A stretch of DNA of 64,000 nt, from contig JAQBZO010000001.1 in NCBI GenBank assembly GCA_027622195.1, forward strand, positions 158,263-222,262, in the 5' to 3' direction. The notes under the pieces were generated by a model, which saw only the letters and a program-made list of their open reading frames with translations, was not told where the DNA came from and ran no database searches. This document shows, in pieces, positions 1 to 64,000 of this stretch (position 1 is its first letter; the number at the start of each line of letters is the position of its first letter). Both the position numbers and the translations under genes were made by a program. The DNA is from Planctomycetota bacterium (GTDB lineage: Bacteria > Planctomycetota > Phycisphaerae > Phycisphaerales > SM1A02).

Positions 1-173
1 ATCATTCGCACATGCGTTGGAGTATCGCGCGTTTTGTCGTGCGCCGCGCGAAGGGTTGGTACCCCGCGTGAGACAAAAAAGCCGAGAGATCCGACGAGCA
101 CCATGATGAGTGCTCCGTCAAAAACCCATTGCCAAAGGGGAGTGGAAGTACGACGAAGGGGCGCGTCCGACAT
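1..173 (-). CDS. Truncated N-terminus of a single-pass membrane protein, probable FtsQ-like division protein
   Basis: A reading frame starts at an ATG 19 bases downstream of the ddl stop and runs off the left edge (about 57 residues seen). It has a short basic N-terminus (MSDAPLRRTSTPLWQW), one hydrophobic segment (GALIMVLVGSLGFFVS) and then a charged extracytoplasmic beginning. This is the topology of FtsQ/DivIB, and the order murC-murB-ddl-ftsQ is the standard division/cell-wall cluster order, so FtsQ is the best guess. The POTRA domain that would prove it lies outside the window. It is absent from the ORF track because it has no end here. Confidence 0.55.
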   Translation of the reverse strand, partial: MSDAPLRRTSTPLWQWVFDGALIMVLVGSLGFFVSRGVPTLRAAHDKTRDTPTHVRM

Positions 174-192
174 GCACCACTCTTATCGGATC

Positions 193-1116
193 TCAGCCGT
201 TTGTGGGTGAAAGTTTCTTCGCCCGAAGCAGTGCCATCTCCACGAGCCGAGTGCAGAGTTCTGGGAAGGAGATTCCAGCCGCTGCCGCCGCTTTCGGGAC
301 GAGCGAATGATCGGTCATTCCAGGCATCGTGTTGATCTCAAGGAACCACGCCCTGTCGCCCTCGACAATGAAATCGGCGCGGGCCACATCCTTGCATCCC
401 ATCGCTTGCATCAATTGGACTGTCGCCGCAGTCGCCTCTCGAGCAGCTGCCTCGGAAAGGTCAGCGGGTTGGATTCGGTACTGGGTGTCGTTTCGAAGGT
501 ACTTTGCCTCGTAGTCGTAGTACTGAACGGCGGGAATGATCTCGATGAGCGGGAGCGGGCGGTCGCCCAGCATGCCCACCGTGATCTCACGGCCTTTGAT
601 GCATTGCTCGACAAGCGCGCGTCCACGAGTTCTAGCGAGTGCCTCGGCGGCAGATTGTGCTTCGAGTTGATTCGCGCAGAAACTCATTCCGACGCTTGAG
701 CCATCGTTGAGCGGCTTGACGACGACCGAGCCATCGATTTCGACTCTGTCTCCGAGGCGAAACTCTTGCCACCGCGGAGTCGAAACACAGAGTTGTTCGG
801 CGATCCTTTTTGTTGCGGATTTATCCATCGCCAACCTTGCAGCGGTGGGGCCACTGCCCATGTAGGGTCGTCCATCCGCCTCTAAAAGTTCCTGAAGTGG
901 ACCTCCTTCGCCCCACGAACCATGAAGGATGGGAAGGATCACATCCGCCGCCATGGATGCCAAAGTGGCTCCGTTGATGCGGTCAATCGTCTCGGCGCGA
1001 ACCTCAAAACGACCCGTTGATCTGAGGGCTTCGGCGACTCGAGTTCCAGAGTTGATGCTGACCGTTCGCTCGGCATCAGGGCCGCCCATCAAGACAAGGA
1101 CCACGCAGTCACTCAT
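193..1116 (-). CDS. ddl: D-alanine--D-alanine ligase
   Basis: Joins two D-alanines using ATP to make the dipeptide that ends the peptidoglycan stem peptide; cytoplasmic. The 307-residue length is normal. The N-terminal fold begins VLMGGPDAERTVSINSG, the central ATP-grasp region includes VVKPLNDGSSVGMSF, and the C-terminal metal/ATP motifs include DFIVEGDRAWFLEINTMPGMT. The start overlaps the murB stop by four bases (ATGA), supporting translational coupling in a murC-murB-ddl operon. Confidence 0.95.
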   Translation of the reverse strand: MSDCVVLVLMGGPDAERTVSINSGTRVAEALRSTGRFEVRAETIDRINGATLASMAADVILPILHGSWGEGGPLQELLEADGRPYMGSGPTAARLAMDKSATKRIAEQLCVSTPRWQEFRLGDRVEIDGSVVVKPLNDGSSVGMSFCANQLEAQSAAEALARTRGRALVEQCIKGREITVGMLGDRPLPLIEIIPAVQYYDYEAKYLRNDTQYRIQPADLSEAAAREATAATVQLMQAMGCKDVARADFIVEGDRAWFLEINTMPGMTDHSLVPKAAAAAGISFPELCTRLVEMALLRAKKLSPTNG

Positions 1117-2060
1117 TCGTCTCCTCCGCGTTTCCAGAAAACGACTTCTCGCTCAAGGCGGATTCCGCAGTGATCGAACACGCGATCAGACACGACTTCC
1201 GAAAGTTGAGCGACATCGCTCGCGAGTGCTCCTGCTTGAACGACGAAGAAGTTCGCGTGGTGGGCGCTGACCGATGCGCCGCCGACTGCGAGCCCCTTGA
1301 GTCCGGCGCTGTCGATCAACTTCCCCGCACTGACTCGTTCGAGGGTCGCGCGGTCGATCGGATTCTTGTACATGCATCCTGCCGAGTTTTCGCGGAAGGG
1401 TTGTCGTGACTTTTTCCACGAGAAAATCTCCGCGTGCTTCTGTCTCACAAGTGTCGGATCGGTTGGATCGACATGAAAAGTCGCACTCGTCACGATGCCA
1501 GCGGGCAGACCAGAGTGTCGGTAATTGAAGTGGAGTGCATCCTTCAGAAAGGTGGCCTTCGCTCCGGAAGGGAGGATCATTTCAACACTTTGAACCGCCT
1601 GGGCGGTATCGCCGAAGTGTCCTCCCGCATTCATGCGGATCGCTCCACCGACTGATCCTGGGATTCCAGCGAGTTGATTCAAACCCGCCAATCCACTTCG
1701 AGCGAGTTCGTTGAGGAGTGTGAAGAGGTCTTTCCCCGCGCCCACTCGAATGAGCGAATTGGCGCCGCCGCGTTCAACATCCATTGCTGAAAAAGCCTTC
1801 GCCGACAGGGAAAGGACGACACCGTCGATGCCGTCATCGTCGACGAGCAGATTGGCTCCAGCACCGAGCACGCGCATGGGAAGTCCATCGCGCGAAAGGC
1901 GAGACACAATGGTCGCAAGCGCATCAATCGTCCGAGGAATCACCAAGACATCGGCGCGTCCGCCGATCTTGAACCATGTTTGCTGACCGATGGGTGCATC
2001 GGGAATGCACTCGGCATCGACGTCGGCGAAGAGGGTCGATGCGCGCGCCGCAACTGTCAT
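1113..2060 (-). CDS. murB: UDP-N-acetylenolpyruvoylglucosamine reductase
   Basis: FAD enzyme that reduces UDP-GlcNAc-enolpyruvate to UDP-MurNAc with NADPH. Visible features: the FAD-binding stretch VLGAGANLLVDDDGIDG, the phosphate-binding loop GIPGSVGGAIRMNAGG, the proton-donor region ENSAGCMYKNP, and the C-terminal LEREVVFW containing the conserved glutamate. The length of 315 residues fits the family. It overlaps both neighbours by four bases (ATGA at the murC end and at the ddl start). Confidence 0.95.
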   Translation of the reverse strand: MTVAARASTLFADVDAECIPDAPIGQQTWFKIGGRADVLVIPRTIDALATIVSRLSRDGLPMRVLGAGANLLVDDDGIDGVVLSLSAKAFSAMDVERGGANSLIRVGAGKDLFTLLNELARSGLAGLNQLAGIPGSVGGAIRMNAGGHFGDTAQAVQSVEMILPSGAKATFLKDALHFNYRHSGLPAGIVTSATFHVDPTDPTLVRQKHAEIFSWKKSRQPFRENSAGCMYKNPIDRATLERVSAGKLIDSAGLKGLAVGGASVSAHHANFFVVQAGALASDVAQLSEVVSDRVFDHCGIRLEREVVFWKRGGDE

Positions 2061-3553
2061 CGCATAGCCGCCTCGGGATCGTTGGCGAGGAGTGCGTTGG
2101 CGATCTTGAAGACGGGACCAGCGCCCATCGTGACGATGAGATCGCCGTCTTGCAATTCATGCTGCAAGGTGCGAACGACGGCGTTGAATGGAGCCGCATA
2201 CACCGCTGATCCACCGAGTGCTCGAATGCGGTCGACCATATCGCGCGCTGAAACGGCCGCGCGTTCCTCTTCCGAGTCGCGCACAAAATAGATATCAGGA
2301 AGAATGACTCGGTCCGCAGCCATGAACGATCTCGCGAAGTCCTCAAGCAAGAAACGAGTACGGCTATGTTGGTGAGGTTGGAAGACGCACACGAGCCTCT
2401 TCGGCTGATACTTCTCTCGAATGGCGTCGAGCGTGACACGGCATTCGGTGGGATGGTGTCCGTAGTCGTCAAGGACAATCGCCTTGCCGCCGTCCTTCGT
2501 TGCGTATTCTCCCAACCACTGCGATCGGCGGTCCACGCCGGCGAAAGTGCTCAAGCCACGTTCGATTGATGCACGATCAGCGCCGAGCCAAAGGGCGAGG
2601 ACTCCAGCAGCGGCTCCGTTCAAACGGTTGTGCATTCCAGGAAGGGGAGGCGTCCACTCAAGAATGGGTTGAAAACCTTCCACAACGCGTGCGCGGCGAG
2701 TGGTGTGGTCGAATTCCACTCGATAATCGGCGCGTGGATCGGTGCCAAATGTGCGGGCGCTGCACTGAAGACCTTCCACGATGCGCTCCTTGAATGCGCC
2801 GTCATGAGCAATGAGCAGTCGGCCACCATGTGGCACCGTCGGAAGGCGCATCGCAAACTGATGGAATGACTCGATGATCGTGTCGATGCCAGCGAACCAG
2901 TCCAAGTGATCGGCTTCGATGTTGTTGATCAGTCCGATGACTGGAGTATGGCTGTGGTACGAGTTCGTGTACTCGCACGCTTCGGCCACCAGGATGCCGG
3001 GCCGGCCGGCAAGTGGTCCGTGAGGAATGTTGGACGATCCAGTGCGCGAGCCTCCACCGATCTGAGTGCAGGTGGCTCCAATGATGACGCTCGGGTCCAG
3101 TCCAGCCTCGATCAAAATGTATCCAAGGAGAGCAGTCGTCGAGCTTTTTCCGTGCGTGCCTGCAATCGAGACTCCGGTACGAGTGGATTGCAATTGTCCG
3201 AGAAACTGGGCATAGGTCAGGACGGGAATACCTCGCTTCGCAGCAGAAATGCGCGCCGCATGGGTTTCTGGAACCGCCGCGCTCACAATGACGCCGTCGC
3301 AGTCACTCGGGATCGCACCAACGCGGTCGATCACCACGGGAATCCCCGAAGCGATGAGCGACTGAGTCAACTCGGTCGATTCTTGGTCTTCGCCGGTAAT
3401 GATGGCTCCCATCGACCGCGCCATCGCCGCGAGCCCGGACATTCCAGACCCTCCGATGCCAACGAGGTGAAGTCGCGATCCTTGCACGGTTCGATTCGCC
3501 GCCGAGTGGGGCGGTTGGTCGAGAGTATTCGATTGGATTTGCACAGCGTTCAT
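2057..3553 (-). CDS. murC: UDP-N-acetylmuramate--L-alanine ligase
   Basis: Adds the first amino acid of the peptidoglycan stem peptide; cytoplasmic Mur ligase. The N-terminal Rossmann domain has HLVGIGGSGMSGLA, the ATP loop is GTHGKSST (about residue 132) and the middle domain has EADHLDWF. The ORF track extends to 3634, but that would run into the divergent regulator at 3618. The ATG at 3553 (MNAVQIQSN) leaves a 64-bp divergent intergenic space and gives a 498-residue protein, so I chose it. First gene of the murC-murB-ddl-ftsQ-like unit. Confidence 0.93.
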   Translation of the reverse strand: MNAVQIQSNTLDQPPHSAANRTVQGSRLHLVGIGGSGMSGLAAMARSMGAIITGEDQESTELTQSLIASGIPVVIDRVGAIPSDCDGVIVSAAVPETHAARISAAKRGIPVLTYAQFLGQLQSTRTGVSIAGTHGKSSTTALLGYILIEAGLDPSVIIGATCTQIGGGSRTGSSNIPHGPLAGRPGILVAEACEYTNSYHSHTPVIGLINNIEADHLDWFAGIDTIIESFHQFAMRLPTVPHGGRLLIAHDGAFKERIVEGLQCSARTFGTDPRADYRVEFDHTTRRARVVEGFQPILEWTPPLPGMHNRLNGAAAGVLALWLGADRASIERGLSTFAGVDRRSQWLGEYATKDGGKAIVLDDYGHHPTECRVTLDAIREKYQPKRLVCVFQPHQHSRTRFLLEDFARSFMAADRVILPDIYFVRDSEEERAAVSARDMVDRIRALGGSAVYAAPFNAVVRTLQHELQDGDLIVTMGAGPVFKIANALLANDPEAAMR

Positions 3554-3617
3554 ATCGGTCCAGAGGGCGACTTCACTCCCACGATTCGATTCGGAAATCA
3601 ACTCTACAATCTCCGCG

Positions 3618-5006
3618 ATGGCTGACGCACCCAATACGAAGATTCAGGCGCAAGTTTTGATCGTCGAGGACGAGGTTGAACACGCTGAGGTGATGGCTGA
3701 GGCACTGCGCCGAGAGGGTCATATCTGCACCGTTGTTCACTCGTTGGCGCAGGCGAATGACGAACTCACATTTGGCAATTTTGACATCATTGTGACCGAC
3801 CTCGTGATGGATCATCCCACCGCAGGATTGGATGTCTTGAAGTTGGCGCGCGAGCACCAGCCTCAATCGGCGACGATTCTCGTGACCGCGCACGGTGATG
3901 TCCCCACGGCGAAGGCGGCGCTGCAAGGGGGAGCCTACGACTTCATCGAGAAGCCGCTCGATTTGGATGTGTTTCGAAATCTTGTGCACCGCGCCGCTGA
4001 GGCGGTCACTCTTCGCTCTGCGAATTCCAACTTGCGTGGACAGGTCGAAGCGGCATTCGGACTCGCAGGAATCGTCGGCGTCTCTCCCGCGATCCGAAAA
4101 GTGATGCACGCTGTGCGCCAAGTGGCACCGAGCATGCTGCCCGTCCTTGTGACGGGAGAGAGTGGCACGGGAAAGGAACTCGTCGCGCGCGCGATCTACG
4201 AATTGTCGCAGCGTGCAGCGAAGCGATTCGTCGCATTCAATGCGGCAGGATTGACCGAGAGCCTCGTCGAAGATCAACTCTTCGGGCACATGCGCGGAGC
4301 ATTCACTGGAGCAGACCGCGACCGTGAGGGGGTCTTTGAATACGCTGACCGTGGGACTCTTTTTATCGATGAAATCGGTGACATGCCCGCTGCGATTCAG
4401 CCCAAGATTCTTCGAGCGCTCGAGAAGGGCGAGATCATTCGCCTCGGAGCGAATGATGTCCGCAAGGTCGATGTGCGATTTGTGAGCGCCACCAATCGGG
4501 ATCTCAAGGAGATGTGCAAGAAGGGGCTCTTTCGAGAAGATCTCTACTTCCGATTGCGTGGCACCGAGATCAACATTCCACCGCTTCGCGAACGACTCGA
4601 GGACATTCCTGTGCTCGTTCGCCACGCTGCTGGGAAATACGCACAAGAATTGGGAAGGGCTGCCCCGGTGGTGAGCGGTCCCGCGATGATGCGCCTCATT
4701 TCGTACAGCTGGCCAGGCAATGTGCGCGAATTGATGAATGCCGTGCACCGCATCCTCGTGATGGTGACTGGAGACACCATCGAACTCTCTGACATTCCCG
4801 ACGAGATTCGAGAGGCCGTCTCGGATGATCCGCAGACCAACAACCAACGTGGAAGCCTCGCTGGTATCGGAATCGAGCGGTTGGAAAAAGAGGCGATTCG
4901 TCAGACGCTCGCCATGACGAACGGAAACCGTGAGAAGGCAGCTCAACTGCTCGGGATCGGCGAGCGCACTCTTTATCGAAAGCTCAAGGACTACGGTCTT
5001 CGTTGA
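3618..5006 (+). CDS. Sigma-54-dependent response regulator (NtrC family)
   Basis: Three domains in order: a receiver domain with acidic pocket VEDE and phospho-acceptor Asp61 (VTDLVMD), a sigma-54 AAA+ domain with Walker A GESGTGKE, the sigma-54 contact loop GAFTGA and Walker B LFIDEIGDMP, and a C-terminal Fis-type helix-turn-helix (REKAAQLLGIGERTLYRKLK). At 462 residues it is a complete activator. No histidine kinase is adjacent, so it is an orphan here; its targets are unknown. It lies 3 bp upstream of two LptF/LptG-type genes, which may be co-transcribed. A poor -10 (TACAAT, 3605-3610) is the only promoter hint. Confidence 0.93.
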   Translation: MADAPNTKIQAQVLIVEDEVEHAEVMAEALRREGHICTVVHSLAQANDELTFGNFDIIVTDLVMDHPTAGLDVLKLAREHQPQSATILVTAHGDVPTAKAALQGGAYDFIEKPLDLDVFRNLVHRAAEAVTLRSANSNLRGQVEAAFGLAGIVGVSPAIRKVMHAVRQVAPSMLPVLVTGESGTGKELVARAIYELSQRAAKRFVAFNAAGLTESLVEDQLFGHMRGAFTGADRDREGVFEYADRGTLFIDEIGDMPAAIQPKILRALEKGEIIRLGANDVRKVDVRFVSATNRDLKEMCKKGLFREDLYFRLRGTEINIPPLRERLEDIPVLVRHAAGKYAQELGRAAPVVSGPAMMRLISYSWPGNVRELMNAVHRILVMVTGDTIELSDIPDEIREAVSDDPQTNNQRGSLAGIGIERLEKEAIRQTLAMTNGNREKAAQLLGIGERTLYRKLKDYGLR

Positions 5007-5009
5007 TCC

Positions 5010-6665
5010 ATGCGCGGAATCCTCTTTCGTTCTTCTGCACTTGACGTGCTCCGCCTCTTCGCGGTGACCGCTGCGATCCTCGTGGTCATTGTCGCATTCG
5101 GGTCGCTGATCAAGCCACTCGCACACAATCTGCTCGGACCAGGTTCAGCACTTCGATACGCAGCGATGGCGTGCGTGCCCGTTCTTGAGTACGCGATCCC
5201 CTTCGCGGTTGGATTCGCTTGCGCGCTCAGCACGCACCGCATGGTGGTGGACAATGAGGTCACGGCGATGAGCGCGGCGGGCATTCCCATGGTTCGCATT
5301 CTGTTGCCGCAAGTCATCGTTGGAACGGTCTGCGGGTTTATCTTGTTCATTCTTGTGAACTCAGCTGTGCCCGAGATTGAGAACAAGATGCGCGAGATGC
5401 TCGGTCGAGAGGCAGCGCGCGTGCTGCTTGCTTCACTTCGCGACGGCGAGTCAGTCAGTGCGGGGAATGTTGTCATCCATGCCGATTCGGCGGTGTCGAT
5501 GGATGTTCCCGCGGGATTGTCTCCCACACCGATCGAACGACTTCGCCTTGCTGGCGTCGCCGCATTTGAGAGCACGCCCGATGGATCTCCACTCACCGAA
5601 TTTGTCGCTCGAAGCGCGGTGATTGATTTGTATGAACTTCCTGCCTCGATCCAACGCGATGCCGCGACGGTGTTGAAACTCCGACTCGAAGACGCGGTCA
5701 TTGTTCGACCGTCCGAAGGAACCGCCATCTCGGTGCCAGTGGTCGAACCGAGCGCTTTTGCCCTTGGGGCAACGGGCGCACGGCCGACGCAATTCCTCAC
5801 GGGCACACAATTGCTTCGTGCCAGAACGAATCCAGGTCAAGCGGCGGCTGCACTCGATGCGAGAAAACGACTCGAAACAGAGTTGTCGGATGGACTCGCA
5901 CTCGAGCACGCCATGGACAATCTCGCTGCGGGTGGAGTGATCGAAGTCGTCGATGATCGCACAGGACGGATCTACCGCTGCCGAGGCGCGCTGTTGGAGG
6001 GTCGCACTCTTCGTCCACGAACCAAAGGATCGCAGATCGAAGTGGAAGAACGACACAATGGCGAACTGCTTCGTACGGCGCGAATGAGCAGTGCAACGCT
6101 TCCACGCGCGAAAGGAGAGTGGCTCAGCGATGATGGCACTCTTCGTGTGGGAGTCGATTTCGTCAGTGAACAAGCGCGAGCCACATCGGCGGCGAGTGGA
6201 GCTCCCCTCCGTTGGCCCAAGCGCATCGACAATTTGCGTTGGATGACGAGTGAATCACTCCCCGAATCGGATGGCGCACTGCGCGCGGAATCCGAGCGAG
6301 TCAGCACGAAACTTGGCGCAGCAGGTCAACCGATTATCGCGAGCGTGAACAATTGGAATCAAGCGAGCGAGAAGGTGCGCAGGGCCGCGGATGCCTATGG
6401 CATGCTTCGATTGCACGGCGCGGCACTTGTTCCTGTGGTCGCCCTCTTTGGTGCCGTGGTGGCTGTCCTTCTGCGCCGCACGACTCCGCTCATGGTGTAT
6501 GTGGTTGCCTTCGTGCCGACTCTGATCGCCGTGGTGCTTGCAGCGCAGGGGAAGGAACTCATGCGCAATGACCAAGTCCTGGTCGGACTCGTCATCATGT
6601 GGAGTGGACCCACAGCGATGATGGCCATCGGTCTGGGTGGATTGTGGAAAGCGGGACGACCATGA
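5010..6665 (+). CDS. LptF/LptG-type permease (YjgP/YjgQ family), enlarged
   Basis: Predicted inner-membrane subunit of the lipopolysaccharide export ABC transporter. N-terminal membrane helices (DVLRLFAVTAAILVVIVAFG onward) are followed by a long extracytoplasmic domain and a C-terminal cluster of helices (VPVVALFGAVVAVLLRRTTP). The length of 551 residues is well above the roughly 360 of typical LptF/LptG, the excess being in the periplasmic part. It starts 3 bp after the regulator stop and overlaps the second permease by ATGA. Two non-identical paralogues in tandem match the LptF+LptG heterodimer; I cannot say which is F and which is G. Confidence 0.8.
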   Translation: MRGILFRSSALDVLRLFAVTAAILVVIVAFGSLIKPLAHNLLGPGSALRYAAMACVPVLEYAIPFAVGFACALSTHRMVVDNEVTAMSAAGIPMVRILLPQVIVGTVCGFILFILVNSAVPEIENKMREMLGREAARVLLASLRDGESVSAGNVVIHADSAVSMDVPAGLSPTPIERLRLAGVAAFESTPDGSPLTEFVARSAVIDLYELPASIQRDAATVLKLRLEDAVIVRPSEGTAISVPVVEPSAFALGATGARPTQFLTGTQLLRARTNPGQAAAALDARKRLETELSDGLALEHAMDNLAAGGVIEVVDDRTGRIYRCRGALLEGRTLRPRTKGSQIEVEERHNGELLRTARMSSATLPRAKGEWLSDDGTLRVGVDFVSEQARATSAASGAPLRWPKRIDNLRWMTSESLPESDGALRAESERVSTKLGAAGQPIIASVNNWNQASEKVRRAADAYGMLRLHGAALVPVVALFGAVVAVLLRRTTPLMVYVVAFVPTLIAVVLAAQGKELMRNDQVLVGLVIMWSGPTAMMAIGLGGLWKAGRP

Positions 6666-7780
6666 CGCGCCTCGACCGCCACATTCTCATTCGTTTTCTG
6701 CTCGACTTCGCGGCGCTCTTCTTGATGTTGTTCGCGTTCGTGACCGTGATTGATGCCGTGTTGCGACTCGAAGACTTCAGGTTGGTAGCGGCAAAGACTT
6801 ACGGTGCCGACGAGGTGCGCTGGTGGCATGTGGTCTCTTCGATCGCGTCCTTTCACGGACCTCGTGTCTTCCAGTTTTATCAGTATCTCTACGGCCTCGT
6901 CGCAGTGGGTGCGGCGGGATTCACCCTGGCGCGAATGCAGAAGGATCGCGAACTGCTCGCGATGTTGTCCGCAGGCATCTCACTGCAACGAGTGGCGATT
7001 CCGATTCTTGTGGGTGGACTGCTCCTCAATGTGATTCAGATCGTGAATCAAGAAGTGATCCTCCCACGACTTGCTGAAAGGCTTTCTGTCGATCTTGTGC
7101 AATTGCACCGCAGCGCATCGAGGGGATGGAGTGTTCCTCTCGAAGCGGATGCAACGGGACAGTTGATTCACGCGACCCAGTTTGAACCAGCCACCGGTGT
7201 GATGGCGGGGTTTGTGGCGTACAAGCGCAGCGCGGAGGGATCGATCACACAGCGCATCTCTGCACCGACAGCGAAGTGGTCTGAAAAGGACGGCGGATGG
7301 TGGCTCGACGCATCGAAAGCCCAGGACCGCACCGTTCAATCAGGATCAGCATCGGTGGCGCAGACGGGAACCGCCACCAAGTCTGTCTTGTTTCGCACGA
7401 ATCTCAGTCCCTCACTCTTGGAACTCCGCCGGAGCGCAGTGAGTTCTCACATGATGTCGACGGCAACTCTCGCGCGCATGCACGCCACGAAGTCGATTGG
7501 ACCATCGATGTATCGACAAATCATCGCTGCGCGATTTGGAGTGCTCTTCGTCAACCTCGCACTGCTTGCCGTCGCGCTTCCATTCACCCTTCGGCGCATT
7601 CCCGATGGACTTCTCAAGCCAGCGATTCAGTGCGCCGCATTGACCGTCCCACTCGGTGTGGTCGCGCTTGGTGCGATGGCTGTTCCGAATCCATGGCTTG
7701 GTCCCGCGCTCGGAATCGCCGTGCCCATCGCGCTGCTGATTCCTTTTTCGGTCTGGCGGATCAACTCCATCCCTACCTAG
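6662..7780 (+). CDS. LptF/LptG-type permease (YjgP/YjgQ family), second subunit
   Basis: 372 residues, the usual family size. It starts MTRLDRHILIRFLLDFA, the characteristic beginning of LptF/LptG proteins, has two early membrane helices and the family region containing MQKDRELLAMLSAGISL, then a periplasmic domain and C-terminal helices. The track start (6599) lies inside the previous gene; the ATG at 6662 overlaps the previous stop (ATGA) and fits the family N-terminus. Presumed partner of the preceding gene in moving lipopolysaccharide from inner membrane to a periplasmic bridge. Confidence 0.85.
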   Translation: MTRLDRHILIRFLLDFAALFLMLFAFVTVIDAVLRLEDFRLVAAKTYGADEVRWWHVVSSIASFHGPRVFQFYQYLYGLVAVGAAGFTLARMQKDRELLAMLSAGISLQRVAIPILVGGLLLNVIQIVNQEVILPRLAERLSVDLVQLHRSASRGWSVPLEADATGQLIHATQFEPATGVMAGFVAYKRSAEGSITQRISAPTAKWSEKDGGWWLDASKAQDRTVQSGSASVAQTGTATKSVLFRTNLSPSLLELRRSAVSSHMMSTATLARMHATKSIGPSMYRQIIAARFGVLFVNLALLAVALPFTLRRIPDGLLKPAIQCAALTVPLGVVALGAMAVPNPWLGPALGIAVPIALLIPFSVWRINSIPT

Positions 7781-8732
7781 TCGTCGTCGGCAAGAGCGCA
7801 TCAAGCCGTCGGTCCAATACGGTGACGCGAGCACCCTCCACGAGCGCGCGTGCTCGTGATTCCATCGCCGCTCGTTGGGTGTGGCGTAGCGCCTCGAGTT
7901 CAAGAGAAGGTCGGATCGTTTCGATCGACACATCATCCTTGGCGATGGCACTCTCGGGGCGAATGATGATCACGGCTCCCGAGAGCAAGACAGGATCAGA
8001 AATCGCACCAATCGCCGTTGCAAAGGTCGCCTCTCGAAACGCCGCTGGCCATGCAGGGTCTTGGCGACTCACAACGCCTGCAAGTCCGCCTCGTGATGCC
8101 GATGGATCAATCGAATAGGCGGTTGCAGCACTCTCGAACGAATCTCCACGCGCGAGGGCAGCGCGTACATCGACAAGATCGTCGGCGAGTTGGACCGCGA
8201 TGACGCGAACAACCCGTCGCTCTCCGTGTTGGGCATCGTGCAGTTGTTCGACGAGTCCCGCTGGCACCTTTGTTTCATTTTGGATGAGTGCGCGAAGGGC
8301 TGCGCTTCTCCAGAGGAATGCATTCCATCGAACGGTGCCGAGATGGCGCATCGCACGCATCTCAAGAATGAGTGTTTCAGGATCGCCTCCAAGGACTGAC
8401 TGCTCGAGCATTGCGCGCAGCGCCGCCTCTTCATTCGCGACGGCATCGTGAGAGAGCACGATGCCAGTGCGGGCGAGTTCTTGATGCAGCGCCGTTTCAA
8501 GAATCAATTCGTCGAGCATCTCGATTCCAGCCCGTTCGACAAGCCGTTCCTCGATCATGGCGGCAGAAATAGTTTCGCCGTTGACCATTGCAACGGGTTG
8601 GACGCGCGCCGTTGCCACCGCGACAACCGGCACTGGCACTGGCGCAGGAGCGACTTCGCACGATGACAGCGCGCCAACGGCGAACAACGCATATCCCAAT
8701 GAGGCGACAGAAACGACTCGCGCAGTCGACAT
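7773..8732 (-). CDS. Parvulin-like (PpiC/SurA-type) periplasmic lipoprotein
   Basis: Likely an envelope folding chaperone or peptidyl-prolyl isomerase. The chosen ATG (8732) gives an N-terminus with a hydrophobic stretch ending in a lipobox-like ALSSC, then a proline/valine-rich spacer, a SurA-like helical region (VNGETISAAMIEERLVERAG) and a C-terminal rotamase-like segment (YSIDPSASRGGLAG, then FREATFA and GAISDPV). The longer track start (8963) would run into the upstream gene. It lies 14 bp downstream of the large membrane protein and its 3' end overlaps the convergent permease by 8 bp. Catalytic activity is not assured by sequence alone. Confidence 0.75.
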   Translation of the reverse strand: MSTARVVSVASLGYALFAVGALSSCEVAPAPVPVPVVAVATARVQPVAMVNGETISAAMIEERLVERAGIEMLDELILETALHQELARTGIVLSHDAVANEEAALRAMLEQSVLGGDPETLILEMRAMRHLGTVRWNAFLWRSAALRALIQNETKVPAGLVEQLHDAQHGERRVVRVIAVQLADDLVDVRAALARGDSFESAATAYSIDPSASRGGLAGVVSRQDPAWPAAFREATFATAIGAISDPVLLSGAVIIIRPESAIAKDDVSIETIRPSLELEALRHTQRAAMESRARALVEGARVTVLDRRLDALLPTTTR

Positions 8733-8746
8733 GTGGCGTGATGGCT

Positions 8747-10972
8747 TCACTTTGGATTCTCCGATGGTGTGTCCTTGCGAGGAGGCACTCGGTACAAGGC
8801 GCCTTGACGGGTCGTCGTGACGAGATCGAGTCTGCTTCGAAGCGTTGCGATTGCATCCTCTGAAACAACCAGAGAGAGCCATCCACTGTGTCGCCAACGG
8901 GACAACATGGCGTCGTCGAAGAGAACATGCGTGGCTCCGAGAGATCGAATCGACTCGACCCACGCCTCAGAATCGGATGGATTCGCCTCAATGATGGACG
9001 CGAGTCCTGCCCCATCCCATACCGATGCCGTGATGAATGGATCTTCAATCCAGAATGGAGCGCTATCGCCCACCAAAAGAATCGTGCGTTTCTCTCCCGC
9101 GAGATGGTTGCATGCGAAGGGTGCGGCGCACTCTTGCGCCGAGGTGATCCACTTTGAGGATGGCGCCTGATCGTCTTGCAAATACTTAGCGAGCCAGTGT
9201 CCGTTGGCGACCTCGTTGGCACCGATGAAGTCGAGTGGCCTTGGACGAGGGTTGGCACCGATGAAGTCGAGTGGCTTTTGAGGAGGGGGACCATCGTGAA
9301 GCAGAATCCACGCGGGCAAGAGGCACCATGCGGCGAGCAATACGGTGATGGCTGAGCGTGCTGTGCGCGGAACTTCGCTCCAGGAGATTCGCGCTGCTTG
9401 GATTCCAATCAACAACGCGCCCACAGGAAGGGTCGGAATCAAGAATCGACTGCGTTGATGCGTCGCAACCATCCAGAAAAGTAATTGGAGGACGAGTGTG
9501 AGGGAGAGGGCGCGGTCGATGCGGGACGCCTTGGAGGCAGGCAACACCCAAACGAGCGCGGCGGCAGCGAGAGCGATCCATGGAAATGGTCCCCACTGCC
9601 AGACCCAGGGCTCACTGGGACTCAATCGTGTTCCGATTCCAAAAGCAATCCACTCATTCCAAAGCGCGACGAATCCGGCAGAGGGAGGGGCATGATGCGC
9701 CGCTGCGAACGCGGCATCTTGTGCAGTCGTCCAGTGGACCGTGTCGTGTGGAGTGCCGAGTCCAAACACTGACCCTGCGAATGGAAAGAGTGGATTCCCG
9801 CTCGCGAGCGTGTTTCGGATGAGCCACGGAAGCAGCGGGAGCAGAAACGAGCCAGTCGCCCATCCTAATGCGCGCCAACGATGTTGGGGATTCAGCTCGA
9901 CCACCGCGACGATGGCGATGGGGAACATCGGAAGAACAACGAGCGCGATGCTCGACAACTTTGATCCCACGGCGAGCGCGGCGAACAATCCAACCAAAAC
10001 CGCTCGTTGTGCAGTGAGGTCATTTCCATCACGATCAGTGCCAGTCCAGAGGAGTGCCGCGAGCATTCCCGCTGTGCCGAGTAAGACGCCCGACTCGGTG
10101 TAGGCGAGTGATCCAGTGACAGTCAGCCAAGGAGTCGCGAGCACCGCAATGACAGAAAGAAGAACAGGGAGTGGCCATCGTCCAGTCATCGTGCTGCTCT
10201 CTGGAGTCGCACGCATCATGCGAACGCGCAGAGCGCTGCCAACGAGCAGTGCCGCCACGATGGCGATTCCAGCGTGCAACCATTGGCACGCGATGGATGC
10301 ATCCCATGCATTGCCACGAAGCACCATCAAATGCAAGTACGCCCCTTCGATCCAAGACGGAAACGAAAGGTAGACATTCGACGCGCTCGGATCCATGACT
10401 CCAGAGGCGAGCCATTCGCGTGGACCTTGCAAGTGGTAGGCCTGCGCGTCGTAACCGCCGAACTCAGTGCGCCAGAGCCAACCCGGGGTGCTCGATGCAG
10501 CAGCAAGAAGCGCAGCTATCGGAAGTGCGAGCAAGAGTGGAGCAACCGTCACGCGTTCGGTGATGCGAATGTTCTGACGGGGATGCGTGATCGTCCACAC
10601 AAAGCATCCCAACCCAATCGCCGTTACGGTGGTTGCGGCCACGCTGAGAAGTCCAACCGTGGCAAGGAGATTGTCGAGTGCGACCATCAGCGCAACGCCG
10701 AACGCAGCGCCAATCGTCCAATCCGTGAGCGGGGGCAATGCGTTGCGGACACGGATCAATGACAACGCCATCATGCCCATTCCGATCGACGACAACATCC
10801 ACATCAGCGCAAGCGAACCATCCGCCAGCGCGATGGATGGAAAGGTGGCGAGTGGGCGTCCATCACTCGAACCTTGATCGATGATCGCGATCGTCGCAGA
10901 AAGCACAGCGCAAAGAAAAACCGCACGGCGACCCGAAGGCGTCGTGCGGTGGATGGTGTCGATCGGCGCCAT
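8747..10972 (-). CDS. Large multi-pass membrane protein, possible GT-C-type glycosyltransferase
   Basis: 741 residues with many hydrophobic helices over the first ~550 residues and a soluble C-terminal part. The early loop after the first helices (TEFGGYDAQAYHLQGPREW) resembles the first extracytoplasmic loop of dolichyl-phosphate-mannose-type glycosyltransferases, where an acidic residue is catalytic; that assignment is inference. Start uncertain: the annotated ATG (10972) places a strong rho-independent terminator of the upstream rpmI-rplT genes inside codons 8-20. A later start near Met57/Met59 (about 10804/10798) is possible and would still keep most helices. A 12-residue duplication (PLDFIGAN) lies near the end of the membrane part. 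Confidence 0.6.
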   Translation of the reverse strand: MAPIDTIHRTTPSGRRAVFLCAVLSATIAIIDQGSSDGRPLATFPSIALADGSLALMWMLSSIGMGMMALSLIRVRNALPPLTDWTIGAAFGVALMVALDNLLATVGLLSVAATTVTAIGLGCFVWTITHPRQNIRITERVTVAPLLLALPIAALLAAASSTPGWLWRTEFGGYDAQAYHLQGPREWLASGVMDPSASNVYLSFPSWIEGAYLHLMVLRGNAWDASIACQWLHAGIAIVAALLVGSALRVRMMRATPESSTMTGRWPLPVLLSVIAVLATPWLTVTGSLAYTESGVLLGTAGMLAALLWTGTDRDGNDLTAQRAVLVGLFAALAVGSKLSSIALVVLPMFPIAIVAVVELNPQHRWRALGWATGSFLLPLLPWLIRNTLASGNPLFPFAGSVFGLGTPHDTVHWTTAQDAAFAAAHHAPPSAGFVALWNEWIAFGIGTRLSPSEPWVWQWGPFPWIALAAAALVWVLPASKASRIDRALSLTLVLQLLFWMVATHQRSRFLIPTLPVGALLIGIQAARISWSEVPRTARSAITVLLAAWCLLPAWILLHDGPPPQKPLDFIGANPRPRPLDFIGANEVANGHWLAKYLQDDQAPSSKWITSAQECAAPFACNHLAGEKRTILLVGDSAPFWIEDPFITASVWDGAGLASIIEANPSDSEAWVESIRSLGATHVLFDDAMLSRWRHSGWLSLVVSEDAIATLRSRLDLVTTTRQGALYRVPPRKDTPSENPK
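9215..9275. repeat. Two-copy in-frame tandem duplication, 36-bp period
   Basis: A 25-base identical unit (GTTGGCACCGATGAAGTCGA plus GTGGC) occurs at 9215-9239 and 9251-9275. The 36-bp period keeps frame and duplicates PLDFIGAN in the membrane protein. Exact identity suggests a recent duplication. Confidence 0.85.
10911..10950 (-). terminator. Rho-independent terminator of rpmI-rplT
   Basis: On the minus strand a GC-rich stem (arms ACCGCACG and CGTGCGGT, about ten pairs with one G-U) closes around a TTCGGG-containing loop and is followed at once by TTTTTCTTT. It lies 34-74 bp past the rplT stop. It falls inside the first codons of the annotated membrane-protein gene that starts at 10972. Confidence 0.8.
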
Positions 10973-10983
10973 GAGGCGCTCGG

Positions 10984-11343
10984 TTAGGCCTTCACTGTCT
11001 TAAGTGAAAGCGCGATGAGCGACTCAAACGTGTTTGGATCTTCAATCGCAATCTGCGAGAGCATCTTGCGGTTCAGCGAGCAGCAAGCGCGCGAAAGTCC
11101 GTGGATGAACAAGCTGTAGCGAGTGCCACGCATTCGGCATGCTGCCGTGATGCGGGTAATCCAAAGGCTGCGCATGTCGCGGCGACGAGCGCGTCGATCC
11201 CGCCAAGCGAAGCGTCCAGCGCGCATGAGCGCGACCTTGGCCTGCTGCTTGTGGCGGCTCTTTGTTCCGTAATAGCCTCGGGCTTCACGAAGAAGCTTTC
11301 GTCGGGCTTGGGTTCTCGCGGCGCCTTTTCTTACGCGTGGCAT
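10984..11343 (-). CDS. rplT: 50S ribosomal protein L20
   Basis: 119 residues beginning MPRVRKGAARTQARRK with the family motifs RGYYGTKSRHKQQAKVA and FAWRDRRARRRDMRSLWI. Binds 23S rRNA early in large-subunit assembly. Strong ribosome binding site (TAAGGAG) about 8 bases before the ATG. Second gene of an rpmI-rplT unit; infC, usually directly upstream of rpmI, is not present here. Confidence 0.97.
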   Translation of the reverse strand: MPRVRKGAARTQARRKLLREARGYYGTKSRHKQQAKVALMRAGRFAWRDRRARRRDMRSLWITRITAACRMRGTRYSLFIHGLSRACCSLNRKMLSQIAIEDPNTFESLIALSLKTVKA

Positions 11344-11416
11344 TGGAATCTCTCCTTAGGAGTTGTCTGAACGGGGGCTTGAAGGCACTTGAACCCGGCA
11401 GGCGGTAGATCGTGGA

Positions 11417-11713
11417 TTACTTGGTGGTGGATGCGGTCGCAGTCACCATGTCAACTTCAGCAGCCTCGGCCGCCATCTTCTTAGCCTTGGCCGCGTCGAA
11501 CTGCTCTTGCGAACGCAGTGGACGGAACAAGAGCTTCTTGAGCTCTCGCAGATTGCCGCCTCGGGCGTACCGATTCTTGCGGTAACTCTGCACTTGCGTG
11601 CCGGTCTTGTTGCTCTTCAAATGCCGACTATGTGGCGCTTTGAAGCGGACCTTGCCGCTTTTTGTGATCTTGACCCGCTTGAGCAGACCTTTGTGAGACT
11701 TGTTCTTAGGCAT
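11417..11713 (-). CDS. rpmI: 50S ribosomal protein L35 with C-terminal extension
   Basis: The first ~65 residues are canonical L35 (MPKNKSHKGLLKRVKITKSG, then HLKSNKTG and KKLLFRPL). The total of 98 residues is longer than the usual 65; the extra C-terminal third is alanine/lysine rich (AKAKKMAAEAAEVDMV) and of unknown role. Preceded by a GAAAGGTG ribosome binding site. Lies 73 bp upstream of rplT. Confidence 0.95.
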   Translation of the reverse strand: MPKNKSHKGLLKRVKITKSGKVRFKAPHSRHLKSNKTGTQVQSYRKNRYARGGNLRELKKLLFRPLRSQEQFDAAKAKKMAAEAAEVDMVTATASTTK

Positions 11714-11747
11714 AAGGCACCTTTCGCCACTTTGAGCGAAGCAGAAC

Positions 11748-11753
11748 AGTATA
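11748..11753 (-). promoter_or_regulatory. Putative -10 element of rpmI-rplT
   Basis: Minus-strand TATACT lies 35 bp upstream of the rpmI ATG, in an AT-rich island. No good -35 sits at the normal distance (TTGACC is present but 26 bp away), so the assignment is tentative. Confidence 0.35.
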
Positions 11754-11792
11754 GGAGTTTCTTGATTGATTGCCTAGGGGGTCAATCGCCCA

Positions 11793-12743
11793 TTACTGGC
11801 AAAGAAACACCTCAAAGGGATCTTCTCGCAATTGAGAGAATTCAAGTCGTTCAACCCCATCGAGCCCCCGGGGGAGCCAAATGTTGTCGACCGCCGCTGG
11901 TCCGAGATTCTTGAACAGGGGACTGGTCGTCCACTGAACCGAACCGTCTCCGCCAAGGACATTCTGTCCGACCGAGGCGTGATTGTCTGAGTTCATGGAG
12001 TCGGACTGCATGCGATTGCCGTAACGCTTTCCACAGACGAGTGGATTCGCATCGGCCGCGACAGGGGTGTTGGCAACGAATGAAAGAATGAGATGGCTTC
12101 GATGGAGTGGAACGCGCATCGCAATGGGATTGCGTCCACAGCACTTGGTGCAGCGACCGTGACAGTATCCCTTTGACTCAAGCGTGTTCAATGTTGCCGC
12201 AGTGCCCTCTTCAATATGTTCTTGAGAAGGTGCGCGTCCATCAGGAGCAGGAAAATCAAAGAGGCTCGCCATACTCGCCGCGATGGGCGAATAGCCATTG
12301 TGTTCCGAGGCGTAGCAATCCAGACCTTGAAAGAGTTCGCCAAAATTGGATGCGCACGCAGCCGTTTCTGCGTTCGCCCGAATGCGTGATGTCACGGGGA
12401 AGAGGATCGCAATGCCCACGAGCAACAACGCAGCCACAGTAATGAAATCAGGAATACGAATGCCGCGTCCCTTCGACGGCGTTGGCTCGAGCAGCATGCG
12501 TGCAAGCCGTTGCTCTTCTGCGCGGTGGATGCGTGCCATCGTGACATCGACGAGTGCTTCTTCCGGCGTAGCCACTTCCATCGCGTCGAGTGCGGTCAGT
12601 TGTTGCATCATGGAAGCGGCGAGGGCGCGATCTGCATCAGAGGCATCGCTCGAGAGGGCAGGATCCCAATTCGATTCAACGAGCAAGTCAAGAATGCGCT
12701 GATCCTCGCTGGAAAGTGCCGATTCTGGTGGCTGCATCGTCAT
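11793..12743 (-). CDS. Membrane protein with anti-sigma-like cytoplasmic head and pseudopilin-like extracellular domain
   Basis: Residues 1-100 are soluble and acidic, including a helical segment (LVDVTMARIHRAEEQRLARM) like those of anti-sigma proteins. One membrane helix (about residues 101-118, ITVAALLLVGIAILFPV) is followed by an outside region resembling DUF1559/type IV pseudopilin proteins: CASNFGELFQGLDCYASEHNGY, a Cys-rich loop (CHGRCTKCCGRNP) and an H-x-DG-like motif (HASVGQNVLGGDG). The ATG at 12743 overlaps the sigma-factor stop (ATGA) and is preferred to the longer track start. The coupling suggests it restrains the upstream sigma factor (inference). Confidence 0.65.
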   Translation of the reverse strand: MTMQPPESALSSEDQRILDLLVESNWDPALSSDASDADRALAASMMQQLTALDAMEVATPEEALVDVTMARIHRAEEQRLARMLLEPTPSKGRGIRIPDFITVAALLLVGIAILFPVTSRIRANAETAACASNFGELFQGLDCYASEHNGYSPIAASMASLFDFPAPDGRAPSQEHIEEGTAATLNTLESKGYCHGRCTKCCGRNPIAMRVPLHRSHLILSFVANTPVAADANPLVCGKRYGNRMQSDSMNSDNHASVGQNVLGGDGSVQWTTSPLFKNLGPAAVDNIWLPRGLDGVERLEFSQLREDPFEVFLCQ

Positions 12744-13369
12744 GATCGAGTGTCCATGTTCTTGTAGTTGGGCGCGGTACTGGACAACGTCTCCCACCGT
12801 TTTGCAAAGCGAGCGACGGCCGCGTGCAGTCGGCTCTTCACCGTGCCAAGGGGGATCTCCAGGATCTCTGCAATTTGTTGATAGCTCATCTTCTGAAAGT
12901 AACCGAGCACCAAGATCTCGCGGTGTGTTTCGGGAAGCGAGTCGACAGCGCGGCGAACAGCATCTGCCAACTCAGCGCGATCAAGTCCTTCACTGACTGG
13001 AGGACCCTTGCCGCCGATCAGCGTGACCGCGGTGGTGTCTCCATCGACACCGATGGGAGCATCGAGGCTCGCCATTCGATGTCGCTTGCCGCGGCGATGA
13101 AGATCGCGCGCCTTGTTTACTGCAATCGCATAGAGCCACGGACGGAATCGGCGCGTCGCATCGAAAGTGTGGCCAGCCAGATGGACTTGGAGAAATGTTT
13201 CTTGAAAGGCGTCCTCAGCGAGCGTTGGGTTGCCCGTGTAGCGCGCGAGGAATCCAAAGAGTTCGACTCGATAACGTTGAATCAACACGCGAAGCGCATC
13301 AGCGGAGCCATCGCGGTGCGCCTGAAAGAGGGTTGCGTCATCGAACTCTTCCAACGCTTCTGCCTCCAT
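12740..13369 (-). CDS. ECF-type RNA polymerase sigma factor
   Basis: Region 2 is visible as RYTGNPTLAEDAFQETFLQV with FRPWLYAIAVNKARDLHRR, and region 4 as LPETHREILVLGYFQKMSYQQIAEILEIPLGTVKSRLH. A start at 13369 gives 209 residues with a short lead-in to region 2. The track start (13519) would add 50 residues without family similarity, but neither start has a clear ribosome binding site. Coupled by ATGA to the following anti-sigma-like membrane protein. Confidence 0.85.
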   Translation of the reverse strand: MEAEALEEFDDATLFQAHRDGSADALRVLIQRYRVELFGFLARYTGNPTLAEDAFQETFLQVHLAGHTFDATRRFRPWLYAIAVNKARDLHRRGKRHRMASLDAPIGVDGDTTAVTLIGGKGPPVSEGLDRAELADAVRRAVDSLPETHREILVLGYFQKMSYQQIAEILEIPLGTVKSRLHAAVARFAKRWETLSSTAPNYKNMDTRS

Positions 13370-13546
13370 GCGTCCAATCGTATCCGCCGAAAGGGACGCA
13401 TCCCGATCACCACATCTTCCGCTTGCGATCGCGGCACCAACTCGACGAATGGAATGCCAAAGGGATTGAGGACGAGGTCCGATGAAAGCAGTGGCGAGAA
13501 TCGACACGATCCGTCCCATACGATCAGTTGTGGCGGGTAGTTCGGA

Positions 13547-14113
13547 TTATTTGGGCAGGTTTGACTCGGCTTCAAACTTGAACTTCTGTCCACCGATTGC
13601 CGCCGATGCCATCAATCCACGGCTGTCGCTGACGAAGATCACCACGCCGTCCGAGTATCCAGCCGCCGCCGCAGCGCCCGCACTGAGAGCCACCGCGCTC
13701 GCGCCCGCGGTCGGGGTGAATTGCCCTGCAACAAACTTCTCGTAAGTGGCTTGGTTACTGAAGAAAATGACCTCGTCGTAACTGGCTCCACCGATTTGAA
13801 ATCCGATCGATCCCTGCGTCATGTCCGCATAACCCACGCACGAGCCACTCTTGAAAACGACTCCGCGTCCGTAAGCCCCGCCCACGATAAACGCCCCTGT
13901 GCCGACATCAGGAAAAACCGCGTAGCCGTAGGCGTTGTCGAAGAATGGCTTCACCGACTCGTCCTCAGATTGCATGCGATTCACAGTCGATGCGACGGCG
14001 GCGCGAAGGGACGCGCGCTCGGAGATCGTGGCGGGTGCTGTGTTGCATCCGGTGAGGATCATGACGAGAAGGGAAACAACAATGGATGGAATCCGAAAGG
14101 AGTGAGAATGCAT
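13547..14113 (-). CDS. SYLF/YSC84-type lipid-binding lipoprotein
   Basis: 188 residues. The signal peptide ends in a lipobox (LVMILTGC). The mature part has SYLF-domain features: FFDNAYGYAVFPDVGTGAFIVG, GAYGRGVVF and the C-terminal SRGLMASAAIGGQKFKF. In other bacteria these proteins bind lipids at the envelope; the exact role is unknown. It lies 27 bp downstream of trpF and upstream of the sigma-factor pair on the same strand. Confidence 0.85.
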   Translation of the reverse strand: MHSHSFRIPSIVVSLLVMILTGCNTAPATISERASLRAAVASTVNRMQSEDESVKPFFDNAYGYAVFPDVGTGAFIVGGAYGRGVVFKSGSCVGYADMTQGSIGFQIGGASYDEVIFFSNQATYEKFVAGQFTPTAGASAVALSAGAAAAAGYSDGVVIFVSDSRGLMASAAIGGQKFKFEAESNLPK

Positions 14114-14140
14114 GAGCGAGAGTGTAATCGATTCGACCCA

Positions 14141-14776
14141 TCAACGGCGCAGTGCCAAGAGGGCATTGGCGCAAAAAGTGGAAACGAGCAGCGCGTCTTT
14201 CACTGAGCGCGAGTGCTCAAGACCGCTTGAAGCATCGACACCCGCGGGTTCGACATGTCGAACTGCCGCGGCAACATTGTCGGCGGTGAGTCCGCCAGCG
14301 AGCATCGTTGGATGTCGACTCTCGCGCCGTGCGCGTGTGGCTGCGTCCCAGTCGCAGATGGCACCCGAACCTGGAACAGTTCCATCAACGAGGAGTGCAT
14401 CGACGTCAAGCGAATTCGCTTGGGCGATCGATTCGAAGTCCGATGCGGCACACGCGCGAATGATGGGAATGCCGTGGGCGCGCAGTGCGGCAATCGTTTC
14501 ATTCGAGATCGTTCCGTGACATTGCACCGCCCCCGTCCACTTGGAGATCATCGGATCCCCACTCTTGAGGTCCCGCACGACGGCGACGGTGACGGCATCG
14601 GGTGATTCCCATGCGAACGCGAGTTTGACTGCGGTCTCAAGCGTGATAGAACGGGGTGAGTCAGAGACGAGGACAACGCCAAGAAGATTCGCCCCTGCAC
14701 TCACAGCAGTGTGACCCATGCGCTCATCTGAGAGTCCACAGACCTTGATCCATGGGCGGGGGGGAAGAGTGATCAT
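14141..14776 (-). CDS. trpF: Phosphoribosylanthranilate isomerase
   Basis: Third step of tryptophan synthesis, an Amadori rearrangement. A single TIM barrel with the catalytic cysteine in IKVCGL near the N-terminus and the late phosphate-binding/acid region GVDASSGLEHSRSVKD. The ATG at 14776 overlaps the rhomboid stop (ATGA) and gives 211 residues; the track start two codons earlier is a GTG. No other trp gene is nearby, so the pathway is scattered. Confidence 0.9.
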   Translation of the reverse strand: MITLPPRPWIKVCGLSDERMGHTAVSAGANLLGVVLVSDSPRSITLETAVKLAFAWESPDAVTVAVVRDLKSGDPMISKWTGAVQCHGTISNETIAALRAHGIPIIRACAASDFESIAQANSLDVDALLVDGTVPGSGAICDWDAATRARRESRHPTMLAGGLTADNVAAAVRHVEPAGVDASSGLEHSRSVKDALLVSTFCANALLALRR

Positions 14777-15951
14777 GCGCACTCCATTTCGGCGCGAAGT
14801 TGTGCCGCAGTGGACCGTATGGCTATGGAGGATCCGTCAGAGAGCCCATCCAAAAGAGAGAGCGACTCGGCCTTGTTGCGCAGTCTTTTCCATGCCACCG
14901 CCGCGGCGAGGACGCGCACTTCATCCGACGATGATCCGCCTCCCATCTGCGTGAGTCCAATGCGCCACGCTTCGACTGCTGATTCCCATGACTCGCGCTG
15001 TGCGAGCGCATTGCCGATTCGCACGAGTTCGTGGGGCGAGATGTCGACATCCTCGCGGTCGGGTCCGAGTGCAATCCACTGCGTGACAGCAGCGGCATCG
15101 TCGGATCGAGCGAGTGCGAGGCGAAGCGCGTCTCCCTTCGAGACTGGTTTTGCAGGAATGGGACGAGTTCGAGTCGAAGAGGACGGCGCCTCTGCACCGG
15201 CCCAGGGGCCGTGGCGCTTTGAATCCTCGACCGCTCGCTTCATGGCGTTTCGTCGCCCGCGTTGCTTCCATGCAAAGACCACATCCCACTCGGTGCGCGA
15301 GATCATCCCCGTGGCGAGCAAGAGAACCATCGTTCCAAATCCTGCAAGGTATCCCGCCAAATGCGCGGCGTAGGCGACATTGCCCTCGCCCGAACCGAGG
15401 AATCCCATGAGATCGAAGGCGACCTGAATGCCCACCGCGATGGGGGCAGGCAGCGAGAAGATGCCGAGCAGAATGAAGAGGTTGAGGAAACGAACGCGTG
15501 CCTTGGGAAAGAGGGCGAGGAATGCGCCTGTCACGCCGCAGATCGCTCCGCTCGCGCCGACAAGCATGATCTGCGGAACAAGGATTGCTTCTGCGACGGC
15601 TGAAAGGACAGCCGCTCCGAGAAAGAGGGCAAGGAATCCGAGCGAACCGATGCGCCGCTCGACTGCTCGTCCGAAGGCGAGCAAGAAGATCATGTTGCCG
15701 ATGAGGTGCCAGATTCCATTCCAGTCGTGGGTCAGCGCGTAGGTCATCCACCGCCAAAGTTCGCCACTTTTCCCTGGGAGGACGGCGAGCATCGCAATGA
15801 TCTGGGGGGTTGGATTCCCGCCCATCTCGACGACGGCCCCCGACCGAACTTGGAGTGCGGCGACCATCGCGACGGCGACACACGCGAAGAGAATCGCGAA
15901 GGTCATCGGTGTCGGGCGGCTTGGATCTCGGTCAGTGCCTAGTGGAATCAT
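14773..15951 (-). CDS. Rhomboid-family intramembrane serine protease with TPR-like tail
   Basis: 392 residues. Six or so hydrophobic helices occupy residues 15-230, with HLIGNMIFLLAFG, the serine motif GASGAICG (Ser134) and the histidine helix AAHLAGYLAGF (His197) completing the catalytic dyad. After a basic proline-containing linker, about 120 residues of helical repeats follow (ALAQRESWESAVEAWRIGL and similar), probably TPR-like. Cleaves within membranes; substrate unknown. First gene of the minus-strand rhomboid-trpF unit. Confidence 0.88.
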   Translation of the reverse strand: MIPLGTDRDPSRPTPMTFAILFACVAVAMVAALQVRSGAVVEMGGNPTPQIIAMLAVLPGKSGELWRWMTYALTHDWNGIWHLIGNMIFLLAFGRAVERRIGSLGFLALFLGAAVLSAVAEAILVPQIMLVGASGAICGVTGAFLALFPKARVRFLNLFILLGIFSLPAPIAVGIQVAFDLMGFLGSGEGNVAYAAHLAGYLAGFGTMVLLLATGMISRTEWDVVFAWKQRGRRNAMKRAVEDSKRHGPWAGAEAPSSSTRTRPIPAKPVSKGDALRLALARSDDAAAVTQWIALGPDREDVDISPHELVRIGNALAQRESWESAVEAWRIGLTQMGGGSSSDEVRVLAAAVAWKRLRNKAESLSLLDGLSDGSSIAIRSTAAQLRAEMECA

Positions 15952-15982
15952 CGAAGTGTGTGCATGGTTGCGTTGCTTCTAC

Positions 15983-15988
15983 TATAAG
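15983..15988 (+). promoter_or_regulatory. Putative -10 element of gltA
   Basis: TATAAG lies 36 bp before the citrate synthase ATG in the 73-bp divergent space with the rhomboid gene. No convincing -35 is seen at 16-18 bp. An AGGA lies nearer the ATG as a possible ribosome binding site. Confidence 0.35.
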
Positions 15989-16024
15989 TCCACACTCAAA
16001 CGATTGGAATAGGACACGAATCCG

Positions 16025-17164
16025 ATGGCGACTCAACTCATTTTCGATAAAGGGCTCGCGAACACCGTCGCAGCAGAAACCAGCCTCTCATTCATTGACG
16101 GAGAAAAGGGAGTGTTGGAGTATGTCGGCATCGAAATCGATGCACTGGCTCGACAATCCACCTTTGAAGAGACGACCTTTCTCTTGTGGAATCGGAGGCT
16201 GCCATCGCAAGATGAACTGAGTTCCTTCGAGCGCGATCTGAGGAAGGAGTACGAACTTCCCAGCGGCATGATCGACATGGTGCGAAAGATACCGCGGTCA
16301 GCACCTCCGATGCACGCGCTTCGCACATTGATCTCAGCGCTTTCGTTTTTTGATTTGGAAGCGGATGTGAATACTCCAGCGGCCAATGCGCGAAAGGCAA
16401 TGCGACTCGTCGCGAGAACACCTGGACTGATTGCTGCATTTGATCGACATCGCAAGGGCAAACCCATCATCCTTGCAGATGCACGTTTCGGTATCGCCGA
16501 AGATTTTCTGCGCATGCTCAATGGAACAGAACCCACTGTCGCAATGGCTCGCGCTTTTGATGTGTGTTTGATTCTGCACGCTGATCACGGACTCAATGCG
16601 AGCACCTTTGCCGCGCGCGTGACGATTTCGACACTGTCGGATATGTATTCCGCGATGACGAGCGCGGTGGGAACATTGAAGGGGCCGCTTCATGGCGGCG
16701 CGAATGAGGGGGTCATGCACATGCTCGAAGAAATCGGCACGATGGACCGAGTTGATGGATGGGTCCAGGAGCGCATCGGGCAAAAAGACAAGATCATGGG
16801 ATTCGGCCATCGCATCTACAAGTCGTATGACCCTCGCGCGACCTATCTCAAGACCTTCTCGCAGAAAATCGCGTCGGATACAGGCAATACACGCCTCTAT
16901 GAGATGAGTCGCCGGATCGAAGAGATTATGCACGAAGCGGTGGCGGCCAAGGGGATTTACCCTAATGTCGATTTCTATTCCGCGACCACCTATGCCTCGC
17001 TTGGACTCGACATCGATCTCTTCACCTGTCTATTCGCGATGAGCCGCATGTCGGGATGGACCGGACACTGCATCGAGCAACTCGAAGGCAATCGGCTGAT
17101 TCGTCCGCACGCTGAGTACAAGGGACCTCACGGCGTGAAGTACCTGCCGATCTCGCAGCGCTGA
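16025..17164 (+). CDS. gltA: Citrate synthase
   Basis: Condenses acetyl-CoA and oxaloacetate at the entry of the TCA cycle. 379 residues, the short bacterial/archaeal type. The catalytic residues are visible: His223 in GPLHGGANE, His262 in GFGHRIYKSYDPRA and Asp316 in YPNVDFYSA. The related 2-methylcitrate synthase cannot be fully excluded by sequence, but no methylcitrate-cycle genes are adjacent. Stands alone between divergent and convergent neighbours. Confidence 0.92.
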   Translation: MATQLIFDKGLANTVAAETSLSFIDGEKGVLEYVGIEIDALARQSTFEETTFLLWNRRLPSQDELSSFERDLRKEYELPSGMIDMVRKIPRSAPPMHALRTLISALSFFDLEADVNTPAANARKAMRLVARTPGLIAAFDRHRKGKPIILADARFGIAEDFLRMLNGTEPTVAMARAFDVCLILHADHGLNASTFAARVTISTLSDMYSAMTSAVGTLKGPLHGGANEGVMHMLEEIGTMDRVDGWVQERIGQKDKIMGFGHRIYKSYDPRATYLKTFSQKIASDTGNTRLYEMSRRIEEIMHEAVAAKGIYPNVDFYSATTYASLGLDIDLFTCLFAMSRMSGWTGHCIEQLEGNRLIRPHAEYKGPHGVKYLPISQR

Positions 17165-17167
17165 TTG

Positions 17168-17184
17168 ATCGGCCCGTTGCCGAT
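17168..17184. terminator. Possible hairpin between convergent genes
   Basis: ATCGGC-CCGTT-GCCGAT, a perfect six-pair stem in the 28-bp gap between gltA and the FG-GAP gene. No T-run follows on either strand, so termination is only a guess. Confidence 0.3.
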
Positions 17185-17192
17185 GCGACGAC

Positions 17193-19499
17193 TTACTTGG
17201 CGCGTGTTTTCATCTGTGGATACACCAAGACGCGATCGTGACAGAGCAAGACCACATCGGGTGCGCCATCTCCAGTGACATCGGCGACAGTGCCGAGGCT
17301 CGGCTCGAATTCACGCTTGTCTCCTGCTGAAAACATCTTGGTCTCGAAGACTTCAAATCCAGTGGCGTGGATCAGATTGAGTGCTTGCGTGACCGTCAGG
17401 ATGTCGAGCATTTGCTCGCTCGCATCGAGTGTCATCACATCGGTCATCTTGTCACCGTTGATGTCTCCTACGATGAATTCGTGAGCGGTGCGATCGGTTG
17501 AATCGCTGCGCCATGTGGAGAGTGTTTCAAGGCGAGGGCGTGTGCCAGCGAAGCACATCACTCCAAACGCATCCGCGCCGATGAGCAGCAGCGCGTCGTC
17601 CTTGCCACCCGACAAGGCACCGGCGCGGAGCCGATCGAATTGTCCATCGCCCACGCTGAGCGTTTCGGTGTTTTTCCACGCGCCTGCGCCACTTTGTGCA
17701 AAGAGAAGGACTTGACCGTTTTCTTTGTCGAGCGCTGCAAGTCCTGCACCGAGTCGATCAAGAGCAACAAGTTTCGCATCGCCGCGGGGGGCGTTGATTT
17801 GCTGCACAACGCTCCAACCCGAGTCGGATGCGAATCGCAGTGCGCGAAGGTAATTGCGGTCAGCGATGACGAGTTCTTGTTTGCCGTCGCCGTCAATGTC
17901 AAGTGCGACCGAGTTGTTGGCTCCAGCTGCTTGCGCGAGTCCGAACTGAGCCATGTCCTTCGACTCAAGCAACTTGAATTCTGGAGATCCACCCTCAGCG
18001 GTGCCCATTTGGCGCACCATCATCATCGGCTTGTCGGGAGTGAAGAGGAGGATGTCAGCAAGTCCGTCTTGATCCGCATCCAATCCGAGAATCGCGGACG
18101 GGGCACGACTCAACGATCCGAGATCGACCGAGACTTTGCCCTTCGATGGATCCTTTGCGGGGAAAAGTTCGAGCGAGTAGTTGCGAACATCCTTCGTGAT
18201 CACGCCGATCCACGCGTTGCCTCCAATGGTGACGACCCCGAGTGTGCTTGGAACGCGACCCTTGTCAAGTGGCAACGACTCTGGAAATCCGAGTTTGCCA
18301 CTCGCGTCGGTGCGCGCGATACCCGCGACACCTTCGCGTTCGCTCGCGACGAGCACTTCGGCGCGTCCATCGCCATCCACATCGGCGGTGGTCATGGCGT
18401 CCATGTCGGAGTAGCTCGGTTGATCCACGGGAGCACCAATGCCTTGTCCATTGCGCTGAGGAAAGACCGACACAGCGTTTCGTTCGGTGTTGGTGGCGAG
18501 CACTTCTGGAAGTCCATCTCCGTTGAGATCGGCGACGCCCACTTGTCGTTTGCGATTGCTCGGATCGGTAAACGACCATGTGCGCATCGACCCACCTTGA
18601 TCGGTGCCCGCTCGAATCGGCATCTCTCTCACATCGTAAAGAACGACGCGCTTACTTGGACGCTCAATCGTTGCGATCAACGCATGGTCCACACCAGGAA
18701 CGCGCACCGCATCGACATCGTGAACCGGAGGCATTTCAAAGCGTGATTGAGGGCCGAGCACTGAAGATCCATCCTGCGATGCGGCGAACCACACTCGAAT
18801 CGGCGCGGCGTCATCGGGGACGAGTCCCACGATGTCGTTGAGTGAATCTCCATTGAAATCCTCGATCACCATCGCGACGATGGGCGCATTGCCTGTGGCC
18901 AGTTCGGAGGGAGCGCCGAGCGTCGATCCTGTGAGTGGATACACCTGAATCCGACCATCCGAGATGGCGAGCAACTCAGGAGCAGCATCTCCCGTGACAT
19001 TGGAAATGCGAATGGCATCGCGTCCCGGGAACAACTTCTTGACCTTGTGTTTCTGCGCGACTTCAAAGACACCAGGAGCGGACTGCCGAACAAACACGAT
19101 CTTCTCTGGATTGCCGAGGTACACCAGATCCTTCAGTCCATCGGCATCAAAGTCAAATGGATACACCGCTCCGACCGCCTCGGATGTGGGCACATCGATT
19201 CGTCGATAACGCCAATGATCTGGGAACTCGTTGACTTTCGTGGCAGCAATCTCGTCGGAGGGTTTCGCATCCTTCTTCTGAAGGAAGATGTCGATACGAC
19301 TTCGCCGATTGTTGGCGACGACAATGTCTTCAAGACCATCGCCGTTCATGTCCGCGGTGACCAGTGGACCTGCTCCATCGTCGACCTTGATGACGTCAAG
19401 CCCGTCAAATCCGTAATGTGCCGCGAGGTCATCCGACCCCCATGCCGAAAACGAGAGTGTGAGCGTGAGGGCAGTCGAGATGGATGAGAGAATCTTCAT
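17193..19499 (-). CDS. Secreted FG-GAP/VCBS repeat protein
   Basis: 768 residues with a signal peptide (MKILSSISTALTLTLSFSAWG) and many calcium-binding-type repeats of the form D-x-D/N-G-D-G: TADMNGDGLEDIVVANNR, PFDFDADGLKDLVYLG, GVADLNGDGLPEVLATN, TADVDGDGRAEVLVAS, ALDIDGDGKQELVIADRN, VADVTGDGAPDVVLL. These build an integrin-alpha-like beta-propeller. No catalytic domain is recognisable; probably a surface or extracellular structural protein. The track start at 19532 is replaced by the ATG at 19499, which begins the signal peptide. Confidence 0.85.
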   Translation of the reverse strand: MKILSSISTALTLTLSFSAWGSDDLAAHYGFDGLDVIKVDDGAGPLVTADMNGDGLEDIVVANNRRSRIDIFLQKKDAKPSDEIAATKVNEFPDHWRYRRIDVPTSEAVGAVYPFDFDADGLKDLVYLGNPEKIVFVRQSAPGVFEVAQKHKVKKLFPGRDAIRISNVTGDAAPELLAISDGRIQVYPLTGSTLGAPSELATGNAPIVAMVIEDFNGDSLNDIVGLVPDDAAPIRVWFAASQDGSSVLGPQSRFEMPPVHDVDAVRVPGVDHALIATIERPSKRVVLYDVREMPIRAGTDQGGSMRTWSFTDPSNRKRQVGVADLNGDGLPEVLATNTERNAVSVFPQRNGQGIGAPVDQPSYSDMDAMTTADVDGDGRAEVLVASEREGVAGIARTDASGKLGFPESLPLDKGRVPSTLGVVTIGGNAWIGVITKDVRNYSLELFPAKDPSKGKVSVDLGSLSRAPSAILGLDADQDGLADILLFTPDKPMMMVRQMGTAEGGSPEFKLLESKDMAQFGLAQAAGANNSVALDIDGDGKQELVIADRNYLRALRFASDSGWSVVQQINAPRGDAKLVALDRLGAGLAALDKENGQVLLFAQSGAGAWKNTETLSVGDGQFDRLRAGALSGGKDDALLLIGADAFGVMCFAGTRPRLETLSTWRSDSTDRTAHEFIVGDINGDKMTDVMTLDASEQMLDILTVTQALNLIHATGFEVFETKMFSAGDKREFEPSLGTVADVTGDGAPDVVLLCHDRVLVYPQMKTRAK

Positions 19500-19574
19500 A
19501 GTGTTGATCCGAGGATGGGAACTTGTCGCCACCTTGAAGAGGGTATGCTACGCACACTGCAACGGACTGTACTT

Positions 19575-20582
19575 ATGCGCATTCACACGAGAACTTCATT
19601 CGTCGTCGCCACGCTCGTTGGCTTCGCCTCGTTCGCGATGGTTTCGTTTTCGTCCTTTCAATCTGATGTCAAGGATCGGCTGGATGTGGTGTCGCTCAAG
19701 GGCGGCGCGCGAGTCGAAGGAACGATCCTCAAGCGCACTGACCGCCGCGTTTGGATTGATGTCGGATCGGATGTGTTGATGTTTGACATGGAGGATGTGG
19801 TCGAAGTGCAGACCGGTGCCTCGGACGCGCCATCCAAGTTCGTCGCAGAGGACCTGTACCGCGCTGCGATCGATCCACCGCAACTCTCGCCGAAAGAACA
19901 TGCGAAGCGTGTTGGATCTGCGGTCATCAAGGTGAGCACTCCGGGTGGACTTGGCTCGGGCGTGGTGATTCATCCCGATGGATACGCCATCACGAATGCG
20001 CATGTGGTGCAGGGTGAGCGGACCATTCGATGTACGGTGTGGATTCCCCAACCCGATGGCACCCTGCGTCGCACCGAGATCGATGATGTCGAGATCGTGG
20101 CCGTGAATAACCACCTCGATCTCGCACTCTTGCGGATGAAACATCCTGATGGAGTTGCATTTGACTCGGCTCCCGTCGTGGCTACTGAGCAGTTCGAAAT
20201 CGGTCAACAAGTGTTTGCGATTGGGAATCCGCTCGGACTGGAACGGTCACTGACCCAAGGAGTGATCTCGACGACGCAGCGTGATTTTGATGGATTGACC
20301 TACATCCAAACGGACACGCCGATCAATCCTGGTAACTCGGGTGGTCCGCTTTTCAATACGTGCGGGGAAGTCATCGGCATAACGAATATGGGCATTCGCG
20401 GCGGTGAGGCACTCGGATTCGCCATCCCAAGCCGTTATATGAAGGACTTTATTCGCAACCGCGAAGCCTTTGCTTTTGACGCTCGCAATCCAAACGCAGG
20501 TCACAATTATCATGTTCCGCCACCGCGGAGCAACTTCGATGCTCCGCCCCAAGTGCGCGACGGTTCGTCCAATACCAAGTGA
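19575..20582 (+). CDS. HtrA-like trypsin-fold serine protease without PDZ domain
   Basis: 335 residues from the chosen ATG. A hydrophobic N-terminus (SFVVATLVGFASFAMVSF) exports or anchors it. A small domain follows (SLKGGARVEGTILKRTDRRV), then a protease domain with a complete triad: His143 (TNAHVV), Asp182 (NNHLDLALLRM) and Ser255 (NPGNSGGPLF). The chain ends soon after FAIPSRYMKDF with no PDZ domain, unlike DegP/DegS. Likely envelope protein quality control. The longer track start (19515) lacks a signal-like beginning. Divergent from the FG-GAP gene. Confidence 0.85.
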   Translation: MRIHTRTSFVVATLVGFASFAMVSFSSFQSDVKDRLDVVSLKGGARVEGTILKRTDRRVWIDVGSDVLMFDMEDVVEVQTGASDAPSKFVAEDLYRAAIDPPQLSPKEHAKRVGSAVIKVSTPGGLGSGVVIHPDGYAITNAHVVQGERTIRCTVWIPQPDGTLRRTEIDDVEIVAVNNHLDLALLRMKHPDGVAFDSAPVVATEQFEIGQQVFAIGNPLGLERSLTQGVISTTQRDFDGLTYIQTDTPINPGNSGGPLFNTCGEVIGITNMGIRGGEALGFAIPSRYMKDFIRNREAFAFDARNPNAGHNYHVPPPRSNFDAPPQVRDGSSNTK

Positions 20583-20620
20583 TTTTCGCTCTCGAGTCTT
20601 CTTGTTCGAATAGGAAAAAC

Positions 20621-22336
20621 ATGCTCGTCCCAACACTTTCGTCCATTCTCTCGGTTGTTCTCGCCGTACCACCATCGATTGAGCATGTTGCTCCAAAGGA
20701 TGCCGTGGCGGTCCTCTGGTGGAGCGATGTTGCTGCGACATTTGACCGACTTGCAGCGGCGTCCGTCGGGACAGTGCTCAACGACGAGCGTCTCAAGGAG
20801 TCCATGGGACCAGTCATTGAGGCATGGAAGTCGCGACAGAAGGAACTTGGGCAAGGGGACGAGACAATGACCCAAGAGGTGGGGATGCCTGGTGCACTCG
20901 GTGCCGCACTTTTTGTCGAGCGCGATGCTGAACTCGATGCCGATCGGTTGGCCTTCATGGCGTATCTCGACTACGGCACGCGCTCCGAGAAGGCTTGGAC
21001 ACTCTTGACCGAAGAACTCAAACGCACTGCGAAAGAATCGAACTGGGTTGTCGCTGAAGAAGAGATCGATGGACGTCCTGCGCTCGTGGTGACTTTCCCG
21101 AACCCAGAGGACGCACCCGAGTTTGACGAAGGTCCAGCGGCGATGCTCGGCCAAATGCTCGCACCGATGGAGTCGCTCGTACTGACGCGCACTGGCGACA
21201 CGATTGTGGCTGGAAGCGCCGTGCATGTGGTGGAGTCCTGTCTTGAGGCACTCGCGGGAAAACCAGCGGGAGCCGTGCTTGAATCAGCCGCGGGATGGCG
21301 CGATGCTTCAGGAGCGCATCCAGCGGGAGATTTTCTGCTCGTCGTGATGACTGATCCTCTGAGCAAAATTGCGCAGCCGCTCATGGCTGGTCCTGCAGCG
21401 GGCATGCAAGAGATTTTGCAAACGCTCATCGGCGATGTCACGACGTGGTCGCTCTGGGGATCAACGAGTGATCCGACTGCGCAGATTCGATTGCGTGGTG
21501 CTGCCACCTATCCAACGGGTCCGAAGGGACTTTTCAAACTCGTTCAGGGAGATGGAGCGACACTCGATGCATCGCGCGCCATGGGTGACGATTGTTTCTC
21601 GTACACCTCGTTCAACTTTGATTTCGGCGGACTCCCTCGTCTCATCGAGGAGTTGCTCGCGGCGATGCCAGAAGCAGCGGCTGACCAGGTCGAACCAATG
21701 ATTCGCGCCTACATGCCCGCGCTGAATAAGGCGTTCGGCGCAATGGGTCCACGCATTGAGCAGGTCTCTCGCGCCGATGCACTCGCTGAAGCGGGATACA
21801 CAAGTCTCACGCGCATTGCGTGTCGGGACGAGCAGAGTGTCTTGCCCCTGATTCAGTTGTGGGGTCCGATGATGGGACTCGAGCCGATGGAGTTTCAGGG
21901 ATCGCAAGTGTTTGGCGGCGCGGACAGTCCGTTCGCTGTGGGACTTGGTCCAACAGGAATGTATCTCGGCGACCGAACCGGCGTGGAGTCCGGCCTTCGC
22001 GCCTCTGTTGCAGCCGATAGCGCTTCGCTCAGTGCAACGGTTCTTTTCAAGCGTTGCGCTGAAGCGGCGGGGCCCGGATCGATGTCGGCCTTCGGTTACA
22101 GCGACATCGTTGCTTCAATGGAAGCAGCGCGTACGGGTCTTGCGAGTCAGGAAGCAATGTTTGACGCGCTCGGTGGCATGGAAGATCTTCCAGGAGACGA
22201 GACAGTCAAGGCGATCAACGATGCGATGGCGAAGATTGATCTCAAAGTGCTTCGAGAGCATGTTGGACCAATCGTGTGGACACTGCACGGCTCCTACCAG
22301 GCGATGGTCTTTGATTGGAAATTCCTCGCCCCTTGA
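20621..22336 (+). CDS. Large secreted protein of unknown function
   Basis: 571 residues from the ATG at 20621, which follows an AGGA ribosome binding site by five bases and begins a signal peptide (MLVPTLSSILSVVLAV). The mature part starts IEHVAPKDAVAVLWWSDVAATFDRLAA and alternates hydrophobic strands with acidic helices, but I recognise no family motif. Similar layouts (long exported proteins beginning with a 'protein as a resource' type domain comparing minimum/maximum residues) occur in planctomycetes without assigned function. Lies 38 bp downstream of the HtrA-like protease, so possibly co-transcribed. Confidence 0.7.
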   Translation: MLVPTLSSILSVVLAVPPSIEHVAPKDAVAVLWWSDVAATFDRLAAASVGTVLNDERLKESMGPVIEAWKSRQKELGQGDETMTQEVGMPGALGAALFVERDAELDADRLAFMAYLDYGTRSEKAWTLLTEELKRTAKESNWVVAEEEIDGRPALVVTFPNPEDAPEFDEGPAAMLGQMLAPMESLVLTRTGDTIVAGSAVHVVESCLEALAGKPAGAVLESAAGWRDASGAHPAGDFLLVVMTDPLSKIAQPLMAGPAAGMQEILQTLIGDVTTWSLWGSTSDPTAQIRLRGAATYPTGPKGLFKLVQGDGATLDASRAMGDDCFSYTSFNFDFGGLPRLIEELLAAMPEAAADQVEPMIRAYMPALNKAFGAMGPRIEQVSRADALAEAGYTSLTRIACRDEQSVLPLIQLWGPMMGLEPMEFQGSQVFGGADSPFAVGLGPTGMYLGDRTGVESGLRASVAADSASLSATVLFKRCAEAAGPGSMSAFGYSDIVASMEAARTGLASQEAMFDALGGMEDLPGDETVKAINDAMAKIDLKVLREHVGPIVWTLHGSYQAMVFDWKFLAP

Positions 22337-22342
22337 GTGAGT

Positions 22343-23188
22343 TCAGTTCTGCATCGAGAATGCGCGGTCGGCAACATCCACAGCCGAAGGATCTTGGGCG
22401 GTTCCAAGCTCGGCGTGGCTGACATCGACGATGCGTGTCGCATCAGATTGAAGCGACATCACGACGCTGGTGGGGACGATTCGATCTCGCGCTCCTGCGA
22501 TCATGATGCACGGACTCCGCAGCGCTGCGAGCGCCACTCGCGTGGATGTTTCTGATCCAGTCAGCAAACGGATCAGTTTCTCGGCAATGAAAACAAGGCC
22601 AAAAATGCGAATGCCTTGCGTTTCGAGTCGCGCCGCGAAGGGCTGTCCAACCGATTCGTAGGGAGCCCATGCGATGACTGAGGAGACTGCATATCCGCGT
22701 GATTCAAGGGACGCCGCGGCGCGGATCGCGATCACCGCACCGAGAGAATGTCCCCCGAGTATCGGACGAACAAGGTGTGTATCAATGATCCACTGCGCAA
22801 CGAGATCGACCTCGTTCGCGCCCAGCGTGGTCTGCGTCGCGCTCGTGCCGTGTCCCGGCAATTCAATGAGGAAGAGTTCGTGGGCGCGGTGGATGTACGG
22901 ATCGATGCGACGCAAACTGTCGATGCGTGATCGTCCCCAACCATGAAGAAGGACCACGCTTGGCGCGTTGGCATCGCCGAGTCCGCGAATGCGCCAGACC
23001 GCCATGCGTGCGGAGCCGACCTCGTCGAACGGGAGTCCGAGACCTTCGGGATCAACTGCGAATCCGTTGGCGAGTGCCCATCCCGTCGTGGCTCGATGAG
23101 GACGGAGTGCCTGCCATGCAACGACCGCCGAACCAGCGATCAACGACGCCACCGCTGCAAGGACGAAGAGAAGAATGAAGTCAATCAC
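22343..23188 (-). CDS. Membrane-anchored alpha/beta hydrolase
   Basis: 281 residues. An N-terminal membrane helix (FILLFVLAAVASLIAGSAVVAW) is followed by an alpha/beta hydrolase fold: oxyanion region VVLLHGWGRSRIDS, nucleophile elbow GGHSLG, acid candidate in AGARDRIVPT and a late histidine in VSHAELG. Substrate unknown (esterase, lipase or thioesterase are all possible). Third gene of a pheT-FTCD_C-hydrolase series, 11 bp after its neighbour, and ends 6 bp from the convergent hypothetical gene. Confidence 0.8.
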   Translation of the reverse strand: MIDFILLFVLAAVASLIAGSAVVAWQALRPHRATTGWALANGFAVDPEGLGLPFDEVGSARMAVWRIRGLGDANAPSVVLLHGWGRSRIDSLRRIDPYIHRAHELFLIELPGHGTSATQTTLGANEVDLVAQWIIDTHLVRPILGGHSLGAVIAIRAAASLESRGYAVSSVIAWAPYESVGQPFAARLETQGIRIFGLVFIAEKLIRLLTGSETSTRVALAALRSPCIMIAGARDRIVPTSVVMSLQSDATRIVDVSHAELGTAQDPSAVDVADRAFSMQN

Positions 23189-23199
23189 TCAGCGCATCC

Positions 23200-23802
23200 T
23201 CAGCATGCCGCCTCGATCTCACGAAGAGTAACTCGTGAAGTCTCCTCGAGCGACTCCACTCCAAGCGACAATCGCACCTCGGAACGACGTGGCTCGGGAA
23301 GTCCCATCAAGTTGACCTCGACATTCGCGCGCGCGGATCGAAGGGCGGCATCAGCCAGAATCGCTGCAACACGGACATCACTTGCGAGAGGCTTCGAGGT
23401 GGTTCCAGGGAATCCTCGCAGCGCCGCAAGGAAAGCAGCGGAAAGAACGACCACACTGTGCGGAACGCGAATGGCATCGGCGGTTGCAACGGCGAGTGCA
23501 TCGGCGTCGCTCTGCTGCTGGTGTAATGCATTGAGCTTCGCGTAGACGATCGCATCTTCGTGCGCAAGGCGAAGGGCGTCCGAGACAATGGTCTCGCAAT
23601 CCTTCAGTCGCGATTGGTTCATGGATTCAAACTCGGCGAATTTTGCCTTCCCAATCGTGTATCGAAGGACCATGCAAGCGAGCGCAGCGGCTTGGCAGAG
23701 CGTGATCGCCGCGGCAGCGCCTCCGCCTGGAGCAGGGACTCGATCGCCGAGTGCGTGCAGATATTCTGCGACCGAGAGTGTGGCGGGATCGGCGGTGCTC
23801 AT
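23200..23802 (-). CDS. Formiminotransferase-cyclodeaminase-like (FTCD_C) protein
   Basis: 200 residues from the ATG at 23802, which overlaps the pheT stop (ATGA). The N-terminus has the family signature VAEYLHALGDRVPAPGGGAAAA followed by ALACMVLRYTIGK. The stand-alone FTCD_C fold is found in formimino-THF cyclodeaminase and in methenyl-THF cyclohydrolase (FchA), so a one-carbon/folate role is likely, but the specific reaction cannot be told from sequence. Coupling to pheT is probably translational rather than functional. Confidence 0.8.
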   Translation of the reverse strand: MSTADPATLSVAEYLHALGDRVPAPGGGAAAAITLCQAAALACMVLRYTIGKAKFAEFESMNQSRLKDCETIVSDALRLAHEDAIVYAKLNALHQQQSDADALAVATADAIRVPHSVVVLSAAFLAALRGFPGTTSKPLASDVRVAAILADAALRSARANVEVNLMGLPEPRRSEVRLSLGVESLEETSRVTLREIEAAC

Positions 23803-25835
23803 GTTCGTACCTCTGCGCGGAGGGTTGTGCCGAGCGCGGTCACGCAACGAGCAACTTGGTCGTCCACATCTTCTCGACGAAGGGTTCGGTCCGCAGCACG
23901 AAACCGCATACGAAGTGTCAGTGACTTTCGTCCTGCGCCGATCTGCTTTCCGCGAAACGTGCTCACGAACTCGACGGACTCGAGGTCAGTGAGTGCGAAC
24001 GATTCCACAGTCGTGCGGACTGAATCCCACGAGGTGGACTCCTCGACGATGACCGAGAGGTCGCGATCCGCGGGGGGAAACTGGGCGAGAGCGATCACGC
24101 GCATTTCGGGAGGAAACGTTGTGATCGCATCCGAGATGAACAACTCCGCAGCGGCGATGGGGCCTTCTGCGCCGAGGGACTTGAGCGTGCGTCGATGAAA
24201 GAGTCCGATCGATCCAACGCACTGACCAGCGAGTCGGACTTCTGCACAGGGATCGAGTCCATTGAATGCACTGGTGGGGCAGAAGGTTGGTGCAGCGTGA
24301 AAGAGGGTGGAGAAGAGTCGTTCGATGGCACCGCGCAGCGATCGAAATGCTTGCTGTCCATCGGCATCAGCAACGATGAGTGACAACGCCAGCCGTTCGC
24401 GATGTTCCTTTGCAGGCAAGTCGAAAACGCGAGCCACTTCAAAGAGGCGGGGACGATCCATGGCGCGATCGATGTTGGTTTGAAGCACCGCGAGCAAACT
24501 GGGCAAAAGGCTCGGACGCAACACAGGCTCTTGCGCGCGATCATCATCGACACGAAGCGGGGAAGTTCCTTGGGCGACAAATGGCTGCGCGCAGCGGTCA
24601 CTGATCAGAGTGTGGGTCACCGTCTCGATGAAACCAAGTCCAGCAAGCAAGTCCTTCGCCGCACGGATGGCTGCGACCTTCGCTTGCGGCGGATGAGCAC
24701 GCACCACGATTGAATCCTTCATCACAATGACATCGAGTCCGCGCAGTCGTGCGACCTCTTCGATGAGATCCACTTCGCGTTCGAGATCGACCCGCTGCGG
24801 CGGGATCGTGCATCGAATGGTTCCACCATCGTGTTGCGGATCAAATCCAAGTGGAGTCAGAAATCGAATGATGTCTGCCGCCGAGATCGCATCTCCCAGG
24901 ATTTGTCCGCATCTCGCCACGCGAAGAGAGACGATGCGTGGCGCAGCGGCAGGGGTACCCGCGTCGAGTGATCCTTCACAGAGCGTTCCACCCGCCAACT
25001 GCAGAATAAGTTGCACGAGACGCGCTGCCGATGGACGCACTTGTCCTGCATCGACGGTGCGTTCAAAACGGAACGATGAGTCGCTCGCGAGTCCAAGGGC
25101 TCGACTCGCCGCTCGAACGGTGCGAGGATCGAATGATGCCACTTCGATCAGAATGTCGGTGGTCTGTTCTGTGACCGCCGTGACCGCTCCGCCTTTCACT
25201 CCCGCGATGGCCACGGGACGCGAGCCATCGGCGATGACAAGGTCAGAAGATCGAAGTGTGATCTCCTTGGCACCTTCTCCGATGGGGAGAAAAGATTCTC
25301 CCTCTTTCGCGCGGCGCACGCGAATCTCTGAACCAGTCAGTTTCTGCAAATCAAAAACATGAGTGGGTTGTCCAAGTTCGAATAACACATAGTTTGTGCA
25401 ATCGACAATGTTGTTCCGAGGGTTTTGTCCAATCGCGCGCAAACGAGACTGCATCCACTCGGGGCTCGGTCCGACCTTCACACCACGAATCACATGCGCG
25501 GTGTAAAGGGGGCATCCAGCGAGATCGTCATTCGTGATGCGAGCACAGGTCGAGGCGCTTGCGCCGCGAGATTGCGCTGCATTCCAACCCGCTGCCGCCG
25601 CGGATGGATCGCGAGCCGTCCTTCCAGTCGCCGCGGCGATTTCGCGCGCGAGTCCAAGATGCGAGAGGCAGTCTCCACGATTGCTCGTGAGTTCAACCTC
25701 CATGACGGTGTCTCCATCGGGAGTGGATTCCCAATGTTCCACGGGAAAACCCGCATGAGTGAGTCGGTCCACCGCCTCATCCAATTCAATGGGGCGGTCG
25801 AGGAGGTCATTGAGCCATCGCAGGCTGGTGCGCAT
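23799..25835 (-). CDS. pheT: Phenylalanine--tRNA ligase beta subunit, lacking the tRNA-binding OB domain
   Basis: 678 residues from the ATG at 25835 (MRTSLRWLNDLLDR). Domains in order: B1 halves (MRTSL..HAGFPVEHWES joined directly to VMEVELTSNRGDCLSHLGLAREIAA), B3/B4 editing domain (GQNPRNNIVDCTNYVLFELGQ), B5 (VDLEREVDLIEEVARLRGLD), synthetase-like core and the C-terminal anticodon-binding FDX-ACB domain (AQFPPADRDLSVIVEE). The EMAP-II-like OB domain (~100 residues) that usually interrupts B1 is absent, which explains the short length compared with the usual ~800. pheS is not adjacent. Confidence 0.9.
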   Translation of the reverse strand: MRTSLRWLNDLLDRPIELDEAVDRLTHAGFPVEHWESTPDGDTVMEVELTSNRGDCLSHLGLAREIAAATGRTARDPSAAAAGWNAAQSRGASASTCARITNDDLAGCPLYTAHVIRGVKVGPSPEWMQSRLRAIGQNPRNNIVDCTNYVLFELGQPTHVFDLQKLTGSEIRVRRAKEGESFLPIGEGAKEITLRSSDLVIADGSRPVAIAGVKGGAVTAVTEQTTDILIEVASFDPRTVRAASRALGLASDSSFRFERTVDAGQVRPSAARLVQLILQLAGGTLCEGSLDAGTPAAAPRIVSLRVARCGQILGDAISAADIIRFLTPLGFDPQHDGGTIRCTIPPQRVDLEREVDLIEEVARLRGLDVIVMKDSIVVRAHPPQAKVAAIRAAKDLLAGLGFIETVTHTLISDRCAQPFVAQGTSPLRVDDDRAQEPVLRPSLLPSLLAVLQTNIDRAMDRPRLFEVARVFDLPAKEHRERLALSLIVADADGQQAFRSLRGAIERLFSTLFHAAPTFCPTSAFNGLDPCAEVRLAGQCVGSIGLFHRRTLKSLGAEGPIAAAELFISDAITTFPPEMRVIALAQFPPADRDLSVIVEESTSWDSVRTTVESFALTDLESVEFVSTFRGKQIGAGRKSLTLRMRFRAADRTLRREDVDDQVARCVTALGTTLRAEVRT

Positions 25836-25885
25836 TGGTGGAAAGGTATCAAAATCGCTGCCGAGAGCGTTGGTAGAGTGCATCG

Positions 25886-26515
25886 ATGGCGTCAAGCGTT
25901 CACACATTGAGTCGATTCACCCGTCTTGCCTCTGCAACGGCGCTGATCGCAATCGCATGTGTTCGCTGCGCTGTGCCTCCAACTCGAACGGCGAGCGAAG
26001 TGCCCGAGGATTTTGCCGTGGAGATTGTGGTGCAGACCGCAGGAGCGGTGGATCAACAACAGGCCCACTTGCGCGCAAGCAAGTTCTTGTTGCAACCCGG
26101 CGGTGAATTCGCGACGGCGATCGGTCGTGGAGTAAATGATGCGACCGTTCCGGCTCCGACGCGACTTCTGGATCCTCGGCAAGTCGCTGAGTTGTGGACG
26201 ATGATTCGCTCTTCGAACTTCATTCCAGACCAGACGGACATCGTGGTGGGCGCGGGTGCTCGGCCAAGAGTCGTTGCGACAGAACAGAAGGCAACGACGA
26301 TGGCGGCGATTTGGGTCCGCGCTGATGGGCGAAGTCGTTGGTGGCATCTACCACTTGATGGAACTGCTCCCGATGCGAATGCGGTTCGATTGGTGCGCAC
26401 CTGCGATGCGCTCGCGTGGGCGAGCGATGTCGCGCCGGAACGCGTTGTTCCCGCACGTTTTGATTTTGGAGATGATCCGTACGCATCATTTCGAAAGCCA
26501 ACGGAGCAGCCTTGA
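25886..26515 (+). CDS. Putative lipoprotein of unknown function
   Basis: 209 residues. The N-terminus is a signal peptide with a lipobox-like end (ASATALIAIACVRC). The mature protein has alternating strands and a region RLLDPRQVAELWTMIRSSNF; no family recognised. Divergent from pheT (50 bp) and coupled by TTGA overlap to the next lipoprotein gene. Confidence 0.65.
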   Translation: MASSVHTLSRFTRLASATALIAIACVRCAVPPTRTASEVPEDFAVEIVVQTAGAVDQQQAHLRASKFLLQPGGEFATAIGRGVNDATVPAPTRLLDPRQVAELWTMIRSSNFIPDQTDIVVGAGARPRVVATEQKATTMAAIWVRADGRSRWWHLPLDGTAPDANAVRLVRTCDALAWASDVAPERVVPARFDFGDDPYASFRKPTEQP

Positions 26516-27036
26516 GATCCTTTCGACTACTGCGATTCGCAGTCGTGATCGGTTGCATCGCGATCCCTTCGATGATGAGTGGTTGTTCGCAACCCGTGAC
26601 CTTGAGCGAGTCGACGGCGCTGCGCGATGCAGCCGTTCCATGCGATGTGAAACTTGACTTGCTCGTGGTGTGGCCATCGCAGGGAAAAGCCGAGCGCATT
26701 CGAGTTGACCGTGGCATTCTCGGTTGGGGAGGAGGGCAAGCGGCCATCGGCGAAATGGTCACCTGGAAAACTCCCATGACCGAACAAGGGTGTGCGTCAA
26801 TAGACAACATTGTCCTCAATCTCTGTCGTGATTTTCCGTCGTCGGATCCTCCAACACATACGGTGGACCAAGTGGACCTCGTCATTCGATGTGACGGGCG
26901 CGATCATCGCGTCATGGTGTCATGGCCGAATGATCAACTGATGCCGCTCTATCAGGCGCTTGAAAGTCTTTGCAAGGCAAGGTTTACGCCTTCACTGGAT
27001 CGACTTCCAAAGGCTGGCGAAAAATTCGGACCCTGA
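26512..27036 (+). CDS. Putative lipoprotein of unknown function
   Basis: 174 residues from a TTG start overlapping the previous stop (TTGA). The signal peptide ends in a lipobox (PSMMSGC). The mature part contains LDLLVVWPSQGKAERIRVDR and several cysteines (CDVKLD, GCASIDNIVLNLCRDF). No known family. Same unit as the preceding lipoprotein, suggesting a pair working together at the envelope. Confidence 0.65.
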   Translation: MRSFRLLRFAVVIGCIAIPSMMSGCSQPVTLSESTALRDAAVPCDVKLDLLVVWPSQGKAERIRVDRGILGWGGGQAAIGEMVTWKTPMTEQGCASIDNIVLNLCRDFPSSDPPTHTVDQVDLVIRCDGRDHRVMVSWPNDQLMPLYQALESLCKARFTPSLDRLPKAGEKFGP

Positions 27037-27067
27037 CTTCGTACTTTCTTTCACGAACACACTCTTG

Positions 27068-27095
27068 TTGTTCAATCGAATGACGACAAGATAAT
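27068..27095 (+). promoter_or_regulatory. Putative sigma-70 promoter of the sigma factor-Hsp70-ispD unit
   Basis: TTGTTC (-35), 16-bp spacer and GATAAT (-10) in the most AT-rich stretch of the 163-bp intergenic region 27037-27199. This would give a 5' leader of about 100 bases before the ATG at 27200; nothing else is recognised in the gap. Confidence 0.45.
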
Positions 27096-27199
27096 TGTGC
27101 AAGAAAAAATGGTTTCAGCTCTTTACAACTTTAATTCGAGCCGTACCCTCGCCTTCACCTCAAAGTCGTGTTGGGGTAGAAAGAGTTCGAGGGCACGCC

Positions 27200-27709
27200 A
27201 TGGAACCAAACCTTTCAAATGACACTCATGAAGTCGATGGGTCGGATACGTCGCGCGATCAAATCGCGCATGCTTACTCCACTCTGTGTGAGTCGCTGAT
27301 CGAGCGCCTTCGCAGCACATTCGGACGAACCGCAGCAGAAGATGCGGTCAACGAGTTTTTCTTGCGACTCATGCGCATTGGTCCTGGAGATGGGAAACGA
27401 TTGACCTTCAGTTACCTCTATGTGTGCTGTCGTCGGCTCGCAGCGCGTACTGCATGTCAGTCGCGAACACACCAATTGCTTGCGCAAGAGTCTCCAGCCC
27501 ACTGCGAGCACGGAGAAGAGACGGAAAGTCTCACCGCGCTCTTGCAAGGGGTCACGCGCGTCGAATGGGATGTCATTCGCCTGACCGTGGTGGATGGACT
27601 GACCTACGAGCAGGCTGCCGCGAGTCTGGGTATCTCCATTTCCACCCTCATGGGCATTCGACAGCGGTCGATTTCGCGCATCCGTGATCGGATGGGGCGT
27701 TCGCTCTAG
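27200..27709 (+). CDS. ECF-like RNA polymerase sigma factor
   Basis: 169 residues from the ATG at 27200 (track start at 27095 is a TTG with no supporting similarity). Region 2-like helices (RTAAEDAVNEFFLRLM, SYLYVCCRRLAARTA) are followed by a region-4 helix-turn-helix (DVIRLTVVDGLTYEQAAASLG, ISISTLMGIRQRSISRIRDR). No anti-sigma gene is adjacent. The stop is 13 bp before the Hsp70-like gene, suggesting one transcript. Confidence 0.75.
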   Translation: MEPNLSNDTHEVDGSDTSRDQIAHAYSTLCESLIERLRSTFGRTAAEDAVNEFFLRLMRIGPGDGKRLTFSYLYVCCRRLAARTACQSRTHQLLAQESPAHCEHGEETESLTALLQGVTRVEWDVIRLTVVDGLTYEQAAASLGISISTLMGIRQRSISRIRDRMGRSL

Positions 27710-27722
27710 AATCCGCCTCTCT

Positions 27723-29621
27723 ATGACTGAAATGGTGGTTGGCATCGATCTTGGAACGACCAATTCACTCATCGCCGTGTGCGATGAGCGTGGTCCCCAC
27801 ATCATCGCATCAGAGTCGGGGCGGCGCATGCTTTCCAGTGCCGTGCGTTACGACGACTCGGGTCGGGTGGAGTCAGTCGGGATGGATGCGCGCCTGGGCG
27901 CGGCGGGATATCCAACACGCACCGTCATGAGCGCAAAGCGGTGGATGGGACGAGCCTTCTCTGAGCGATGCGATGATCCAACGGGCGCAGCTCCGTGCGT
28001 CGAGGGATTGCGAGGACGTGCCGTCTTCGCCGTGGGAAACATGACGCGCTCTCCAGAAGAAGTGGCTGCCGCGGTTCTTGCGACCCTTGTCGCTGACGCT
28101 GAACATCTCCTTGGCTTTCGACCCAAGCGGGCGGTGATCACGGTGCCCGCTTACTTTGATGATGGACAGCGGCAAGCAACGCGCGATGCAGCGCGACTTG
28201 CGGGCATCGACCCTGTCCGCATTCTCAATGAACCGACCGCTGCCGCGTTGGCCTACGGAGTGGGGCGACCAGGCGCTTCGACTGAAACGATTGCGGTGTA
28301 TGACCTCGGCGGAGGCACCTTCGACATTTCGTTGCTTGAGGTCACTCCTCCTGCGAAGGATCAGCAAGAACTCGCAGGAGATGAAGGATTGTTTCGCGTC
28401 CTCTCGACGGCTGGCGACACCCATCTCGGAGGAGACGATCTGGATGTACTTCTTGCGCGGTATCTGCTTCGCCAAGTGGCTGGATCGAATGCAGTACTCG
28501 AGTCGCTTTCTCCGCACGAGCGCATTTCGCTCATCGCCGCGTGCGAGACGGCGAAGTGCGCGCTGTCATTCCAAGATCAAACGGTCGTGCGATGGTCGAT
28601 CAGTGCGGGTCACATTCGATCACTTCCACTGGATCGACCGACTCTGGAATCGATCGCTGCCCCGTGGATTGAAAGGACGCTCGTTGCTTGTCGTCGTGCT
28701 TGGCGCGACGCTGGCAGTCCGGCAATTGATCGACTCTTGATGGTGGGTGGATCGACACGACTCGATGCCGTGCGACACGCGGCGGCCGCCTTGTTTCAGA
28801 CTGAACCATCCACGGCATTGGATCCCGATGAAGTGGTCGCGCTCGGCGCAGCCGTTCAAGGGGCAGTGCTCTCGGGAAAGCGCCGCGACCTCTTGTTGCT
28901 CGATGTCGTGCCTCTTTCTCTCGGTGTCGAGACCGTCGGCGGAGCGGTAGCCAAAGTCATTATGCGCAACACTTCGATTCCAACGCAAGCAGTCGAGATG
29001 TTTTCCACCAGCGTGGACGGGCAGTCCAAGATCTTGATCCATGTCGTTCAGGGTGAACGCGAACTCGTCGCCGATGTTCGATCACTCGCACGATTTGAAT
29101 TAGTAGGGATTCCACCGATGCCCGCAGGGATTCCACAATTGGAGGTTCGATTTGTAGTGGACGCGAATGGCATGCTTCAAGTGTCGGCGGTCGAGAGGCG
29201 ATCTGGCCGTCGTGCCGCGGTGCAAGTCCTTCCGACCTATGGATTGAGTGCGGCTGAAGTCGAATCGATGGATTCGGCGAGCGTTGTCCATGCGCGCGAG
29301 GACATGCGCCGACACAGGATGATTGATCTCATCGTGAATGCACGGCTTGATCTTCGTTGGATCGGCGAAGCCACTTCGAGAGTGCGCGATTCGCTGGATC
29401 GGGAGACGACCGAGTCCGTTGACAGAGCCACGCAAGAACTGTCTCTCCTCGTTGCAAGGGCTGAGCACGATCCCGATTCAGTCGATGCGGATGAATTGCA
29501 CCGCGCCAAGGAGGCACTCGATCGAGCGAGTGTGCGCGTTCACGAAGTGAGTATCGCTGCAAGTCTGAAGTCGATGGCGGCTGAGGCGGGCGGATTATCC
29601 AATGAAAGTAGGACAACATGA
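27723..29621 (+). CDS. Hsp70-family chaperone (DnaK/HscA-like)
   Basis: 632 residues from the ATG at 27723. The nucleotide-binding domain shows phosphate loop 1 GIDLGTTNSL, GFRPKRAVITVPAYFDDGQR, NEPTAAALAYG, phosphate loop 2 YDLGGGTFDISLLE and adenosine loop MVGGSTRLDAVR. The substrate-binding domain (DVVPLSLGVETVGG, RNTSIPTQ) and helical lid follow. Closer in loop lengths to HscA-type than to classical DnaK, but no hscB, iscU or dnaJ/grpE is nearby, so the client is open. Upstream sigma factor and downstream ispD (ATGA overlap) share the strand. Confidence 0.88.
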   Translation: MTEMVVGIDLGTTNSLIAVCDERGPHIIASESGRRMLSSAVRYDDSGRVESVGMDARLGAAGYPTRTVMSAKRWMGRAFSERCDDPTGAAPCVEGLRGRAVFAVGNMTRSPEEVAAAVLATLVADAEHLLGFRPKRAVITVPAYFDDGQRQATRDAARLAGIDPVRILNEPTAAALAYGVGRPGASTETIAVYDLGGGTFDISLLEVTPPAKDQQELAGDEGLFRVLSTAGDTHLGGDDLDVLLARYLLRQVAGSNAVLESLSPHERISLIAACETAKCALSFQDQTVVRWSISAGHIRSLPLDRPTLESIAAPWIERTLVACRRAWRDAGSPAIDRLLMVGGSTRLDAVRHAAAALFQTEPSTALDPDEVVALGAAVQGAVLSGKRRDLLLLDVVPLSLGVETVGGAVAKVIMRNTSIPTQAVEMFSTSVDGQSKILIHVVQGERELVADVRSLARFELVGIPPMPAGIPQLEVRFVVDANGMLQVSAVERRSGRRAAVQVLPTYGLSAAEVESMDSASVVHAREDMRRHRMIDLIVNARLDLRWIGEATSRVRDSLDRETTESVDRATQELSLLVARAEHDPDSVDADELHRAKEALDRASVRVHEVSIAASLKSMAAEAGGLSNESRTT

Positions 29622-30409
29622 GCGAGATGCGAGTCTGCCTTATCGTGACGGCTGCAGGTCAAAGCGCTCGTTTTGGATCTGACAAGTTAGGAGAGGACAT
29701 GGGCGGTCGCCCCGTCCTGCTGCGATCGGTCGAACCCTTTACGAAGCGCAACGAGGTCGTCTCGATCTTGGTGGCTGCACCTCCGCACGCAATCGATTCG
29801 TTCAAGGGTCGATTCGGACCCACACTCAGTTTCCACGGGGCGATCGTGATCGCAGGCGGTGCGACAGATCGATGGGAAACGGTTCAACTGGCACTCGCTC
29901 AAGTGCCGGCTGACTGCACCCATGTCGCGATTCACGATGGAGCGCGTCCTTGCGTGAGCGAAGAATTGATCGGCCGCGTTTTCGATGCGGCGAAAGTTGC
30001 TGCAGCGGTGATTCCCGGCGTTCGCGTGCGAGACACGGTGAAGAGAGTCTCTGAAGCGTCGTTCGCCGCAACCGAAGATGACACACTTGCCGATGCCATC
30101 CTCGGTGATGCGGGGAAAGAGTCGGCCGTCGGACATCGAGTCGAGGAAACCGTCTCGCGCGAGCGACTCATGCTGATTCAAACTCCACAGGTGTTTGAGC
30201 GTGGGCTCATTGAGCGTGCCTATGCGCAGTCGAACCTTGAGGGGACGACCGATGATGCATCCCTCGTTGAGCGACTTGGAGAAGCAGTCCTCGTGGTGGA
30301 TGGCGATCCACGCAACATCAAGATCACGGACAAGTTTGATCTCGCACAAGCGCGATTGCTCGCTGGACTCAGGGCGCCCGCGGATCGTCCGTCGCACTTG
30401 CGTTTTTAG
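29618..30409 (+). CDS. ispD: 2-C-methyl-D-erythritol 4-phosphate cytidylyltransferase
   Basis: Third step of the MEP isoprenoid pathway: MEP + CTP to CDP-ME. 263 residues. The N-terminal CTP-binding motif TAAGQSARFGSDK (Arg and Lys conserved), the central HDGARP, and the later IQTPQVF and TDDASLVERLG are diagnostic. A short insertion precedes IQTPQVF. The four-base overlap with the Hsp70 gene links it to that unit. The 3' end overlaps the convergent small feo gene by 41 bp. Confidence 0.93.
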   Translation: MSEMRVCLIVTAAGQSARFGSDKLGEDMGGRPVLLRSVEPFTKRNEVVSILVAAPPHAIDSFKGRFGPTLSFHGAIVIAGGATDRWETVQLALAQVPADCTHVAIHDGARPCVSEELIGRVFDAAKVAAAVIPGVRVRDTVKRVSEASFAATEDDTLADAILGDAGKESAVGHRVEETVSRERLMLIQTPQVFERGLIERAYAQSNLEGTTDDASLVERLGEAVLVVDGDPRNIKITDKFDLAQARLLAGLRAPADRPSHLRF

Positions 30410-30602
30410 AACGATCACTCGCAGGATGCGCCGAAACGGTGAGGCGCGCGCGCTTGGTGTTGCCTTGTTGAGGAGGACATCCCGCGCACTGACCTGTTGT
30501 CTTTCGGCCGCGCGGAAGGAGTGGCCGGATCACCATCCACAATGCCGTCATTGCGGCAAGAGTCACCACCCAAAACTGCCAGTCGTCGAACGGAATGGGC
30601 AT
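30369..30602 (-). CDS. Small membrane protein, FeoB-associated Cys-containing type
   Basis: 77 residues from an ATG that overlaps the feoB stop (TGATG). One membrane helix near the N-terminus (DWQFWVVTLAAMTALWMVI) is followed by a basic tail with CAGC. Small proteins of this layout, sometimes called FeoB-associated Cys-rich membrane proteins, follow feoB in many bacteria; their function is unproven. The cysteine number here is low, so the name is tentative. Last gene of the feo unit. Confidence 0.6.
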   Translation of the reverse strand: MPIPFDDWQFWVVTLAAMTALWMVIRPLLPRGRKTTGQCAGCPPQQGNTKRARLTVSAHPASDRSKNASATDDPRAP

Positions 30603-32662
30603 CACAGCACATCCCTCGCTGGTGATTCGAACCATGTCATCAGGAAGTACGCGACCGCGCCAAGGATCCACGCGATGGCAGTCATCCAGCCGAGTTGGAT
30701 GGCGGGCCACTTCCAAGAGCCTGTCTCTCGACGCACCACGGCAAGGGTCGGCAGGCATTGCAGCGCGAGAACATAGAACACGAGCAACGACACCGTCGAT
30801 GGACGGTCGAGAAGGGGCGAGCCATCGACCCGCTTGGCGGAACGAACGAGGGTGACCGTGTCTTCGTCCACTTCTGCATTGTCGCCAGCGCCGATGAGCA
30901 CCTTGAGCGTGCTGACAAACACTTCTCGCGCGAGGAAACTCGTCATGACCGCGACAACGACTTCGCGCTCAAATCCAAGTGGACGAAAAACGGGTTCGAT
31001 GAATGCGCCGAGTTGGCCAGCTAAACTGCTGGACCGTTGAACGCCCGCTTGCTTGGCATCGGCGTCGTCCTGGGCAGCGCTTGATTCAAGTCGCAGAGCC
31101 AGTTCCGTGACTCCAGTTGATTGTTCAGCCTGTGCGAGAAGTGCCGCTGATTGGTGGCGAAGTTGAGTCACTTCCACCGTCTCGGCAGCACGCGGAAACG
31201 CGCTGAGCCACCACATCACGATGCAGATGGTGAGAATGATCGATCCCGCTTGCTTGAGGAAGAGCGCGCCTCGGTCGATGGCAGTGTGAAGCGCAACGCG
31301 CCAATCCGGAAAGCGATACGGCGGCAACTCGATCATCATGGGTCGAGGCGCGCCGGGAAGGACTGTTTTTCCCGCAATCCAAGCGGTGAACAGGGCAGCA
31401 ATGGCGCCGAGTGCGTACGCGCCGACGAATGCAGCTCCTGCAGCGATCGGATTGTCAGCGAAGAGAAGGCTCGTCACAAGGACATACACCGGCACGCGCG
31501 CGCTGCACGAAAGAAACGGCGCGACCAAGATGGTGGCCAGTCGATCTCGCGTGTTCGGAATCAGTCGTGTGGACATGATGCCAGGCAGCGCGCATGCATG
31601 ACTCGAGAGCAGCGGAATGAAGGACTGTCCTGGAAGTCCGAAGCGGCGCATCAGTCGGTCCATCGCGAAGGATGCTCGAGCGAGGTAGCCAGAATCCTCG
31701 AGCAGTGCGAGCAGGAAAAAGAGCAGACAAATCTGAGGCACAAACACCACTGTTCCTGCGATGCCGCCGACTACACCTTGTGAGAGGAGGTCCGCGATCA
31801 TGCCCGGTGGAATGACTTGGGTCATGAATCCGCCCAGATGGGCGAAGAGTGCGTCAATCCACTCCATCGGATACTGCGCCAACCAAAAAATGCTCGCGAA
31901 GAAGAGCGTCATCACGAATGCGAAGACGACGAGACCTCCGATGGGATGCGTGAACGCTGTGTCGAGTCGCTCGGTGAACGAGTCGTCGGTGAGATCGCTC
32001 TTGTGAGAGTGTCCAGCAACGTCCTGGAGTGTGCGACTGGCCCAGGCGGAAAGGGCTGCATCACCTGGTTCTCCAGCAGGAGGATCACTCTCGAGCAGTG
32101 CTGTTCTGACGCGAAATGGCCCTTGAGACTGTGTTTCGATCGCCTGAGAAAGTTGGAGACAACCTTGCCCCGTTCGTGCGGACAGTGCGATGACAGGACA
32201 TCTCAGCCGCTCGGACAGAAGTGCTGTGTCAAGAATGAGTCCCTGACGAGCCGCTTCATCGCACAGATTGAGTGCGACGACTGCACGCGTTGATCGTTGC
32301 AACACACTGGCGACGAATTGCAAGTTACGAGCAAGGTTGGTGGCATCGGCAACAATGACGACGATGTCGGGAGCCTGCTCGTCTTCTCCCTCAAGCACGC
32401 GAAGGCATACGGCACTTTCTGGCGATTGGAGATGAAGTCCATACACGCCGGGTAAATCGATGAAGTCGATCGGCGTGCCCGAGTCCGTCCATGCTCTTCC
32501 GCGATGTTCTTCAACGGTGCTGCCTGGATGATTCGCCGTATGAGATCGAAGTCCACACAGTCGATTGAAGAGAGTCGTCTTGCCGACATTCGGATTGCCG
32601 ATGAGGACAGCACGTATCGGATTCGAGACGCGCGCTTCACCATCGAATGAGTGGGACGCCAT
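30602..32662 (-). CDS. feoB: Ferrous iron transport protein B
   Basis: Inner-membrane Fe(II) uptake protein with a cytoplasmic G domain. G1 is GNPNVGKTTLFN, G3 is DLPGVYGL and the G4 position reads NLCDEA. After a linker the gated membrane part follows with the conserved SFAMDRLMRRFGLPGQSFIPLLSSHACALPGIM and CSARVPVYVLVTSLLF. The length of 686 residues is normal. Starts 8 bp after the BFD-FeoA gene and overlaps the small membrane gene downstream. Probably iron-regulated from the Fur-like promoter at about 32941-32969. Confidence 0.95.
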   Translation of the reverse strand: MASHSFDGEARVSNPIRAVLIGNPNVGKTTLFNRLCGLRSHTANHPGSTVEEHRGRAWTDSGTPIDFIDLPGVYGLHLQSPESAVCLRVLEGEDEQAPDIVVIVADATNLARNLQFVASVLQRSTRAVVALNLCDEAARQGLILDTALLSERLRCPVIALSARTGQGCLQLSQAIETQSQGPFRVRTALLESDPPAGEPGDAALSAWASRTLQDVAGHSHKSDLTDDSFTERLDTAFTHPIGGLVVFAFVMTLFFASIFWLAQYPMEWIDALFAHLGGFMTQVIPPGMIADLLSQGVVGGIAGTVVFVPQICLLFFLLALLEDSGYLARASFAMDRLMRRFGLPGQSFIPLLSSHACALPGIMSTRLIPNTRDRLATILVAPFLSCSARVPVYVLVTSLLFADNPIAAGAAFVGAYALGAIAALFTAWIAGKTVLPGAPRPMMIELPPYRFPDWRVALHTAIDRGALFLKQAGSIILTICIVMWWLSAFPRAAETVEVTQLRHQSAALLAQAEQSTGVTELALRLESSAAQDDADAKQAGVQRSSSLAGQLGAFIEPVFRPLGFEREVVVAVMTSFLAREVFVSTLKVLIGAGDNAEVDEDTVTLVRSAKRVDGSPLLDRPSTVSLLVFYVLALQCLPTLAVVRRETGSWKWPAIQLGWMTAIAWILGAVAYFLMTWFESPARDVL

Positions 32663-32670
32663 GGCCGCGG

Positions 32671-33231
32671 TTACGACGGGTTGAGTGGCTCAACCAGAAC
32701 CTGATCGGCGAGTGGTCGAGCGAGCGCGATTCGAGTGCGATCGATTCGGATGATGCACTCGTGTCCCGAACATCGCTCGACCTCGCACTGGTCTGCCAAG
32801 CCCATCGCGGCGAGGAGGCATCGGTCCGATTCGGGGAGGTGAGTGAGTGCCGAACAATCCACCCGTGCCCGCGCTCCAACGGGAAGTTGTGAGAGGGGAA
32901 TCCGCACACGCTTTTTGGACATCTCAACCGACATCTTTGCATCATATTGAGACTCGTTCTCAATATCAAGTCCGACAGATTTCTTTATCCGATTGTCCAG
33001 AATCCGCCGCTCTCGGTAGGCATCGTGCTCTCCCTCGATGATCGGAAGTTGCCCCGCCTTGTGCTGTGCATGAAGACTCTCCAGTTGAGATCGGCACCAT
33101 CCGCAACCCGTTCCTGCTCCGAGGCACTCGGTCATGAGCGACGCAACAGATGGATTTTCGCGTACGAGAAATGCGCGCAACTTCGCGAGCGACACACGAT
33201 GGCAAATGCAAACATGATCGTGCTCATTCAT
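32671..33231 (-). CDS. BFD-type [2Fe-2S] domain joined to FeoA domain
   Basis: 186 residues in one uninterrupted frame. Residues 1-55 are a bacterioferritin-associated-ferredoxin-type domain with cluster ligands Cys8, Cys10, Cys43 and Cys46 (CICHRVS ... GTGCGWC). A ~50-residue low-similarity linker follows, then a FeoA SH3-like domain from about residue 106 (VRIPLSQLPVGARARV ... DRCLLAAMGL). FeoA assists FeoB; BFD domains handle iron release electrons. The start overlaps the upstream hypothetical stop (ATGA). The linker DNA holds a promoter-like and Fur-like sequence just before Met100, so FeoA may also be made alone from 32934; no Shine-Dalgarno precedes Met100. Confidence 0.8.
   Translation of the reverse strand: MNEHDHVCICHRVSLAKLRAFLVRENPSVASLMTECLGAGTGCGWCRSQLESLHAQHKAGQLPIIEGEHDAYRERRILDNRIKKSVGLDIENESQYDAKMSVEMSKKRVRIPLSQLPVGARARVDCSALTHLPESDRCLLAAMGLADQCEVERCSGHECIIRIDRTRIALARPLADQVLVEPLNPS
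32941..32969 (-). promoter_or_regulatory. Putative internal sigma-70 promoter for feoA-feoB
   Basis: On the minus strand TTGATA (-35, 32969-32964), exactly 17 bp, then TATGAT (-10, 32946-32941); each hexamer matches consensus at five of six positions. The expected start of transcription falls on or near the ATG of Met100 at 32934, so the transcript would be leaderless or nearly so. It lies in an AT-rich island inside the BFD-FeoA reading frame. Confidence 0.6.
32944..32966. promoter_or_regulatory. Fur-box-like palindrome
   Basis: Perfect inverted repeat ATATTGAGA-N5-TCTCAATAT. Its 17-bp core fills the spacer of the promoter above and differs from the familiar Fur-type sequence TTGAGAATCATTCTCAA at two positions. 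Binding there would block RNA polymerase, giving iron-repressed feoA-feoB expression (inference). Confidence 0.6.
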
Positions 33232-34076
33232 GGGCTGTCCTTACGCGTGATTGTAATCGTTTGGACATCGAGTCCGATGACCGCATCGCAGTACGGTCCG
33301 ATGAATGGGCGGGACTGGTGCGAGAACGCACCTGCGCTCGGGCGTTCTTCATCCATCCGAAGATTGAGCCTCACGAATCCTTCGACTGAGACGAGCCCGT
33401 TGCCCTCGAGCGCATCGCGAATCGAATCGCCTTGACGGGGCTTGAGTGTGAACTGGATTGGAATGACAGGTTCAACCCGAGTCGTCAGTTGTTTTTCTCC
33501 CTTAGTGGGAACTGGGATGGGCTGTGCTGCTTCGACCGTCCAATGTCCGTCGCGCGCACGGACCGAACGAGTGACACGAAGAGTCCAGCGTGCGGTGGTC
33601 TTTCGCCACAGGCGAGCTTCACTGACTGTCCATCCGTCGAGTTGTTGCTGAAATCGAGTGATGTCAGTCGAGGACGAACCCTTGGAGAGCGGATTCCCGC
33701 CAAAAACATGGATGTATCGCAATCGTTCGTAGTGAATGATCTCATCGGGATCAGACGACTCTTCGGGAATCAGTGTGGGATCGATGTCCAGTTGCGCTGA
33801 CGGTGTCGACTCGGATGTCGGCACAGTGGATGGGGCGGGCGCGGGTTCAGCAAGAGGGCGCGTCGATGGCGCAGTCCGCGCCGACTCCTCAAGCAATTGA
33901 ATGCGACGAAGCAGCGCGGCGATTTCCGTTTCACATTCAAGGACGCGCTCCTTGAGCCGATCGTTCTCCTTGCGAAGATCCGCCTCGCTCTGTCCATGGG
34001 CGACCGCCCCGAACAGAAGTGGAAGAATGAGGAGAGAAACTTGGGCGGAGAACATTTTGCGCACTATCCTTGTCAA
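33228..34076 (-). CDS. Secreted coiled-coil protein of unknown function
   Basis: 282 residues (start could also be Met8 at 34055). Signal peptide (SAQVSLLILPLLFGAVAHGQ), then a heptad-rich coiled coil (EADLRKENDRLKERVLECET), a proline/serine/threonine-rich linker (about residues 68-100) and a globular C-terminal part with beta-rich character. No family recognised. It couples by ATGA to the BFD-FeoA gene, so it is probably transcribed with at least the BFD part. Confidence 0.65.
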   Translation of the reverse strand: MTRIVRKMFSAQVSLLILPLLFGAVAHGQSEADLRKENDRLKERVLECETEIAALLRRIQLLEESARTAPSTRPLAEPAPAPSTVPTSESTPSAQLDIDPTLIPEESSDPDEIIHYERLRYIHVFGGNPLSKGSSSTDITRFQQQLDGWTVSEARLWRKTTARWTLRVTRSVRARDGHWTVEAAQPIPVPTKGEKQLTTRVEPVIPIQFTLKPRQGDSIRDALEGNGLVSVEGFVRLNLRMDEERPSAGAFSHQSRPFIGPYCDAVIGLDVQTITITRKDSP

Positions 34077-34146
34077 GAGGAGTCTATCGCTGCCAACGTC
34101 ATCCGTTCATCCGATTCTTGCTCTCACGCGCCGTGTCCGTCAAAGG

Positions 34147-35781
34147 ATGTGTTGGCAGGGCGCATTTTCGTCGAGCAGTCGATCCATCCTCGTGGCGAGC
34201 CTGGCGCTGCTCGCGATCGCGATCCTTTTTCGATTCCTGAATCGATGGTGGGAGGGGGTCGCCGATGTGCAGTGGATTCTCATTGGCGCCGCCTTGGTGG
34301 TGCTGATAGGGGTTTCGTTCGGCGTGCGAGGTTGGTGGAGATCGAGTCGTGGCGATGTCGAAACCGCCGCCGAAATTGACGAGCGAATGAACCTGTCGAG
34401 CCGACTTTCAACGGCTCTTGCGTTGGCCAACTCGTCTGATCCATTCGCGTGCGCATCGGTTCGTGATGGCGCATCCGCCGCGACCTCGACCAAGGTGTCG
34501 AATGACTTGCACCGCGCCTTTCAGGTCGTCGTTCCACAGAACACGTGGGTGGGATTGTCAGCACTCTCGCTTGCCGTGGCGGTCGTGTTGTTCGTTCCTG
34601 CGCTTACTTCAGCGACCCCGACTTTAAACAATGAATCGCTCGATGAACTCCGAGCTGACGCACAGGCTCAAGTCGATGCCATTGTGCAGCGTGTCCAATC
34701 GAATCCTGAGCTCGAGCGTGCGCTTGCAGAAGCGGGCGCGGGTGAATTGGGCAAGGAGGCGATTAGCGAGGGGCTCAGGTCTCCAGAAGAGATTCGACGC
34801 GAGTCCGCGCGGAAAGTGACTGAGATGGCGCAGCGTCTCGAGCAAGTGATTGCTGGAGAAAAGGCGCAGAGCCTTTCTGCGCTTGAGCAATCTTTGTCAT
34901 CTCTTCCGCTGCCCACCGATGGAACCGCACGCGAACTCGCTGAGGCGTTGAAGCAGGGAGATTTCAAGAAGGCATCCGAGGCGCTGCAAAAACTCGCCGA
35001 GGCTGCTGAAAAAGGCGAACTCGATCAGAATCAGCGAGACCAACTCGAACAACTCGCGCGCGCGATTGAAAAAAGCGCGGATGCTCAAGAGGCACTTCGC
35101 GATGCACTCGCCGCGGCTGGTCTTGATCCTGATCTCGCCAACAATCCCGAAGCGATGAAGAATGCAATGCAGGCGGCGAAGGGATTATCACAAGCACAAG
35201 TGCAGGCACTCGCGCAAGCGGCCAAGGCGCAGAAGTCAGCGCAGCAGGCATCGAAATCCTTGGCGAAGGCGTGCCAGTCGTGTGCGAATGGACAAGGGCA
35301 AGGAGATGGTCAACAAGGAGCCATTGGCGAAGGCAAAGAGGCGCTTGGCGAGTTCGCAAAGTATGACGAGATGATGCGCGATGCCGCCGCAGCGAAATCG
35401 ATGTGCCAAGGTGGATCGGGCGGTCCCACTCAGTTGGCAAAGGGGAGTGATGGCTACGGCAATGGACCTGGCATGCGGGGACCGGGGCAAGGCAGCGGTG
35501 GCGAGGCTCAGAAGAAGAGCACCGCCACGGGCACTCGTCTCAGAAAAGAAAAAGTGGAATCGCGCAGTGGCGATGTGATCGCCCGTGAACTCATTGATGT
35601 CGAGCCATCTTCAGGTGAAGCGATCCTTCAACTGCGCGATATCGGAAGGTCCATCGTGCGAGGCGTTGAAGCATCATCGCAGGATGATCCTGTCCCACCC
35701 CACTTGCAGGAAGCCCATCGCCGCTACTTCGGAGAGATGCAGCGCCGCATCGAGAAGAAGACAGGCAAGGATCCAAAATAA
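34147..35781 (+). CDS. Membrane protein with long Ala/Gln-rich helical region, unknown function
   Basis: 544 residues from the ATG at 34147. Two N-terminal membrane helices (SILVASLALLAIAILFRFL, IGAALVVLIGVSFGV), a third near residue 145, then a long alanine, glutamine and glutamate rich region with coiled-coil character, a CQSC, a Gly/Gln-rich linker and a charged C-terminal segment (RDIGRSIVRGVEASSQDD). The track start (33901) overlaps the divergent gene and reads as arginine/serine shadow. A TTG at 34057 is an alternative that would keep the basic helix LTRRVRQR. First gene of the seven-gene unit to 46146. Confidence 0.65.
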   Translation: MCWQGAFSSSSRSILVASLALLAIAILFRFLNRWWEGVADVQWILIGAALVVLIGVSFGVRGWWRSSRGDVETAAEIDERMNLSSRLSTALALANSSDPFACASVRDGASAATSTKVSNDLHRAFQVVVPQNTWVGLSALSLAVAVVLFVPALTSATPTLNNESLDELRADAQAQVDAIVQRVQSNPELERALAEAGAGELGKEAISEGLRSPEEIRRESARKVTEMAQRLEQVIAGEKAQSLSALEQSLSSLPLPTDGTARELAEALKQGDFKKASEALQKLAEAAEKGELDQNQRDQLEQLARAIEKSADAQEALRDALAAAGLDPDLANNPEAMKNAMQAAKGLSQAQVQALAQAAKAQKSAQQASKSLAKACQSCANGQGQGDGQQGAIGEGKEALGEFAKYDEMMRDAAAAKSMCQGGSGGPTQLAKGSDGYGNGPGMRGPGQGSGGEAQKKSTATGTRLRKEKVESRSGDVIARELIDVEPSSGEAILQLRDIGRSIVRGVEASSQDDPVPPHLQEAHRRYFGEMQRRIEKKTGKDPK

Positions 35782-35798
35782 TTGAGGGGTAATCGTTC

Positions 35799-36845
35799 TT
35801 GACTCGATGGATTGCGGTGCATTGTTTGGTTCTTGGTCTCGTCCTCGTGGGATGCGGTGACGATCGCGCGCAGGACAATGAGACTTTGGTGGTGTACGCA
35901 TCGGCCGATGAACCCGTTGCTCGCCTCATCGTCGATGCGTTCGAGAAAGAGTCTGGGATTGACGTCACGCTCCGCCTCGATTCTGAAGCATCAAAAACGG
36001 TTGGACTCGCTGAAAGACTTCGTGCTCAGCGCGCGCACCCAGAAGCCGATGTGTTTTGGAGCAGTGAATGTTTCGTGATGGATGCCCTTGCGGTCGAAGG
36101 GATTCTCACTCCACTTCCCGCCACAGTGGTTGAATCGTGGCCGCGAAAACTGGTGAGCGCAGACGATCGATGGGCGGGATTCGCGGGAAGAGTGCGCGTT
36201 GTGGTGTGGAATCCACAGAAGATCGAGGAGACCTTGGTGCCAACATCACTGGAAGGATGCTCTTCGCGTGAGAAGAACGTGACGCTCGCGATCGCCGACG
36301 TGCGATTCGGAACTACTCGTGGTCACTTCAGCGCACTTGCGGCGTTGATGAGCGACGAATCGTGGTCCAACTGGTGCCAACAACTGGCGCAATCGAATCC
36401 AATGTTGCTGCCCGGTGGGAATGCCGCCGTCGTTGACGCCGTGGCTTCTGGAGAAGCGATGGTGGGACTTACCGATTCGGACGATGCGATCGCAGCGCAG
36501 GCGCAGGGACGATCCATTGCGTGGCGTCCGATTGGACTTGGACTTGATGCAGAGTGCGGACCTCACTCGGTGTTTGTGATTCCCAATACCGTTGGCATCA
36601 TCGTCGGCGCTCGGCATCCCGATTCCGCGGCGGAGTTTGCTCAGTTTCTCCTCTCCTCCCGCGGAGAATCCATCTTGGCTCAAAGCGCAAGCGCGAATGT
36701 GCCGTTGGGGTCCGACGCGAAGAATGGCGCGGTGACCTTGGGTGATTCAATCTGCCTTGTGGATGTGCGAACCGTCGCATCAGCCATGACCCGTGCGATC
36801 GAAACATTCCTCGCTCGCGTGCGTGACGCGGCTGGTGAACGGTGA
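35799..36845 (+). CDS. Ferric-iron-type ABC transporter substrate-binding lipoprotein
   Basis: 348 residues from a TTG start preceded by GAGGGG. The signal peptide ends in a lipobox (LGLVLVGC). The mature domain opens LVVYASADEPVARLIVDAFE and has ADVFWSSE and PLPATVV, the pattern of the FutA/FbpA-like family that binds Fe(III); specificity for iron over other oxyanions or thiamine is inference. Coupled to the following permease gene by a GTGA overlap. No ATP-binding subunit lies in the window. Confidence 0.75.
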   Translation: MTRWIAVHCLVLGLVLVGCGDDRAQDNETLVVYASADEPVARLIVDAFEKESGIDVTLRLDSEASKTVGLAERLRAQRAHPEADVFWSSECFVMDALAVEGILTPLPATVVESWPRKLVSADDRWAGFAGRVRVVVWNPQKIEETLVPTSLEGCSSREKNVTLAIADVRFGTTRGHFSALAALMSDESWSNWCQQLAQSNPMLLPGGNAAVVDAVASGEAMVGLTDSDDAIAAQAQGRSIAWRPIGLGLDAECGPHSVFVIPNTVGIIVGARHPDSAAEFAQFLLSSRGESILAQSASANVPLGSDAKNGAVTLGDSICLVDVRTVASAMTRAIETFLARVRDAAGER

Positions 36846-39217
36846 TCGAGTTCGCAGGTTCAGCGCTTCTCGAGCCGTGGAGCACGACGGTGGCGCGGAC
36901 TTTCGCATGGATCATTCCCGTCGCTCTGGTTTCGGGAATACTCGGAGTCTTCATCTCGCGCAACACGCGTCCACTGCGCGGTTCATGGTGGTGGCTTGTG
37001 ATGGCCGCGATGATTCCTCCATTCGCGATGTTTCATGCTGTGTGGTCGAGGTGCGCGACCGACGCATTTCTTGCTCGACCGGTTTGCCTCGCCGCCTCGC
37101 TCGTCGTCTGGGGGACCGCGCTGTCAGCCCTCATCTCTTCCATCTGGAGTCGTTCAACCGATGCCGATGATCTCACTGCGCTCGATGGCGCAACATGGTT
37201 CGATATCGTGCGATTGGAGTTCGTGCGTCGTGCGCCCGCGGCATGTGCTGGAGCTGCGGCAGTCGCCCTCGTCTTGTTCGGAGAGTCCACCGCATTCGAT
37301 CTCGCGCAAGTGCGCACCGTCGCCTTCGAGCTCAAAGCACTCGCCGCGCTCGGCGTCTCGCTCGTTGCATTGATTCAGATCGCGTTGCCACTGCTCATCG
37401 CACTCATGGTGTGTTCGATTCTTGTGGGAAGGGGCATGGCAGGGTGGACGCTGCGAACATCCAACATCGCCTCGATGCAAGGCAAGTGGACCCTTTCGAC
37501 GAAGCGAGCGATTGGACCAATCATCCTCGGACTCATCCCAGTGATCTCGATTCTCTGCGCGCGCAATGTCTGGGAGGACGCGGCTGGTTTGCGCGCCGAA
37601 CATCTCCGAGGAATTGGTTGGTCGATCTCTGCCGCACTGTGCGCTTCCATCGTTCTGGGCAGTTTCGCAGCGGTGGCCACAACGATGATGGCCCAGTCAA
37701 TCGCCAATCGGCGCGGTCGATGGATCTTGATCGTGCTGTGTTCATCGATTGTGTTGTTTCTTGCTGCGGTTCCCGCTGCGATCCTCTCGTCGGTACTCCT
37801 TCATACTGCGGACCTCTTGTTCGAGACCACCGCCACCTCAGGTTGGTGGCTCGTGGTCCTCGGACACTCGTTGCGCGCGGCCGCCGTGGTCTGGTGCATC
37901 GCCCTTTTCGCCGCGGTGCAATGGGATCGATCGGCCTCGGATGCAGCGGCACTTCGCGGAGGTGCCACATCCTTCGCGATCGCTCTGTGGCCCACCGCGC
38001 TTCGCGTCTTTCTATCGTCCGCACTCATCGTCTTCGTCCTCTCGTTTGGAGATGTGTCCGTCGCCGGAGCACTCGAACCTGCGGGAGCGGATCGTCTCGC
38101 GACTCGGCTCATTGACGCGCTTCATTATCAAAGACCAGGTCCGATTGCTGTGCTTCTTCCGTTGGTGGGATGTGCAGCCGTGATCGCGGCGACCGTGATG
38201 GCCATCATCTCAAAACGAGTTCGAACCCTTCACCCGTGCATCATGGTGATGCTGTTTCTTCCGCTCATCTTGGCAGGATGTGCTGAGAGCGGCAGCGAAC
38301 ACTCGGTTGGCTCACCACTCTCGCATCCGAGAGTGATCGGCGCACCGGGTCGAGCGAATGGACTCTTCGAGTACCCGCGCGCGCTGGCTGTGGATCCGCG
38401 AAACGGCGACATCATTGTGATTGACAAGACGGCACGCGTTCAGCGATTTCACTCAGATGGATCGCTCGATCAAATCTGGATGATGCCCCGTTTCGAGCAG
38501 GGCAAACCAACAGGAGTCTCGGTGGCTCCAGATGGACGAGTGTTCGTGGCCGATACGCATGAGCATCGCGTGCTCATTTTCTCGAGCGACGGCAAGGAAC
38601 TGTTCTCTCTTGGACAATCAGGCACAGGCCCCGGCGAGTTCATCTATCCAACCGACATTGCCTTTCGATCGGATGGACGGATTCTTGTCAGCGAGTACGG
38701 TGGGAACGATCGCATTCAAGAGTTCACCCATGATGGCAAGTGGATCCGTTCGTTTGGAGAACGAGGTGATCCGGGTCCCGCTGAATCCATTGATGGGATC
38801 GCCAGGTTCGATCGTCCTCAGTCCATCCTGCTCGATGAGCAGGCGAATCGAATCTATGTTGCCGATGCGTGCCACCACCGCATTGTCGAACTCACGGGGG
38901 AGGGGGAATTCGTCCGATCCATCGGCGAAGCAGGAGTGGACCAAGGGCAACTGTGGTATCCGTATGGAGTCGACCGACTCGATGAACACACCCTCGTCGT
39001 GTGCGAGTTCGGCGCGAACCGACTCCAGCGGCTCGACCTCAAGACGGCGAAAGTGGGTCCCGCGTGGGGGCGCTCTGGAAGTGCGGTGGGCGAACTCGCG
39101 GCTCCGTGGAGCGTTGCTGTCTGGGACGGGCACATCATCGTCTGTGACGGACGAAACGGCAGAGTTCAAGTGGTCAGCGTGCCGTCTTCGGAAGCAATGA
39201 CGGGTAGCGATCCGTAG
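36842..39217 (+). CDS. ABC transporter permease fused to an NHL-repeat beta-propeller
   Basis: 791 residues from a GTG start. Residues 1-465 form a double permease of the FbpB/ThiP type: about 12 helices with EAA-like loops before FGESTAFDLAQ and before LSFGDVSVAGALEP. Immediately after, residues 468-480 read MVMLFLPLILAGC, a complete lipoprotein signal with Cys480, and about 310 residues of NHL repeats follow (YPRALAVDPRNGDIIVID, PTGVSVAPDGRVFVAD, YPTDIAFRSDGRILVSE, WYPYGVDRLDEHTLVVCE). The frame is continuous. Either a genuine fusion or a permease whose stop was lost in front of a lipoprotein gene; an internal start at 38243 would give the lipoprotein alone but has no ribosome binding site. 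Confidence 0.75.
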   Translation: MIEFAGSALLEPWSTTVARTFAWIIPVALVSGILGVFISRNTRPLRGSWWWLVMAAMIPPFAMFHAVWSRCATDAFLARPVCLAASLVVWGTALSALISSIWSRSTDADDLTALDGATWFDIVRLEFVRRAPAACAGAAAVALVLFGESTAFDLAQVRTVAFELKALAALGVSLVALIQIALPLLIALMVCSILVGRGMAGWTLRTSNIASMQGKWTLSTKRAIGPIILGLIPVISILCARNVWEDAAGLRAEHLRGIGWSISAALCASIVLGSFAAVATTMMAQSIANRRGRWILIVLCSSIVLFLAAVPAAILSSVLLHTADLLFETTATSGWWLVVLGHSLRAAAVVWCIALFAAVQWDRSASDAAALRGGATSFAIALWPTALRVFLSSALIVFVLSFGDVSVAGALEPAGADRLATRLIDALHYQRPGPIAVLLPLVGCAAVIAATVMAIISKRVRTLHPCIMVMLFLPLILAGCAESGSEHSVGSPLSHPRVIGAPGRANGLFEYPRALAVDPRNGDIIVIDKTARVQRFHSDGSLDQIWMMPRFEQGKPTGVSVAPDGRVFVADTHEHRVLIFSSDGKELFSLGQSGTGPGEFIYPTDIAFRSDGRILVSEYGGNDRIQEFTHDGKWIRSFGERGDPGPAESIDGIARFDRPQSILLDEQANRIYVADACHHRIVELTGEGEFVRSIGEAGVDQGQLWYPYGVDRLDEHTLVVCEFGANRLQRLDLKTAKVGPAWGRSGSAVGELAAPWSVAVWDGHIIVCDGRNGRVQVVSVPSSEAMTGSDP

Positions 39218-39228
39218 CATGGCACACG

Positions 39229-42216
39229 ATGGGTGATGGTTACCACATTGCGCTCGAGCGACCGATCGCCCTCTTCCTCCTTCTCCTCATTCCATGGATG
39301 GGAGTGTGGGCGTGGCGACATCGTGCGGCCATTGGATCCACGCGCACTTGGATCATCATCACGGTTCGATCGCTGCTCATTGCACTGCTTGCGCTGAGTC
39401 TCGCCCAGCCGACTGCACTGCTGACGGGACGCGGCGTCACATCGATGGTGGTGCTCGACGCGAGCGAGTCCATTCCTCCCGCGCTTGCTGAACGCGCCCG
39501 CAAAGTGGTTGAAACTGCCATTGCGCAGAAGACCAACACTCATGATCGACTTGGTTTGGTGATCGCGGGACGAGATGCCGTGGCGGTCTCGATGCCTTCT
39601 TCCGCGCCCAATCAACTCGATGACGCTGGGCTCACGGCACGAGACGGAACGGATCTCGATGGAGCAGTGCGACGCGCCCTCGCACTCCTTCCACCCGACA
39701 CATCGAACCGATTGTTGCTGATCAGTGATGGCAATGAAACGGTGGGCTCCCTTCGAGATGCAGCGAAGGTTGCCCGCGCGGTCTCTGTTCCGATTGATGT
39801 CATCGTGTTGCCGTATGCGCACGCGAATGAGTCAGTCTTCGAATCGCTCCGCGCGCCCACGCGGGTGCGCATTGGGCAACCCTTCGACCTCAAGGCAGTG
39901 GTTCGTTCTCAGTCGGGGGCATCGGGGCGACTCCTTCTCTGGCAAGGAGGGACGCCAGTGGATCTCGATCCCGCATCGCCTGGAGATGGAGTAGCCATCA
40001 CGCTGCGACCAGGAAGCACAACGCTCGAACTCCCTGTTCTGCTGCAGAATCCGGGTGCGACGCGCTTTCGAGCATTGTTCGAGCCAGACGCCGACTCTGG
40101 TGATGGGCTCCATCAAAACAATGTGGGTTCAGCGATCGTCTTTGTCGGAGACGAGGGTCGCGTCCTCATCCTCGATGAGACGGAATCAGAGAGTCACGTG
40201 ATCGTTGAAGCGCTTCATTCCGCGGGGATCAATGTCGATGTGATTCCTCCATCAGGAGCCGACGACCCGATGACACTCGCCGCGTACGACGCTGTGATTC
40301 TCGCGAATGTAGGTCGCTACGAAATCTCGAACGCACTCGATCGCGGACTGCGTGCGTATGTGTCCGACCTCGGCGGAGGACTCTGGATGGTGGGAGGTGA
40401 TCGTTCGTTCGGCGCGGGTGGGTGGATTGGCAGCGACACCGAAAAAGTGCTTCCTGTTCGACTCGATCCACCTGCGACTCGTGAACTCCCCCGTGGTGCA
40501 CTCGTGCTCGTGATGCATTCGTGCGAACTTCCGCAGGGAAACTATTGGGCGGAAAAAATCGCACTCGCTGCGATCGATTCGCTGAGTGCTCAGGATTATC
40601 TCGGCATCGTCTCGTTCGCTTGGTCGAATACAGGAGCCAACGGTTGCTCGTGGCAGTTTCCGATCCAACTCGCTGGAGACAAGGTCGATGCTCGCATCGT
40701 CGCGCAAACGATGAGCGTGGGTGACATGCCTGATTTCACATCGAGCATGGATCTTGCGCTTGAGGGGTTGGGCAAAGTCAAGGCTGCTCAAAAGCATGTG
40801 ATCGTCATTTCAGACGGCGATCCAAGTCCACCGAACCAAGCCACGCTGGATAGATTTCGTTCCCAAGGCATCACGATCACCACCATCATGGTCGCTGGCC
40901 ATGGAACGGCAACCGACTTGCAAAACATGCGCGCCGTCGCGGAGCAAACGGGTGGCACATTCCATAATGTCATCAACCCGAAGTTGTTGCCGCGCATCGT
41001 GACGAAGGAAGCGACACTCATTACGCGCAGTCTGATCGCCGAGGGAGAGTTCGCTCCACAAGTGGTGGCACAACTCTCGGGGCCACTCTCTGGTGTGAGC
41101 AGTGTTCCTGGAATCGATGGTTATGTGGTGACGGTTCCTCGAGAGGGACTCGCCCAAGTGGCGATCGTCAATCGTTCTGCTGACGCCAAGTCACCTGGTC
41201 GTGTTTACGATGATCCCATTTTCGCGTGGTGGAATCATGGAACAGGACGCTGCGCCGCGCTGACCACCGATATCACAGGTCGATGGGGAACGAAGTGGAT
41301 TGCGTGGGGCGGAGTGCAGCCACTGGTGGAACGCACCACGCGCTGGTTGATGCGCCCAGCGGCTCCGCAAGATGTCGTGGTGCGAACCGCGATCGATGGA
41401 GAGACGATTACCGTTGAGGTCGAAACAGTGGGAGGTGAGTCTCGCGTGTCGGGACGGTCCGCCACAATCCTTCGCCCCGATGGAACGGTTGGTGCGGTGC
41501 GACTCGATCAAGTTGCGCCGGGAAGATGGAGCGGCACTTTTGCAGGGGATCAACAAGGGGCGTATCTCGTTCAAGTTCCAGTCGCGAATGGTGCGGGCGG
41601 CGCTGTAGTGCAGGCAGCGGTCAGTATCTCGTACGCGCGCGAGTATCGGAGTGTCCGCGACAATGGTGCGCTGCTTCGTGAGGTCGCCGAATCGACAGGA
41701 GGTCGACTGCTCACGCTCGATGATGCTGTTGGTCGCAACATTTTTCTTGCCGATGGACTCACGGTTCCGCAAGCGACGCGTCGCATCTGGGATCTGCTCG
41801 CAGTCATCGCCGCCGTATGGCTCATCGTGGACATTGCCGTGCGTCGACTCGTGATCGATTCCGAGTCGGGTCGTTCACTCTTCCTTCGATTCTTCGGTGG
41901 AGGAGCATCGACCGCGACGGGGGGATCTGATGCCCTTCGCCGTATTCGTCGTGCGAAGTCAGTCGAGGCAACACCTGTCGACACCGCTTCGACAGACGAG
42001 AGGGCTACCCCTTCCCATTCTTCGAGTGCGTCCCCTCGAGTTGAAGTGTTTGGGGGATCATCCGGCACTGAGAAATCGTCGCCGCCAACCACCCATGCAG
42101 AGCAGCCATCGAATGAGAGCGAACTGCCACCGCTCGAGCGATTGCGTCGAGCGCGGGACCGAGCGCGCGACCTCACGCGAAACGCGGAAGATGGCCAAGA
42201 AAAGAGCGATGGATGA
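39229..42216 (+). CDS. Membrane protein with two vWA domains and a GATase-like domain
   Basis: 995 residues. Two N-terminal helices (ALFLLLLIPWMGVWAW, VRSLLIALLALSLAQP), a vWA domain with MIDAS VVLDASESIP and LLISDGNETVG, a glutamine-amidotransferase-like Rossmann segment (AYDAVILANVGRY, GGGLWMVGGDRSFGAGGW) without its catalytic cysteine, a second vWA-like domain (VLVMHSCELP ... VIVISDGDPSPP) with a degenerate MIDAS, and a C-terminal helix (IWDLLAVIAAVWLIVDIAV) before a charged tail. Such proteins accompany MoxR and DUF58 proteins and are thought to work as chaperone/metal-linked envelope complexes. ATGA overlap with moxR. Confidence 0.8.
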   Translation: MGDGYHIALERPIALFLLLLIPWMGVWAWRHRAAIGSTRTWIIITVRSLLIALLALSLAQPTALLTGRGVTSMVVLDASESIPPALAERARKVVETAIAQKTNTHDRLGLVIAGRDAVAVSMPSSAPNQLDDAGLTARDGTDLDGAVRRALALLPPDTSNRLLLISDGNETVGSLRDAAKVARAVSVPIDVIVLPYAHANESVFESLRAPTRVRIGQPFDLKAVVRSQSGASGRLLLWQGGTPVDLDPASPGDGVAITLRPGSTTLELPVLLQNPGATRFRALFEPDADSGDGLHQNNVGSAIVFVGDEGRVLILDETESESHVIVEALHSAGINVDVIPPSGADDPMTLAAYDAVILANVGRYEISNALDRGLRAYVSDLGGGLWMVGGDRSFGAGGWIGSDTEKVLPVRLDPPATRELPRGALVLVMHSCELPQGNYWAEKIALAAIDSLSAQDYLGIVSFAWSNTGANGCSWQFPIQLAGDKVDARIVAQTMSVGDMPDFTSSMDLALEGLGKVKAAQKHVIVISDGDPSPPNQATLDRFRSQGITITTIMVAGHGTATDLQNMRAVAEQTGGTFHNVINPKLLPRIVTKEATLITRSLIAEGEFAPQVVAQLSGPLSGVSSVPGIDGYVVTVPREGLAQVAIVNRSADAKSPGRVYDDPIFAWWNHGTGRCAALTTDITGRWGTKWIAWGGVQPLVERTTRWLMRPAAPQDVVVRTAIDGETITVEVETVGGESRVSGRSATILRPDGTVGAVRLDQVAPGRWSGTFAGDQQGAYLVQVPVANGAGGAVVQAAVSISYAREYRSVRDNGALLREVAESTGGRLLTLDDAVGRNIFLADGLTVPQATRRIWDLLAVIAAVWLIVDIAVRRLVIDSESGRSLFLRFFGGGASTATGGSDALRRIRRAKSVEATPVDTASTDERATPSHSSSASPRVEVFGGSSGTEKSSPPTTHAEQPSNESELPPLERLRRARDRARDLTRNAEDGQEKSDG

Positions 42217-43271
42217 ATCGAGTTCCCACGATTCGCGGCGATGCATCCATTGAAGAGGTACGCGATGCGTGCCAATCGTTTCGCGTAACGGCACTCGCCC
42301 TTGAAGCAGAAACAACACGGTCGGTGGTGGGGCAATCGGTGGTCGTGCGCGAGACCATCATCGCACTCCTTGCGGGAGGGCACGTACTTCTCGAGGGACT
42401 CCCTGGGCTTGGCAAGACACTCCTTGTACGAACACTCTCCGATGCACTGGGACTTTCGTTCGCGCGCATTCAATGCACCCCCGACTTGATGCCAGCTGAC
42501 ATCACCGGCACCAACATTGTGATGGATGATCCAGTCACAAGCCGCCGCGTGATCGGTTTTCGAAGTGGTCCGATCTTTCATCAATTGCTCTTGGTCGATG
42601 AAGTCAATCGCGCGACGCCGAAGAGTCAGTCCGCGCTGCTCGAAGCAATGCAAGAGAGGCAAGTGTCAGTGGGCGGAGAGACGCGTCCACTTCCCACGCC
42701 GTTCTTCGTGATGGCGACGCAGAATCCAATCGAGCAAGAGGGCACCTATCCATTGCCCGAAGCTCAATTAGATCGCTTCATGCTGAAGGTCTTGGTTCCT
42801 GCAGTGACGAGAGAGACCCTTCAACAGGTCTTGGCGCGAACAACGACCGCTGCTGATCCCGTCGTGTCGCGAGTGCTCGACGCGGATGGAATCGCATCGG
42901 CGATCGCACTTGCAAAATGGATCGCCGTTGCGCCGCATGTCGCTGACTTCGCCATTCGACTCGTTCTCTCAACGCATCCCGGAGGGGACCATTCTCCCAA
43001 AGGGTTCGATCGTTGGATCGTGACCGGCGCAAGTCCGCGTGCGGTGCAGGCTCTCGTCTCGTGCGCGAAGGTTCGAGCACTTCTGGACGGTCGATTCGCC
43101 ATCGGAACGGATGACATCGCGGCGTTGGCGCCCGCGTGTTTGCGTCACCGCATCGTCAGGTCATTTGAAGCCGAAGCGGATGGACGATCGACCGATTCCA
43201 TCATTGCGGACTTGCTCCAACGTGTAGACCGTGGCGTCGTTGCCCACACTGTGGCGGGGGTGCACGCATGA
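42213..43271 (+). CDS. MoxR-family AAA+ ATPase
   Basis: 352 residues. Walker A LEGLPGLGKT, the MoxR signature RIQCTPDLMPADITGT, Walker B LLLVDEVNRATPKSQSALLEAMQERQV and sensor region MATQNPIEQEGTYPLPEAQLDRF. MoxR ATPases act with vWA proteins in assembling or activating partner proteins, for example metal-containing enzymes. Overlaps its neighbours by ATGA on both sides, placing it between the double-vWA and DUF58 genes. Confidence 0.93.
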   Translation: MNRVPTIRGDASIEEVRDACQSFRVTALALEAETTRSVVGQSVVVRETIIALLAGGHVLLEGLPGLGKTLLVRTLSDALGLSFARIQCTPDLMPADITGTNIVMDDPVTSRRVIGFRSGPIFHQLLLVDEVNRATPKSQSALLEAMQERQVSVGGETRPLPTPFFVMATQNPIEQEGTYPLPEAQLDRFMLKVLVPAVTRETLQQVLARTTTAADPVVSRVLDADGIASAIALAKWIAVAPHVADFAIRLVLSTHPGGDHSPKGFDRWIVTGASPRAVQALVSCAKVRALLDGRFAIGTDDIAALAPACLRHRIVRSFEAEADGRSTDSIIADLLQRVDRGVVAHTVAGVHA

Positions 43272-44185
43272 GCAATGACCCAACACGCCCTCGCAAGGTC
43301 GATGATCTCATCGACTCTCGACTCATGGCGCGACTCGACACACTCGATGTGGTGAGCCGCAAGATATTCCTCGGCAAGATTCAGGGAGAAAGACGGTCGC
43401 GCCGTCGAGGACAAAGCGTCGAGTTTGCCGATTACCGTCCGTACAGTCACGGCGACGATCTTCGCTTTGTCGATTGGAACATTTACGGTCGACTCGATCG
43501 GTTGTTTCTGAAACTGTTCCTCGAGGAAGAAGATCTTTCGATCGCCATTGCCATCGACACGAGTGGGTCCATGGATACTGGCACTCCCAACAAGCTCGAC
43601 TTCGCACGCCGACTTGCGATGGCGCTGGGGTACATCGGACTGGTGAATCAAAGTCGCGTGGCCCTTTTCGGCTTTGGTGCGAATCGCACCGAGCGTCTCA
43701 TCGGACTTCGAGGTCGCCGTCGCACGCGCGAGATGGGTGAGTGGCTCCTTGGGCTCGAGAGCGGTGGAGATGCTGATTTCACTTCGTCCATGCGATCCAT
43801 CTCGCTTGCTGGGCAAGGTCGAGGTATTTTGATTGTGCTCTCAGACCTTCTTCTGGCCGAGGGAGCTGAAGCAGGACTGCGTGCCGTGGCGGGCCGTGGA
43901 TTCGATGTGTTCGCGATCCAACTCCTCTCTCCGGAGGAGGTCGATCCCGCATCAGGATCGCTCTCTGGAGATCTGCGATTGACCGATGTCGAGCGTGATG
44001 CGCCGATTGAAGTCTCGATCACCTCACGCACATTGGATGAGTACAAGACCAGACTCAACGAATACACGGCGAAGTTGCGCGATTTCTGTGTGCAGCGCGG
44101 CATCACACACATGGTCGTGCGGACCGATGTGCCGATGGATGAATTGGTGATCGATTACCTGCGTCGACGAGGGTTGCTGCGATGA
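43268..44185 (+). CDS. DUF58 domain protein
   Basis: 305 residues. The DUF58 signature is visible: RRGQSVEFADYRPYSHGDDLRFVDWNIYGR followed by LFLKLFLEEEDL, then a vWA-like fold with IAIDTSGSMDTGTPNK, and ILIVLSDLLLAEGAEAGL. Partner of MoxR in nearly all known MoxR operons; function as an assembly factor is presumed. ATGA overlaps on both sides. Confidence 0.92.
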   Translation: MSNDPTRPRKVDDLIDSRLMARLDTLDVVSRKIFLGKIQGERRSRRRGQSVEFADYRPYSHGDDLRFVDWNIYGRLDRLFLKLFLEEEDLSIAIAIDTSGSMDTGTPNKLDFARRLAMALGYIGLVNQSRVALFGFGANRTERLIGLRGRRRTREMGEWLLGLESGGDADFTSSMRSISLAGQGRGILIVLSDLLLAEGAEAGLRAVAGRGFDVFAIQLLSPEEVDPASGSLSGDLRLTDVERDAPIEVSITSRTLDEYKTRLNEYTAKLRDFCVQRGITHMVVRTDVPMDELVIDYLRRRGLLR

Positions 44186-46146
44186 CTTGGCTCGACCCAT
44201 TCGCTGGATTGCTCGCGTTGGCCGCGCTCCTTCCTCCATTGGTGGCGTTGTACTTTCTGAAACTACGGAGAAAGGATCGAACGATCTCGTCCACACTCTT
44301 GTGGCGTACTGCGACGGCGGATCTTCGAGCGAACACTCCATTTCAGCGATTGCGATTCAGCATTCTGTTGATGCTGCAACTCTTGGTGCTCGCCCTCCTC
44401 GCGTTCGCACTTGCTCAGCCTGAGGTGTCGGGTGGAGCGCGCGCCGCTCGCCATGCCCTGTTGGTCGATCGGTCCTTGAGCATGCAAACGAAGGACGCAG
44501 GCGCAGATGCGACTCGATTCGCCGAAGCGATCGAGCAAGCGCACGAGCGTGTCGCTGCACTGCACGGTGGTGGATTCTGGTTTGGACAAACGCCCGCCAT
44601 CATGGTCGTCTCCTTTGCATCGACCGCCGAAGTCTTGACTGGATTCACCGATGGTCGTGCACAAGTCGACGCCGCGATCGGCGCGATCGAACCCACCGAC
44701 GCATCGACTCGACTCGCCGATGCGATTGCCCTTGTTCGCGCGGCACTCACGCCTGTCAATCCCGATGATCCCAATGCCGCGGCTCCCGATGAGATCGTGA
44801 TCGAGGTGTTCTCGGATGGGCGCATCGACGACATCGCATCGATCGCCCTTCGCCCAGAAGAGCGCGTTTTGTTTCATCCGATCGGAAAGGCGGCGACCTC
44901 GAATACCGCGGTCGCTGCGGTGGGCGTGGCGCGCGATCCAAAGCAACCAGCCGATGTGAAAACGCTCGCGCGGCTCTCCCATTTCGATACCACTTCGAGA
45001 ACGGTGGATGTTGAACTCCTTGTCAATGGGCGTGTGCGAAGTGTCTTGCCTGAGCCGATCGAGATTCCAGCGCAAAGTGATGATCCACTCCTGGGCATTC
45101 TTCCAGGCGAAATCGAGATTGCGTTTCCTCCACTCTTACTTCCAGACGGTGGAGTCATTGAAGTGCGCATCGTCGAGTCCGACGCCCTCAAGGACGATGA
45201 CCTTGGAGCGGTGGTTGCGGTGCCACCACAACCACTGCGCATTCTCCTCGTCGGCGGTGAAGGATTCATCATTCGATCAGCGCTCGAGTCGCTCGGTCCT
45301 CGCGAGTTGATGGAGATGACCACCGAGGAGTTTGAGGCGGCGACTCGCGCTGATCCCGCATCACTCCAGTCATTCGATGTGATCGTCTTGCACGGAGCAC
45401 TTCCGGCCACGGCTCCCACGGCGCGATACCTCGTGTTCGGTGGTGGCGAGGGGATTTCTGGAGTCGAGGCGTATGGCGAGAAGAGTGATGCATTCGCCGT
45501 GGGCAGTCGACCCGACCACCCGCTGATGCGATTCGTAAGTCTCGATGAACTGTTCGTCCATTCCCATCAAGCGGTCGCCGCAACAGAACGAGGAGAAGTC
45601 ATCGTCGATGGATCCGAGGGACCGCTGGTCCTCACCATCACAGCGCCCGGGACACAGGTTGTACTCGTGACATTCGATCCTCTCGATAGCAATTGGCCAT
45701 TTCAGCGTGGGTTTCTTAACTTTGTCGCTAATAGCGTGCAGTGGTTAGCAACCTTCTCACGACCCGTCTCTGATGCCCCGTTCAAACCCGGTGATGTGGT
45801 TTCAGTGATGGTTGGAGCCGCTGCGATTCCCGTTTCCATTTTGCATCCTTCTGGGGAAGAGATCACGGTGACCTCTGGATCAGACGGAATTGCTTCGGTG
45901 GGTCCACTCATGCGCACCGGAGTGTGGACCGTAAAATGGAGCGGTGGCGATCGTCGCATCGCCGTGGCGTCGAGGGATTTGATGGAGTCGCGCGTGAACG
46001 CTGTTGAATCGCTTGAGTTCGCCGACGAAACGATCGCCGGCAGAACGAGCGGAGGACTCTCGCGAAGTGCCCTTTGGCCGTGGGTCCTTCTCGCCGCCGT
46101 CACACTCTTGATTGTGGAGTGGTGGTGGTACCTGAGGCAGGTGTGA
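44182..46146 (+). CDS. BatA-type N-terminal membrane domain plus vWA protein
   Basis: 654 residues. It begins with the BatA signature (WLDPFAGLLALAALLPPLVALYFLKL, then TLLWRTATADLRANTPFQRL and a second helix LLMLQLLVLALLAFALAQP). A vWA domain follows with MIDAS ALLVDRSLSMQTKD and IVIEVFSDGRIDD, then a beta-rich extracytoplasmic part and a C-terminal helix (LWPWVLLAAVTLLIVEWWWYL). Last gene of the unit; its 3' end overlaps the convergent TPR-YggX gene by 47 bp. Confidence 0.88.
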   Translation: MTWLDPFAGLLALAALLPPLVALYFLKLRRKDRTISSTLLWRTATADLRANTPFQRLRFSILLMLQLLVLALLAFALAQPEVSGGARAARHALLVDRSLSMQTKDAGADATRFAEAIEQAHERVAALHGGGFWFGQTPAIMVVSFASTAEVLTGFTDGRAQVDAAIGAIEPTDASTRLADAIALVRAALTPVNPDDPNAAAPDEIVIEVFSDGRIDDIASIALRPEERVLFHPIGKAATSNTAVAAVGVARDPKQPADVKTLARLSHFDTTSRTVDVELLVNGRVRSVLPEPIEIPAQSDDPLLGILPGEIEIAFPPLLLPDGGVIEVRIVESDALKDDDLGAVVAVPPQPLRILLVGGEGFIIRSALESLGPRELMEMTTEEFEAATRADPASLQSFDVIVLHGALPATAPTARYLVFGGGEGISGVEAYGEKSDAFAVGSRPDHPLMRFVSLDELFVHSHQAVAATERGEVIVDGSEGPLVLTITAPGTQVVLVTFDPLDSNWPFQRGFLNFVANSVQWLATFSRPVSDAPFKPGDVVSVMVGAAAIPVSILHPSGEEITVTSGSDGIASVGPLMRTGVWTVKWSGGDRRIAVASRDLMESRVNAVESLEFADETIAGRTSGGLSRSALWPWVLLAAVTLLIVEWWWYLRQV

Positions 46147-46783
46147 CCGGCGCACCGCTCCCGAGCGAGCGGACTAACTCGTCGTCGATCCCAAGAAATT
46201 CGTGCATGTGCTGTTCGTACACGGCTTGATGATCCTCGCGAGAGAAGTCCAGACGAAGTTCGTTGATGACCTTTGTGCCTTGACCGATCCACTCTTGCCA
46301 AGTTTGAGCGGAGATGTTGTTCGAAATCCAAACGCCGATGTTGCCTCGAAATGGAGGAGCGTCGAGCGCGGTCCCAGGGCGCCCCGTGCGTTGACAGACA
46401 AAGGAGCCCGCAGCACGAAGTTGGTCTACCAACTCTTCGGCAGTGGACTCGACTATTGGAATCGGTCGCCCGATCGATTCGAGCAATCGACCCATCGCCG
46501 TCTGTGGCATGCGGTCGCCACGCTTCGCCGCGAGGGTATATCCACGTGTCAAGAGGTCGACTGCGCGATCCTCCCAACCTGCGCCGAGCATCGCTTGACC
46601 ACCCAGTTGATACGCCTTGCTCATGTCGGGGACAATGGCAATGCACCTCTCGAAAGACTCGGCCGCCTCGCCCATTCTTCCTGCTTGCAAGTACGCATTG
46701 CCGAGGCTGAAGTGTGCCATTTCATTGGTCGGATCCGCAGATGCCATTTTTTCAAACTGGGCGATTCGTTCAGGCGTGCTCAT
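46100..46783 (-). CDS. TPR domain fused to a YggX-like iron-trafficking domain
   Basis: 227 residues from the ATG at 46783 (track start 47200 lies inside pyrD). Residues 1-90 are TPR-like helices (NEMAHFSLGNAYLQAGRMGEA, YQLGGQAMLGAGWEDRA). Residues ~130-205 align with YggX/Fe(2+)-trafficking protein: the cysteine segment FVCQRTGRPG, then ISAQTWQEWIGQGTKVINE and DHQAVYEQHMHEFLGID. YggX proteins protect Fe-S enzymes from oxidants. Fusion with TPRs is not the usual 90-residue form. Divergent from pyrD (37 bp). Confidence 0.75.
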   Translation of the reverse strand: MSTPERIAQFEKMASADPTNEMAHFSLGNAYLQAGRMGEAAESFERCIAIVPDMSKAYQLGGQAMLGAGWEDRAVDLLTRGYTLAAKRGDRMPQTAMGRLLESIGRPIPIVESTAEELVDQLRAAGSFVCQRTGRPGTALDAPPFRGNIGVWISNNISAQTWQEWIGQGTKVINELRLDFSREDHQAVYEQHMHEFLGIDDELVRSLGSGAPVTPASGTTTTPQSRV

Positions 46784-46820
46784 CCCCCCATGGTATCGGT
46801 CGATCTGCCACAATGCGCAT

Positions 46821-47738
46821 GTGTTGACCCTCTTGACGAACCTTGGCGGAATTTCGCTTCGATCGCCACTTATCGGCGCTGCTGGAACAGTTGGATACAC
46901 GAACGAACTCGCTGATGCGGGCGCACTCGATTCCCTTGGCGCAGTGACGAGCAAGAGCCTGACGCGACTTGAGCGTGTCGGGAACGCTGTTCCGCGGATC
47001 ATTCCATCGAAGGTCGGAATGCTCAACGCCATCGGACTCGCCAACATGGGGATCGATCGCTTTCTCGCAGAACGCGCCCAAGATGCGGGATCGATGCCGT
47101 GCCACCTCTTCGCATCGATTGCTGGACATTCGGTGGACGACTTTGTTTCAGTCGCCGAGCGAATTGATGCCGAGTCGACGATTCCACTGATCGAGGTCAA
47201 TGTCTCGTGTCCGAATACAAGTGATGGACGTCATTTTTCGGCTGATCCAGCCTCGCTCTCTGCCTTGCTCAAGGTTGTTCGAGCGAATGTGAAGCGCGCC
47301 AAACTATTCGCAAAGCTTCCGCCTGATTCCGATTCCGTTGCGCTCGCTGCCGCTGCAGTCGATGCTGGTGTCGATGGGTTGACACTCAGCAACACGATGC
47401 CTGCGATGGCGATCGAGGTGCATTCGCGTCGCGCTCGACTCTCGAATGGGCGAGGAGGGCTCAGCGGCCCAGCGATTCACCCCATCGTGGTGCGCGTGGT
47501 GCACGATGTGTATTCGCAGGTTTCGAAAGGACGCGTTCCCATCATCGGTCTTGGTGGCGTGATGAACGGTGAAGATGCCGCTGAACTCGTACTTGCCGGT
47601 GCGACGGCCATTGGACTCGGCACCGTCCTGCTCGCTGAGCCATCCGCTCCTCTGCGCATCGCCTCACAACTCAGAAGTTGGGTTCGTGAACAGGGATGCT
47701 CGAACATGAGCGAGTTGGTCGGTCAACTGAGGATGTGA
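46821..47738 (+). CDS. pyrD: Dihydroorotate dehydrogenase (class 1B-like)
   Basis: 305 residues from a GTG at 46821 (V-L-T-L-L-T-N-L-G-G). FMN barrel with TSKSLT, the NVSCPNTSDG loop bearing the class-1 cysteine, FAKLPPDSDS, LSNTMPAMAIE, GRGGLSGPAIHP and IIGLGGVMNGEDAAE. Fourth step of pyrimidine synthesis. Class 1B enzymes normally use a PyrK electron-transfer subunit; no pyrK is adjacent. The track start (46617) runs across the divergent TPR-YggX start and is rejected. Confidence 0.92.
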   Translation: MLTLLTNLGGISLRSPLIGAAGTVGYTNELADAGALDSLGAVTSKSLTRLERVGNAVPRIIPSKVGMLNAIGLANMGIDRFLAERAQDAGSMPCHLFASIAGHSVDDFVSVAERIDAESTIPLIEVNVSCPNTSDGRHFSADPASLSALLKVVRANVKRAKLFAKLPPDSDSVALAAAAVDAGVDGLTLSNTMPAMAIEVHSRRARLSNGRGGLSGPAIHPIVVRVVHDVYSQVSKGRVPIIGLGGVMNGEDAAELVLAGATAIGLGTVLLAEPSAPLRIASQLRSWVREQGCSNMSELVGQLRM

Positions 47739-48172
47739 TGGAACGCATTACTCGCCAAGAGCGGGAGCAATTCGATGCGATCCTCGATGAAGTGGTTCAA
47801 TCATTGCATCCCGATCTGCTGACGCTTCTCGAGCAAGCACCATTGATTGTCGATGACGCGCCTTCCGATGCGCTGCTTCGCGAACTTGGACTTGATCCCA
47901 CCGAAGATGATCTTTGTGGACTGCACACGGGCATCCCGCTCACCCAGCGTTCGATTGAATCATCGGGACAACCCGAAGATGTGATTCACATCTTTCGTCG
48001 AGGCATCATTGATGAGGCGGGGGGTTTTGAACCCTGGGAGGACGATGAGTCTCATGAGTCAGTGGGTGGATCAGAGGAGGTCCGCCACGAGATCACCATC
48101 ACGATCTTGCACGAAATCGGTCACCACTTCGGACTTGACGAAGAGGATCTCCTCAAACTCGGTTACGGCTGA
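47738..48172 (+). CDS. Small zincin-type metallopeptidase
   Basis: 144 residues from an ATG that overlaps the pyrD stop by one base. The C-terminal ITILHEIGHHFGLDEEDLLKLGYG contains the HExxH zinc site with the following acidic residues typical of the 'possibly zinc metallopeptidase' family. The N-terminal part is acidic, with LDEVVQSLHPDLLTLLEQ. Peptidase activity in this family is largely unproven. Ends 10 bp before the convergent zinc-ribbon gene. Confidence 0.85.
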   Translation: MERITRQEREQFDAILDEVVQSLHPDLLTLLEQAPLIVDDAPSDALLRELGLDPTEDDLCGLHTGIPLTQRSIESSGQPEDVIHIFRRGIIDEAGGFEPWEDDESHESVGGSEEVRHEITITILHEIGHHFGLDEEDLLKLGYG

Positions 48173-48182
48173 AACAGCCCAA

Positions 48183-48944
48183 TCACGAAGCAGTCGCGGT
48201 GGCGAGTGTTCCAGCGATGTACAGGATGCGTCGGCACGAGGTGCACTGCGCGATGGCATTGGGATTGGAAGCGACCGCCGCGTAGATCGATGACGGGAGT
48301 TCAATGTGGCACTCGCCGCACGCATACTCGCGCCTCTTGACATCGATTTCGATGACCTCAGCCATGGCCTCGCCATCGGTCGCCTCTGAGAGTGCATTGA
48401 ATCGTGCCAGTTCAGCCTCGGGCACATGCGCCGCCGCTTCAGCGCGCTTGCGTTCGAGTTCGCTCAATCGGTCGCCGATATCGGTCGCTCGCGCAGCAAG
48501 TTCGACCTCTGCCGTTTCAGTCCGCGCATGGCGATCGGTCTGAGTGGCTTGCGCGGTAACACGCTCGGTCTCGAGTTGGTCTGCCTTCATCAGTAGTCCA
48601 AGGGCCTGATCATCGAGTTCGCTCCGCTTGTCTTGGAGCAACTTCATCTCAGAGAGAAGTGCCTCGTACTGGCGCATGTTGGTGCTGAGATTCAGTTCAC
48701 CGCGATGCTTGTCAATTCTGTCTTGGATGGAACGACTCTCGACGTCGATCCCCGATGCCGTTGCGCGCAATTGATTGACCTGCAACTTCAGTTCGCGTGT
48801 GCGCACATCAGCATTGATCTCGGCGGTCTTCGCCGCGCGCAGCGTTTGCTCGGCAGAGGTGAGACGAACGCGAAGAGCACGGACCAAGCGGTCCGCTTGA
48901 TACAGATTGATCAGATTCTGGGCAAGCGACATCAAGTACCTCAT
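48183..48944 (-). CDS. Coiled-coil protein with C-terminal C4 zinc ribbon
   Basis: 253 residues. About 190 residues of heptad-rich coiled coil (LKLQVNQLRATASGIDVESRS, MRQYEALLSEMKLLQDKRSELD) precede a zinc ribbon with ligands in YACGECHIELP and QCTSCRRILYI. This architecture matches the widespread zf-RING_7/CT398-like family, thought to act in envelope or flagellar/secretion functions, but it is unassigned here. Start may be Met1 or Met5. Downstream of cdsA but separated from it by a weak terminator. Confidence 0.8.
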   Translation of the reverse strand: MRYLMSLAQNLINLYQADRLVRALRVRLTSAEQTLRAAKTAEINADVRTRELKLQVNQLRATASGIDVESRSIQDRIDKHRGELNLSTNMRQYEALLSEMKLLQDKRSELDDQALGLLMKADQLETERVTAQATQTDRHARTETAEVELAARATDIGDRLSELERKRAEAAAHVPEAELARFNALSEATDGEAMAEVIEIDVKRREYACGECHIELPSSIYAAVASNPNAIAQCTSCRRILYIAGTLATATAS

Positions 48945-48964
48945 CCTATCAGAATCGCCGAGTC

Positions 48965-48987
48965 AAAAAACTGCAGAGTTTCTGCGG
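48965..48987 (-). terminator. Weak rho-independent terminator after cdsA
   Basis: Minus-strand hairpin GCAGA-AAC-TCTGC followed two bases later by TTTTTT, 13-35 bp beyond the cdsA stop. The stem is only five pairs. Confidence 0.45.
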
Positions 48988-48999
48988 AAAGATGCCCGA

Positions 49000-49851
49000 T
49001 TATCGCTGTATCCCGAAGAGTGCGAGCGCGCAAGGTCCTGTGTAGATGAGTGAATCCACCGCATCGAGAACGCCGCCCATTCCCGGAAGCAATCGCCCAG
49101 AATCTTTGACGCCAGCCGATCGTTTGAGCAGACTTTCAGTGAGGTCGCCCATCGTGGCGATGACCGCAGTCAGCAATCCGAAGGCGGCACATCGCGACAA
49201 TGTGTCGAGCACATGGGTCGACGGAAGGACGCCGAGGCGAGTGGCAATCCATGTGCTGATTGCGCCGAACAGAAATCCCCCCGCGAGACCTTCCCATGTT
49301 TTTCCAGGACTGAGCCAATGGATCAGTTTGTGCCGCCCGAATGATCGTCCAATGAAGTACGCACCAATGTCCGTCGACTTCACCACAAGGATCAGCGCGG
49401 CGACCGCGAAGCCGCCGTGCTCTTGAACAAGAATGATCCAACAACCGAGCGGGATTCCGACGATCACGAGTCCGATGATCGATCCACGCAGCGGAGCGGA
49501 AGCTCTCACCCAGCCATGTGCATTGGAACTGAAGACGAGTCCAATAACGGATGCGACCGTTGGCGCAATGAGCAATCCGAGGGGGTGTCCGCAAGCGAAT
49601 GCAGCCATCCCCGCGAGGCCTGCGAGAGCGCCGAGGCGCGATGCGATGCGAGTGGATTCATCATCGCTCGAACAAAGTACAGCGATCTCATGCCCCGCCA
49701 TGGTGCAGAGCACAATCCCCAGAATCCACCACAGTGGCGCTGAAATGGTCCATCCTGCCAGAGAGACTGATGTCCACATCGCATGAATAACTGCGAGAAG
49801 GATCAGAAAAACGATCAGCAGCGATCCTGTGAAAAGTCGTTGTCGCAGCAT
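49000..49851 (-). CDS. cdsA: Phosphatidate cytidylyltransferase
   Basis: Makes CDP-diacylglycerol from phosphatidic acid and CTP; central to phospholipid synthesis in the inner membrane. 283 residues from Met11 of the track (49851). About eight helices and the C-terminal signature SLLKRSAGVKDSGRLLPGMGGVLDAVDSL, plus the upstream KSTDIGAYFIGRSFGRHKLIHWLSPGKTWEG. The usual start of this class (MLRQRLFTG) matches the chosen ATG. Divergent from the oxidoreductase gene. Confidence 0.93.
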   Translation of the reverse strand: MLRQRLFTGSLLIVFLILLAVIHAMWTSVSLAGWTISAPLWWILGIVLCTMAGHEIAVLCSSDDESTRIASRLGALAGLAGMAAFACGHPLGLLIAPTVASVIGLVFSSNAHGWVRASAPLRGSIIGLVIVGIPLGCWIILVQEHGGFAVAALILVVKSTDIGAYFIGRSFGRHKLIHWLSPGKTWEGLAGGFLFGAISTWIATRLGVLPSTHVLDTLSRCAAFGLLTAVIATMGDLTESLLKRSAGVKDSGRLLPGMGGVLDAVDSLIYTGPCALALFGIQR

Positions 49852-49911
49852 TCCGTGTCGGAGTGTAACTCGCGTGAGCAAAATGGGGGAATGGAGTGCT
49901 ACGCTTGCTCT

Positions 49912-51198
49912 ATGACAACTTCTCGAAGGACATTCATCGCCGCCGCTTCAGCCGTGTCCGCCGCAGGAATTGTGGCTCCTTTTGCCATCGGAGGAACGAG
50001 GGCGCAGTCTGCCACGAGAACGATCAACATCGGTCTCGTTGGATGCGGCGGCCGTGGAGCAGGATCCGCGAACGACTCTCTCACTGCAAACCCGAATGTG
50101 CGACTTGTGGCGATGGCCGACATCACGAGCGACAAGGCGAAGTCGGCGAGAGACGAACTCAAGAAGGTCTACGGAGATCGGATCGATGTTCCTGAGAGTC
50201 GCATCTTTGAAGGTTTGGATGGATACAAGGAAGTCATCGCTCTCGCGGATGTCGACATCGTGATGTTTGCCACGAGTCCTGGGTTCCGACCTCGCCACAT
50301 TCAGGCGGCGGTCGATGCGAAAAAGCATGTCTTCGCTGAGAAGCCCACCTGTACCGACCCAGTCGGATACCGCATCTGCTGCGATGCGAATGACAAAGCG
50401 AAGGCGCAGGGGACGGCGATTGTCACGGGCACACAGTATCGTCGCCAAAGTTCATTTGTCCAAGGGATCGCGCGCATTCGCGAAGGCATGATCGGTGATG
50501 TGTTGAGTATGACGGCGCGCTACTGCAGTGGACCTGTTTGGTATCGCGGACGCGAAGGCGGCATGTCCGACGCGCAGTATCAGATCTTCAATTGGATGCA
50601 TTTCGTTTGGCTCTCTGGCGATCAACCCGCAGAACAAGCGGTCCACAATCTTGACGTGGTGCACTGGGTCATGGGTGGACCTCCAGAGACATGCTTTGCC
50701 TCAGGTGGGCGATTCACGAAGCCAGAGGACAGCGAAATGTGGGATTCATGCAGCGCGACACTCGCGTGGTCTGACGGGCGATTCTGTGACTTCAAATCCC
50801 GCCAACTTCCACAATCTGCGTCCGACCATGACAATGTCGTGTACGGCAGCAAGGGCACTGCCTTCCTGCGCGCCTTCAATAGTGGAACGCAAATCTTTGA
50901 TCGATCGGGCAAGGAACTCTTCTCGGTCAAGGGTGACATTGGAGCCGCCTACCAACAAGAGCACAAGGATCTCGTGAACTCGATCATCGCAGGCAAACCC
51001 ATCGTGGAGCTTCGCCAGACTGCCGAGAGTTCGTTGATGGCGATCATGGCTCGAGAGGCTGGATACAGCGGGCAAAAACTCAACTGGGACTGGATCGCGA
51101 ATCAATCCAAGTTGAATCTCTTTCCGCAAGAACTCGACCTTGCGGGATCACTGCCCACCCCGTTCGTTCGTGTGCCTGGAACTTACGAACTGGTGTGA
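49912..51198 (+). CDS. Tat-exported Gfo/Idh/MocA-family oxidoreductase
   Basis: 428 residues from the ATG at 49912. The N-terminus is a twin-arginine signal (TSRRTFIAAASAVSAAGIVA) with cleavage expected near GGTRA. The Rossmann domain has NIGLVGCGGRGAGS, and the family motif FAEKPTCTD carries the catalytic-type lysine. C-terminal Gfo/Idh fold includes WHFVWLSGDQ-like MHFVWLSGD. Such exported enzymes are abundant in planctomycetes and act on sugars; substrate unknown. Convergent with yihY-like, overlapping by 16 bp. Confidence 0.88.
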   Translation: MTTSRRTFIAAASAVSAAGIVAPFAIGGTRAQSATRTINIGLVGCGGRGAGSANDSLTANPNVRLVAMADITSDKAKSARDELKKVYGDRIDVPESRIFEGLDGYKEVIALADVDIVMFATSPGFRPRHIQAAVDAKKHVFAEKPTCTDPVGYRICCDANDKAKAQGTAIVTGTQYRRQSSFVQGIARIREGMIGDVLSMTARYCSGPVWYRGREGGMSDAQYQIFNWMHFVWLSGDQPAEQAVHNLDVVHWVMGGPPETCFASGGRFTKPEDSEMWDSCSATLAWSDGRFCDFKSRQLPQSASDHDNVVYGSKGTAFLRAFNSGTQIFDRSGKELFSVKGDIGAAYQQEHKDLVNSIIAGKPIVELRQTAESSLMAIMAREAGYSGQKLNWDWIANQSKLNLFPQELDLAGSLPTPFVRVPGTYELV

Positions 51199-52058
51199 TT
51201 GCTTGTTTTTCGTGCGACGAGTGTGGCGACTTGCAATCCGTACAGGATGCAGAGCCACATCATGTAAATCCACAGCATGAAGAGCGTCAACGCGCCGGCG
51301 GATCCGTAAACAATGCTTGCAGAACCGAGCGAGATGATGGCCTTTCCGAAGGCTCCTTGAACACAGAGGACAAGCACTCCGGCGACGACTCCTCCCACGA
51401 TGTTCGCGCGCAGCGGAAGAGGCACAGTGGGAAGCACGCTGTAGCAACCCACCAGCAGCGCCCACGCGATGAAGAAGTTCCAGAGTTCACGCACGACGGC
51501 ACTCCCGCCCGTGAGGGACTCGATCACAGTCCACGCCATCGCACCCATCAAGAGTCCTGCCGCGGCAATGAGAGGACCCGCGGTCAATGCGAGCCAATAC
51601 GCCGAAATGCTGCGGAAAATACCCCGTGATGCGCGTCGACCGGTAATGTCGTCGAACGAATGTTCAATTTGGGTGGCGAGCGCGTAGCCGCTGTAGAGCA
51701 GCAGCACAATCCCGAGCCATGTCATTGCGGTGAGATCGGTGTCAATGGTTCTCGAGACAAGATCGAGAATCCAAAGTCCCAAAGTGTCATGAGGCATCGA
51801 GGGATCTGGAGAGGAGATCTGAATCGCATCGACTCCAAGGACGTACAACCCATCCGATGCCATCGTGAGAATGCGTTCGCGTCCGAGAAAGGCGCGCGCG
51901 GTGACCGCTCCAAGAATCAAGAGTGGCGGAAGACTAAAGAGGGTTCGGTACGTGAGCGCCGCCGCCATCGTCGGCGCACGATTCGACGCCATATGGTCAA
52001 TGGCAATGCGAGCGAGCACGAGTGGACGACGAACATGGAACCACCGCTTGAGAGGCAT
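51183..52058 (-). CDS. YihY/BrkB-family inner-membrane protein
   Basis: 291 residues from the ATG at 52058 (track start 52193 overlaps the DUF1501 gene). Family signs: MASNRAPTMAAALTYRTLFSLPPLL near the N-terminus, AMTWLGIVLLLYSGYALATQIEHSFDDI, and late helices (AGALTLFMLWIYMMWLCILYG). Often annotated as RNase BN historically, which is incorrect for this family; true role unknown. Lies 11 bp downstream of the DUF1501 gene on the same strand. Confidence 0.85.
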   Translation of the reverse strand: MPLKRWFHVRRPLVLARIAIDHMASNRAPTMAAALTYRTLFSLPPLLILGAVTARAFLGRERILTMASDGLYVLGVDAIQISSPDPSMPHDTLGLWILDLVSRTIDTDLTAMTWLGIVLLLYSGYALATQIEHSFDDITGRRASRGIFRSISAYWLALTAGPLIAAAGLLMGAMAWTVIESLTGGSAVVRELWNFFIAWALLVGCYSVLPTVPLPLRANIVGGVVAGVLVLCVQGAFGKAIISLGSASIVYGSAGALTLFMLWIYMMWLCILYGLQVATLVARKTSNHTSS

Positions 52059-52069
52059 AGGCGCGCAGA

Positions 52070-53497
52070 CTAGGCGATGATCTGATTCGCGACTTTTCCG
52101 TAGACCTCTGTCAATCGGAAGTCTCGACCTGCATAGTTGTAGGTCAGACGTTCGTGATCGAGTCCAAGCAAGTGCAAGATGGTCGCGTGCCAATCATGGA
52201 TATGCATCTTGTCGTTGACTGCTTCCACTCCGTAATCATCGGTTTCGCCGTAGGAGAATCCGCCGCGCACGCCTCCGCCCGCGGCCCACATTGTGAACCC
52301 CTTGTTGTTGTGATCGCGCCCGTCGGTGCCTTGGGCATAGGGAGTTCGTCCGAATTCTCCGCCCCAGAGCACAAGTGTGTCCTTGAGCATGCCGCGTTGT
52401 TTGAGATCAGTCAAAAGTGCGGCGATGGGCTGATCGATGGATTGGCATTTTGTATCGAGTTCTGCCTTCAGGTTGCGATGGGTGTCGAATCCACCGACCG
52501 AGATCTCAACGAAGCGAACGCCTGCTTCAGAGAGTCTTCGCGCGAGGAGGCACTGTCGTCCAAACGAGTCGGTCGCCGCTGTGCCGATGCCATACATCGC
52601 AAGAGTCTTCGCATTCTCTCCCGCGAAGTCGAGTAGTTCTGGAACTTCTGCTTGCATCCTGAATGCGAGTTCGTACGACTCGATCACACCATCCACATTC
52701 GTGTCTCCGCGCGCGCGACGATCGCGTTCTTTGTTGAGCGCTTGGACAAGATCCAGTTGCTCGCGCTGTCCAGCGGTCGTGTAGACGCTGTTCTCAATGT
52801 TGGCAACGGCTTCAGACTGAGAATCCGTGCGACCTCGTTGTTGCCCTTGTCCTCGCCGATTATTGCCTCCGCGCATCCGCATCGGTGAACCTTGGTAGTA
52901 CGCAGGAAGAAATGCGCTTCCATATCCCTGCGCGCTGCGAGCAGGATTGAGTGTGACGAATCCAGGCAAGTTCTCGTTGGTCGTGCCGAGTCCATAGAGC
53001 GTCCATGCGCCAAGACTTGGTCTCACGAATTGAAAACTTCCGGTGTGCATTTGAAGGGCGGCCTGCGCGTGCGCTGGAACGCCCGTATGCATCCCTCGAA
53101 GCAAGCACAGTTCATCAGCTTGTTTCGCGACCTCTGGGAAAAGATCGCTGATCCAGAGTCCGCTCTTGCCGTGTTGTCGAAACTTCCAGGGACTCGCGAG
53201 CAGTTTTGCGCCCGATCGGAATCCAGACGAAAGACTCTTGCCGTTGTCGGCGATCAATTGAGGTTTGTAGTCAAAGGTGTCGACATGGCTTGGTCCTCCA
53301 TCCATGCAGAGGAAGATCACGCGCTTCGCAGATCCCGCAAAGTGACCCGCCTTCGGAGCCAACGGCGATGTCGTTGATTGTTGCGCCGAAGTACGCGCGG
53401 CGAGCCCTGCAAAGGCGAGGTAACCAAATCCTGCCGACAAAGTGCGAAGCATGTCGCGGCGATTGTGGACGATGAGTCGATTGTTGCAGCAGTCCAT
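52070..53497 (-). CDS. Tat-exported DUF1501 protein
   Basis: 475 residues. Twin-arginine type N-terminus (NRRDMLRTLSAGFGYLAFAG). The DUF1501 fold shows VIFLCMDGGPSHVDTFDYKP near the start, and later VLWGGEFGRTPYAQGTDGRDHN, sulfatase/phosphatase-superfamily-like metal sites. Typical partner of DUF1549/DUF1553 cytochrome proteins in planctomycetes; here it lies 21 bp downstream of one. Substrate unknown, often suggested to be sulfated or complex polysaccharide breakdown. Confidence 0.92.
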   Translation of the reverse strand: MDCCNNRLIVHNRRDMLRTLSAGFGYLAFAGLAARTSAQQSTTSPLAPKAGHFAGSAKRVIFLCMDGGPSHVDTFDYKPQLIADNGKSLSSGFRSGAKLLASPWKFRQHGKSGLWISDLFPEVAKQADELCLLRGMHTGVPAHAQAALQMHTGSFQFVRPSLGAWTLYGLGTTNENLPGFVTLNPARSAQGYGSAFLPAYYQGSPMRMRGGNNRRGQGQQRGRTDSQSEAVANIENSVYTTAGQREQLDLVQALNKERDRRARGDTNVDGVIESYELAFRMQAEVPELLDFAGENAKTLAMYGIGTAATDSFGRQCLLARRLSEAGVRFVEISVGGFDTHRNLKAELDTKCQSIDQPIAALLTDLKQRGMLKDTLVLWGGEFGRTPYAQGTDGRDHNNKGFTMWAAGGGVRGGFSYGETDDYGVEAVNDKMHIHDWHATILHLLGLDHERLTYNYAGRDFRLTEVYGKVANQIIA

Positions 53498-53518
53498 GGT
53501 GTGTCCTGTGAATGAAAC

Positions 53519-56017
53519 TCAGTCCAGTGTTCGGAACTCAGCGGTGAGATAGAGGCTTTGACAGAAGGCAGTCCAAGCCCTTTCCCGAATAGGGGAATTG
53601 GATTGACTCGCACTCTCGGCCTTCGAGAAGTCGTCGAAGAACTTGCGCGACGCACCCCGTTCACTCGATGTTGGATCCCGCCCGAATGCAAGTTGGAATG
53701 CGTACTCAATTCGCTCAAGGTCCTTCAGATCCATTGCCATGAGCCGATCGGCGAACGCCTCGGCGGACGCGATCACTTGCGCATCATTCATGAGAAAGAG
53801 TGCCTGCGATGCAACGGTTGTCTCTGCACGGTCGCCACACGGGAGTGATGGATCGCAAAAGTCAAACACTTCGAGCATCTCTGGAACCACATCGCGCAGG
53901 ATGGGCATGTACACACTGCGATAGGGGACGGTCGAATCGATGAGGCGCGTCATCACACCGCCGTTGCGAATCGGTCCCTCAAGCGACTGCGCCTGACTTC
54001 CATCGGGACGGGATCGGCTCAATTCTCCGCTCGCCATCAACATCGCATCGCGGATCGCCTCGCCCTCGAGTCGACGCTGTGGCATCCGCCAAAGCCAGAG
54101 CGCATCGGGATCCATCTTCATCGAACGACTCTCTGTTTTGCTCGACAAACGATAAGTGTGGCTCAAGGTGATTTCACGGATCAGCGACTTGACGGACCAA
54201 CCGCGCTCAATGAACGAGAGGGCGAGTGAGTCCAGCAACTCTGGATGGGTCGGTGTCATGCCAGTCACGCCAAAGTTGTCGGGAGTGGAGACGAGTCCCT
54301 TGCCGAAGAGGTGACCCCACACGCGATTGACCGCGACGCGCGCTGTCAGAGGATTCATTGGATCCGTAATCCACTGCGCGAGTTCTTTCCGTCCAGATCC
54401 GGTTCGAATCGTGGGGACCCAATCACCTTCGAGCACTTGTGGGAAGCCGCGCACCACCGTCTCGCCAGCCTGGTTGACCTCACCCCGTTTAAGGATCGGT
54501 GCGTTGCGTCCAGATCCCTCGAGGACTCCCATCGCGACCAGATTCGCATCGGTGGGATTGCCCGCATCATCGAATCGCGCTCTCGCTGATTCCAGTGATC
54601 CGAGAAACTGCCGTTGATTCCGAAGATTGCCTCGATCGACCTCTCCCTTTTCGGCGCGCACCTCGAGTGCTGCCAGTTGCTCGGCAAACCTCGTGATCGT
54701 CACATCGGCCATTTGGATTTGATCTGGGGACAACTTCGCGCCATTCGCTGCAGTCCCTACTGGAAGATTGATGTACTCACTCGGAAAATTATTGCCAGCA
54801 GATTGCTCGGTGCCATAGCAAATCTTGGAGCTGAGGAAAATGCCCGCGAGTGCGTAATAGTCGCGCTGTGGAATCGGATCAAACTTGTGATCATGGCATC
54901 GAGCGCAGGCGATCGTCAGTCCGAGCATCGATTGTCCAACCGCATCGATTTGTTCATCAATCGTGTCGGCAGTGAACTGAGATCTTCCGCGTGTGTTGTG
55001 TCCCTTCGCGCCAACGGCGAGGAATCCAGTGGCGATGAGGTGCTCTGTGCGCTCATTCAAATCCTTCGAGGGGATGAGATCCCCAGCGAGTTGTTCTCGA
55101 AGAAACTGGTTGTACGGTTTGTCGTTATTGAAGGCATCGATCACATAGTTTCGATACCGCCACGCATACGGGTAGGCGATATTCACCTCTTTGCCGCTCG
55201 ATTCGGCGAATCGCGCGACATCAAGCCAGTGTCGTCCCCACCGTTCTCCGAATGCCGAAGAGGCGAGGAGTCGATCAACGACTCGGTCGAATGCCGTCGG
55301 AGATCGATCTCGCGTGAACGCGATCACTTCCTCGGGCGTCGGAGGAAGTCCAATCAAATCGAAAGTAACGCGACGAAGCCAAACAGATTTCTCTGCATCG
55401 GCGACAGGCGCGACACCATTCTCGACCATTCCTTCGAAGACAAAACGGTCGATGTCGCACCAACTCCATCCTTCATCTTGAACCGCCGGAGTGGGGTGCG
55501 ACTTCATGGGAATGAGAGACCAATGCTGACGCGCCTTCTCCCAGTCCACGAATCCATCGTCGCGAATGTTGGGGGCATCAGCGACATCGACGACTGAACC
55601 ACTTGAGCCCATCATGGGTTCCATCGCCGCGCCCATCATCTCGCCTTCAGCCGAGGGATACGGCGCGCCCATCTCGACCCATTTCTCAAAGTCCTTGATG
55701 ATCGTGCCGCTGAGAGGACCACTTGGTGGCATTTGGTAGTCGGGATCCTGGTACTTCAGCGCGCGAATGAGAAGACTCTCCTTCGGCTTACCCAAGATGA
55801 CGATGGGTCCTGATGCTCCGCCCTCGAGCATCAACTCGCGCGTGTCGAGTCGAAGCCCACCGCGCACTTTTCCATCAGCGCTATGACACTTGAAGCACGA
55901 TCTTGCAAGGACAGGCTTGATCTTCTCTTCGAAGAACTTCAACCCCTCGGCATCGGGCACCTTTGCCGACTGTGCGAGCGCGATCGAAAGGAGGCAAAGT
56001 GCAATGTCCATCATCAC
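53519..56017 (-). CDS. Planctomycete cytochrome C/DUF1549/DUF1553 protein
   Basis: 832 residues with a signal peptide (IALCLLSIALAQS). Three family domains in order: a c-type cytochrome segment with a haem motif CFKCHSADGKVRGGLRLDTR (PSCyt1), DUF1549 (WSWCDIDRFVFEGMVENGV, LRRVTFDLIGLPPTPEEV, FGERWGRHWLDVARFAESSG) and DUF1553 (LAQWITDPMNPLTARVAVNRVWGHLFGKGLV, RLSSKTESRSMKMDPDALWLWRMPQRRLEGEAIRD). Exported and paired with the DUF1501 gene downstream. Electron-transfer plus unknown catalytic role. Confidence 0.93.
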   Translation of the reverse strand: MMMDIALCLLSIALAQSAKVPDAEGLKFFEEKIKPVLARSCFKCHSADGKVRGGLRLDTRELMLEGGASGPIVILGKPKESLLIRALKYQDPDYQMPPSGPLSGTIIKDFEKWVEMGAPYPSAEGEMMGAAMEPMMGSSGSVVDVADAPNIRDDGFVDWEKARQHWSLIPMKSHPTPAVQDEGWSWCDIDRFVFEGMVENGVAPVADAEKSVWLRRVTFDLIGLPPTPEEVIAFTRDRSPTAFDRVVDRLLASSAFGERWGRHWLDVARFAESSGKEVNIAYPYAWRYRNYVIDAFNNDKPYNQFLREQLAGDLIPSKDLNERTEHLIATGFLAVGAKGHNTRGRSQFTADTIDEQIDAVGQSMLGLTIACARCHDHKFDPIPQRDYYALAGIFLSSKICYGTEQSAGNNFPSEYINLPVGTAANGAKLSPDQIQMADVTITRFAEQLAALEVRAEKGEVDRGNLRNQRQFLGSLESARARFDDAGNPTDANLVAMGVLEGSGRNAPILKRGEVNQAGETVVRGFPQVLEGDWVPTIRTGSGRKELAQWITDPMNPLTARVAVNRVWGHLFGKGLVSTPDNFGVTGMTPTHPELLDSLALSFIERGWSVKSLIREITLSHTYRLSSKTESRSMKMDPDALWLWRMPQRRLEGEAIRDAMLMASGELSRSRPDGSQAQSLEGPIRNGGVMTRLIDSTVPYRSVYMPILRDVVPEMLEVFDFCDPSLPCGDRAETTVASQALFLMNDAQVIASAEAFADRLMAMDLKDLERIEYAFQLAFGRDPTSSERGASRKFFDDFSKAESASQSNSPIRERAWTAFCQSLYLTAEFRTLD

Positions 56018-56081
56018 TCAGGTATTGTCCATTGATCTGCGCCGTTGGGACAGTGCGGATTCACCAATTTCCAAGAATCAT

Positions 56082-56696
56082 TCAGGATTCTGCGGGGACG
56101 AGCGGTGCCGTTGTCCACCCAAGGTCAACAAAAAGTTGATAGCAGGTCGGGTTATCGGGAAGGGAGATATGGAATCCCGCCTCGATGAAAACGATGATCG
56201 CGTTCGACAGCATCAAGAGGGCGACGAGTCCAACGCAGCACTTGGATGCCCATCCAAACTCGACCGCATGTGGATTGAATCGCTTGGTCCAAGCGAGGTT
56301 GACCCCGCTGACTGCGGCGACGACTCCGAAGACGATCAAAGCCCATGTATAAAGGTGCAGTCCGAATGCTGGACTGCCGTACCCGGGATCGCCGGGAGCG
56401 ATGTGCAGGGCGATCTGGCGAAGCGCGATGATCGATCCGATGACGGCTCCGAGTACGCTCATTCCATATCCCGCCGAGTAGGAGTGAAACTCGATGGGTC
56501 CCTGTCGCGAGGCAAGCAAGATCGAAGCAGAACCAAGAATGGTCAGCAGCATCGCCATGCGTTGAAGGATGCACAGGGGACACGGAAACTCACCCTCAGC
56601 GAACTGGATGTAGTACGCGCCGAGCAACACGCTGCTGACGGTCAAGATGTTGAAGTGGCATGTCCAGTATCCGAATAGTTGGAGGAACCGACTCAT
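56082..56696 (-). CDS. DsbB-family disulfide bond formation protein
   Basis: 204 residues, four-helix membrane protein. The redox cysteines are CPLC in EFPCPLCILQRMAML; a second pair may be Cys-Cys in SKCCVGL and Cys in NPTCYQLF. DsbB reoxidises DsbA using quinone. Directly downstream of a DUF5993-like mini-protein, as seen in many genomes. No dsbA in the window. Confidence 0.85.
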   Translation of the reverse strand: MSRFLQLFGYWTCHFNILTVSSVLLGAYYIQFAEGEFPCPLCILQRMAMLLTILGSASILLASRQGPIEFHSYSAGYGMSVLGAVIGSIIALRQIALHIAPGDPGYGSPAFGLHLYTWALIVFGVVAAVSGVNLAWTKRFNPHAVEFGWASKCCVGLVALLMLSNAIIVFIEAGFHISLPDNPTCYQLFVDLGWTTAPLVPAES

Positions 56697-56700
56697 GTTT

Positions 56701-56880
56701 CTACAGGCTGATGTTGAGCGCGTCCGTGGCGTGGTGTTTGAAGAGCAGGATCACGCCAATCAATGCGATGAAGAATGCGAACTTGGCGGCGAGTCTTCGT
56801 CCACGCCAGAAAAGGCCAAGGCAGACGAGCATTGAAAGAAAGATGGCGGCATCAACCATACGGAGAGTGTAGGACACCAT
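56701..56880 (-). CDS. DUF5993-like small membrane protein
   Basis: 59 residues (alternative start at 56859 gives 52). Two short hydrophobic helices (AAIFLSMLVCLGLFW, AKFAFFIALIGVILLF) and the tail KHHATDALNISL match the DUF5993 mini-protein that sits next to dsbB. A GAGAAGG precedes the first ATG. Stop lies 4 bp before the dsbB start. The long track ORF to 57285 is rejected: its upper part is antisense to the HlyD-like gene. Confidence 0.7.
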   Translation of the reverse strand: MVSYTLRMVDAAIFLSMLVCLGLFWRGRRLAAKFAFFIALIGVILLFKHHATDALNISL

Positions 56881-56910
56881 GATCCTTCTCGGTGTGTATA
56901 AGATGACCCC

Positions 56911-58287
56911 ATGTTCACATCCATCCTCTTGGCAACGTTTGTGTTTACCTCCGATGTTGAAGCGGCTGCGATTCAAGTCGCCGCTCCGCCAGTCCCAGCG
57001 TTGACCGGCGAATTGATGATTCGACTTCAACGGCAAGGACGCGTAGAGAGTTCCAAACATGAGGCTCTTGTGTGGAAACCAGAGGCATACAACGGTCGAG
57101 TGAAGGTGAAAGAGGTCGTCGTGACTGGTGGAACGGTGAAGGAAGGCGATCTCATCCTTCGTCTTGTTGCAGAGGACATGGATTGGCAGATGAGCGATGC
57201 GGCGAGGCGGCTCGCGAATGCGGTGACCGCTCAAGAGGTTCAAGCCACCGAATTGTCGATGGGTGCTGAGCGATCCGCGCAACAAGTGGAACGCACTTCG
57301 CGTGAAGCATTCCTCTCCGCACGGCGACTGGCTCGGTGGGATCTCTTCGATGCAGCGAAATCCCTCGAGATGAAGACTCTCTCATCGCAGGGTTCGCAGG
57401 ATCGTCTTGCCGATGAGAATGAAGAACTCTCGCAACTCGAGAAGTTGTACGAAGGAGCGGTGCTCGATGGACAAACGCGAGACATTGTCTTGAATCGTGC
57501 CCGTCGCGCGCTTGTTCGGTCCACTCGATACACCTTCTATTCAGTCGAAGATGCCAGCTACTACCAACAGACTGGACACGCCGACCAGCAGCGCGCAATG
57601 AATGATCAAGCTCGCTACTCGGCTCTTGATGCAACCCATGCGCTGACTGGGCAAACGATCGGAGTCATTCGTGCTCAGATGGCTGAAGCTGAATCGAAAG
57701 CCAATGTCGCTGCAGCGACGAGAGCGTCTGCCAAGTTTCTGCACGATGTGGCTGCACTTGAGATTCGAGCACCATTCTCAGGCGTGATCTCGATGGTCTC
57801 GATCGAAGCGGGAGACGATGTCAGCGCAGGGATGGTGTTCACTCAATTGGTGGATCCCACCGCGCTTCAAGTCAAACTCTCTCTTCCTGCAGAGGCCACT
57901 CGCATCGCCGGAGTCGGATCCAAAATTGCACTCACCTATGCGGGACTTCCAGCTTGTAATGGTTCTGGAACGATTGTCGCGATCGGCGCGATCGGTGTGC
58001 CGGATGGAGACGGAACCCTTTTTCCAGCCATCGTTTGCTTGGATCCCAGCACTCGGCTGCCGCCTGTTGGAATGGGCGCAACGATTGAGATTGTCGGAAC
58101 ACTCCAGGACGTTTTGAAAGTCAGTGCGAAGGCCGTTCAAACGAATCCGAAGGGTGAGTCCTTCGTTCGAGTTCAGCGCGGTGAACTCATTGTTGAAGTG
58201 CCCGTGGTCGTTGGAGCTCGCGGTGTGGACGAGGTGGAACTTGTGTCCGGCATCGCCGCGGGGGAACTTGTTCATGTGGCGCCGTAA
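56911..58287 (+). CDS. HlyD-like periplasmic adaptor protein
   Basis: 458 residues. Signal-like N-terminus (MFTSILLATFVFTSDVEAAA), a first half-lipoyl/barrel segment (GRVKVKEVVVTGGTVKEGDLIL), a long coiled coil (residues ~85-280), the second half (LEIRAPFSGVISMVSIEAGDDVSAG) and C-terminal beta-barrel domains. Adaptors like this join an inner-membrane pump to an outer-membrane channel, but neither partner is adjacent. The ATG follows a TATAAG -10-like site by only 8 bp and has no Shine-Dalgarno, hinting at a leaderless transcript. Overlaps the next gene by 14 bp. Confidence 0.8.
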   Translation: MFTSILLATFVFTSDVEAAAIQVAAPPVPALTGELMIRLQRQGRVESSKHEALVWKPEAYNGRVKVKEVVVTGGTVKEGDLILRLVAEDMDWQMSDAARRLANAVTAQEVQATELSMGAERSAQQVERTSREAFLSARRLARWDLFDAAKSLEMKTLSSQGSQDRLADENEELSQLEKLYEGAVLDGQTRDIVLNRARRALVRSTRYTFYSVEDASYYQQTGHADQQRAMNDQARYSALDATHALTGQTIGVIRAQMAEAESKANVAAATRASAKFLHDVAALEIRAPFSGVISMVSIEAGDDVSAGMVFTQLVDPTALQVKLSLPAEATRIAGVGSKIALTYAGLPACNGSGTIVAIGAIGVPDGDGTLFPAIVCLDPSTRLPPVGMGATIEIVGTLQDVLKVSAKAVQTNPKGESFVRVQRGELIVEVPVVVGARGVDEVELVSGIAAGELVHVAP

Positions 58288-59500
58288 GAGGGGACTTTGG
58301 TCGCTCCTCTGCTCGTTGTTGTTGGCCTTCACTGCGCTGTCGCTCGTCGCTTGTTCTTCAGCAACCAATTCCGCCCGCGCCATCCGAGGCGGAAACACCG
58401 AGATTCCAGCGCAGCCGCTCTGGTCGAGCGCAGCGTCCATGCACATGGCACTGGAGTGGTTGATTGCCAATCAGCAGCCCAATGGAGCCTTCGGTTCTCC
58501 TGCCTCTTCGCGGCCCAACGAGATTTGGCTCGACGGGATGGCAAGCCACCGCGCGTTTCAAGGCGCGACGACGGCTCTCTGTGCGATGGCGCTCATCGAG
58601 CCTGCGCGATCCGACGCGAGAGCCAAGGCGACTCTGGACCTCGCCGTGCAATGGATGATCGATGAAGAACCCATCGGCGCCGCGTCGGGAGGCACCTTCT
58701 ATGACACGTGGGCGCATACCTATCTCATCGACTGCGGCGTGCGACTGCTTCGCGAACCAAACCGCGCTGACCAATCGAATGCCATACGGATGATGGTGCA
58801 GCGCGAGATTGATTTTTCGTTGCGGCGGCAGAGCATTGATGGAGGTTGGGGGTACTACGATTTTCAAGGAACATTCGAGCGTCCGACGGGCAATGAAACC
58901 ACCAGTTTCAACACTGGAGCGATGATTCTCGCTCTGCGTGCCGCACGCGACGCTGGACTCCGGGTTGACTCGGTGCGATTGGACCGCGCAGTGAAGCGAC
59001 TCGAACTCTTTCGGCTTCCAGACGGTGCATTCGTCTACGGCACCTATGCGAAGTACAGACCGGGTGTCGGTTTCAATAGACCAAGCGGGACGAGCGGTCG
59101 GTTGCAAGTGTGCCACCTCGCGCTGTTCGAAAGTCACGCTGGTGGCGTCGAGCAGCGAGAGTTGGTGGAAGGGCTTTGCCATCTGCGCGATCGACATCAC
59201 TACATCGAGATTGGACGAGGACGCCCGATTCCTCACGAAGCCTTTTATTCGACGAGCGGCTACTACTATTTCTTCGGACACTACTACGCCTCTGGTGTGA
59301 TCGAGCAGTTGACCGATGCCACCGAACGGACGGCGTTTCGAGATTGGCTTGACCAGAACATGAGGCGCGTTCAACATCCAAATGGATCATGGTTTGATTA
59401 TCCGTTGTACGGATACGGTCATGCCTACGCGACGGGGTTTGGACTCCTCACGATGCAACGACTCGCTTCGATGGACCCTGCAGGAACCCTTCCGAAGTGA
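58274..59500 (+). CDS. Toroid-fold (prenyltransferase/terpene cyclase-like) lipoprotein
   Basis: 408 residues from the ATG at 58274. Basic N-terminus then a signal peptide ending in a lipobox (LLLAFTALSLVAC). The mature part has alpha-alpha-barrel repeats typical of squalene-cyclase-like toroids: EWLIANQQPNGAFGSP, RQSIDGGWGYYDFQG, ELFRLPDGAFVYG, RVQHPNGSWFDYPLYGYG. No catalytic DXDD is obvious, so it may bind rather than cyclise. Start overlaps the adaptor stop by 14 bp; stop overlaps the MFS start (GTGA). The longer track ORF is out of frame with the adaptor. Confidence 0.75.
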   Translation: MWRRKRGLWSLLCSLLLAFTALSLVACSSATNSARAIRGGNTEIPAQPLWSSAASMHMALEWLIANQQPNGAFGSPASSRPNEIWLDGMASHRAFQGATTALCAMALIEPARSDARAKATLDLAVQWMIDEEPIGAASGGTFYDTWAHTYLIDCGVRLLREPNRADQSNAIRMMVQREIDFSLRRQSIDGGWGYYDFQGTFERPTGNETTSFNTGAMILALRAARDAGLRVDSVRLDRAVKRLELFRLPDGAFVYGTYAKYRPGVGFNRPSGTSGRLQVCHLALFESHAGGVEQRELVEGLCHLRDRHHYIEIGRGRPIPHEAFYSTSGYYYFFGHYYASGVIEQLTDATERTAFRDWLDQNMRRVQHPNGSWFDYPLYGYGHAYATGFGLLTMQRLASMDPAGTLPK

Positions 59501-60801
59501 GTCATCAACCGATGGCGCAGCAGCCGATTTCGCGAGGCGCAATCATGGCGGTCGTCGTCGCGGCACTGGGATACTTCGTCGATATCTACGACCTGATTCT
59601 CTTCAGTGTTGTGCGCGTTCGCAGCCTGAAGGGGATCGGAGTGCTCGACGGGGACCTTCAATCGCTCGGCGCAACGCTCATCAATTGGCAGATGTTCGGC
59701 ATGCTTCTCGGAGGGATCGCCTGGGGCGTTTTGGGAGACAAGTGGGGAAGAATCAGGGTGCTCTTCGGCTCGATCATCTTGTATTCGGTCGCCAACATCC
59801 TGAACGGATTTATCGGTGATGTCCCTCTCGAGAGTGGATGGCACCCACTCTCTTCTGCACTGGGGTTGTCACAAGCGATCGACCAGTACATCGTGCTGCG
59901 TTTCATCGCTGGCATCGGCCTCGCAGGAGAACTCGGTGCAGGGATCACCCTCGTGAGCGAACTCTTGGGACGGCACGCGCGCGGATATGGAACAACGATC
60001 GTTGCAGGTTTTGGAGTGTGCGGCGGCATTGCTGCGGTCTCTGTGTCCACACTCTTCGAGTGGCGCACCTCTTACTTTGTAGGAGGAGCGATGGGCCTGT
60101 GCCTTCTCGCACTTCGAGTGGGTGTGGTCGAGAGCGGCATGTTCAATGTGGTTGCTGCATCCAATCATGCACGCGGAAGCGTCTGGATGCTCTTCTGGCC
60201 TCCGCGTCGACTGTTGCGCTACGCATCGGTGGTCGCCGTCGCCATTCCGATTTGGTTTGCTGCAGCGATTCCCGTGACATTCGCACCTGAGTTTGCAAAG
60301 TCAGTGGGGATCACATCACCCATGTCAGCCGCAACGGCGGTGCTCTGGTTCTATGTGGGCCTTGCAGTCGGAGACATCACGAGCGGACTCTTGTCCCAGT
60401 GGCTTCGCAGCCGAAAGCGTGCCCTTGCGATTTTCCTCGCGTGGACTGCCTTGACTTGTTTCGGCGGATACGAGTGGATTCAGAGCCAACCCGAGGTCTG
60501 GGTGTACGCGACGATTTGCGGACTCCTGGGATTCGGCTGCGGGTACTGGGCGGTATTCGTGACGATCGGAGCAGAGCAATTCGGTACGAATCTCCGCGCG
60601 ACCGCCGCGACCACTGCTCCGAACTTTGTTCGAGGATCCGTCCCTCTGTTGACGGGTTCGTGGCTCTTCCTTCAGAGTCATGGATTGTCCATCACCACTG
60701 CTGCTGCAATCGTCGGAACAATCACCCTCGTGATCGCCGCACTTGGACTGTGGCACCTTCGAGAGACATACGGTCACGATCTCGACTTCATTGAGTCTTA
60801 A
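59497..60801 (+). CDS. Major facilitator superfamily transporter
   Basis: 434 residues from a GTG overlapping the previous stop. Twelve helices with MFS motif A GVLGDKWGRIRVLFG between helices 2 and 3 and the helix-5 region GIGLAGELGAGITLVSELLGRHARG. The N-terminus (ALGYFVDIYDLILFSVVRV) and REFs resemble sugar/organic-acid or metabolite:H+ symporters; substrate unknown. Convergent with the deacetylase gene, overlapping by 4 bp. May work with the HlyD-like adaptor and toroid protein (inference from coupling only). Confidence 0.85.
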   Translation: MSHQPMAQQPISRGAIMAVVVAALGYFVDIYDLILFSVVRVRSLKGIGVLDGDLQSLGATLINWQMFGMLLGGIAWGVLGDKWGRIRVLFGSIILYSVANILNGFIGDVPLESGWHPLSSALGLSQAIDQYIVLRFIAGIGLAGELGAGITLVSELLGRHARGYGTTIVAGFGVCGGIAAVSVSTLFEWRTSYFVGGAMGLCLLALRVGVVESGMFNVVAASNHARGSVWMLFWPPRRLLRYASVVAVAIPIWFAAAIPVTFAPEFAKSVGITSPMSAATAVLWFYVGLAVGDITSGLLSQWLRSRKRALAIFLAWTALTCFGGYEWIQSQPEVWVYATICGLLGFGCGYWAVFVTIGAEQFGTNLRATAATTAPNFVRGSVPLLTGSWLFLQSHGLSITTAAAIVGTITLVIAALGLWHLRETYGHDLDFIES

Positions 60802-61667
60802 GATCCGAGCAATCCGCGCTGACGAAGCACTTCTCCGCACGGACCAAACCGATGGCGCTTCATCAGTGCCTCGAGTTTTGGCATCGTCGTTTTCATGCCC
60901 GTATAGCACTTGAACTTTCGCGAGAGGGGCATTGTGACACGAGGGCAGTCAGGCGCAAAGTCTCGCGGGTGGAGATACATCACCACGGGGAGACCGCGCG
61001 CATTGAACTGCGCGAATCCCCGTTCGATGATCCACAGTGGAAGCACGCGCAGATATCCGCCGCCAGAAAAACAAAGACCTCGACCCATCGCACGCATCAC
61101 TCCCAGAGGCAACTGCGGAATCGATCGACCAGATGGAAGATTGCGAAAGAGATGCGGCTCGTCGGGGCACGGGTATCCACCGTGTCCGCGCGGTGCTGGG
61201 AAAAGGCTCGCGTCCCACTCGATACCGCAGTCGAGAAGGGTATCGAAGGCCCACTCGGTTCCTTCAACGATCGAAAAACTGGGGGCGCGATATCCCCTAG
61301 GACGAAAGCCGCACGCGGCTTCGATGGCATCGAGGGACATCATCGTGTCGCGACGAAACTCAGCTTCATCGAGCAGGTACACACGCCGGTGCCAAAACGA
61401 ATGCGATCCGAGTTCGTGTCCTGCATTCGCAATGCGTCGAACGAGTGCGGGGTGGCGATCGGCGATCCATCCGAGCATGAAGAAGGTCGCCTTGGTCGTG
61501 TGCCGATCGAGAGAGGCAAGAATCTCGTCGGTCCGGCGGTTCACGAGTGACTCGAGTGAGTCCCAAGTCGACGGGTCATCGATCGCTGGCACATCGACGA
61601 TGTGAAACCAATCCTCGATATCAAACGAGAGCACATGCAGTGGCTCAATCGAAGTGCCGACCATCAC
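60798..61667 (-). CDS. DUF3473-type polysaccharide deacetylase
   Basis: 289 residues. The NodB-like core shows LSFDIEDWFHIV (metal and catalytic aspartates), TKATFFMLGWIADRHPALV, ELGSHSFWHRR (metal histidines) and FRPRGYRAPSFS. The DUF3473 tail includes GGYLRVLPLWIIERG and VVMYLHPRDFAPDCPR. This form is the one encoded in exosortase-linked exopolysaccharide loci. Coupled by ATGA to the upstream formyltransferase gene. Ends against the convergent MFS gene. Confidence 0.9.
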   Translation of the reverse strand: MMVGTSIEPLHVLSFDIEDWFHIVDVPAIDDPSTWDSLESLVNRRTDEILASLDRHTTKATFFMLGWIADRHPALVRRIANAGHELGSHSFWHRRVYLLDEAEFRRDTMMSLDAIEAACGFRPRGYRAPSFSIVEGTEWAFDTLLDCGIEWDASLFPAPRGHGGYPCPDEPHLFRNLPSGRSIPQLPLGVMRAMGRGLCFSGGGYLRVLPLWIIERGFAQFNARGLPVVMYLHPRDFAPDCPRVTMPLSRKFKCYTGMKTTMPKLEALMKRHRFGPCGEVLRQRGLLGS

Positions 61668-62446
61668 AACATCCTCTGTCCGCGCGCGCGGAACTTCGCT
61701 ACATCTTCAGGCTGCGGAAACTTGAAAAGCCTCGCCTTGGACCAATCGAGCGGTGTCGTCGATGGCATGGCTCGCTCCTTGGCGATGGCTCGGAGCACGC
61801 GAATCATCAGTCGCGCGCCTTCTTGCTTTGTGCCAGAGATGACGCGGTCGAGGGAATCATGATCGTGCAGCGGAAACTCAAAGGTTGCGACAACGCCACC
61901 CGAATCGAGTTTCTCCACCATCTCGTGCACGGTCACGGTGACATGAGGTTGCCCTTCGAGCATTTGCCAGAAGGTCGGCATCATCCCTCTGTATTCGGGG
62001 ATTCGCCCCGAGTGGATGTTCAAGCATCCAATCGTCGCCACTTTGAGAAGGGGTGACTTGAAAATCTCTGGCGCGGCGACCGAGACGATCATCTCGGGTC
62101 GAAGTGCTTGCACTGCGGCGATGTACTCCGCCGAATTCACACTCGCCGCTGGAAGCAGCGGAAAGCCGCGCTTCACAGCGAGTGCGCCGATGGATTGCCC
62201 TGTGAGTTTCGCCCAGATGTAGCGCGGGAGCAGGCGAGCGAAGTCGACTGCGCCGTAAAAACGCAAGACGCGCTTCGCCGTTCGAGTGATTGGCTCGTGG
62301 AATGCTCTTGAAACAGTCACGCCCACAAGTTTGATCTCGTCTCGCGGCAGCTCATCGAAGAAGACATCAAAAAACTGCCGAACATAGAGCGGGTCATTCT
62401 CGGTGACGAGCAGCACTCGAAGGGGTGGCTTGGTTGGAACTGTCAT
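61664..62446 (-). CDS. Formyltransferase family protein (sugar-nucleotide type)
   Basis: 260 residues from the ATG at 62446, which overlaps the glycosyltransferase stop. The formyltransferase core is visible: IGCLNIHSGRIPEYRGMMPTFWQM with the Asn-His pair, and VHEMVEKLDSGGVVATFEF with the catalytic-type Asp. The N-terminal LLVTENDPLYVRQFFDVFF differs from methionyl-tRNA formyltransferase, and context points to an N-formyl sugar of a polysaccharide. A tRNA-formylating role is unlikely but not excluded by sequence. Confidence 0.75.
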   Translation of the reverse strand: MTVPTKPPLRVLLVTENDPLYVRQFFDVFFDELPRDEIKLVGVTVSRAFHEPITRTAKRVLRFYGAVDFARLLPRYIWAKLTGQSIGALAVKRGFPLLPAASVNSAEYIAAVQALRPEMIVSVAAPEIFKSPLLKVATIGCLNIHSGRIPEYRGMMPTFWQMLEGQPHVTVTVHEMVEKLDSGGVVATFEFPLHDHDSLDRVISGTKQEGARLMIRVLRAIAKERAMPSTTPLDWSKARLFKFPQPEDVAKFRARGQRML

Positions 62447-63663
62447 GTTGATTTCTGGTTCGTCGATTCGAGGAGGGCGACCCACTTCGAGAGCGCGTGT
62501 GCGGCGCTCCACTTCTGAGTGAGCGCCAATCGGCCGCGCTCGCCGTCTTGCTGCACCTTGGAGCGATCCGATGCATATCCCTCGAGTGCGCGCGCAAAAC
62601 CACTTGCGTCACCGCAGTCGAGGACGACACCGCACCGTTCCTCAAGAATCACGCGGGCGACCTCTCCCTCGGGAGATCCGACGAAAACCATCGGCCGCTC
62701 GGCGGCGAGGACTCCGTACAACTTGCTGGGCACCATGATTCCCTCGACGCCGCGTCGAAGGGTGGCAAGATGAACATCCGCAGCGCTGAGGAGTTCATCC
62801 AATCGCTCTCTCGGTTGGTAGGGGGCGTCGATGTATCCGTTGATCCCTGCCGCTTGCAGCCGTGAGATGAGTTCGGACTTTCGTTTTCCGCCGCCGACCA
62901 ACGCGAAGAGAATGCGTTGATCGGAAGAGAGCAGGGCGATTCCGTCGGCGATGGTTTCGATGTCGTGACCGATTCCAAAATTGCCGGAATACATGACGAG
63001 CAGTCGATCGCCAACATTCCAATCTTTGCGGTAGGTGTTCGCCTCTCGATCGACCGGTTTGACCTCTTCCTGATCGCTCCACACATTGATGCGCGCAATG
63101 TGGTCTGGCGAGACATCCTTGGCGAGGACGCGATCTTCCATGCATCGTCCGAGGACGACGACTCGGTCTGCTCGACGGAGGAGGAATCGATTGATCGCCT
63201 CAAAGAGCCGAGTCGCAGGCGAGCCCGCGCGCATGACGCCGCAGGCGACGGGAAGGTCTGGGTAGAGGTCCATCACCCAGTACACGAGGCGTGTTCCTCG
63301 AAAGATTCGCATCAGCCAACCAACCAGTGCGATGAACGGCGGCGTGGTCATGCACACCACGGCATCTTGGCGCGGCATGGTGAGTGACTTCCATCCGGCG
63401 AGCAGGAAAAAGAGTGCGAAGTCGACGACACGCGCTGCGATGGACCCCTTGGCAGAAAAACTCGATCCAACGCGAATGATCTCGATGCCTTCCACCGTCT
63501 CAGAAGCGGGCAGCGAGGCACCCCTTGATCCGTATACCGAACGCGATGCGATCGCTGTGACACGGTGCCCGCGCCGAGTCAATGCTCGCGCAAGATCCCA
63601 CCCATGTTGCGCCGTGGCGACCACATCAGGATAGAAGCATTGATTCAAAATGAGGATGCGCAT
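62443..63663 (-). CDS. Glycosyltransferase family 4 (WcaI/WbuB-like)
   Basis: 406 residues from the ATG at 63663 (MRILILNQCFYPD). GT-B fold with acceptor-side QHGWDLARALTRRGHRVTAI and donor-side LLVMYSGNFGIGHDIET and GIMVPSKLYGVLAAERPMVF, where the E-x7-E-like site is expected. First gene of a three-gene exopolysaccharide operon. The 73-bp leader between it and the terminator at 63737 shows nothing I can call with confidence. Confidence 0.88.
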   Translation of the reverse strand: MRILILNQCFYPDVVATAQHGWDLARALTRRGHRVTAIASRSVYGSRGASLPASETVEGIEIIRVGSSFSAKGSIAARVVDFALFFLLAGWKSLTMPRQDAVVCMTTPPFIALVGWLMRIFRGTRLVYWVMDLYPDLPVACGVMRAGSPATRLFEAINRFLLRRADRVVVLGRCMEDRVLAKDVSPDHIARINVWSDQEEVKPVDREANTYRKDWNVGDRLLVMYSGNFGIGHDIETIADGIALLSSDQRILFALVGGGKRKSELISRLQAAGINGYIDAPYQPRERLDELLSAADVHLATLRRGVEGIMVPSKLYGVLAAERPMVFVGSPEGEVARVILEERCGVVLDCGDASGFARALEGYASDRSKVQQDGERGRLALTQKWSAAHALSKWVALLESTNQKST

Positions 63664-63736
63664 GTCCAGCCACGAAGCCAGAGCACATCGGACCGATGGC
63701 TCACTCGGTCGAAGGATATCCGATCGATTTGTGCAC

Positions 63737-63769
63737 AAAAAAACACCGACGGTCTTTCGACCATCGGTG
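63737..63769 (-). terminator. Rho-independent terminator of the PEP-CTERM-type gene
   Basis: Minus-strand stem CACCGATGGTC-GAAA-GACCGTCGGTG (one A-C mismatch) followed directly by TTTTTTT. It is 57 bp beyond the stop of the gene at the right edge and 74 bp before the glycosyltransferase start, so it also isolates the EPS operon. Confidence 0.9.
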
Positions 63770-63785
63770 ATTTCTTCGGTGTAGG

Positions 63786-63811
63786 GAAACTGGCGGCGAG
63801 CCGCGAGTTTC
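63786..63811 (-). other. Second 3'-UTR hairpin
   Basis: Inverted repeat with outer arms GAAACT and AGTTTC and an inner GCGG/CCGC stem closed by a CGAG-type loop, just after the stop of the PEP-CTERM-type gene and before its terminator. No T-run follows it. May stabilise the 3' end or help termination. Confidence 0.6.
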
Positions 63812-63825
63812 AGTTCCGATCAGTA

Positions 63826-64000
63826 TCAGGCGCGTCGACGACGGCTGACGAGTCCGGCAACGCCAAGAAGCGCGAGCGCTCCTGGAGCTGGGACACCAGC
63901 GGCGATTGCTCCACCAGCGGTGCTCTCATAGCCGTAGTCCACGATGGTACGGAACGCGGCACTCGCGCCGAACGCAATGCGCATCCAGCCGTAGTGGGTC
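63826..64000 (-). CDS. C-terminal end of a PEP-CTERM-type surface protein (partial)
   Basis: The frame enters from the right edge and ends at TGA 63828-63826; only 57 codons are visible. They read HYGWMRIAFGASAAFRTIVD and YGYESTAGGAIAAG, then VPAPGALALLGVAGL and SRRRRA at the end. That is the Phycisphaerae form of the exosortase sorting signal: a VPAP-like motif, one hydrophobic helix and an arginine cluster. The rest of the protein is outside the window. Neighbouring EPS genes fit the known link between exosortase substrates and exopolysaccharide. Confidence 0.85.
   Translation of the reverse strand, partial: THYGWMRIAFGASAAFRTIVDYGYESTAGGAIAAGVPAPGALALLGVAGLVSRRRRA

Follow-up and report, generated by a model that had tools for sequence, protein, structure and literature searches.

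A single open reading frame of a planctomycete genome joins an ABC permease to an NHL beta-propeller through a lipobox situated deep within the protein, a fusion that has been retained in the genomes of well over a hundred planctomycetes. The frame, at 36842-39217 on the forward strand of the window (the whole stretch of DNA analysed here, 64,000 nucleotides), is free of stops from its GTG start to its terminal TAG and encodes 791 amino acids. These comprise, in order, an ABC permease of the FutB/FbpB type, a basic patch, a 13-residue hydrophobic helix, the lipobox LAGC480 and a six-bladed NHL propeller. A permease running through a lipobox into NHL repeats with no intervening stop had been described in a first-pass annotation of this DNA, and that description is confirmed. 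The product is probably a polyprotein whose internal type II signal would be lipidated by Lgt and cut by LspA, with the signal helix left on the permease, a reading in which the cut is deduced from sequence features. The features concerned are the following.

30602-32662: FeoB, assigned by reading
35799..36845, forward strand: substrate-binding lipoprotein gene with its own N-terminal lipobox, LVGC (Pfam SBP_bac_11, 5.4e-14)
36842..39217, forward strand: fused ORF of permease, internal lipoprotein signal and NHL propeller (sequence)
36842..38209, forward strand: permease part, residues 1-456, FutB/FbpB-type (profile match to 9j4r_A; AlphaFold helices)
38210..38233, forward strand: basic n-region, residues 457-464 (SKRVRTLH), predicted to be cytoplasmic (sequence; charge in homologues)
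38234..38269, forward strand: hydrophobic h-region, residues 465-476 (predicted helix 465-477; length of the uncharged run)
38270..38281, forward strand: lipobox L477-A-G-C480, predicted to be cut by signal peptidase II after G479 (invariance of C480)
38282..39214, forward strand: six-bladed NHL beta-propeller, residues 481-791, predicted to be periplasmic (Pfam NHL; PDB folds; pLDDT)
39229..42216, forward strand: next gene, a VWA-domain protein outside the fusion (Pfam)

The fused reading frame and its neighbourhood

The permease half, taken alone, has no Pfam match, but its family profile matches the solved iron ABC permease 9j4r_A end to end (E 4.8e-22, profile positions 24-514), and about 12 transmembrane helices are predicted in it, the last at residues 432-459. 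The propeller part is matched by Pfam NHL (E 1.6e-29), and PDB structures with an NHL fold resemble it, 6xg7 with a TMt of 0.89. Between them, residues 468-480 read MVMLFLPLILAGC, with the codon for Cys480 at nucleotides 38279-38281, and LAGC480 conforms to L(VI)-A(STVI)-G(AS)-C, which PMC6952399 gives as the consensus for LspA. An AlphaFold model of the fused protein, built from 44 fused homologues, has a mean pLDDT of 86; permease and propeller are both modelled confidently, most propeller blocks exceed 90, and the junction is a helix of 13 residues (465-477) followed by a stretch without confident structure (479-487). Such a modelled helix and disorder would be expected of a signal peptide with its cut site, and equally of a flexible linker. 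PLVGC444, within the last permease helix, was considered as a second lipobox and rejected, as that helix is expected to run from outside to inside and its Cys is not invariant. Elsewhere in the 64-kb window, one weak candidate for an internal lipobox was found, on the minus strand.

The TGA of the binding-protein gene overlaps the permease GTG at 36842. The binding protein is weakly similar to 2-aminoethylphosphonate binders, at scores below the cut-offs, and for the permease the nearest match is an iron transporter. Downstream of the fusion, the forward strand at 39229-46146 encodes a VWA protein, a MoxR-like ATPase, a DUF58-like protein (by reading) and a second VWA-like gene. Beside FeoB, a short minus-strand ORF (32671-33231) appears, by reading, to combine in one chain a Bfd-like [2Fe-2S] N-terminus and a FeoA-like C-terminus.

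Conservation of the fusion and of its lipobox

Relatives were collected by a propeller-profile search over the class (397 genomes) and the phylum (294 genomes), and the fetched loci were then classified. The 217 distinct sequences comprise 136 propellers fused to a permease, 18 fused to an ABC ATPase and 63 encoded separately. Both congeners, and nearly the whole family, carry the same fusion in a single frame, so the condition under which the first-pass annotation would have been refuted, two genes in all close relatives, did not apply. Fused relatives occur in Phycisphaerales and Sedimentisphaerales and elsewhere among the planctomycetes, one of them on a closed chromosome, CP070772.1. The genome of the window is itself a draft of 46 contigs and 88% completeness, and a missed stop or frameshift in metagenome-assembled genomes might be suspected; the same continuous frame in more than 100 distinct sequences, the closed chromosome among them, makes an artefact of assembly or annotation exceedingly improbable. 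By the same recurrence, an assembly error or a stop lost in this genome only is ruled out. The loss of a stop, as had been proposed, nonetheless holds as evolutionary history, given the state changes and in-phase stops described below; it is old and repeatedly kept, and is not a defect of this genome. Locus L063 is an additional, diverged copy of the fusion gene within a single genome, and its lipobox is retained. At four loci (L099, L110, L115 and L145) the frame is open further upstream, but a triple fusion with the binding protein was rejected there, as the extra residues resemble GC-rich, wrong-frame translation and not a binding protein.

The separate propellers usually look like normal lipoproteins, with a lipobox in 56 of the 63. 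At six loci (L232, L240, L241, L242, L248 and L271) the propeller frame lies directly behind the permease stop codon and in phase with it, with the propeller start codon further downstream, and among the remaining separate loci are some where permease and propeller genes overlap or lie close together. The propeller tree, a quick maximum-likelihood tree with many weak branches, shows 19 changes among the permease-fused, ATPase-fused and separate states, in which gains are indistinguishable from losses. Its starred branches force at least seven changes for the permease fusion and at least two for the ATPase fusion. That one-frame and two-gene states replace each other suggests that their products are equivalent, and repeated swapping is what would be expected if the fused product ends as two proteins.

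In alignments of 31 and 44 sequences, the junction, which separates H428 of the permease from the propeller, has Cys480 as its sole invariant residue. A junction Cys preceded by Gly, Ala or Ser is present in 136/136 permease fusions and 18/18 ATPase fusions, counts that come from related and thus non-independent sequences and for which, where several Cys were possible, one so preceded was preferred; the alignments are free of that bias. Among 823 other permease cysteines, only 32% have such a neighbour. Of the 136 permease-fused proteins, 116 have a strict lipobox at the junction, as against 0.62 per permease body of about 505 amino acids. The geometry is likewise that of a signal peptide: in 97% of permease-fused homologues the 12-residue n-region carries a net charge of +1 or more, and the uncharged run up to the Cys has a median length of 16 residues in fused proteins and 16 in free lipoproteins, compared with 25 in permease helices. 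From the HY motif to the Cys, fused proteins span 50 residues, fewer than the 34 of a separate permease tail plus the 26 of a free signal peptide, which suggests a merger of the cytoplasmic tail with the n-region. The junction Cys is missing from five free propellers in which the region is complete (L202, L209, L264, L277 and L278; the last two have a plain hydrophobic segment near that position) and from no fused one (Fisher p 0.0016, uncorrected for relatedness).

In the second branch, the same lipobox and propeller follow a cytosolic ABC ATPase (loci L068, L069, L070, L184-L190, L192-L195, L203, L205 and L274-L276). These proteins possess the Walker A and signature motifs and mostly Walker B as well; the ATPase part of L069 matches Pfam ABC_tran (E 3.3e-25), and its gene adjoins those of a binding protein and a permease. 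The hydrophobic segment comes immediately after the C-terminal part of the ATPase. The ATPase fusion is the signal module placed behind a different cytoplasmic C-terminus. An FbpC-like ATPase gene was found in none of the 26 permease-fused loci with flanks, nor between 33000 and 46000 in the window, although permease-fused clusters that have no ATPase gene nonetheless have a binding protein and a permease. The closest relative of the ATPase in the genome of the window lies on another contig (32% identity), and the permease may therefore use an ATPase encoded elsewhere. The permease-fused clusters must either draw on an ATPase from elsewhere or form a complex that works in another way.

Proposed processing and competing explanations

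Retention of the fusion in more than 100 genomes suggests that one long protein is made and subsequently cut by the lipoprotein enzymes, both of which the genome encodes (Lgt, PF01790, 3.8e-51; LspA, PF01252, 9.2e-27). In the proposed sequence of events, the ORF would be translated as one polyprotein, and the permease half would fold with its C-terminus in the cytoplasm. Permeases of the FutB/FbpB kind have a cytoplasmic EAA loop with two further helices behind it; this places the permease C-terminus inside, as a following signal peptide would need. Since the ATPase is cytosolic, its C-terminus is inside as well, and the topology that the signal requires would thus be provided by both partners. 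The basic patch, together with the short hydrophobic helix, would next serve as an internal type II signal peptide, N-terminus inside and C-terminus outside, sending the propeller across the membrane, whereupon Cys480 would be lipidated by Lgt and the chain cleaved by LspA just before it. Two products are expected: a permease extended at its C-terminus by the retained signal helix, and a free propeller lipoprotein, formed in a one-to-one ratio with the permease and presumably working with the same transporter. A mid-protein cut by signal peptidase II that releases a lipidated propeller, one of the possibilities raised in the first-pass annotation, offers the best fit to the evolutionary evidence, with the cut itself as its presumed step.

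An ordinary lipoprotein with an N-terminal signal might instead arise if ribosomes restarted in the last permease helix or in the loop behind it, as had also been proposed. An ATG 27 codons before Cys480 would yield MAIISKRVRTLHPCIMVMLFLPLILAGC, a plausible signal peptide, and 97% of fused genes have some ATG, GTG or TTG close to the junction, so separate initiation is conceivable in any one species. In-frame start codons are, however, similarly frequent elsewhere in the permease: 62% of permease fusions have an ATG close to the junction, 55% of control windows inside the permease contain one, and so do just 28% of ATPase fusions. The combination of ATG, basic residue and Shine-Dalgarno-like motif is seen in 1% of fused genes and 3% of controls, compared with 18% of free lipoprotein genes. 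The ATG of the window is missing from both congeners, and across these three species no candidate start has a Shine-Dalgarno-like motif. Planctomycetes often do without such motifs, for which reason their absence is weak evidence against a restart. Internal initiation is disfavoured on this showing, as starts show no enrichment relative to the control windows and the candidates carry no Shine-Dalgarno motif, and it is unlikely to be the source of the propeller.

Alternatively, the protein may stay intact, Cys480 perhaps being lipidated, with helix 465-477 crossing the membrane as a 13th segment and keeping the propeller above the permease. Such a tether would suit a fusion that is old and kept, and a conserved lipobox is also compatible with lipidation in which no cutting follows; fusions of transporters to further domains through extra anchor helices, of the OpuABC type, do exist. 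A tether, however, needs neither the Cys nor the small residue before it, yet both are kept in 154/154 fusions. The hydrophobic run is shorter than the typical helix of this permease, and repeated swaps with the two-gene form would be unexpected if the link itself mattered. Permanent attachment is accordingly a minority reading of low probability, and processing by LspA is preferred. A broader reading is about as likely as not: Planctomycetota may use LspA as a polyprotein-processing protease that frees lipoproteins carried at the C-terminal end of a polytopic permease or of a cytosolic ATPase, the spent signal becoming the C-terminal membrane anchor of the upstream protein and the ratio of the two being fixed at one to one.

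Comparison with known systems

Lipoprotein signals are normally sought at N-termini only, and LspA is the target of globomycin and myxovirescin. Were the internal lipobox used as proposed, lipoproteomes would be incompletely predicted, the substrate range of LspA would be wider than assumed, and bacteria would possess a virus-like polyprotein scheme. The two upstream partners, along with the natural one-gene and two-gene forms, make the processing directly testable. The permease, the propeller and the maturation of lipoproteins each belong to a known kind; neither the term "internal lipobox" nor a mid-protein lipobox kept across a phylum, with its putative cut, was found in the open literature, most subscription papers lying outside the search.

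The fused proteins share with substrates of Lgt and LspA the basic n-region, the short h-region and the lipobox, and free homologues of the propeller resemble ordinary lipoproteins. They differ from these in that some 300-650 residues of the ORF, making up a polytopic permease or a cytosolic ATPase, precede the signal; in the protein of the window it occupies residues 457-480 of 791, with no conserved internal start. To our knowledge, the nearest precedent for a cut at an internal signal is FbcH, the cytochrome b/c1 precursor of Bradyrhizobium, in which one ORF encodes a polytopic protein and an internal signal and the product is cut into two proteins. Here, too, one ORF holds two proteins with a signal sequence between them, although FbcH is cut by signal peptidase I, involves neither lipobox nor lipid, and comprises different proteins. 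Viral polyproteins cut by signal peptidase follow the same logic of internal signal and cut, but rely on the eukaryotic signal peptidase complex, undergo no lipidation in the process, and are unrelated. With permeases of the FutB/FbpB type, the fused protein shares homology over the whole permease and an adjacent substrate-binding protein. In OpuABC and GlnP, as here, an ABC transmembrane domain is joined to an extracytoplasmic domain. Those domains stay attached and bind substrate, whereas the domain found here is an NHL propeller behind an invariant lipobox, with a separate substrate-binding protein encoded next door.
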